From: a virus
IMG/VR virus record: IMGVR_UViG_3300020182_003256
Location: 1 to 27,889 of that record
Strand: one strand, 5' to 3'
DNA: 27,889 nucleotides
Made by a program: the position numbers and the translations under genes. This document shows, one piece after another, positions 1 to 27,889 of the stretch (within the stretch, counting starts at the first letter, position 1; each line of letters starts with the position of its first letter). The notes under the pieces are model-generated. The model ran no database searches. It was not told the DNA's origin and worked only from the letters and a program-made list of their open reading frames with translations.

Positions 1-636
1 ATTACTCCTAATGCTGAAGAGCATATTGTGGAGATTGCACGTGTATCTAGTTCACGTAAGGATAAGAAGACTAATGCAGCAGGCCTTCTCAAATACCTTG
101 TACGCCACAAGCACTGGTCGCCGTTTGAACATAGTCACGCGACGTTCGAAATTGAAACTTCCAAAGCAATCGGAATCCAGCTCATCCGCCACCGTTCGTT
201 TTCTTTTCAAGAGTTTAGCCAACGATATCAAGATGTTAATAAAGTTGGATCCATTTTTGAACCCATCGAGCTTCGAGAACAATGCGAAGACAACAGACAA
301 AGCTCAACCAAAGTAGTTAATCCTATTATAAAGGGAGTAGACCTAAAAACCATTCAAACTACAGCTTTAAACGCTATCAACGGACTTTTAAATAACTCCC
401 ATATTCTTTATAATCAACTTTTAGAAGCGGGAGTTGCTAGGGAGCAAGCTAGAATGATTTTACCATTAACTACTACTACTAAAATTCAAATGACTGGATC
501 GATTCGTTCTTGGGTTCATTTTCTTGAATTAAGAGATGATGAGCACGCCCAAAAAGAAATACAACTAATAGCAAAAGAAATTAAAAAACAACTAAAAACA
601 AACCTTCCAGTAATATCGGAAGCCTTAAATTTTTAA
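1..636 (+). CDS. thyX: Flavin-dependent thymidylate synthase ThyX (5' end outside the window)
   Basis: ThyX makes dTMP from dUMP using methylene-tetrahydrofolate, FAD and NADPH. The ThyX signature is present as RHRSFSFQEFSQRY, which matches RHRxxSxxxxSxRY and binds FAD and dUMP. The reading frame is open from base 1: the first codons read ITPNAEEHIVEIARVSS, and the ARVS segment is typical of the ThyX N-terminal region, so the gene begins upstream. The GTG at 28 is an internal valine, not the start. About 211 codons are visible, close to the usual 210-250, so only a few residues are missing. The first ~300 bases are visibly richer in G and C and in C-ending codons than the rest of the gene and its neighbours, a possible recombination junction. 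It sits upstream of the modified-base genes and probably supplies thymidine for phage replication. Confidence 0.93.
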   Translation: MTPNAEEHIVEIARVSSSRKDKKTNAAGLLKYLVRHKHWSPFEHSHATFEIETSKAIGIQLIRHRSFSFQEFSQRYQDVNKVGSIFEPIELREQCEDNRQSSTKVVNPIIKGVDLKTIQTTALNAINGLLNNSHILYNQLLEAGVAREQARMILPLTTTTKIQMTGSIRSWVHFLELRDDEHAQKEIQLIAKEIKKQLKTNLPVISEALNF

Positions 637-637
637 A

Positions 638-817
638 ATGATAGAATTTTTTAAACATGCTTTAGGATTATGTGGTGAACATTGGCACCCAAACATTTTT
701 ACAATTATCTTAGGTGGGCTTGGATTATCCGCTCCATTTTCGTATATTAAATACAAATTAAACAGTTATGGCAATAAAAATAAGTCACGAAACACCCCTA
801 TGTCTATTAAACGATAG
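638..817 (+). CDS. Small single-span membrane protein, unknown function
   Basis: This 59-residue reading frame starts one base after the thyX stop (TAA A ATG) and ends with TAG at 815-817, overlapping the next gene by 50 bases in another frame. The protein begins MIEFFKHALGLCGEHWHPN and continues into a hydrophobic segment at about residues 19-34 (NIFTIILGGLGLSAPF), so it should cross or sit in the inner membrane. The CGEHWHPN stretch before the membrane segment resembles small phage proteins I have seen near replication genes, but I cannot name a family. Residues 33-38 (PFSYIK) are encoded by the same bases that form the TTTTCGTATATTAAA promoter-like box for the next gene, so the sequence probably carries two signals. 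The snug fit after thyX supports a real gene. Confidence 0.6.
   Translation: MIEFFKHALGLCGEHWHPNIFTIILGGLGLSAPFSYIKYKLNSYGNKNKSRNTPMSIKR
720..750 (+). promoter_or_regulatory. Bacteroidetes-type promoter, inside the small membrane-protein gene
   Basis: TTG at 720-722 (within CTTGG) is followed after exactly 20 bp by TATATTAA at 743-750, preceded by TTTTCG. The same spacing and boxes recur at 7513, 9434, 13351 and 15915. It would start RNA about 10-15 bases upstream of the ATG at 768 and drive the DpdA/queC/queD/queE run. It overlaps coding sequence, which lowers certainty, but the match to the intergenic copy at 7513-7544 is close. Confidence 0.5.
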
Positions 818-1559
818 TAGACGATTTAATGATTATGACTATTGTCTTCCCCATTTATTGGATGAAGAACCAGGTTATTTAGAATATTTTTTAGAATCTA
901 AAAGACAAGGTCGTTATATTATAATGGATAATTCTCTTCATGAATTAGGCGAAGCCTATAACCATGAACGTCTTGTATATTGGGTTAATGAATTAGAACC
1001 TAATGAATTTATAGTACCAGATGTTTGGGAAAATTGTGTAGAATCTATTCAAAATGCTGAAATATGGAATATTTATGATTTTCCTGAAGGAGTTGAGAAA
1101 GTTGCTGTAGTTCAAGCAAAAACAATTCATGAAGCTTCACAATGTGTTAAAGCTTATAAAAATTTAGGTTACGGTAAAATTTGTTTTTCATATGGGGCTT
1201 CTTATTATAATGATGTTTGTCCTCACCCAAATAAGGATTTAGGTAAAGCTTTAGGAAGACTTTATGTAATTTCAGCTTTAATGAAAATGGGAGATATTAA
1301 ACAAGATGATAGAATTCATTTATTAGGATGTGCTGTACCCCAAGAGTTTGGGTGGTATGAAGGTATTAATTGCATAGAATCAATTGATACATCAAACCCA
1401 GTTATGGCGACATTAGAAGATGTTCAATATAGAAATTATGGTTTATATCAAAAACCAAAAGCAAATATGAATGATTATTTTTATATGTTAAATGATCAAG
1501 TTGATTATGATCTTTTAACTTACAATTTAGATGTGTTTAAAATGATAAATAATTTATAA
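768..1559 (+). CDS. dpdA: DpdA-like transglycosylase (tRNA-guanine transglycosylase superfamily), candidate 7-deazaguanine DNA base exchanger
   Basis: The 263-residue protein looks like a short phage member of the tRNA-guanine transglycosylase/DpdA superfamily, which swaps a guanine base for a 7-deazaguanine without breaking the backbone. Supporting segments are MDNSLHELG (residues 53-61), VPD at 83-85, HLLGCAVPQEF (184-194) and IESIDTSNP (203-211). The aspartates D85 and D207 sit where the family has its conserved acid and its catalytic nucleophile; this placement is by eye. It lacks the C-terminal cysteine zinc site of bacterial TGT, as DpdA proteins commonly do. It heads a run containing queC, queD and queE, with folE nearby, so all steps to preQ0 are present. 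Context and motifs together favour a DNA-modifying DpdA over a tRNA enzyme. A promoter-like site lies just upstream. Confidence 0.68.
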   Translation: MAIKISHETPLCLLNDSRRFNDYDYCLPHLLDEEPGYLEYFLESKRQGRYIIMDNSLHELGEAYNHERLVYWVNELEPNEFIVPDVWENCVESIQNAEIWNIYDFPEGVEKVAVVQAKTIHEASQCVKAYKNLGYGKICFSYGASYYNDVCPHPNKDLGKALGRLYVISALMKMGDIKQDDRIHLLGCAVPQEFGWYEGINCIESIDTSNPVMATLEDVQYRNYGLYQKPKANMNDYFYMLNDQVDYDLLTYNLDVFKMINNL

Positions 1560-1560
1560 A

Positions 1561-1755
1561 ATGGCAAAACTAACAAGAAATGTAAATTACGCAAATTACA
1601 GATGGGAAGAATATGTGTTAACCGAAGAAGAATTAACACAGTGGAAAACGGGTGATGAAGATATCCAACAAGAGATTATAGATAATGCAGATTGGGATCT
1701 AGTAAGAGATAAACCAATTGATGATTACAGTGAACCAGAATTTATAGAAGAATAA
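1561..1755 (+). CDS. Small acidic protein, unknown
   Basis: I do not recognise this 64-residue protein. It starts one base after the DpdA-like stop (TAA ATG). After a basic N-terminus (MAKLTRNVNYANYRW) it is strongly acidic, with an EEELTQWKTGDEDIQQE segment and a tail ending EPEFIEE. No cysteines, membrane segment or known motif is visible. Conserved-looking tryptophans occur at about residues 15, 28 and 45. The tight spacing to both neighbours suggests co-translation within the deazaguanine run; no function is proposed. Confidence 0.7.
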   Translation: MAKLTRNVNYANYRWEEYVLTEEELTQWKTGDEDIQQEIIDNADWDLVRDKPIDDYSEPEFIEE

Positions 1756-1759
1756 AGAT

Positions 1760-1984
1760 ATGTTAAAAAAACAATCAATAAGGTCTAATCAGACCATTTT
1801 TATCAATAATAATGATAAATCAGCAAGTAAAGATGAAATTCTAGCACTTAGTGAATTTTGGACTGATAGAGAAGAAGGATTATTTCGAAAACTTCTTAAA
1901 CAAGGTGGAAGTACAAAAATACAAGGTACTCATTTTAAAGTGGTTGTTGAAGAAAAACAACTTAAATTACGTGACATGCAATAG
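1760..1984 (+). CDS. Small hypothetical protein upstream of queC
   Basis: This 74-residue protein is not recognised. It starts four bases after the preceding stop and ends with TAG at 1982-1984, overlapping by two bases the first arm of the pseudoknot in front of queC. The N-terminal third is polar (MLKKQSIRSNQTIFINNND). The middle (DEILALSEFWTDREEGLFRKLL) could form a helix, and the end (THFKVVVEEKQLKLRDMQ) could form short strands. There is no cysteine and no membrane segment. It probably belongs to the same message as the DpdA-like gene and queC. Confidence 0.68.
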   Translation: MLKKQSIRSNQTIFINNNDKSASKDEILALSEFWTDREEGLFRKLLKQGGSTKIQGTHFKVVVEEKQLKLRDMQ

Positions 1985-2016
1985 CGTTTGCCTATACGCT
2001 TAAAATACCTGGCAAA
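1983..2016 (+). promoter_or_regulatory. Candidate H-type pseudoknot in the queC leader (possible preQ1/preQ0-sensing element)
   Basis: AGCGT (1983-1987) pairs perfectly with ACGCT (1996-2000), leaving an 8-base loop. TTGCC in that loop (1988-1992) pairs perfectly with GGCAA downstream (2011-2015), across an A-rich linker TAAAATACCT. That is an H-type pseudoknot, the topology of the compact preQ1-I riboswitches, and it sits 15 bases before the queC start. The primary sequence does not clearly match the known preQ1-I consensus, so the ligand is inference from topology and position only. TATAAATA at 2017-2024 equals the T4 late-promoter box but may be chance in AT-rich DNA. Confidence 0.4.
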
Positions 2017-2031
2017 TATAAATAAATAAAA

Positions 2032-2904
2032 ATGACACAATTGGAATTAAATTTTAAGGACTCACGACGTCCGAAACACGCAGTAGTATCACTTTCAGGT
2101 GGTATGGATTCAAGTACATTATTGCTTAAATGTCTTGATAAATTTGAAACAGTAACAGCTTTATCCTTTGACTATGGTCAAAAACATAAGGTTGAACTAA
2201 AAAGAGCAAGAGCATTAGTTGATTATTTAAATAGACAATGTACTGACAATAATTGTTATGGTGGTTGTAGAATTAAATATCAGGTTATTAAATTAGATGG
2301 ATTAGTTGATTTACTAGATTCAGCATTAGTTGAAGGTGGTGAAGAAGTACCAGAAGGGCATTACGCAGCTGAAAATATGAAAGCTACTGTAGTACCTAAT
2401 AGAAATAAAATATTTGCTTCTATAACTCAGGCAGTTGCTTTATCAGTAGCAAATAGAACAGAAGAAGGAACATCAATTGCTTTAGGAATTCATGCCGGGG
2501 ATCATGATATTTACCCTGATTGTAGACAAGAATTTAGAGATGCTGATGATCATGCTTTTAGAGAAGGTAATTGGGATGCTGAAAGAGTAGGTTATTATAC
2601 TCCTTATCTTAAAGGTGATAAATTTACTATTCTTCAAGATGGAGAAGTATTATGTGAAAAATTAGGTATTGATTTTGATGAAGTTTATGCTAGAACAAAC
2701 ACTTCATATAAACCAACACCTGAAGGGTGGTCTGATTACAAATCAGCATCATCTGTAGAACGTATTGAAGCGTTCATTAAATTAGGAAGACCTGATCCAG
2801 TACAATATGCCGATGAAACAGGTCCTGTTGATTATGAAACGGCAAGAATATATGTTGAACAAGTTCTTTCAGAATACGAAAAAGAACAATTAAAAATTAA
2901 ATAA
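2032..2904 (+). CDS. queC: QueC-like 7-cyano-7-deazaguanine synthase, lacking the usual zinc cysteines
   Basis: QueC converts 7-carboxy-7-deazaguanine to preQ0, using ATP and ammonia through the amide. The 290-residue protein has the PP-loop SGGMDSS (22-28), FDYGQKH (46-52), VVPNRNKIF and a YPDCRQEF segment, all typical of QueC. The usual C-terminal zinc site, roughly SCY followed by CGxCxSC, is missing: the aligned stretch reads TNTSY (222-226) and SDYKSASS (234-241), so the four cysteine positions are S225, D235, S238 and S241. An insertion near residues 70-79 instead carries C70, C75 and C79, which could form a different metal site. The protein is longer than the common 220-240 residues. 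It may complete preQ0 or stop at the amide intermediate. A candidate RNA pseudoknot lies in its leader. Confidence 0.9.
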   Translation: MTQLELNFKDSRRPKHAVVSLSGGMDSSTLLLKCLDKFETVTALSFDYGQKHKVELKRARALVDYLNRQCTDNNCYGGCRIKYQVIKLDGLVDLLDSALVEGGEEVPEGHYAAENMKATVVPNRNKIFASITQAVALSVANRTEEGTSIALGIHAGDHDIYPDCRQEFRDADDHAFREGNWDAERVGYYTPYLKGDKFTILQDGEVLCEKLGIDFDEVYARTNTSYKPTPEGWSDYKSASSVERIEAFIKLGRPDPVQYADETGPVDYETARIYVEQVLSEYEKEQLKIK

Positions 2905-2905
2905 A

Positions 2906-3127
2906 ATGGAAAATAAAGAATTAAATAAAGAAGTAGATAAAATAGTTAACCAATTAGCAGGTGCTAATATAAAAGAATTACCTGATGCTTACATGCACCA
3001 AAAAATCAGTTTTATTAAATCTGGTGTAAGAATTTTAGGTTATTGTTTTATCCCATTTAGCTTGGGTTGGGCAACTGCTTTTCTTATATTGAGTGAAGTA
3101 ATAGGTATAATCGAAGAATTAGTATAA
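2906..3127 (+). CDS. Small membrane protein, unknown
   Basis: This 73-residue protein starts one base after the queC stop (TAA A ATG). The first 30 residues are polar and helical-looking (KELNKEVDKIVNQLAGANIKE). Residues ~38-70 are hydrophobic (VRILGYCFIPFSLGWATAF, then LILSEVIGIIEELV), enough for one long or two short membrane spans. I do not recognise a family. It lies between queC and the thioredoxin gene in one apparent message. Confidence 0.68.
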   Translation: MENKELNKEVDKIVNQLAGANIKELPDAYMHQKISFIKSGVRILGYCFIPFSLGWATAFLILSEVIGIIEELV

Positions 3128-3143
3128 ATTAAATAAATAAAAA

Positions 3144-3401
3144 ATGAATAGAGGAATTTTGTATTTCAGCGCACCATGGTGCGGACCTTGTAAAGTAATG
3201 TCTCCTTTGATGGAACAAATGGAAAAACAAGGAAAAATTAAGATGAAAAAAATTAATGTTGATTATGATGCTTCAATGCCTCAAAAATATAACATTAAAA
3301 GTGTACCTACTATGGTCTTAACAGATTTAGATGGTAATGAAATTAAAAGAACAACAGGAAATATGTCTGAGGTTCAAATAATGGAGTTTTACAATGGGTA
3401 A
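3144..3401 (+). CDS. Thioredoxin-like redox protein (WCGPC)
   Basis: This 85-residue cytoplasmic thioredoxin-fold protein carries the active site APWCGPCK at about residues 10-17 and the cis-proline loop SVPTMVL at about 53-59. It is shorter than cellular thioredoxin (~105-110) because the N-terminal strand and helix are missing, as in other phage mini-thioredoxins. Phage versions usually reduce ribonucleotide reductase or assist a replication protein; the window shows no reductase gene, so the partner is unknown. The final codons (ACA ATG GGT AA...) contain an ATG at 3394 that appears to be the original start of queD, overlapping this stop by eight bases. Confidence 0.9.
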   Translation: MNRGILYFSAPWCGPCKVMSPLMEQMEKQGKIKMKKINVDYDASMPQKYNIKSVPTMVLTDLDGNEIKRTTGNMSEVQIMEFYNG

Positions 3402-3436
3402 ATTTTCATAGTAAAGTATTTGACGGGTTTAGTACA
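3394..3436 (+). other. queD: Displaced 5' end of queD: one-base frame break after codon 4
   Basis: ATG at 3394 reads MGKFS and then TAG (3409-3411). If one T of the TTTT run at 3403-3406 is skipped, translation continues HSKVFDGFST directly into the queD frame before FRQW. KVFDGFSTVFRQW resembles the expected N-terminal strand of QueD relatives in front of the THCRFLHGY motif. The ATG overlaps the thioredoxin stop by 8 bases, typical of this genome. This may be programmed +1 slippage at TTT TCA, a real mutation or a sequence error. Confidence 0.6.
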
Positions 3437-3856
3437 GTGTTTCGTCAATGGAAAGCTGAAGATACACATTGTAGATTTTTACATGGATATGGTATTAGTT
3501 TCAAAGTATATTTTGAAGGTGATTTAGATGATAGAAACTGGGTTTGGGATTTTGGTGGTATGAAGCGTGCTAAAACCCAAATTGAGGGTAAATCACCTAA
3601 GGAATGGATGGATTATATGTTTGACCATACTGTTATCATTGCAGAAGATGACCCAGGTATGAAAGGTTGGGAAACTATGAATCAACTAGGAGTAATTCAA
3701 TTAAGAGTAATTGAAGCTACAGGTGCAGAAAAATTTGCAGAATATATTTATAATAAGCTCAATGATTTTGTATTTGAAGAAACAGATAATAGAGTTAGAG
3801 TAACAAAAGTTAAATTTATGGAGCATGGAAAAAATGCTGCATATTATAGTGAATAA
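3437..3856 (+). CDS. queD: QueD-like 6-carboxy-tetrahydropterin synthase
   Basis: QueD converts the FolE product, dihydroneopterin triphosphate, to 6-carboxy-5,6,7,8-tetrahydropterin, the second step to preQ0. Numbered from the GTG at 3437, the 139 residues include THCRFLHGYG (10-19). H11 and H16 fit zinc ligands and C12 the catalytic cysteine of the C-x-x-x-H-G-H/Y family motif. VWDFGGMKRAK (36-46) and MFDHTVII (61-68) match the usual DFG/DHxxLN segments, and a glutamate lies in the C-terminal KFMEHGKNAAYY segment. GTG is the first usable start in this frame, but it cuts off the first strand. The true start is probably ATG 3394, giving about 153 residues if the frame break there is bridged. 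The gene sits between thioredoxin and queE. Confidence 0.85.
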   Translation: MFRQWKAEDTHCRFLHGYGISFKVYFEGDLDDRNWVWDFGGMKRAKTQIEGKSPKEWMDYMFDHTVIIAEDDPGMKGWETMNQLGVIQLRVIEATGAEKFAEYIYNKLNDFVFEETDNRVRVTKVKFMEHGKNAAYYSE

Positions 3857-3877
3857 AAAACCACTTAAAAAAATTGT

Positions 3878-4654
3878 ATGTTAAAAAGAATAGAAGATTA
3901 TAATAAAAATCTACCTGTTGTAGAAATTTATACAGCAGTTCAGTCAGAAGGATCAAGAGCAGGTTACCCAACAGTAGTTATTAGAACAACAGGTTGTACT
4001 CATCGATGTTATTTTGGAGAAGGTGGTTGGTGTGACTCTTGGTATACTAGTATTCATCCTGAAAAAGGACATTTTAATTTCAAAGACATTATTGAAATGT
4101 ATGAGAAAAATCCTCATATAAAAGAAATGATGTTAACTGGAGGCTCACCTACTATGCATCCTGCTTTGGTAAATGAATTAACACATTTTGCACATGAAAA
4201 TGATATTTTTATTACTATCGAAACTGAGGGATCTCATTTCCTCCCCACAGACTATCCTATTAATTTATTATCTATTAGCCCTAAGTTTAGTAATTCTGTA
4301 CCAGTTGTAGGTGTTTTAACTCCCCAAGGTAAAGAAACGGATGAAAAAATGATTAAAACTCATAATAGGCTTAGACTTAATTATGATGCAATGAAACAAT
4401 CAATTGAATATCATTCTGATTATCATATCAAACCAGTATGGGACGGTAAGGATGAAGGAGCATTAGCTGAGATTATGGAATGTATTAAAACATTAGAAGT
4501 ACCTCAACATAAAGTATGGTTTATGCCTGCTGGAGATTCAAGAGAAGCATTATTTAAGTCATACCCAGTATTATTTGATTGGGTTAGGGACAATGGTTAT
4601 AGAATGACATGGAGACCTCACATTATTGCCTTTGAAGACAAAAGAGAAGTATAA
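3878..4654 (+). CDS. queE: QueE-like 7-carboxy-7-deazaguanine synthase (radical SAM)
   Basis: QueE uses an iron-sulfur cluster and S-adenosylmethionine to rearrange carboxy-tetrahydropterin to 7-carboxy-7-deazaguanine. The 258-residue protein has the QueE opening EIYTAVQSEGSRAGYPTVVI. It is followed by C40, C44 and C52, the only clustered cysteines, giving an unusual C-x3-C-x7-C spacing instead of the radical-SAM C-x3-C-x2-C. The SAM-binding GGEP-type motif appears as TGGSPTMHP, and later come IETEGSHF and SISPKFSN, both seen in the QueE family. It follows queD and is followed by a small overlapping gene. Together with FolE, QueD and QueC it completes the preQ0 route. Confidence 0.9.
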   Translation: MLKRIEDYNKNLPVVEIYTAVQSEGSRAGYPTVVIRTTGCTHRCYFGEGGWCDSWYTSIHPEKGHFNFKDIIEMYEKNPHIKEMMLTGGSPTMHPALVNELTHFAHENDIFITIETEGSHFLPTDYPINLLSISPKFSNSVPVVGVLTPQGKETDEKMIKTHNRLRLNYDAMKQSIEYHSDYHIKPVWDGKDEGALAEIMECIKTLEVPQHKVWFMPAGDSREALFKSYPVLFDWVRDNGYRMTWRPHIIAFEDKREV

Positions 4655-4788
4655 TGTCTAAAGAAGAAGCACTTGAAATACTGGAAGAAATATCAGAAAA
4701 TGTTAGTGTTTGTTGTGCTATAACAATGGAACCAGATGAAGTTTTACTATTAATAGATAAATTAAAGAAATACTTAGAAAATGTATAA
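4654..4788 (+). CDS. 44-residue acidic protein, unknown
   Basis: The ATG at 4654 shares its A with the queE stop (TAATG). The frame runs to TAA at 4786-4788, overlapping the nuclease start by eight bases. The product begins MSKEEALEILEEISENVSVC and ends LIDKLKKYLENV: two amphipathic helices around a central CC pair (residues 20-21). The perfect stop/start overlaps at both ends argue for a real gene. No family recognised. Confidence 0.55.
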   Translation: MSKEEALEILEEISENVSVCCAITMEPDEVLLLIDKLKKYLENV

Positions 4789-5119
4789 ATACAATGCAAA
4801 ATTAGATAGAGTTGTTGATGGAGATACTGTTGATGCCCTTGTAGATTTAGGATTTAATACTTGGAAAAAAGTAAGAATTAGAATGGTAGGGATGAATGCC
4901 CCAGAGTCAAGAACTAGAGATTTAGAAGAAAAAGCAAGAGGAATTGCTGCTAAAATTAGATTAGAAGAATTACTAGAAAAAGGATCATTTATTTTAGAAT
5001 CTCAAGGTGTAGGTAAATACGGTAGATGTTTAGGAATTATATTTGTTAATGAAGTAAATGTAAATAAACAATTAATAACTGAAGGACATGCTGTAGAGTA
5101 TAATGGAGGGAAAAGATAA
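4781..5119 (+). CDS. Staphylococcal-nuclease-fold (thermonuclease-like) protein
   Basis: This 112-residue SNase-domain protein covers nearly the whole length. RVVDGDTVDALVDLGF (residues ~10-25) gives the calcium-binding aspartates, RIRMVGMNAPES holds the first catalytic arginine and the glutamate, and GKYGRCLG holds the second catalytic arginine. VNKQLITEGHAVEY is the usual closing segment. There is no signal peptide, so it acts in the cytoplasm, perhaps degrading host DNA or RNA during infection. If phage DNA carries deazaguanine, selectivity for unmodified DNA is possible but not shown. It overlaps the preceding small gene by eight bases. Confidence 0.9.
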   Translation: MYKYNAKLDRVVDGDTVDALVDLGFNTWKKVRIRMVGMNAPESRTRDLEEKARGIAAKIRLEELLEKGSFILESQGVGKYGRCLGIIFVNEVNVNKQLITEGHAVEYNGGKR

Positions 5120-5120
5120 A

Positions 5121-5507
5121 ATGCATTATATAACCCAACACCCAATTAAAAAATCAGATTTAGGATTCCATGGAAATTTATTTGGAGGAAAATTACTAGC
5201 TTGGTTAGATGCAGCAGCTGCTTCTTATGCTTCTGAGTTTTGTGATACCCCACGAATGGTAACTAAGAGTATAGATAAATGCATTTTTAATAAACCTGCT
5301 AAAGAAGGTCAGTTATTAAAAATATATGGTGATGTAAAAAAAATTGGAACTACTTCTTTAACATTATATATGGAAGCACGTTCACATAATGTTTATAATG
5401 GAAAGCAAAATGTTATTTTAGCAACAAATATTACATTTGTTAGAATAGATGAAATGGGAGATGCTATCCCAATATCAGATAGAGTTAAATCAAAATTAAA
5501 AATATGA
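5121..5507 (+). CDS. Hotdog-fold acyl-CoA thioesterase (YciA/BFIT type)
   Basis: The protein (128 residues from the ATG at 5121) starts MHYITQHPIKKSDLG and contains GNLFGGKLLAWLDAAAA, the helix-entry motif of hexameric hotdog acyl-CoA thioesterases, with the catalytic aspartate in WLDAA. VTKSIDKCIFNKPAKEGQ and LATNITFVRID are the following strands. I chose 5121 over the in-frame ATG at 5103 because a GGAGG lies ~11 bases upstream (5105-5109) and family members start close to this point; 5103 would add MEGKDK. An acyl-CoA hydrolase is uncommon in a lytic phage. It could alter host lipid or CoA pools or the acylation of a surface molecule. It is followed by a four-base ATGA overlap with the next gene. 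Confidence 0.85.
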   Translation: MHYITQHPIKKSDLGFHGNLFGGKLLAWLDAAAASYASEFCDTPRMVTKSIDKCIFNKPAKEGQLLKIYGDVKKIGTTSLTLYMEARSHNVYNGKQNVILATNITFVRIDEMGDAIPISDRVKSKLKI

Positions 5508-6007
5508 ATCAATTAATTAGTGCTAAAGATATAGATATCCAAACAAAAATAGTTGCAAAACAAATATCAGATGAACATAAAGGTGATAAAACTCCTGTAG
5601 TAATGGTTGGGTTACTTAATGGTTGTTTTGCGTTTTATGCTGATTTAGTACGGGCTATGCCAATTGATGTGGAATGTGATTTTATGCGCGTTAAATCGTA
5701 TATAAATCGTAAACAAGGCGATATAGTTATTGCTAAAGACCTTGAGACTCCTATTAAAGGTAAGCATGTTTATATTGTAGATGACATTTATGACACTGGA
5801 AATACTATGAAAGTTGTTATTGATTATTTAAATGTTAAAAAACCAGCTTCTATTTCAATTGTAAGTTTAGTTACTAGAAAATCATCCCCAACACCTCCAG
5901 TTAAAATGTTTAATGCTTTTAAGATTGATAATGAGTGGTTAGTTGGATTTGGGATGGATAATGAAAAAGGTTATTTAAGAAATTTACCTGCTATTTATTC
6001 TCTATAA
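5504..6007 (+). CDS. Purine phosphoribosyltransferase (hypoxanthine/guanine type)
   Basis: Type-I phosphoribosyltransferases join a free base to PRPP. The PRPP-binding loop VYIVDDIYDTGNTM (residues ~85-98) is clear, preceded by MVGLLNGCFAFYADLVRAM (PPi loop region) and DFMRVKSY, in the order of hypoxanthine-guanine PRTs. The length, 167, is typical. It starts with an ATGA overlap on the thioesterase stop. Next to a deazaguanine pathway it could salvage host guanine or hypoxanthine for dGTP or GTP (the FolE substrate), or conceivably handle a deazapurine base. The base specificity cannot be read from sequence alone. Confidence 0.88.
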   Translation: MNQLISAKDIDIQTKIVAKQISDEHKGDKTPVVMVGLLNGCFAFYADLVRAMPIDVECDFMRVKSYINRKQGDIVIAKDLETPIKGKHVYIVDDIYDTGNTMKVVIDYLNVKKPASISIVSLVTRKSSPTPPVKMFNAFKIDNEWLVGFGMDNEKGYLRNLPAIYSL

Positions 6008-6025
6008 TATTTATAATAAAATACT

Positions 6026-7498
6026 ATGGGAAGACCTCTTAAACACGCTACATCAAAACCTGCAAGATCTATGAGGCAGGGGAATATTGCTGCTCGAGTA
6101 GGAAAAGGAAATATTGGCCCTACATCTGCAACAGGATATTATAATGCAATTGAACCTACAGAAATTGGTAAGTATGTAGTTTATAAAATGTTAGGAGCTT
6201 CCCAAGCACCTTTATCTTTTACTCCTCAAAATGATAATGAATTTTTAAGATTAGCTAATCAAGAAGGAGCAGGAGTTTCTGATGTCACATCAGCTTTAGA
6301 ATGGTTTGCTGCGCAAAATAATTTTACAGTAGCAGCAATAATTAATTCTACAGGAAGCTTGAACGTTGATCCTTTTTGTATTTTTGATGCATTAGGTAAT
6401 AACCCATCACCTCAAGGCAAATGGTTTAATTCAGTTGCTCCTTTAGATAATATGAATGTAGATAATAGAGAGCATGCTTTATCTGAAATTGTATGTATGG
6501 AAAATACTACTGCTTATTGGGGTGCCCCCTATACTGGTACTATTATTTATGAAATAAATGGAAGTAGTATTACTACAAAGGTATCAGCTACATCAGCCCC
6601 TTCTAATGGCTCATTTGCAGCTATTGCTGGTCGTCGCTATGTAGGTAATAAACCAATATCAATTAAAGGTGTAAGTAATGGTCATGCTTTTTGTCCTATT
6701 TCTTATTATGGTAAAGAGTGGGGGTATTACTATTCTAGATATCAACCCCCAATAGTATTTTTCTATTGTCTTAAAGATAATACATCTATACAAATTTTTG
6801 TAGCTAATTCCTCATCAAGTGGTGGTAGAACCGGAATGGCGAATACTACATTACTTACAACTATTACTGGAAATGAAAATGATGTAGTAAATTATACATT
6901 TCCATCCTCACCAGATTATAGAAATTATTATATTACAATTAAATCAAATGAGCCTGTAGTAATGACTGCTAGAGGCACCTTAGGAGATAAATCAATTGGA
7001 GCTTTAGCAGGTGAGTATAATTATAGAAGAAGAAATGCATATGAAGCAACTGCTGAAAATACATCACCTTCTACTCAAGCTACTAATGTAGTTTATGATA
7101 ATTCTTATAATTCTTGGGCATTATCTATTGCAGATGGTTCAGGTGGGGATAATGAAGTAAGTATGCCTTTAGATATGTTAACTAAAAATTATACTTTTGG
7201 AGAACGTTTAAATTCTTATTATATTGTAAGTCCTTATGCTAGTAATAATATTACAATTTCTTCTTGGAATGGTGGTAGTTGGGAAATATTCTCAACTCAC
7301 ACAGTTAATGGAACAATAACTAGCCCTGCTTTTGCTGAAAGTGGATCACAAAGTGGTGGTGGGGGTAATTTTAATGGTAACAGATTATGGAAGTTTACAG
7401 GTGATGATCCCTTTTACATTGTTGTTAACGATAATGGTAGAGATGAAGAAATGTTATTAGGATGGAATACCGGAGAAGTAGATACATTTTTTATGTAA
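6026..7498 (+). CDS. Probable virion structural protein (490 residues)
   Basis: I place this protein by character rather than by a named domain. It starts MGRPLKHATSKPARS, followed by a basic, glycine-rich arm, and MGRPL-type N-termini recur in structural proteins of marine T4-like phages. The rest is rich in Ser, Thr, Asn, Gly, Tyr and aromatic strands with few charges, typical of beta-rich capsid, fibre or neck proteins. A glycine run (SGSQSGGGGNFNGN) lies near residue 440. There is no signal peptide, enzyme motif or coiled coil. An 18-base gap separates it from the phosphoribosyltransferase, and a hairpin follows its stop. It is isolated among metabolic genes, which suggests a decoration or adsorption protein rather than part of the main head-tail cluster. 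Function uncertain. Confidence 0.65.
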   Translation: MGRPLKHATSKPARSMRQGNIAARVGKGNIGPTSATGYYNAIEPTEIGKYVVYKMLGASQAPLSFTPQNDNEFLRLANQEGAGVSDVTSALEWFAAQNNFTVAAIINSTGSLNVDPFCIFDALGNNPSPQGKWFNSVAPLDNMNVDNREHALSEIVCMENTTAYWGAPYTGTIIYEINGSSITTKVSATSAPSNGSFAAIAGRRYVGNKPISIKGVSNGHAFCPISYYGKEWGYYYSRYQPPIVFFYCLKDNTSIQIFVANSSSSGGRTGMANTTLLTTITGNENDVVNYTFPSSPDYRNYYITIKSNEPVVMTARGTLGDKSIGALAGEYNYRRRNAYEATAENTSPSTQATNVVYDNSYNSWALSIADGSGGDNEVSMPLDMLTKNYTFGERLNSYYIVSPYASNNITISSWNGGSWEIFSTHTVNGTITSPAFAESGSQSGGGGNFNGNRLWKFTGDDPFYIVVNDNGRDEEMLLGWNTGEVDTFFM

Positions 7499-7511
7499 AA
7501 ATTTATATTTA

Positions 7512-7529
7512 GTTTGGAGTTAACCAAAC
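7512..7529 (+). terminator. Hairpin after the 490-residue virion-like gene
   Basis: GTTTGG (7512-7517) pairs perfectly with CCAAAC (7524-7529) around the loop AGTTAA. It lies 13 bases after the stop at 7498. There is no T tract, so intrinsic termination is uncertain; RNA 3'-end protection or processing are alternatives. The left arm contains the TTTGG that serves as the -33 box of the folE promoter. Confidence 0.45.
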
Positions 7530-7544
7530 ATATTCGTATATTAA
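7513..7544 (+). promoter_or_regulatory. Bacteroidetes-type promoter for folE
   Basis: TTTGG at 7513-7517 and TATATTAA at 7537-7544 (within TTCGTATATTAAAT) are separated by 20 bp, counted from the last base of TTG. The site is intergenic and starts RNA roughly 15 bases before the folE ATG at 7566. It matches the site at 720-750 in both boxes and in the spacer-end TTCG. Confidence 0.68.
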
Positions 7545-7565
7545 ATCAAATAAAAAGTTATATTA

Positions 7566-8261
7566 ATGGAAAACAAACGAAGAAAAATTCACGAAGAATT
7601 AGAAGTAGTACAAACAGGTTTTGCAAATGGAGTTGCTGAAGGATTTCCCCTAGAACAATCTGAAAAAGATAAAATGATTGATGAAGCAGAAGTAGCTTAT
7701 GGTCAATTTTTAGATGCTTTAAAATGTGATTGGAGAAATGATCCAAACTCAATGGAAACCCCAAGACGTGTAGCTAAAGCATATGTAAATGATTTATGGG
7801 CAGGTAGATATACTGCAATGTCTCCTATTACATCATTTCCTTCTGATGGTTATGATGGAATTATTATTGAAAGAAATATTCCTTTAACATCAATGTGTTC
7901 ACACCACCACCAAACAATTGGGGGGGTAGTTCATATTGGTTACATAGCAGGAGAAGGTGGTCAAGTAATTGGTTTAAGTAAACTAAATAGAATCGTTGAG
8001 TTATTTGGTCGTAGAGGAGCTATCCAAGAACAATTAACATCAGCTATTCATAATGCAGTATGTAAAATTACTGAAGGTAATAAAGGTGTTATTGTTACTA
8101 TTGTTGGTACTCATAATTGTGTGAGTTGTAGAGGTGTAAAACACCAAGGAGCAGCTATGGTTACAACCAAAGCATCAGGAGTATTTAGAGATAATGATAA
8201 TTTAGCAAGGAAAGAATTTTTTGACAGTCTGAAGATTAACAACGGAGGACATAATATTTAA
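7566..8261 (+). CDS. folE: GTP cyclohydrolase I (FolE)
   Basis: FolE opens GTP to dihydroneopterin triphosphate, the entry to both folate and 7-deazaguanine synthesis. The 231-residue protein has METPRRVAKAYVNDLWAG and the zinc and catalytic segment MCSHHH with C111 and H114. VIGLSKLNRIVELFGRR is followed by QEQLT, and HNCVSCRGVKHQG has C185 as third zinc ligand. An N-terminal extension of about 45 residues is usual for bacterial FolE. Together with QueD, QueE and QueC it supplies the complete preQ0 route, although it lies 3 kb from queE behind its own promoter. That may let the phage boost GTP flux independently. Confidence 0.96.
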   Translation: MENKRRKIHEELEVVQTGFANGVAEGFPLEQSEKDKMIDEAEVAYGQFLDALKCDWRNDPNSMETPRRVAKAYVNDLWAGRYTAMSPITSFPSDGYDGIIIERNIPLTSMCSHHHQTIGGVVHIGYIAGEGGQVIGLSKLNRIVELFGRRGAIQEQLTSAIHNAVCKITEGNKGVIVTIVGTHNCVSCRGVKHQGAAMVTTKASGVFRDNDNLARKEFFDSLKINNGGHNI

Positions 8262-8274
8262 AATAATAATAGTT

Positions 8275-8772
8275 ATGAGTAAAAGTAATGTACCATTTGT
8301 AAATGAAGTAGAGGAATTTAATTCCACTATGGGTAAACCAAACAATTATGAACCTACAATCCCTGAAAAAAAGGAGTGGCAATTTGTTTATGATTTCATC
8401 CTCGAAGAACTCGAGGAATATAAACATGCTTGTGAAACAGGAGATATTGTTGAGATTCTTGATGCTTTATGTGATATTGCCTACGTTTCGTTGGGTAATG
8501 GAACTATGCTACATGGTCTTAAGGATAAGATATGGCCAGCATATCAAGAAGTACAAGGGTCGAATATGTCAAAGGCTTGCTCAAGCGAAGAGGATGCACA
8601 AGCGACCGTGGAGCTTAGATCAAAAGAGCAAGAGGAACCATGTCACTATGAGAAGGTTGGAAAATATTATATTGTCTATAGAACACGTGATAGAAAAGTG
8701 ATGAAAAATATTAATTACTACCGCCCGGACCTTAAACAATTCTTTACTAAGGAAGAAATTAAAAATTCATAA
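8275..8772 (+). CDS. MazG-like nucleotide pyrophosphohydrolase (all-alpha NTP-PPase)
   Basis: The N-terminal ~110 residues match small phage-type NTP pyrophosphohydrolases. VNEVEEFNSTMGKPNNYEP opens the domain, EELEEYKHACETGD provides the magnesium-binding ExxE-type helix, and DALCDIAYVSLGNG provides the second acidic helix. The segment ends GSNMSKACSSEEDA, the SNMSK typical of this family. The C-terminal part (YEKVGKYYIVYRTRDRKVM) is a short strand-rich tail. Such enzymes hydrolyse (d)NTPs to monophosphates, so it may trim unwanted nucleotides during synthesis of modified DNA. It is 13 bases after folE and probably shares its message. A weak all-AT hairpin overlaps the stop (8760-8778). Confidence 0.85.
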   Translation: MSKSNVPFVNEVEEFNSTMGKPNNYEPTIPEKKEWQFVYDFILEELEEYKHACETGDIVEILDALCDIAYVSLGNGTMLHGLKDKIWPAYQEVQGSNMSKACSSEEDAQATVELRSKEQEEPCHYEKVGKYYIVYRTRDRKVMKNINYYRPDLKQFFTKEEIKNS

Positions 8773-8790
8773 TTTTTATTAAATTGTGGA

Positions 8791-8812
8791 TATGTATAAT
8801 CGTATACAAATT
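8791..8812 (+). promoter_or_regulatory. Second-type promoter or operator upstream of the small virion protein
   Basis: TATGTATA (8791-8798) is followed by ATCGTATACAAAT. TGTATA (8793-8798) and TATACA (8803-8808) form a perfect 6-bp inverted repeat with a 4-base centre. The TATGTATA box also occurs at 12834 and 20691, each time in the gap before a gene. It does not show the -33/20 bp/-7 arrangement of the main class. It may be a phage-specific (late) promoter or a repressor site. Confidence 0.4.
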
Positions 8813-8845
8813 TTCAATTATTAATTAATAAAAAACAAAAAAATT

Positions 8846-9400
8846 ATGGCATTTAATCAACCAACGTCTAGCGCAAGAGCTACACAAAACTTCAATTACA
8901 CCGCAGGAATAAACCCCTCTGATGTAGTAGGAGGAAGACTTAACGACATCGCTGCTTACTTAGGCGAAGTACAAAGAGCAAAATCATCAGCTACAATTAC
9001 CATCCCATCCGGTATTGCAACAACTAATTTTGAATTAGCTAGTTTCATACCAGCAGGATCTTTAGTATCATCTTTAGGTATTTTCTTTACTGAAAATGTT
9101 GCTACGGCTGCAGGTACATTAGCAGTAGGATTTGGTAACGTCTCAGGAGATGTATCAATTGTAGCATCAACAGTATTAAATGGTCCAGGTGACAATTTTA
9201 ATATTAACTCATTTACATCTACTTCAAGTAAACATAAAGTAGAACCTTCAGGTAATGCAATTGAATTTGCTGCTGGGTCAGAATTATGGTTTGGTAATGC
9301 ATCATCATTATGGTTCCAATCAATAGTAGCTACAGGTGCATTAGATACACCAGTTGATGTTAAAATAGTAATGGAATATTTAGCAGTTTCAAACGTATAA
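8846..9400 (+). CDS. Small, probably abundant virion protein (184 residues)
   Basis: The protein begins MAFNQPTSSARATQNFNYTAG. It is rich in Ala, Ser, Thr, Gly and Val with very few charged residues and no cysteine. Strand-forming stretches such as ATITIPSGIATTNFELASF and VDVKIVMEYLAVSNV suggest a beta-sandwich decoration, head-fibre or tail-tube-like subunit. It stands alone in its own transcription unit: a promoter-like site upstream, a long A-rich leader (AATAAAAAACAAAAAAATT) and a strong 10-bp hairpin after the stop. More C-ending codons are used than in neighbours, which can mark high expression. I do not recognise the family. An open reverse-strand frame across it is a codon-bias shadow. 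Confidence 0.68.
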   Translation: MAFNQPTSSARATQNFNYTAGINPSDVVGGRLNDIAAYLGEVQRAKSSATITIPSGIATTNFELASFIPAGSLVSSLGIFFTENVATAAGTLAVGFGNVSGDVSIVASTVLNGPGDNFNINSFTSTSSKHKVEPSGNAIEFAAGSELWFGNASSLWFQSIVATGALDTPVDVKIVMEYLAVSNV

Positions 9401-9423
9401 TATAACATTTCTTTAAAATAATT

Positions 9424-9453
9424 AGGGCTTAACTTGGAGACGGGTTAAGCCCT
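9424..9453 (+). terminator. Strong hairpin after the small virion gene
   Basis: AGGGCTTAAC (9424-9433) and GTTAAGCCCT (9444-9453) form a perfect 10-bp stem with a 10-base loop, 23 bases after the stop at 9400. It is followed by CATTATATTT rather than a pure T tract. It is the most stable-looking hairpin in the window and fits a 3' end for a heavily transcribed gene. Its loop carries TTGGAG, the -33 box of the polymerase promoter. Confidence 0.7.
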
Positions 9454-9464
9454 CATTATATTTA
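9434..9464 (+). promoter_or_regulatory. Bacteroidetes-type promoter for the DNA polymerase
   Basis: TTGG at 9434-9437 lies 20 bp (from the last base of TTG) before TATATTTA at 9457-9464, which continues ACGTC like the copy at 19698. TATATTTA is the nearest match here to the Bacteroidetes -7 consensus TAnnTTTG. The -33 box is in the loop of the preceding hairpin. Transcription would start about 10-15 bases upstream of the ATG at 9483. Confidence 0.68.
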
Positions 9465-9482
9465 CGTCTAAATAGGTTATAG

Positions 9483-11165
9483 ATGTATAAAAAATGTTTT
9501 GCACAACGAAAAAAAGGAAATCAATTTTTGATTCACCTTTGGGAAGATACAGGTTATAGTAAAGTTGAATGGACTAATCAAGCTTATGTCGAGTGTGATG
9601 ATAATCAATCTACTCACACAGGTCTAAATGGAGAATCTTTAAAGAAAATAGCAAATTGGAAGTCAGATAATTCTAAACTTCACTTCCATGATATGACCCC
9701 ATACCAGAAATTTTTAGTAGAAAAATATGGGGTTAATGATGAACCTTCTACTACCCAAAAAGAATTTTTCTTTGATATTGAAACAGAAATGGGTGATGCT
9801 CTTACTGAAGATTATATCAAATCAGCTCCTAAAAAAGTAACATCAATTGCTTGGTACGATAAACAAGTAGATGAATGGGTTATTTTAATTTTAGACCCAA
9901 AATCTAAATTAAAACGAACAAAGGCTAAAACAAAGGAAATTATACCTTGTGCTACTGAAGAAGAGTTATTACTTAAATTTCTAGAACGATTTAGAGAAAT
10001 TGATCCTGATATTGTGGTAGGATGGAATAGTGATTATTTTGATATTCCATATTTGTATTATAGAATGTGTAATGTATTAGGGCAAGATGTAGCACGTTAT
10101 TTATCCCCAATAGGCTATGTTCGAGAAACCCCTTGGTTTAAGGATCAATATATCCAAATTGCAGGAGTTGAATCTTTAGATTATATGAGACTACATAAAA
10201 AGTTTAGTTGGAAAGATGAGCCATCTTTTAAATTAGATGTTATTGGTGAAAAATATGCAGGTTTAAATAAAATTGAATATGATGGGAATTTAGATAAATT
10301 ATTTGAAGATGATCCACTTAAATTTATTCAATATAACTTTCGAGATGTTGAAATATTAAAAGTATTAGATGAAAAATTAGAATATTTATCATTAGTAAAA
10401 AACTTAGCTCATAAAGGTAAACATAATTATAGTGAAGTTTATGCTAATACAAAAACTCAAGATGGAGCAATTTCAGCTTACTTACTAAGTAAAAAAATAG
10501 TTCCACCTGCTAAAGATCGTAATCCCCTATCTAAAAAGAATTATGCTGGTGGTTATTTATTCTGTCCTAAGGCTGGTATTTACAATTATGTATTTGATGA
10601 GGATTTAACTTCACTATACCCTTCAATTATAATGACTATTAATATTGGTAAAGAAACTATGGTTGGTAGGATTATAGATGCTGACGACAGAAATAATCGT
10701 TTAGGGTTAAATGATTTAAAACGTAGGGATCCTGAAGAAGAATTTATAGTAGAGAATATTAAAAGAAGTAGAACAAAAGTTAATGTTGGTCGATTAATTT
10801 CTATGATAGAACAAAATGAACTATCAGTATCAGCTAATGGGGTATTATTTAACACAAATCGTGAATCAGTACTATCAACCATATTAAAGAAATGGTTTGA
10901 TGAAAGGGTTTTATATAAAAACAAAATGAAAAAAGCATATAAAGCCGGGGATAAAGAGGCAGGTGCTGGTTTTCATATGAAACAATATACTATGAAGATT
11001 TTACTTAATTCATTATATGGCGCTACGGCTTTAGGGTCATTCCGTTATGGGAATGTTATATTATCTGAAGCTATAACGCTTAGTGGACAGCGAATTATAC
11101 AGGAATCTGCACTAGCAGCTAATAGACATATGAATAAAGTAATGAAAAATGAAATAAAATTATGA
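9483..11165 (+). CDS. 43: Family-B DNA polymerase, N-terminal piece (exonuclease, palm motifs A and B)
   Basis: This is the first part of a T4 gp43-type replicative DNA polymerase. The 3'-5' proofreading domain is intact: FDIETE (D98, E100), GWNSDYFDIPY (D187) and YNFRDVEI (Y284, D288). The polymerase domain follows with motif A DLTSLYPSI (D374) and motif B KILLNSLYGA (K505, N509, Y512, G513). The frame stops after NRHMNKVMKNEIKL, before motif C, so this piece cannot polymerise alone. The next gene starts inside its stop (ATGA, four-base overlap) and supplies motif C. The two pieces total 870 residues, close to T4 gp43 (898). Split gp43 genes are known in some Aeromonas T4-like phages, so this can be natural. 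Confidence 0.93.
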   Translation: MYKKCFAQRKKGNQFLIHLWEDTGYSKVEWTNQAYVECDDNQSTHTGLNGESLKKIANWKSDNSKLHFHDMTPYQKFLVEKYGVNDEPSTTQKEFFFDIETEMGDALTEDYIKSAPKKVTSIAWYDKQVDEWVILILDPKSKLKRTKAKTKEIIPCATEEELLLKFLERFREIDPDIVVGWNSDYFDIPYLYYRMCNVLGQDVARYLSPIGYVRETPWFKDQYIQIAGVESLDYMRLHKKFSWKDEPSFKLDVIGEKYAGLNKIEYDGNLDKLFEDDPLKFIQYNFRDVEILKVLDEKLEYLSLVKNLAHKGKHNYSEVYANTKTQDGAISAYLLSKKIVPPAKDRNPLSKKNYAGGYLFCPKAGIYNYVFDEDLTSLYPSIIMTINIGKETMVGRIIDADDRNNRLGLNDLKRRDPEEEFIVENIKRSRTKVNVGRLISMIEQNELSVSANGVLFNTNRESVLSTILKKWFDERVLYKNKMKKAYKAGDKEAGAGFHMKQYTMKILLNSLYGATALGSFRYGNVILSEAITLSGQRIIQESALAANRHMNKVMKNEIKL

Positions 11166-12094
11166 AGCATTTAGAAGATACTCCTTGGTGGATTTGTGAT
11201 CCTGAAGATACAAATTATGTTGCATACTCTGATACCGATTCAATCTATATACATGCAGAACCATTACTTAGACATTTATACCCTAACTTTGAAGAAATGT
11301 CAAGTGAAGAAAAAGATGATGTTTTAGAAGAAGCAGCTTTAAAATACCAAGATATTATTACTGACTCCTATAGTGATCTAGCATCAGATTGTTTTAATGC
11401 TAGAGGTAAACATAGACTTGAAATGAAAACTGAATGTGTGATCAGATCAGCTTATTTTAGAGCTACAAGAAGATATGCTCAGTGGATTACTAAACAAGAA
11501 GGAATTGTAAAAGAATCACTTGATGTAAAAGGTCTTGAATTTAAAAAAGCAAATTTCCCTCCAGTGTTGGGTAAATTTTTTCACAAGACCTTAGTTGATG
11601 TTTTGAAAGGAGAACAACAAGAAGAGATAGATAAAAGGTTAAAAAAATTCAAAACCCAAATATTAGATGGTACAATTCCTCTTACCGAATTAGGTAACCC
11701 AACATCCGTAAAAACATTAAATAAATATACTGAACGAAAAGCAAGGGCAGGAGAAATGTTTACAGTAGTAGCTAAAGGAGCTCCAGCAGCTGTAAGGGCA
11801 GTTATAAGATATAATGATTTACTTAATTTTTGGGGGTTAAACAAAACCCACCGTCAAATTGCTCAAGGTGATAAAATTAAATGGATTTACTTAAAACCAA
11901 ACCCATACCAAATTGACGCAATTGCCTTTTTAGAGTGGGATTTGCCAGAAAAAATTCGTATGTTTATTGAGCAAAATGCAGATAGGAAAAAGATTTTCGA
12001 ATCAATACTGCTTAATAAACTAGAAGGATTTTATAATGATTTAGGGTGGACTTTAAATTTAAACCCTTATAAAGAAATGTTTTTTAAATTTTAA
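11162..12094 (+). CDS. 43: Family-B DNA polymerase, C-terminal piece (motif C, thumb)
   Basis: This 310-residue protein begins MKHLEDTPWWICDPEDTN and reaches polymerase motif C at once, YSDTDSIYIH with catalytic D24 and D26. The thumb follows, with KTECVIRSAYFRATRRYAQW and VKGLEFKKANFPP, both seen in gp43 thumbs. The C-terminal FYNDLGWTLNLNPYKEMFFKF is the expected end of the family, including the tail that docks on the sliding clamp. The ATG overlaps the stop of the N-terminal piece (TTATGA), which permits coupled translation. The split falls in a variable linker between motifs B and C, so the two proteins can plausibly assemble into one enzyme. The clamp gene follows after two bases. Confidence 0.9.
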   Translation: MKHLEDTPWWICDPEDTNYVAYSDTDSIYIHAEPLLRHLYPNFEEMSSEEKDDVLEEAALKYQDIITDSYSDLASDCFNARGKHRLEMKTECVIRSAYFRATRRYAQWITKQEGIVKESLDVKGLEFKKANFPPVLGKFFHKTLVDVLKGEQQEEIDKRLKKFKTQILDGTIPLTELGNPTSVKTLNKYTERKARAGEMFTVVAKGAPAAVRAVIRYNDLLNFWGLNKTHRQIAQGDKIKWIYLKPNPYQIDAIAFLEWDLPEKIRMFIEQNADRKKIFESILLNKLEGFYNDLGWTLNLNPYKEMFFKF

Positions 12095-12096
12095 AT

Positions 12097-12831
12097 ATGA
12101 TAAATAAATTAACTGTACAAAGTATAATAGATAAATATTATCTAGGAACAAATGAATCCGTAAAATGGGTTATTGAAAATAACTCACTTAGTATTGATTT
12201 TATGACACCTACTAAAGATGTTATTGGTAAAGTAACTTGTAAAGATTTTGAATTAGAAGATAGTAACTTAGCAATTTACGATACTAAAAAACTAAACAGT
12301 TTAATTAGTATTTGTAATGGAGATTTACTTTTAGAACTAGAAAAAAGAAATGCAATTTATACTAAGCTAAAAATATCAGATCTTAATTTTAATCTCAATT
12401 ATGCATTATCCGACCCTTTACTAATTGGTAAAGTTGGTGAAGTAAATGAAGCTGAGTGGGTTGTTAAACTAGATTTAACTCAAGAAGACGTAGTTAATAT
12501 TATTAAAGCAAAAAGTGCATTAGCACAAATTGATAATATGTTAGTAACAACCACAACTAATTTAGATGGTGAAAATGTTGTTGAATTTGTATTTGGGGAT
12601 GAATCAGGACATAATAATAAAATCACATATCAAGTATTAGGGGATGTAAAAGAAACAGATTTAAAACTACCATTTAATTCAGACACATTTAAAACAATCC
12701 TACAAGCTAACAAAGATATGGATGGTGGACAATTACTATTAAGCAGTATGGGATTAATGAGATTAAATTTTGATTTAGATAATATTTCTTCAAATTACTT
12801 TATGGTAAGGAAAGCAGAAACTGAATTTTAA
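12097..12831 (+). CDS. 45: DNA polymerase sliding clamp (gp45-like)
   Basis: The clamp rings DNA as a homotrimer and tethers the polymerase. The 244-residue length is near T4 gp45 (228). The layout fits: MINKLTVQSIIDKYY at the start, YDTKKLNSLISICNGD in the first domain, ALAQIDNMLVTTT in the middle, and a last domain ending NYFMVRKAE. Sequence conservation in this family is low and the call rests partly on position, two bases after polymerase in the same message and upstream of gp44 and gp62. Tail features such as SSNYFMVRK are typical of T4-like clamps. Confidence 0.85.
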   Translation: MINKLTVQSIIDKYYLGTNESVKWVIENNSLSIDFMTPTKDVIGKVTCKDFELEDSNLAIYDTKKLNSLISICNGDLLLELEKRNAIYTKLKISDLNFNLNYALSDPLLIGKVGEVNEAEWVVKLDLTQEDVVNIIKAKSALAQIDNMLVTTTTNLDGENVVEFVFGDESGHNNKITYQVLGDVKETDLKLPFNSDTFKTILQANKDMDGGQLLLSSMGLMRLNFDLDNISSNYFMVRKAETEF

Positions 12832-12833
12832 CA

Positions 12834-12849
12834 TATGTATAATAAATTG
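12834..12849 (+). promoter_or_regulatory. Second-type promoter box upstream of hsp20
   Basis: TATGTATAATAAATTG lies just after the clamp stop. TATGTATA is shared with 8791 and 20691. TAAATTG at 12843-12849 is also close to the Bacteroidetes -7 box, but no good -33 TTG precedes it. RNA starting just downstream would begin near CCTAAGGG (12851). Confidence 0.4.
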
Positions 12850-12850
12850 A

Positions 12851-12897
12851 CCTAAGGGCGCACGTTTTATTTTATTAATCGGTGATCGAAAGACACC
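12851..12897 (+). promoter_or_regulatory. hsp20: Structured 5' leader of hsp20
   Basis: Two elements are visible. GGTG-A-TC (12881-12887) and GA-CACC (12892-12897) form a 6-bp hairpin with one bulged A and a GAAA tetraloop, ending 15 bases before the ATG. CCTAAGGGCGCA (12851-12862) can pair with TGCGCCTTTAGG (13339-13350) in the hairpin after the same gene: 12 bp with a single G-U. Either could regulate message stability or temperature-dependent translation; no known thermometer consensus (ROSE or fourU) is evident. Confidence 0.4.
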
Positions 12898-12912
12898 ACA
12901 AAACCAAATGAT

Positions 12913-13332
12913 ATGAGTACATTATTTTATGAACACACCCCATTCGATATTTTATATCGAAATTTTTTCAAAGCAGATGAGCAATATGCCCCTGCATTAA
13001 ATTCCAAACAACCACATCCTCTAGACATCTACTACGATCAAGAAGGCATTTACTTCGAGATTGCGTGTACTGGTCTTACTAAAGAAGATATTAACATTGA
13101 GATTGAATCTGATGTTTTACGTATTTCTTATGATAAACCAAAAGATGAGGAACCAAAAGATCTATCAGGGTATATTTACCATGGTTTATCTAGAAAGTCA
13201 TTTAGTTTAGGATATAAAATTGCTCCTAAATTTGACTTAACAAAAATAAATGCTGAAATGGAAGATGGATTATTAAAAATTGATATCCCACTTTCAAAAG
13301 AAGCAAAACCAAAAGCAATTAAAATCAAGTAA
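12913..13332 (+). CDS. hsp20: Small heat-shock protein, Hsp20/alpha-crystallin family
   Basis: Hsp20 holds unfolding proteins in a refoldable state without ATP. The 139-residue protein has a short N-terminal arm (MSTLFYEHTPFDILYRNFF). The alpha-crystallin domain runs from about residue 36 (PLDIYYDQEGIYFEIACTGL) to the signature AEMEDGLLKIDIPL at about 113-126. The C-terminal tail AIKIK contains the I-x-I type anchor for oligomer assembly. Hsp20 genes are common in T4-like marine phages. It has its own promoter-like site, a structured leader and a hairpin after the stop, so it appears to be a single-gene message just ahead of the groES-groEL unit. Confidence 0.94.
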   Translation: MSTLFYEHTPFDILYRNFFKADEQYAPALNSKQPHPLDIYYDQEGIYFEIACTGLTKEDINIEIESDVLRISYDKPKDEEPKDLSGYIYHGLSRKSFSLGYKIAPKFDLTKINAEMEDGLLKIDIPLSKEAKPKAIKIK

Positions 13333-13352
13333 CCTAAATGCGCCTTTAGGTT
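13331..13352 (+). terminator. Hairpin at the end of hsp20
   Basis: AACCTAAA (13331-13338) pairs perfectly with TTTAGGTT (13345-13352) around the loop TGCGCC. The stem includes the last two bases of the hsp20 stop codon and is followed by GGTTTATATT. The right arm plus loop can alternatively pair with the 5' leader at 12851-12862. Confidence 0.6.
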
Positions 13353-13381
13353 GGTTTATATTGATTCTCTTCGTATATTCA
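13351..13381 (+). promoter_or_regulatory. Bacteroidetes-type promoter for the groES-groEL unit
   Basis: TTGG at 13351-13354 abuts the terminator stem. After 20 bp from the last base of TTG comes TATATTCA at 13374-13381, in the extended box TTCGTATATTCACGT (13370-13384). It is intergenic, ~24 bases before the ATG at 13405. TATAAATA at 13385-13392 equals the T4 late box, but its overlap with the start region of this promoter makes that reading less likely. Confidence 0.7.
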
Positions 13382-13404
13382 CGTTATAAATAAAAAATAG
13401 TTAT

Positions 13405-13700
13405 ATGTCAAAAATTACAGATCCAAGGATGAAGCCCTATTACATAGGCAAAGATTCACACTGTTACACAGTATATGAAGTAGTAACTCCACAAGAAAAA
13501 TATTTAGAAAAAGGTAGTGAAGGTAAAGATTATGAAAAACCTGTAGCCCACTATTCTAGCTTTGGTAATGCTTTGAAAAAAGTTATGAAAGAAAAACTTC
13601 ATAATGAAACAGAAGAGTATACAAGTATCAAGGATTATATTGAACGATGGGAACAGTTACAAAATGAAATTACAGAAATTTTAACACAAAAACAATTATA

Positions 13701-13701
<1 letters not shown>
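13405..13701 (+). CDS. Conserved-looking phage protein, unknown (98 residues)
   Basis: I do not recognise a domain. The N-terminus ITDPRMKPYYIGKDSHCYTVYE looks like a compact strand-rich unit, followed by a charged loop (KYLEKGSEGKDYEKP). The C-terminal half is helical (SFGNALKKVMKEKLHNETEEY and DYIERWEQLQNEITEILTQ). A single cysteine lies near residue 20. It is the first gene of the chaperonin unit and its stop overlaps the groES start by one base (TAATG), so translation is probably coupled. Any chaperone link is inference from position only. Confidence 0.7.
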
Positions 13702-15636
<1,935 letters not shown>

Positions 15637-15639
15637 ACT

Positions 15640-15912
15640 ATGGAAAAGAAAGTTGTTGAACACAATGAGTTGATTGCTACTAGAGTACCTCCTGGAGACA
15701 GGTGGTCTCTAGTTGGTGATCCAACTAAAGAAGTTTTTAATACTTTAACAGATGCCTTAGAAGCATTTTTCCATCAAACAAATTTTAATGGAGCTTTTAG
15801 ATTAGATCCTATGAATAGTAAATTATATGCTATCCAATCATCAGAAATTGAGGTTAAAAAAGAAGCACCAAAAGTCTATGGAATGTATGGAGAATTTAGA
15901 CAGGGAGTTTAA
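15640..15912 (+). CDS. Unknown protein following groEL (90 residues)
   Basis: This small protein starts three bases after the groEL stop. It contains ATRVPPGDRWSLVGDPTKEV, then DALEAFFHQTNFNGAFRLDP and a strand KLYAIQSSEIEVKKE. No cysteines, membrane segment or known motif is seen. The composition suggests a small alpha/beta fold. It ends the chaperonin unit: the stop is followed directly by the -33 box of the next promoter. Confidence 0.7.
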   Translation: MEKKVVEHNELIATRVPPGDRWSLVGDPTKEVFNTLTDALEAFFHQTNFNGAFRLDPMNSKLYAIQSSEIEVKKEAPKVYGMYGEFRQGV

Positions 15913-15914
15913 AT

Positions 15915-15945
15915 TTGGTTTTTTAAATAAAAGTTATTATATTCA
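15915..15945 (+). promoter_or_regulatory. Bacteroidetes-type promoter directly abutting the gp44 start
   Basis: TTG at 15915-15917 (in TTTGG) is 20 bp before TATATTCA at 15938-15945, which continues CGT into the ATG at 15949. The expected RNA start, a few bases past the -7 box, falls on or next to the ATG, so the clamp-loader message may have no leader. The boxes match those at 13351-13381 closely. Confidence 0.68.
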
Positions 15946-15948
15946 CGT

Positions 15949-16857
15949 ATGAATAAGAATCATAGTTTATTAGTAGAAAAGTATCGCCCCATTAATTTAG
16001 AAAATTATGTTGGGAATGAACATATTAAAAAAAGTATTAAACAATATCTAGGACAAAATGATATTCAAAATCTAATTTTTTATGGGCCTGCAGGAACAGG
16101 AAAAACAACTCTTGCTAAACTTATTGTTAAAAACCTTGATTGTGAGCATCTTTATATTAATGCCTCAGATGAACGTGGTATTGAAACGATTAGAGATAAA
16201 GTGTCAGGGTTTGCGTCATCAGCTAGTTTTAAACCACTTAAAGTGGTCATTTTGGATGAAGCTGATTTTCTTACTATACAAGCGCAAGCTTCTCTCCGTA
16301 ATGTTATTGAAACGTTTTCGCGTACTACTAGGTTTATCTTAACTTGTAATTATGTAGAACGTATTATTGATCCGTTACAATCAAGGTGTCAAACCCTAAA
16401 AATTGTACCACCTAGTAAAGTAGATGTTGTTAGACATTTACAAAAAATTACTGAAAAAGAAAATATTAAATATCAGACTGTAAATGATTTAGCAATAATA
16501 GTTAATCAATTCTACCCAGATTTACGTAAATGTCTTAATACAATTCAGTTATCAACTCAAGATAATGAATTAAAGATTGATAAATCTATATTAGTATCAT
16601 CTAACTATATGTCTGAAGTAGTTAGTGAACTATCAGGTAAAAAATCATGGAAAGGTATTAGACAAATTATAGCAGATGCTAATGTTCAAGATTTTGAAGA
16701 ACTATATCGTTATCTTTATGATAATGCTGATAAATTTGCTCCTGGTAAAGAAGGAATGGTAGCTTATTATGTTAATGAATATTCATACCAATCTAACTTT
16801 AGAATTGATAAAGAAATTAATTGTATGGCCTTAATAAACCAACTGATTACTTTATAA
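15949..16857 (+). CDS. 44: Clamp-loader ATPase large subunit (gp44-like)
   Basis: gp44 is the AAA+ ATPase that with gp62 opens the sliding clamp onto DNA. The 302-residue protein (T4 gp44 has 319) starts with VEKYRPINLENYVGNE, the AAA+ box II of clamp loaders. Walker A is GPAGTGKT (46-53), Walker B VVILDEAD ending D103-D106, the sensor segment is FILTCNYVERIIDPLQ, and the SRC motif is S145-C147. The C-terminal collar domain is helical. There is no visible leader. Its stop overlaps the next ATG by one base. It heads a message running to gp62 and beyond. Confidence 0.96.
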   Translation: MNKNHSLLVEKYRPINLENYVGNEHIKKSIKQYLGQNDIQNLIFYGPAGTGKTTLAKLIVKNLDCEHLYINASDERGIETIRDKVSGFASSASFKPLKVVILDEADFLTIQAQASLRNVIETFSRTTRFILTCNYVERIIDPLQSRCQTLKIVPPSKVDVVRHLQKITEKENIKYQTVNDLAIIVNQFYPDLRKCLNTIQLSTQDNELKIDKSILVSSNYMSEVVSELSGKKSWKGIRQIIADANVQDFEELYRYLYDNADKFAPGKEGMVAYYVNEYSYQSNFRIDKEINCMALINQLITL

Positions 16858-17486
16858 TGTACCCCAACAAAGAATACCATAACGAAAAACTTACATACAC
16901 AAAACAAGGAGATTTACTAGATAGTAAAGGTTTACCTGTTATGATGGAGTGGGAAAGAGATATTATGGAACATGATGCTAGTATTATTTGTAAAAATGGT
17001 GGTGATATTCTTAATGTAGGTTTTGGATTAGGTATAATTGATAATTATATTCAATCTTATAACCCAAATTCACATTGGATTATAGAATCTCATCCTGACG
17101 TTTATAATAAAATAGTAAAAGATGGATGGTTAGATAAACCTAATGTAAATGTTATTTTTAAAACATGGCAGGAAGTATTAGAAGATTTACCAAAATTTGA
17201 TGGTATTTATTTTGATACTTGGAATGAAGACCAATTCTTATTTGATGCGTATGCTAATAGAATTTTAAAAGAGGGAGGTATTTATTCATTTTTTAATAAC
17301 CCAAGAACATCAGATAAAAAGTTAAACCCTTTAACCCAACAAATATTAAATGAAAACTTTGACATAATAACAAACCCTGTAGAAATTAAAGGACCTATAA
17401 AAAATGCTGAATCATATTTTGATAAGGACATTAAAACTTATTGGAGTCCTGAGTGTAGATTAAAAAAGAATGAAAAGATTTATTGA
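16857..17486 (+). CDS. SAM-dependent methyltransferase resembling arginine/guanidinoacetate N-methyltransferases (RMT2/GAMT-like)
   Basis: The 209-residue protein starts at 16857 (TAATG overlap with the gp44 stop); an earlier in-frame ATG at 16821 would lie deep inside gp44. Motifs follow the RMT2/GAMT subgroup. VMMEWERDIMEHDASI is the substrate-capping helix, DILNVGFGLGIIDNYIQ the SAM motif I, and HWIIESHPDVY motif II with the acidic SAM-ribose ligand. WQEVLEDLPKFDGIYFDTW is the motif with the active-site acids. Relatives methylate a guanidino group, on arginine in proteins (delta-N) or on guanidinoacetate. The substrate here is unknown; ribosomal protein, a host enzyme or a phage protein are possible. 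It sits between the two clamp-loader subunits. Confidence 0.8.
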   Translation: MYPNKEYHNEKLTYTKQGDLLDSKGLPVMMEWERDIMEHDASIICKNGGDILNVGFGLGIIDNYIQSYNPNSHWIIESHPDVYNKIVKDGWLDKPNVNVIFKTWQEVLEDLPKFDGIYFDTWNEDQFLFDAYANRILKEGGIYSFFNNPRTSDKKLNPLTQQILNENFDIITNPVEIKGPIKNAESYFDKDIKTYWSPECRLKKNEKIY

Positions 17487-17670
17487 ATTTGCTCTTATTT
17501 GGTATAGTCAACAGATGGCTATTCCATTTTGGATGATTGGACACGTTCATTTATCTTTGAATACATATCAAGACTTACATGAAATAATCGCTAGTGTAGG
17601 TTTAAATATTTTAGTAGCGATTGGATTTATAATAGATTTTAAACAAAATAGTAATAATAAAAAAAAGTAA
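17470..17670 (+). CDS. Small two-span membrane protein
   Basis: The 66-residue protein overlaps the methyltransferase end by 17 bases. Residues ~7-26 (FALIWYSQQMAIPFWMIGHV) and ~39-57 (EIIASVGLNILVAIGFIID) are hydrophobic, and the tail is basic (FKQNSNNKKK), consistent with an inner-membrane hairpin with a cytoplasmic C-terminus. No family recognised. Small membrane proteins in such positions are often lysis-timing or host-takeover factors, but nothing here shows that. Confidence 0.68.
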   Translation: MKRFIEFALIWYSQQMAIPFWMIGHVHLSLNTYQDLHEIIASVGLNILVAIGFIIDFKQNSNNKKK

Positions 17671-17671
17671 A

Positions 17672-17917
17672 ATGGCAGAACAACAACAACAAATGAATGT
17701 AGATGTTAAAAACACTACAATTATCCAAACCCCAGAAGGTGGGGTAGTTTTTCAACAAGGAGTATTACTTCGTAAAGTATCCAAATTTGTAGTAGGTGCT
17801 GATGAAGATGCATTAATGCCAATTCCAGTATTTTTTGATCCTTCAACCGGTAAAATACTTGAATCAACAGTACCAGCTGAACTTAGAGAAGAGTATAAAG
17901 ATTATACACTTGCCTAA
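17672..17917 (+). CDS. Unknown protein (81 residues)
   Basis: It starts one base after the preceding stop with a polar, glutamine-rich head (MAEQQQQMNVDVKNTTIIQ). The body is strand-rich (GGVVFQQGVLLRKVSKFVV), followed by ALMPIPVFFDPSTGKILEST and a helix ending ELREEYKDYTLA. It looks like a small beta-domain protein conserved beside gp62, but I cannot name it. The stop shares a base with the gp62 start (TAATG), so translation is probably coupled. Confidence 0.68.
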   Translation: MAEQQQQMNVDVKNTTIIQTPEGGVVFQQGVLLRKVSKFVVGADEDALMPIPVFFDPSTGKILESTVPAELREEYKDYTLA

Positions 17918-18330
17918 TGAAGCTTTGGGATTGGTTAGATGAAATAACCGTTAAGAAAACACCAGCATCTCAATTCTCATCTGAGGATTGGGATAGCTGG
18001 AATTCTTACATGGTTCATAGATTTATGTCTATGGGGAAGAATAATATAGAAATATCTAACATGGCACAAAGATTCTTACCTACAGATAAAATAGGAATTT
18101 ATAATTTTTATTGTAATATGATTCCTAGAAAAAAAGTATGGAATAAGTATATTAAATCTGGAGTTAAGGGTAAAAATAAAGAATTAGTTGAAGTAATAGC
18201 TAATTATTTTGAAGTTGGATCCCACGAAGCAGATGATTATATTGATGTTATAGGTAAGGATGAAGTTAAAAATATCCTTAAATCTATAGGAATAGAAAAA
18301 AAGGAAATAACTAAATTATTTAAAACATGA
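17917..18330 (+). CDS. 62: Clamp-loader small subunit (gp62-like)
   Basis: gp62 completes the T4-type 4:1 gp44/gp62 clamp loader and binds the clamp. The 137-residue protein carries the family pattern DWDSWNSYMVHRFMSMG near residues 24-40, then YNFYCNMIPRKKVWNKYIK and a C-terminal SHEADDYIDVIGKDEV segment. It is shorter than T4 gp62 (187) but near the size in marine relatives. Unlike T4, the gene is not next to gp44: three genes intervene. The next gene overlaps its stop by four bases (ATGA). Confidence 0.8.
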   Translation: MKLWDWLDEITVKKTPASQFSSEDWDSWNSYMVHRFMSMGKNNIEISNMAQRFLPTDKIGIYNFYCNMIPRKKVWNKYIKSGVKGKNKELVEVIANYFEVGSHEADDYIDVIGKDEVKNILKSIGIEKKEITKLFKT

Positions 18331-18548
18331 CAACAGAACTATTTAATATGCTTAAAACATCAGCTGAAGCTGATAGAGCTAAAGCATTATTATCACTAGA
18401 TTTATTAGGAAACAAAGCAACAGGTATTGGAGACCATTCAACAGAAGATTTTTATAAAAATGCTGAAGAAGCACTTATAAAATTAGTAGATGCTGATGAT
18501 CGACTTAATACTTTAAAAATTTACTTTAACAACAAAACAGTAATATAA
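18327..18548 (+). CDS. Small helical protein, unknown
   Basis: This 73-residue protein overlaps gp62 by four bases. It is predicted mostly helical and alanine/leucine-rich (MLKTSAEADRAKALLSLDLL, then EDFYKNAEEALIKLVDADDR). The central GNKATGIGDHSTE loop resembles a turn. No metal-binding or catalytic pattern is visible. The stop/start TAATG overlap with the DUF1599 gene suggests coupled synthesis. No function proposed. Confidence 0.66.
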   Translation: MTTELFNMLKTSAEADRAKALLSLDLLGNKATGIGDHSTEDFYKNAEEALIKLVDADDRLNTLKIYFNNKTVI

Positions 18549-18955
18549 TGGGAAGTACAGTAGAAAAATATTATGACCAAAAGTCTGCAGAAAAATCTAC
18601 AATTACTACGGAAACAACAAATACTATAGAGATATTTCAAAGTGAGTATCCTGAACTATCTGATGAGTTTATTAGAATTCAAGCAGAAATGTATGAAATG
18701 TTTGCTCGTAAACATATGGATTATGGTTTAAACAATATTGCCTTAGGTGGTGACATATTAAATAATAATGATGATAAAAAGTTTTCATTAACAGGTTTAG
18801 CTATTAGACTTACAGATAAAATATCACGTTTGAAAAATCTTTTAGTTAATGGAAGAAATTTTGTAAAAGGTGAAGGAATGGAAGATACATTCATTGATAT
18901 AGCAAATTACGGTATAATTGGTCTATTAGTAGGCCGCGATAAGTGGAAAAAATAA
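18548..18955 (+). CDS. DUF1599-family protein (nucleotide-modification-associated domain 1)
   Basis: After a Thr/Glu-rich head (~35 residues) comes MYEMFARKHMDYGLNNIALG, then SLTGLAIRLTDKISRLKNLL, and MEDTFIDIANYGIIGLLVGR. This order, K-x-x-DYG, R-x-x-DK-x-x-RL and DT-x-x-DIANY, is the DUF1599 / Nmad1 pattern, a small all-helical domain that comparative genomics links to phage base modification. Its biochemical role is not established; acidic residues recall MazG-type nucleotide binding. Its presence agrees with the deazaguanine genes elsewhere in the window. Confidence 0.82.
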   Translation: MGSTVEKYYDQKSAEKSTITTETTNTIEIFQSEYPELSDEFIRIQAEMYEMFARKHMDYGLNNIALGGDILNNNDDKKFSLTGLAIRLTDKISRLKNLLVNGRNFVKGEGMEDTFIDIANYGIIGLLVGRDKWKK

Positions 18956-18956
18956 C

Positions 18957-19673
18957 ATGGCTAGAAATACAAGATTAGTTAGTATAAAAGGGTGTCCTAT
19001 GGTAATATTTGAAGCACCTGAATGCATTTCAGATGAAATTGTTAAGTACAACAATTTTTGGGAATATGAAGTATTTGATAAATGGAAACAACACTTTCCA
19101 AAAGAAGGATTAATGTTAGATATAGGAGCTAATATTGGAGGACATTGTATACAATTTCACCACCATTTCCCTAATTTAAAAATATGGGGTTTTGAACCGT
19201 ATCCTCCTAATTATGAATTATTAAGAGTAAATGTTGAAAATCTTCAAAATGTTCATAGTTTTTCTTTAGGAGTTGGAAGTGGAAATTCTATGGTTCACTT
19301 TGGAAATGAATATTCTAAAAATTGTGGATCTGTAATGGTAGTAAATCCGGATGAAAATTGCTTTACTAAACCTTACTCTAATTTTGTTATAGCTTTAGAT
19401 ACCATTAAATTCCCAGAGCCTGTCAAATTTATTAAAATTGATATTGAAGGTCATGAATATTCAGCTTTTGAAGGTGCTAAAGAATTATTATTAAGAGATA
19501 AACCTTTAGTATGGTTAGAAGATCATGGTCAACCTTTAGGTGAAGGAGATTCAATTAAATATCTAGAAGGATTAGGATATAAAATGTTAGATAGTTATTT
19601 AGAAAGAGACGATAAATCGTCAACATCCTCAGACTTTTTAATGTACCATCCAGACAATGTTTGGTATAAATAA
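18957..19673 (+). CDS. FkbM-family methyltransferase
   Basis: The 238-residue protein contains SAM motif I MLDIGANIGGHCIQF (about residues 54-68), WGFEPYPPNYELLRVNVENL with the acidic ribose ligand, and the FkbM closing block KFIKIDIEGHEYSAFEGAKEL. FkbM enzymes O-methylate sugars or small metabolites; phage and bacterial surface-glycan loci often carry them. It starts one base after the DUF1599 stop and ends the gp44-gp62 message. Methylation of a glycan made by the downstream sugar cluster is plausible; a modified base is a less likely target. Confidence 0.86.
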   Translation: MARNTRLVSIKGCPMVIFEAPECISDEIVKYNNFWEYEVFDKWKQHFPKEGLMLDIGANIGGHCIQFHHHFPNLKIWGFEPYPPNYELLRVNVENLQNVHSFSLGVGSGNSMVHFGNEYSKNCGSVMVVNPDENCFTKPYSNFVIALDTIKFPEPVKFIKIDIEGHEYSAFEGAKELLLRDKPLVWLEDHGQPLGEGDSIKYLEGLGYKMLDSYLERDDKSSTSSDFLMYHPDNVWYK

Positions 19674-19705
19674 TTAGGATACTCAATAATATTTTCGTAT
19701 ATTTA
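19674..19705 (+). promoter_or_regulatory. Promoter for the nuclease gene, weak -33
   Basis: TATATTTA at 19698-19705 in TTTTCGTATATTTACGTC has the full -7 box shared with 9457 and 13374. The -33 position reads TTAGG (19674-19678) instead of TTGG. The site is intergenic and ends about 20 bases before the TTG start at 19726. Confidence 0.58.
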
Positions 19706-19725
19706 CGTCAATAAAATACATAGTT

Positions 19726-20682
19726 TTGGCTAAAAAAAAATTACCTGTAATAGTTAGAGATATAAGAGAAAATCCCCCAACACCCGTTAATTTTGGTGTT
19801 GAAAAAAATATCTCATATTCTCAATTATCAATGTTTACTCAATGTCCTAAAAAATGGTCTCTACAATATAGAGATGGTCATAAAATAAGTGAACAAAGTA
19901 TTCATATGACTTTTGGTACAGCCCTACATGAGGTTTTACAACATTATTTAGATGTAATGTATGCCAAAAGTGGTGCAGAAGCAGATAGGATTGATATTAA
20001 TGAATTATTTGAAGATACCTTAAGAGAATGTTATGCTAAAGACTATAAAAAAAACAAAAATCAACATTTTAGCACACCTGAGGAGTTAAGAGAATTCTAT
20101 GAAGATGGGAAAGCTATATTAGATAATTTTAAAAAGAAAAAAGGTGGTTATTTTTCTAAAAAAGGGTGGTATTTAGTAGGTTGTGAAATACCAATAGTTA
20201 TGGCGCCTAATTTACGTCTTAACCGCGTTAAATACATGGGTTATTTAGATATCGTAATGTATCATGAACCAACGAATACATTTAAAATAATCGACATAAA
20301 AACGAGTACAAAAGGTTGGAATAAGTACACTAAAAAGGATGAATCCAAACAATTCCAATTAATACTTTATAAGTACTTTTTTAGTAAACAATATAATATT
20401 CCAATTGAAAATATAGAAATTGAATTTTTTATTGTTAGAAGGAAAGTTTATTTAGATGGTGAATATCCTCAAAAACGTATACAAACATTTGTACCTGCTT
20501 CTGGTAGAAATAAAGTAAACAAAGCTACTAAAAATTTAGATGATTTTATAAATAGAGCATTTAATTTGGATGGCTCATATAAAGATACTACATTTATGGC
20601 AAAACCAAGCAAATGGAATTGTACATTTTGTCCTTATAAAGAAAATAAAGAACTATGTAGCGCAGTTGGTAAATCTTTATAA
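19726..20682 (+). CDS. PD-(D/E)XK nuclease, Cas4/RecB-like with iron-sulfur cysteines
   Basis: This 318-residue protein begins with a TTG codon; MAKKKLPV is the natural N-terminus, and no ATG occurs before the conserved block. YSQLSMFTQCPKKW leads to GTALHEVLQHYL with H68, GYLDIV with D175, IIDIKTS with D190 and K192, and QFQLILYKYFF, the complete RecB/Cas4 nuclease order. C40 in TQCP and C299, C302 and C311 near the C-terminus match the four-cysteine 4Fe-4S staple of Cas4/AddB proteins. It likely acts as a DNA exonuclease in recombination, replication or host DNA breakdown. There is no CRISPR array or other cas gene, so a CRISPR role is not supported. Confidence 0.88.
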   Translation: MAKKKLPVIVRDIRENPPTPVNFGVEKNISYSQLSMFTQCPKKWSLQYRDGHKISEQSIHMTFGTALHEVLQHYLDVMYAKSGAEADRIDINELFEDTLRECYAKDYKKNKNQHFSTPEELREFYEDGKAILDNFKKKKGGYFSKKGWYLVGCEIPIVMAPNLRLNRVKYMGYLDIVMYHEPTNTFKIIDIKTSTKGWNKYTKKDESKQFQLILYKYFFSKQYNIPIENIEIEFFIVRRKVYLDGEYPQKRIQTFVPASGRNKVNKATKNLDDFINRAFNLDGSYKDTTFMAKPSKWNCTFCPYKENKELCSAVGKSL

Positions 20683-20687
20683 TCTGC

Positions 20688-20710
20688 ATATATGTATAGA
20701 CAAATATATT
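20688..20710 (+). promoter_or_regulatory. Promoter/operator candidate before the ribbon-helix-helix gene
   Basis: TATGTATA at 20691-20698 (as at 8791 and 12834) overlaps two ATATAT half-sites at 20688-20693 and 20704-20709 spaced by 10 bases, about one helical turn. TATATTAA at 20705-20712 resembles the main -7 box but has no -33 partner. Autorepression by the downstream DNA-binding protein would fit the paired half-sites. Confidence 0.35.
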
Positions 20711-20724
20711 AAAAAATAATAATT

Positions 20725-20919
20725 ATGTCACAAACAAAAGAAATGACACTTACGAGTGTAAAAGTAAAAAGCAATTTATTCGAAAATTTTAAAATAGAAT
20801 GTGTAAAACGGAAATTTAGTTTCCAAAAACTTGCTGATCGAGCTATATTCTTATATCTTACAGATGAAGATTTTAGGAAAAAAATTAATAATCAAACTAA
20901 CTTAGAAATTAAAGACTAA
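20725..20919 (+). CDS. Ribbon-helix-helix-like DNA-binding protein
   Basis: The 64-residue protein has a short strand MTLTSVKVKSNLF followed by two helices (ENFKIECVKRKFS and QKLADRAIFLYLTDEDFRKK), the size and layout of Arc/CopG-type ribbon-helix-helix dimers. Basic and polar residues alternate on the strand, as expected for insertion in the major groove. It heads the glycan cluster, eight bases before the first glycosyltransferase, and is preceded by paired ATATAT sites. It is a candidate local regulator; sequence similarity in this family is weak. Confidence 0.6.
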   Translation: MSQTKEMTLTSVKVKSNLFENFKIECVKRKFSFQKLADRAIFLYLTDEDFRKKINNQTNLEIKD

Positions 20920-20926
20920 AACAAAA

Positions 20927-22357
20927 ATGAAAGAAGGTTATATTAAACAAGATAATAGAAAGAAAATTCTATTGTTAACTGATGATATTAGAGTACATTC
21001 AGGTGTTGCGCAGATTGGTAGAGAAATTATTTCAAAAACTTCTCATCGTTATAATTGGTGTCAATTAGCAGGATCAGTCCAACATCCAGAAAAGGGAAAA
21101 GTACAAGATATATCAGCAGATATTAACAAACAAGAAGGGATTGAAGATACTTATTGTAAGTTATATCCCGTAGATGGTTATGGAACTAGTGATATTTTAA
21201 GGGAAGTTATTAAAATAGAAAAACCAGATGCAATTCTTTTAATTACAGATCCAAGATATTTTAATTGGGTTTTTCAAATGGAAGATGAAATTAGAACTAA
21301 AATTCCAATTGCTTATCTTAACATTTGGGATGATATGCCTGCCCCCCAATATAATGAGGAATTTTATGAATCTTGTGATGCTTTATTTGGTATTTCAAAA
21401 CAAACTACAGCAATTAATAAAATTGTTTTAGGAGATAAAGCTAAAGATAAAATTATTGAATACATCCCTCATGGTTTAGATAATAAAAAATTCTTCCCAA
21501 TGGTAGAAAAAGATGAGGAGTTTACAAAGTTTAAAAATCTACTAACTAAGGGTGTAGAAAAAGACTTTATTTTACTTTTTAATTCAAGAAACATTAGAAG
21601 AAAATCTATCCCAGACGCTATTGCAGCTTGGAAATTATTTGTAGATACATTAACTAAAAAAGAAAAAGAAAAAGTACAATTTATTTTACATACAGACCCT
21701 GTAAGTGATGCTGGAACAGATCTACCAGCAGTAATAGATTATATAATGGGTGAAGATGATGAAACTGTAGTAATTTCAAACCAAAAACTCCCACATACTC
21801 ATATGAATTATCTTTATAATATGGCTGATGGGGTTATATTATTATCTTCAGCTGAGGGTTGGGGATTAGCATTAACTGAATCTTTACTTACAGGAACACC
21901 TATTATTGCTAATGTAACTGGAGGTATGCAAGACCAAATGAGATTTGTTGATGAAAATGGAAATTGGTATACTAATTCAAAAGAAATACCATCAAATCAA
22001 TTTGGTACATATAAAGAGCATGGAATATGGGCACTACCAGTTTTTCCAAAAGCAGTAGGTATGGTAGGTTCACCTATGACACCTTATATTTGGGATAGTA
22101 GATGTGATTTTAGAGATGCTAAAGATAGAATTATTGAATTATACAAAATGCCTAAAGAACAAAGATTTACGCAAGGTAATGCTGGTAGAGAATGGGCTTT
22201 AAGTGATGAAGCTGGGTTTACAGCTGAACATATGGGTAATAGATTTATTGATGGAATGGAAAAATTATTTTCAACTTGGATGCCTAGAGAAAATTTCACA
22301 TTTTGGAAAGATACAGATTACAAATCAAGAAAACTTAATCATAAATTAGAATATTAA
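20927..22357 (+). CDS. Glycosyltransferase, GT4 / GT-B fold
   Basis: This 476-residue GT-B enzyme moves a sugar from a nucleotide-sugar donor to an unknown acceptor. The N-terminal domain opens KILLLTDDIRVHSGVAQIGR with the glycine loop. The donor domain starts near FILLFNSRNIRRKSIPDAI and includes QFILHTDP, then LYNMADGVILLSSAEGWGLALTE. The final E-x7-E in EGWGLALTESLLTGTPII binds the donor, the GT4 hallmark. A tail of ~120 residues extends beyond the core. It is cytoplasmic with no signal or membrane segment. It stands first in the sugar cluster and is followed directly by a second GT4. Confidence 0.9.
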   Translation: MKEGYIKQDNRKKILLLTDDIRVHSGVAQIGREIISKTSHRYNWCQLAGSVQHPEKGKVQDISADINKQEGIEDTYCKLYPVDGYGTSDILREVIKIEKPDAILLITDPRYFNWVFQMEDEIRTKIPIAYLNIWDDMPAPQYNEEFYESCDALFGISKQTTAINKIVLGDKAKDKIIEYIPHGLDNKKFFPMVEKDEEFTKFKNLLTKGVEKDFILLFNSRNIRRKSIPDAIAAWKLFVDTLTKKEKEKVQFILHTDPVSDAGTDLPAVIDYIMGEDDETVVISNQKLPHTHMNYLYNMADGVILLSSAEGWGLALTESLLTGTPIIANVTGGMQDQMRFVDENGNWYTNSKEIPSNQFGTYKEHGIWALPVFPKAVGMVGSPMTPYIWDSRCDFRDAKDRIIELYKMPKEQRFTQGNAGREWALSDEAGFTAEHMGNRFIDGMEKLFSTWMPRENFTFWKDTDYKSRKLNHKLEY

Positions 22358-23662
22358 ATGAAGAATACATTTGTTATAAGCGCTCCAGTTGATACTTACT
22401 CAGGTTACGGAGCCCGAAGTAGAGATTTTGTGAAAGCATTAATTGAGTCAGATAAATATGATATTAAAATTATCCCTCAAAGATGGGGAGATACTAGAAA
22501 AGGATTTTTAGATGATTTTCCAGAATGGAACTTTATGAGAGAATATCTCACCCCTCAACTAACGTCAAAACCCGATATTTGGTGTCAAGTAACAGTACCC
22601 AATGAATTCCAAGCTGTAGGCATATATAACATTGGTCTAACGGCAGGTATCGAAACTACAGCATGTGCCCCTCAATGGATTGAAGGGTGTAATAGAATGG
22701 ATATGATACTTACATCCTCAAACCATTCTAAACAAGTATTCGAAAATACTTCATTTGAGATACAAGATAAAAATACAGGTAAAAAAGGTGAATTAAAATG
22801 TACTACCCCAGTAAACGTATTGTTTGAGGGAGCTAATTTAGAAATTTATAAACCGGTTAAAGAATTCACAAATAAAAAGTTATATGATCATATTAAGGAT
22901 ATTCCTGAGAAATTTGCTTATTTATTTGTTGGTCATTGGTTACAAGGAAGTTTAGGGCATGATAGAAAAAATGTAGGTTTATTAATTAAAGCTTTTTATG
23001 AAGTATATAAAAATAAAAAAAATTCACCGGCATTAATTTTAAAAACCTCAATAGGGAAGGGATCACATATGGATAGGAGAGAAATACTTAAAAGAATGAA
23101 AAGTATTAGAGATACTCTCCCAAAAACAGACAGATTACCTTCAATTTATTTAATTCATGGGGATCTATCAGATGCTGAAATTAATGAATTATACCACAAC
23201 CCAAAAGTAAAAGCTATGATTAGTGCTACTAAAGGTGAGGGATTTGGAAGACCATTATTAGAGTTTGCTTTAACAGGTAAACCCACAATAGCAACAGCTT
23301 GGTCAGGCCATATTGATTTTTTAAATCCTAAATTAGCACCTTTAATGGGGGGTAAATTAAATAACTTAGATCAATCATCAATACAGAAAGATGTACTTAT
23401 TGAAGGTTCACAATGGTTTGATGTAGACCATCAACATTTGGGTCACTTCTTAACAGATGTTAAGAAAAATTATAAAACTTGGAATCAAAAATCAAAAACA
23501 TTAGCTGGTAGATTAAAGAAAAACTTTAGTTATGAAGCTATGAAATCTTTATTAATTGAGATTTTAGATGATAATGTTAGTGTTCCAACACAAATTCAAT
23601 TAAACCTCCCAGAAGTTAAAAAATCTGGATTACCTAAATTAGAATTACCAATACTAAAATAA
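22358..23662 (+). CDS. Glycosyltransferase, GT4 / GT-B fold (second)
   Basis: The 434-residue protein starts immediately after the stop of the previous glycosyltransferase. It opens VISAPVDTYSGYGARSRDF, a glycine-loop N-terminal domain. VLFEGANLEIYKP and FAYLFVGHWLQGSLGHDRK mark the inter-domain linker. MISATKGEGFGRPLLEFALT contains the E-x7-E donor motif (EGFGRPLLE), and IATAWSGHIDF follows. The C-terminal ~70 residues are charged. Two different GT4 enzymes in tandem suggest stepwise building of an oligosaccharide. Confidence 0.88.
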   Translation: MKNTFVISAPVDTYSGYGARSRDFVKALIESDKYDIKIIPQRWGDTRKGFLDDFPEWNFMREYLTPQLTSKPDIWCQVTVPNEFQAVGIYNIGLTAGIETTACAPQWIEGCNRMDMILTSSNHSKQVFENTSFEIQDKNTGKKGELKCTTPVNVLFEGANLEIYKPVKEFTNKKLYDHIKDIPEKFAYLFVGHWLQGSLGHDRKNVGLLIKAFYEVYKNKKNSPALILKTSIGKGSHMDRREILKRMKSIRDTLPKTDRLPSIYLIHGDLSDAEINELYHNPKVKAMISATKGEGFGRPLLEFALTGKPTIATAWSGHIDFLNPKLAPLMGGKLNNLDQSSIQKDVLIEGSQWFDVDHQHLGHFLTDVKKNYKTWNQKSKTLAGRLKKNFSYEAMKSLLIEILDDNVSVPTQIQLNLPEVKKSGLPKLELPILK

Positions 23663-23663
23663 A

Positions 23664-24125
23664 ATGGACGATTTAAAAACGTGTGATAGATGTGGCTCAG
23701 ATGCTTGCTATGTACAAGAAGTAAATGAAAAAATAAAAAATTACCAATGCTATGGTTGTGGTTTTATTACTAATAGCTTATTAGTAAAAGATACTGAATT
23801 TTTTGAAGAACAAATGGAATTACTCCCAAATCTTTATAAAGAATTAATGGGTGAGGATGATGATGGTAAAATTTGGATGCCTTCAACAGTTAATATGCCT
23901 ACAAAAGGAATGATATTTGCTAATGGTAAAAGTATTGAAAATTGGAAGTGGGCTGCTGTATTAGCTATACCCGTAAAGGACGAAGAAAAAGAAAAATATC
24001 CAATACCAAATAAGGAAGGGGAATTTTATGAGTGGAGAATGGATATGAATAATGTAAAGGAATTCCCAGAAACAGATTATATAGAAGCTTTAGATTATAT
24101 TGGAATTTTTAACCCTGAGAATTAA
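23664..24125 (+). CDS. Zinc-ribbon protein of unknown function
   Basis: An N-terminal zinc ribbon is formed by C7/C10 (CDRC) and C29/C32 (CYGC). The ~120 following residues are acidic, with GEDDDGKIWMPSTVNMPTKG and a WKWAAVLAIPV strand. I know similar zinc-ribbon proteins in marine phages but no function. It starts one base after the GT4 stop and overlaps the epimerase start by one base, so it is part of the sugar message, although its composition resembles a structural or regulatory adaptor more than an enzyme. Confidence 0.7.
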   Translation: MDDLKTCDRCGSDACYVQEVNEKIKNYQCYGCGFITNSLLVKDTEFFEEQMELLPNLYKELMGEDDDGKIWMPSTVNMPTKGMIFANGKSIENWKWAAVLAIPVKDEEKEKYPIPNKEGEFYEWRMDMNNVKEFPETDYIEALDYIGIFNPEN

Positions 24126-25006
24126 TGAAAGTATTAGTAACAGGTGGTGCAGGTTTTATTGGTCACAATTTAGTATGGAGACTTTTAGATGAAGGGCATG
24201 AAGTTCAATCATTAGATAATTATTCTACAGGTACAGTTAAAAATGAAGTTGATGGTTGCAAATATTGGCATGGTGACATTTCAACAATAACTAATCTTAA
24301 TAAAGATTTTGATTTAATATTCCACTTAGCTGCTCAATCTAGAGTACAACCTTCATTTGATAATCCAACTAAAACGTTTAGGGTAAATGTAGAAGGAACT
24401 GAAACTGTGTGTAAATTTGCTCTTGATATAGGAGCAAAAGTAGTATATGCGGGTTCATCTTCAAAACACCATAATCCAGCAACTTCACCCTATGCTATGT
24501 ACAAATACTTAGGTGAGGGAGTATGTAATTTATATAAAGAATCATTTGGGGTAAATATTGAGGTTTGTAGATTTTACAATGTATATGGTCCCGGTGAAGC
24601 ATTAGATGAAAAAAATGGCAATGTAATTGGTATTTGGAGATCTAGGATATCAAGGGAATCTCATATTGAGATTGTTGGGGATGGAGAACAAAAAAGAGAT
24701 TTTACTCATGTGGATGATATTGTAGATGGATTATATAGAATTGGTTTATCTAATTTTTATACAGGTGAAGCTGATTTTCAAAGGCCATCATCAATTAAAG
24801 CTTGGGAATTAGGGACTGGAGTTAATTATTCTATTAAAGAATTAGCAGAAACTTTCCAAAATAAAACAGGCTGCGCCATTAAATTTACTACAGACCAACC
24901 AGGTAATTATAGAAAAACTTTATGTACTGATACTACAGCACAGGATATTTTAGGTTGGAAACCTAAAGACCAATTATTATATTATATTAATAATTTAAAA
25001 TTCTAA
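24125..25006 (+). CDS. NAD-dependent sugar epimerase/dehydratase (extended SDR)
   Basis: The 293-residue extended short-chain dehydrogenase shows the NAD motif VTGGAGFIGHN (G7, G10, G13), FHLAAQSRVQPSFDNP, the active-site GSSS, and Y123-x3-K127 in SPYAMYKYLGE. Later come RFYNVYGPGEA and RDFTHVDDIVDGL, all typical of UDP-glucose 4-epimerase-like enzymes. It is shorter than GalE (~335). It could make UDP-galactose or a 4-keto/4-epi sugar for the neighbouring transferases; the exact product cannot be told from sequence. Confidence 0.9.
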   Translation: MKVLVTGGAGFIGHNLVWRLLDEGHEVQSLDNYSTGTVKNEVDGCKYWHGDISTITNLNKDFDLIFHLAAQSRVQPSFDNPTKTFRVNVEGTETVCKFALDIGAKVVYAGSSSKHHNPATSPYAMYKYLGEGVCNLYKESFGVNIEVCRFYNVYGPGEALDEKNGNVIGIWRSRISRESHIEIVGDGEQKRDFTHVDDIVDGLYRIGLSNFYTGEADFQRPSSIKAWELGTGVNYSIKELAETFQNKTGCAIKFTTDQPGNYRKTLCTDTTAQDILGWKPKDQLLYYINNLKF

Positions 25007-25630
25007 ATGAAAATAAGCTACGCTATAACAGTTTGTAATGAAGCTGTAGAAATACAAAGATTAATATCATTTCTCCTAGAAAATAAAAGAAGTGAAGATG
25101 AAGTAGTAGTACTATTTGATTCTAAAAACGGAACTAACACTGTTGAAGAATATTTAAGATCTCATTCTATTAATGGTGAATTTATTTGGCATAAAAAAGA
25201 ATTTGAAGGACATTTTGCTGATTGGAAAAATTATTTAACTTCTTTATGTGATGGTGATTTTATATTTCAAATTGATGCTGATGAAATACCCCATCAAACT
25301 TTAATTGAATACCTCCCAGAAATTATTGATAGTAATCCTAAAAATGAAGTAATCAGAGTACCAAGGGTAAATACAGTACATGGTTTAACTGAAGAATATG
25401 AAAGACAGTGGGGTTGGAGAGTAAATGCTTTAGGTTGGGTTAATTGGCCTGATTTTCAATGGAGAATTTATAAAAATCACCCTAAAATTAAATGGGTTAA
25501 TAAAGTACATGAAGTATTAGAAGGTTATGATACATGGTCTAACCTAAATGAAGTTGAAGAATTTGCTTTATACCACCCAAAAGATATAGAAAGACAAGTA
25601 AAACAAAATAATTATTATAATACCCTCTAA
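25007..25630 (+). CDS. Glycosyltransferase, GT2 / GT-A type
   Basis: The 207-residue protein starts ISYAITVCNEAVEIQRLI, the donor-binding first strand of GT2 enzymes. EVVVLFDSKNGTNTVEEYL and FIFQIDADEIPH give the DxD metal site (D-A-D). An aromatic segment RQWGWRVNALGWVNWPDF and WRIYKNHPKIKW resemble LPS-core/teichoic-type GT2 proteins. It is short for the family (usually 230-300). It begins immediately after the epimerase stop. It is likely the third sugar-adding enzyme of the cluster. Confidence 0.85.
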   Translation: MKISYAITVCNEAVEIQRLISFLLENKRSEDEVVVLFDSKNGTNTVEEYLRSHSINGEFIWHKKEFEGHFADWKNYLTSLCDGDFIFQIDADEIPHQTLIEYLPEIIDSNPKNEVIRVPRVNTVHGLTEEYERQWGWRVNALGWVNWPDFQWRIYKNHPKIKWVNKVHEVLEGYDTWSNLNEVEEFALYHPKDIERQVKQNNYYNTL

Positions 25631-25631
25631 T

Positions 25632-26456
25632 ATGAAAATAGGAATAATAGGACAAGGTTTTGTTGGTAATGCAATTTATCAAAAGTTTAGTAAATATTAT
25701 GATGTTAAAACATATGATATTAAAGGTATGATTCATTGTAATAGTAGTGAACAAGAAACATTAGATAACGAAATAGTATTTATATGTTTACCAACACCAA
25801 TGAGTGCAGAAGGTAATTGCCATACAGATATCGTTGAAGCAGCTATTAAACGTGTATTTGAATTTGGAGTTGCTAAAACAGTAGTTATTAAATCAACTGT
25901 ACCCCCAGGTACGTGTGCAAAATGGAATAAGCAATTTAATTCACTTGATGTTGTATTTAATCCTGAGTTTTTAACTGAAGCAAATGCTGTGCAGGATTTT
26001 GAAAACCAAACTAGAATTATATTAGGAGGACCAAGACCTGCTACTACTAAATTAAAACAACTATATTCTAAAGTATTTCCTAAAGCAGCTATTGTTAAAA
26101 CAGATTCATCATATGCTGAAATGGTCAAATATGTTACTAATAGTTTTCTAGCAACTAAAGTATCATTTGCAAATGAAATGTATCAAATATGCGGTGCTTT
26201 AGATATTGATTATGATAAAGTTGTAGAATATGCTACATATGATGAAAGATTAGGTAAATCACATTGGAATACACCAGGACCTGATGGAGACTTTGGATAT
26301 GGTGGGCATTGTTTCCCAAAGGATGTTAAAGCATTAATTCATTTAGCAGAAGAATTGGAATTGCATCCAACTATGTTAAGAGCCACCGATAAGAAAAACA
26401 ATGTGGTTCGAAAAAATAGGGATTGGGAAAAAATGAAAGGAAGAGCAATTATATAA
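25632..26456 (+). CDS. Short UDP-glucose/GDP-mannose dehydrogenase family protein
   Basis: These enzymes oxidise a nucleotide sugar twice to a uronic acid. IGIIGQGFVGNAIYQ is the NAD loop, VFICLPTPMSAEGNCHTD and IKSTVPPGTCAKW follow, then FNPEFLTEANAVQDF and the catalytic FGYGGHCFPKD with C227. The protein stops at 274 residues, soon after the central helix domain. The usual C-terminal UDP-binding domain (to ~430) is missing, so it may act on a different donor or need a partner. No continuation is visible in another frame downstream: the next gene is a complete epimerase. Confidence 0.88.
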   Translation: MKIGIIGQGFVGNAIYQKFSKYYDVKTYDIKGMIHCNSSEQETLDNEIVFICLPTPMSAEGNCHTDIVEAAIKRVFEFGVAKTVVIKSTVPPGTCAKWNKQFNSLDVVFNPEFLTEANAVQDFENQTRIILGGPRPATTKLKQLYSKVFPKAAIVKTDSSYAEMVKYVTNSFLATKVSFANEMYQICGALDIDYDKVVEYATYDERLGKSHWNTPGPDGDFGYGGHCFPKDVKALIHLAEELELHPTMLRATDKKNNVVRKNRDWEKMKGRAII

Positions 26457-26467
26457 TTATTAAAAAA

Positions 26468-27496
26468 ATGGACAAACAAAAAACAGTATTAATTACAGGA
26501 GTAGCAGGACTACTAGGAAGTAGATTAGCAGATTGGATTATTGAAAACAAACCAGAATATAAAGTAGTAGGTATTGATGATTTAAGTGGTGGTTTTGAAG
26601 AAAACATTAACCCAAAAGTAGATTTTTGGACAATGAACCTTACAGAACATCCAATTGAAAATTGTTTTGAAGTAAATAATTTTGATTATGTATTTCATTT
26701 TGCTGCTTATGCTGCTGAAGGATTATCTCCATTTATTCGTTGCTACAACTATGATAATAACTTAAAATCTACAGCCCGCATAGTTAATGAGTGTATAAAA
26801 CACGACGTTAAAAGACTGGTATTCACGTCAACTCTCGCAGTATATGGGCATGGTGATGGTGGAATATTTGATGAATCCCAAAGACAATCTCCAATTGATC
26901 CTTATGGTGTAGCTAAATATGCTTGTGAAATGGATATTCAAATTGCTGGAGAACAGCATGGTTTAGATTGGTGTATTGTTAGACCCCACAATGTATATGG
27001 TATTAAACAAAATATTTGGGATAAGTATAGAAATGTATTAGGTATTTGGATGTATCAACATTTAAATGGTATGCCTATGACCATATTTGGTGATGGTGAA
27101 CAAACACGAGCCTTTAGTTTTATAGACGATTCTCTTGAACCTTTATTTAATGCTGCTGTTAGACCCGAAGCTAGTAATGAAATTATTAATTTAGGGGGTA
27201 TTGAAGAAATTTCAATAAATGATGCTAATAAGCTTTTATGTAAAGTAATAGGTGAAGATGCTGAAGTTCAACATTTAGAGGGTAGACATGAAGTAAAACA
27301 CTCAATTCCAACTTACCAAAAATCAATAGATATATTAGGGTTTAAATACAAAACCTCAATGATTGATGGTTTAACCCAAATGTGGGAATGGGCTAAAGAA
27401 CAACCTATGAGAAATAGATTTGTATGGCCAAGTTATGAATTAGAAAAAGGAATATATAGTTTTTGGAAAAATGAAACTAAAAAATCTAATAAATAA
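26468..27496 (+). CDS. NAD-dependent sugar epimerase/dehydratase (second, extended SDR)
   Basis: The 342-residue protein is read from the ATG at 26468, which follows an A-rich leader and places the NAD loop LITGVAGLLGSRL (G11, G14, G17) at the usual distance. The in-frame ATG at 26423 would add 15 residues overlapping the dehydrogenase. FTSTLAVYGHGDG gives the catalytic serine/threonine, and Y146-x3-K150 sits in DPYGVAKYACE. VRPHNVYGIKQN and TRAFSFIDD are donor-site segments. It belongs to the UDP-glucuronate or UDP-glucose epimerase group. Paired with the dehydrogenase it could make and epimerise a uronic acid. Confidence 0.9.
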   Translation: MDKQKTVLITGVAGLLGSRLADWIIENKPEYKVVGIDDLSGGFEENINPKVDFWTMNLTEHPIENCFEVNNFDYVFHFAAYAAEGLSPFIRCYNYDNNLKSTARIVNECIKHDVKRLVFTSTLAVYGHGDGGIFDESQRQSPIDPYGVAKYACEMDIQIAGEQHGLDWCIVRPHNVYGIKQNIWDKYRNVLGIWMYQHLNGMPMTIFGDGEQTRAFSFIDDSLEPLFNAAVRPEASNEIINLGGIEEISINDANKLLCKVIGEDAEVQHLEGRHEVKHSIPTYQKSIDILGFKYKTSMIDGLTQMWEWAKEQPMRNRFVWPSYELEKGIYSFWKNETKKSNK

Positions 27497-27889
27497 AAGC
27501 CATTATTGTACTATAGGCCATATAGGCAGTGAAAGCGATCTACAACTCCATGAAAGGTACATACTATACAATCTCCCAGTACTAAAAGAGTACAAGGGTC
27601 ATATAGTAGTAACTAACTATTCAGGAAATTTCCGAAAAGAAAATAATACTTTGTGGAAAAAGTACTTCCCAGATTGTATAATTTTAGATTTGGGAATGAA
27701 TAGGGGCCATTCATTTGGGATAGCAGACCAGGAAAATGCTATAATTGATTATTGTCACGCTAAAGATATAAAATGGATATGTAAATCTTCTTATGATGTA
27801 GTATTCCAACCTACCATATTAGATATTGAAATTGATGATAGTGAATTTTATTATATGAATGGTATTGGTTTTGGGGGAATGGAAAAATA
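27471..27889 (+). CDS. Partial protein at the window end, possibly a glycosyltransferase or glycan-related protein
   Basis: An ATG at 27471, inside the end of the epimerase gene (26-base overlap), opens a frame that runs to the last base; 139 complete codons are visible. It begins MKLKNLINKSHYCTIGHIGS and continues LHERYILYNLPVLKEYKGHI, VVTNYSGNFRKENNTLWKKY, FPDCIILDLGMNRGHSFGIA and KWICKSSYDVVF. The alternation of strands and helices with a D-V-V-F segment after WICKSS recalls GT-A-like proteins of surface-glycan loci, but no diagnostic motif is reached. The gene continues outside the window. Confidence 0.7.
   Translation, partial: MKLKNLINKSHYCTIGHIGSESDLQLHERYILYNLPVLKEYKGHIVVTNYSGNFRKENNTLWKKYFPDCIILDLGMNRGHSFGIADQENAIIDYCHAKDIKWICKSSYDVVFQPTILDIEIDDSEFYYMNGIGFGGMEK

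Follow-up and report, generated by a model that had tools for sequence, protein, structure and literature searches.

A phage gene cluster with a predicted preQ0 pathway, a DpdA-like transglycosylase, and a purine phosphoribosyltransferase

Does this viral locus encode a system that places a 7-deazaguanine in phage DNA, which base would that be, and what would become of the displaced guanine? The window, i.e., the whole stretch of 27,889 nt that was analyzed, is part of a phage of ~164 kb represented by three such contigs (G001 to G003). Analysis of the window revealed one cluster of a FolE gene, QueC-, QueD-, and QueE-like genes, and a gene at 768 for a 263-aa protein. These five open reading frames had been listed in a sequence-only reading of the window, and their coordinates proved correct. 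A purine phosphoribosyltransferase (PRTase) gene in the same cluster had gone unmentioned. The features are as follows.

768..1559, + strand: DpdA-like transglycosylase, 263 aa, of the immuto/CP220 family (TGT/DpdA fold of the model, sequence relatives)
2032..2904, + strand: QueC-like 7-cyano-7-deazaguanine synthase without the zinc Cys motif (Pfam 1.6e-36, PHROGs 4.4e-38)
2906..3127, + strand: small open reading frame, detected beside QueC in many relatives (no Pfam match)
3144..3401, + strand: thioredoxin, conserved in the cluster (Pfam Thioredoxin 1.2e-17)
3437..3856, + strand: QueD-like 6-carboxytetrahydropterin synthase (Pfam PTPS 1.7e-14, PHROGs 1.9e-37)
3878..4654, + strand: QueE-like radical SAM 7-carboxy-7-deazaguanine synthase, CX3CX7C (PHROGs 1.7e-53; in Pfam only Radical_SAM, 6.4e-07)
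5504..6007, + strand: HGPRT-type hypoxanthine-guanine phosphoribosyltransferase (TIGR01203 8.6e-44)
7566..8261, + strand: FolE, GTP cyclohydrolase I (Pfam PF01227 3.3e-41)
8275..8772, + strand: MazG-like nucleotide pyrophosphohydrolase, adjoining FolE (PRA-PH 6.3e-10, phrog_671 8.8e-28)

The protein at 768 had been called TGT/DpdA-like, and this assignment had been staked on a fold search, which placed 768-1559 inside rather than outside the TGT superfamily. An AlphaFold2 model of the protein (pLDDT 93.0, pTM 0.89) was submitted to Foldseek, where TGTs ranked on top (about 1e-7) and the DpdA structure 7ui4 ranked 10th (6.0e-07), and to VIA-align, where 1iq8 gave Z 17.0 and 7ui4 gave Z 17.0 (rmsd 3.5, 234 aligned). 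As modeled, the protein has the TGT-type barrel of the TGT/DpdA fold. No Pfam match up to E 1 was obtained for 768-1559; two PHROGs matched, both of unknown function, and no clear relative emerged from NCBIfam, PADLOC, or a phmmer search of the PDB. PF01702 (TGT) had no match anywhere in the window, and for this reason the protein was assigned to the superfamily only. Similarity to 7ui4 by sequence was weak (E 0.64 by phmmer, 0.16 by profile), and such weak similarity to known TGT/DpdA chains counts against our main reading. D54 and D207, candidates for the catalytic Asp pair, were invariant across 45 rows; only the D207 stretch aligned to 7ui4, weakly (i-Evalue 0.26). CxCxxC, which we take to be the motif of the TGT zinc subdomain, occurred in 0/65 aligned rows and does not separate DpdA types, because the 9g DpdA row also lacks it. 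DNS, PD, VVQ, and DTSNP were conserved in 64 of these 65 rows; only the distant 9g protein lacks them. The annotated DNA guanine transglycosylase of Flavobacterium phage vB_FspM_immuto (Immutovirus) and the protein of Campylobacter phage CP220 match the 768 protein at 37% over 98 to 99% of the query (E 4e-51 and 1e-38, respectively). By this full-length similarity and the shared motifs, the protein belongs with the immuto/CP220-type DpdA. Cui et al. reportedly found in 2023 that a phage DpdA3 subfamily permits complete guanine replacement; the CP220 protein, and with it the 768 protein, probably belongs to DpdA3.

FolE, QueD, QueE, and QueC had been read as present with their motifs. The Pfam and PHROGs matches bore out all four genes, with NCBIfam scores below curated cut-offs, but the usual metal motifs of QueC and QueD were missing, and this too counts against the main reading. 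FolE matched the GTP cyclohydrolase I profile, and its CSHHH and NCVSCRG lined up with E. coli FolE; we take the Cys and His residues of these motifs to be metal-site ligands. The canonical QueC signature, as given in PMC13329287, comprises SGGxDS, YxQxHxxE, VPxRN, YPDC, Tyr189, and a C(x)8CxxCxxC zinc motif. Among 40 distinct clade QueC sequences, SGGxDS, YxQxHxxE, and VPxRN were each found in all 40, as was Tyr189 (as TSY), and YPDC was found in 39. The zinc motif was found in none of the 40, nor in any of 56 aligned clade rows, and the protein is therefore named QueC-like. In QueD, HGY replaced HGH, and [FY]SxxxRQ stood where 9g and CP220 have the upstream GHR, both in 50/50 clade rows. HGH and GHR are presumably parts of the zinc His triad; since this triad is altered, the protein is named QueD-like. 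Its true start probably lies upstream of the GTG at 3437 that had been taken as the start, because the strand SKVFDGFST, common to relatives, is encoded in frame before this codon. From the upstream stop at 3368 down to 3437, the frame has no ATG, GTG, or TTG (stretch inspected, 3380-3442). The QueE cluster spacing was CX3CX7C in 37/41 rows and CX3CX8C in 2/41 (X2 in 9g). QueE here thus does not fit the radical SAM spacing CX3CX2C; that the spacing varies among QueE proteins is evident from an NCBIfam model named Cx14CxxC.

The neighborhood is kept among relatives. A search with the 768 protein brought up 61 IMG/VR loci, of which 59 have QueC on the same strand; in the two loci without QueC (L007 and L053), the sequence ends 1 base and 1.8 kb, respectively, after the 768 homologue. 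This pairing exceeds chance. Comparison with near relatives gave dN/dS values (simple NG86) of 0.01 to 0.22 for DpdA, QueC, QueD, QueE, HGPRT, and FolE, with QueD against L010 (0.42) as the sole exception. The cluster genes are under purifying selection.

The sequence-only reading had seen no QueF, and PF14489 likewise had no match in the ~164-kb contigs G001 to G003. Across 10 related records including G001 to G003, PF14489 gave two weak matches, in G005 and G009; these were discounted, since they coincide with FolE of L051 and L056. PF00551 (formyltransferase) had no match in the same 10 records. The G001 genes beyond the window were read by eye, a procedure that unfamiliar base-modifying enzymes could escape. 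The complete GTP-to-preQ0 set with a DpdA-like protein is the set linked to dPreQ0 in Hutinet 2019 (PMC6884629), where the minimal gene set yields dPreQ0 in phages CAjan and Rosebush, and dPreQ0 is absent from CAjan mutated in dpdA. The earlier claim that the known phage system uses exactly these parts holds for the pathway logic; it does not extend to the transglycosylase, which is of the immuto/CP220 family, or to the QueC and QueD metal sites, which are altered relative to 9g and CAjan. The best prediction for the base is dPreQ0, and dADG is less likely.

The PRTase scored 149.2 bits with TIGR01203, against a cut-off of 150. The PRPP-loop catalytic Asp was found in 89/89 viral HGPRT rows with a residue there. 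Two base-pocket positions were Arg (88/88) and Trp (86/86) in the viral rows with a residue there and Lys and Phe in the bacterial relatives (7/7); the latter presumably correspond to Lys165 and Phe186 in human HGPRT. The PRTase is HGPRT here and XGPRT-like in sister phages and in CP220, whose CPT_0182 was missed by PF00156 and found with an XGPRT alignment; in other 7-deazaguanine phages, an XGPRT-like domain is fused to FolE. Of 32 loci that reach from QueE to FolE, 26 carried either the HGPRT or the XGPRT-like type, a count that includes related phages and several near-identical loci (L001-L006 and others) and is not one of independent events. The script gave 26/26 (17 HGPRT, 9 XGPRT-like); six loci were added in which FolE is present and QueE was missed by tblastn (L049, L050, L051, L057, L058, and L059; a profile recovered QueE in all four records searched), and none of these six carried a PRTase. 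Pathway genes were found within 6 kb of 88/91 HGPRT loci. For two of the exceptions (L176 and L178), the records carry pathway genes further away; for the third (L177), no pathway gene was found in its 22-kb fragment. Among the best 80 XGPRT loci, 76 likewise had pathway genes nearby, against 12/80 and 24/80 for two neighbor genes taken as a comparison (best 80 kept of at least 505 in the XGPRT search, of 560 in the thioesterase search, and of 182 in the Hsp20 search). A PRTase was not found in the relatives G005 and G006 (~156-161 kb; same DpdA family), nor, with PF00156 and the XGPRT alignment, by which a PRTase may go undetected, in 9g, CAjan, nt-1, HVTV-1, and Dp-1, five DpdA phages with measured modification. 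The PRTase is therefore dispensable.

We propose, with a probability of roughly 0.6, that the cluster makes preQ0, that the DpdA-like protein base-exchanges it into DNA, and that HGPRT recycles the freed guanine. FolE, QueD, QueE, and QueC would convert GTP to preQ0, which the DpdA-like protein would swap for guanine in replicated phage DNA. The virion DNA would then carry dPreQ0, or dADG if QueC releases the amide intermediate, with guanine replaced to some extent and the DNA presumably protected from restriction. Each base exchange would free one guanine, which the cluster HGPRT would most likely convert to GMP, and cellular kinases would return GMP to GTP, feeding FolE. The modeled fold, the conserved DpdA motifs, the match to the immuto and CP220 proteins, and the dPreQ0 of phages with the minimal gene set speak for the base exchange of preQ0. 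The share of QueE-to-FolE loci with a PRTase, the closeness of pathway genes to HGPRT and XGPRT loci, the XGPRT-like gene of CP220, and the domain fused to FolE speak for recycling. The dispensability of the PRTase and the Arg and Trp in the HGPRT base pocket count against the recycling step. A broader and more tentative proposal, to which we give slightly less than even odds, is a closed guanine loop in 7-deazaguanine phages, in which a dedicated phage PRTase recaptures DpdA-displaced guanine as GTP for the next base. Its three genetic forms would be the HGPRT gene, the XGPRT-like gene, and the XGPRT-like domain fused to FolE. If so, exchange of the guanine of a whole genome (52,183 G here) could proceed without depleting the GTP of the host.

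The same pathway could end in dADG, with QueC stopping at the amide or a later step hydrating the nitrile. CP220 and CPt10, with a transglycosylase of the same family, are reported to carry dADG and not dPreQ0, at 100% of dG (PMC8306585), a point that counts against the main reading; moreover, QueC works via ADG (PMC13329287), and QueC here has no zinc motif. We nevertheless consider this outcome rather unlikely, as QueC is nearer to that of immuto (69% identical), a phage with a clear QueF that requires preQ0, and the catalytic motifs of preQ0-forming QueC are retained. The QueC product is thus likely preQ0. To our knowledge, no QueF is known in CP220 or CPt10. That the genes raise queuosine in host tRNA instead of modifying phage DNA, as raised by Hutinet 2019 for pathway phages without DpdA (PMC6884629), is highly improbable here, given the DpdA-like gene and the lack of a QueF match in the phage contigs.

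Other explanations concern the PRTase. HGPRT might act on preQ0, the modified nucleotide being polymerized into DNA and the DpdA-like protein having a side role. The replacement of Lys and Phe by Arg and Trp in the viral base pocket would suit such a route, and a dGTP-level route was once proposed for Campylobacter phages (PMC6884629). The DpdA-like protein, however, is strongly conserved and has the TGT/DpdA fold. The XGPRT-like type found in this slot retains the Lys (by eye), and its fusion to FolE suggests a role at the beginning of the pathway. We regard the nucleotide route as improbable. A better candidate, though still doubtful, is a general nucleotide-salvage gene that lies among the pathway genes by chance. 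Nucleotide genes are often grouped in phage genomes, no PRTase was detected in two relatives that share the DpdA family, and in Brevundimonas phage MaInes FolE adjoins XPRT in a displayed region of 10 kb that has no annotated Que gene. Accident is harder to reconcile with two PRTase types occupying the same slot, with the weaker link of the neighbor genes to the pathway, and with the fusion to FolE. Base exchange of preQ0 with recycling of guanine remains our preferred reading.

Restriction palindromes were counted in G001 and in G021, a relative picked for having neither QueC nor the DpdA family. The observed/expected ratios for GATC, CTAG, TGCA, and CATG were 0.76, 0.68, 0.75, and 0.56 in G001 and 1.09, 1.15, 1.08, and 0.71 in G021, a comparison that is uninformative because G021, which carries FolE, QueD, QueE, and a TGT-like protein, is no unmodified control. 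Taken at face value, the figures run against relief from restriction, as palindromes containing G and C are not freely used in G001.

These results extend the range of phages with predicted 7-deazaguanine DNA by one conserved clade. The QueC- and QueD-like proteins are natural enzymes without the usual metal ligands and would be useful for asking what role zinc plays. If the PRTase link holds, it would account for the fate of displaced guanine, and the gene could serve as a marker of systems in which much of the guanine is exchanged.

Enterobacteria phage 9g and Escherichia phage CAjan share the pathway logic, combining DpdA with FolE, QueD, QueE, and QueC or Gat-QueC; unlike the present phage, neither was found to have the PRTase, and the 9g DpdA is not recognizably similar in sequence (its alignment row lacks the motifs). 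CP220 and CPt10 have a DpdA homologue (CPT_0056, 37%), QueC, QueD, QueE, FolE, and the XGPRT-like CPT_0182, but their genes are scattered over the genome and their QueC and QueD keep the zinc motifs. Immuto has the related DpdA (37%), a QueC that likewise has no zinc motif, a QueD with HGY, QueE with CX3CX7C, FolE, and a purine PRTase between QueE and FolE. It differs in having QueF and a formyltransferase, a QueC ~12 kb upstream of the remaining pathway genes, a family A DNA polymerase, and an XGPRT-like rather than HGPRT-like enzyme. The core gene set described here is a further case of the known phage 7-deazaguanine type; less ordinary are the QueC without a zinc motif, the altered QueD zinc site, and the purine phosphoribosyltransferase within the cluster.

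Positions 73,498-101,388 of the IMG/VR contig G001 (163,571 bases) match the window at 99.9-100%, and the DpdA locus recurs at 100% protein identity in two further contigs of about 164 kb. Translations of G001, read by eye, revealed a family B polymerase, clamp, clamp loader, ribonucleotide reductase and GroEL/ES, which suggests that the phage is a T4-like myovirus. The window has a G+C content of 31%. All the pathway genes named in the sequence-only reading, encoding FolE and the QueC-, QueD- and QueE-like proteins, were found at 7566, 2032, 3437 and 3878, respectively, and its interpretation, that this pathway and a transglycosylase place a 7-deazaguanine in the phage DNA, is supported as a prediction from sequences and structural models. 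The NCBIfam scores of the four genes lie below the cut-off, as do those of the pathway genes scanned in Flavobacterium phage immuto and Campylobacter phage CP220. The order DpdA, QueC, small ORF, thioredoxin, QueD, QueE, FolE, MazG and PolB, with other genes interspersed, is largely conserved in loci with DpdA 55-100% identical, and the cluster genes are under purifying selection (dN/dS, with some dS values >1). The family B polymerase gene (9483-12094) is split into two ORFs with a four-base overlap; a single 839-aa ORF of the related contig G021 matches both halves, and some relatives carry a small ORF resembling 1760-1984 between them. Hsp20-, GroES- and GroEL-like proteins are encoded at 12913-15636 (by eye).

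The transglycosylase candidate (768-1559) matched no Pfam family and matches 32 of 50,697 phage records, the closest being immuto phages and CP220-type Campylobacter phages (up to 37%) and the remainder weaker. An AlphaFold2 model built with an alignment of 45 homologues (pLDDT 93.0) gave TGTs and the bacterial DpdA 7ui4 as top structural matches. D54, D85, Q116, G143 and D207 are invariant across the 45 homologues, and the motifs DNS, PD, VVQ and DTSNP are common to the immuto and CP220 proteins; we take these residues to resemble TGT active-site positions. The alignment to 7ui4 covers such residues at the D207 stretch only, and weakly. The TGT-type motif CxCxxC is absent from this protein and, by this pattern, likewise from the 9g DpdA.

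According to PMC13329287 (section 6), canonical QueC is marked by the motifs C(x)8CxxCxxC, SGGxDS, YxQxHxxE, VPxRN and YPDC and by a Tyr189, lying within the zinc region, that is essential. Among 40 distinct clade QueC sequences, SGGxDS, YxQxHxxE and VPxRN occur in all, YPDC in 39, and Tyr189 is retained as TSY in all; the zinc motif occurs in none, and no CxxC is left in the tail of 56 aligned rows (duplicates included). Unlike these, the QueC proteins of CP220 and 9g keep the zinc motif. The QueC model (pLDDT 81.9; 77-93 across residues 221-250) is still closest to the QueC structures 2pg3 (1.3e-11) and 3bl5 (6.0e-11). In all 50 clade rows of QueD, HGY replaces HGH, [FY]SxxxRQ replaces the upstream GHR, and a His, which might be a substitute ligand, precedes the Cys. 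The QueE cluster is spaced CX3CX7C in 37 of 41 rows and CX3CX8C in two. Conservation and low dN/dS argue for the QueC-, QueD- and QueE-like proteins being working enzymes. Where the QueD of relatives begins, the window (3371-3437) has no standard start codon; the start used may be a rare one located at the stop of the thioredoxin gene.

As the predicted base, dPreQ0 is put ahead of dADG. Neither QueF (G001-G003) nor a formyltransferase (10 related records) was matched, and QueC shares 69% identity with the immuto protein; since immuto has a clear QueF, preQ0 is the likely product of this QueC. The dADG content of CP220 and CPt10, put at 100% of dG in PMC8306585, counts against this ranking. 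For Campylobacter phages, Hutinet 2019 (PMC6884629) observed no DpdA and considered a dGTP route. The CP220 homologue CPT_0056 would, as judged from its sequence, fill that gap. A family of this sort was reportedly described already by Cui in 2023, as DpdA3, so no novelty is claimed.

One further gene of the cluster encodes a purine phosphoribosyltransferase (PRTase):

5504-6007, HGPRT-type gene (NCBIfam)

HGPRT matches occur in just 18 of 50,697 phage records. Within flanks of up to 6 kb per side, DpdA, QueC, QueD, QueE or FolE was found at 88 of 91 IMG/VR HGPRT loci (68 from one search; a second, of which the best 80 of 110 hits were used, added 23). The three others lie in G021, in G023, whose record contains QueE, and in a 22 kb fragment in which no pathway gene was found. 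G021 (172,973 bases) has elsewhere, at L197:5899-8033 and L197:15784-17034, FolE, QueD, QueE and a 416-aa TGT-like protein (PF01702, 1.2e-05, 25.0 bits, under the cut-off of 26.3), and shows no match to QueC; its phage may use 7-carboxy-7-deazaguanine or a product derived from that base. Ten DpdA loci without HGPRT encode another PRTase, which shares 47-56% identity with the immuto enzyme and belongs to a type whose nearest NCBIfam model, below cut-off, is xanthine phosphoribosyltransferase. A PRTase is present in 26 of 32 loci spanning QueE to FolE (17 HGPRT, 9 XGPRT-like), in no case as two ORFs. For XGPRT-like genes, the best 80 of at least 505 loci were examined, and pathway genes flank 76 of them (28/28 where both flanks are complete). 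As controls run through the same script, the best 80 of 560 thioesterase loci gave 12 (5/43) and the best 80 of 182 Hsp20 loci gave 24 (17/33), FolE being present in 23 of these 24; in all PRTase counts the phages are related to each other and the searches favour near relatives. The hotdog-fold thioesterase adjoining HGPRT (5103-5507) has 560 relatives in IMG/VR contigs and is thus common in phages. The 490-aa protein between HGPRT and FolE (6026-7498) has a weak adhesin-domain match, and its counterparts in relatives are dissimilar or absent.

CP220 carries an XGPRT-like gene, CPT_0182, whose record names a purine phosphoribosyltransferase domain. Three further phages, Sphingomonas phage MMDA13, Vibrio phage VpKK5 and a Stenotrophomonas phage, all have annotations for QueC, QueD, a TGT/DpdA and a radical SAM gene of the QueE type. 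Their FolE proteins have 295-300 residues, the FolE domain (about 116-296) being preceded by about 110. This N-terminal part aligns with XGPRT-like proteins, retaining RGG, DD..D[TS]G, a Lys and W...PWE (by eye), with weak profile scores (PRK09177: VpKK5 1e-07, Stenotrophomonas phage 0.0028; PF00156: MMDA13 0.0096). For the N-terminal part from MMDA13, matches occur in 33 phage records, duplicate entries among them, and in 30 of 30 annotated records the match overlaps a gene named GTP cyclohydrolase; the domains were checked in three. The word phosphoribosyltransferase is absent from the MMDA13 paper, and no report linking phage 7-deazaguanine, FolE or DpdA to a phosphoribosyltransferase was found in a literature search that missed key papers, so prior publication is possible.

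The PRTase is a probable guanine-recycling module. Base exchange would release one guanine for each modified base, and G001 contains 52,183 G; a guanine phosphoribosyltransferase would turn the released guanine back into GMP, which cellular kinases would convert to GTP, the substrate of FolE. The fusion of an XGPRT-like part to FolE and the occupation of one slot by two PRTase types fit such recycling. An argument against it is that neither the related contigs G005 (160,908 bases) and G006 (155,669) nor phages 9g, CAjan, nt-1, HVTV-1 and Dp-1 yielded a PRTase in the searches. The phage HGPRTs also have Arg and Trp where seven of seven bacterial relatives have Lys and Phe, so their use of guanine stays putative. 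The core of the cluster belongs to an already known type of system; what sets it apart as a variant worth testing is the alteration of QueC and QueD, together with the probable guanine-recycling module.
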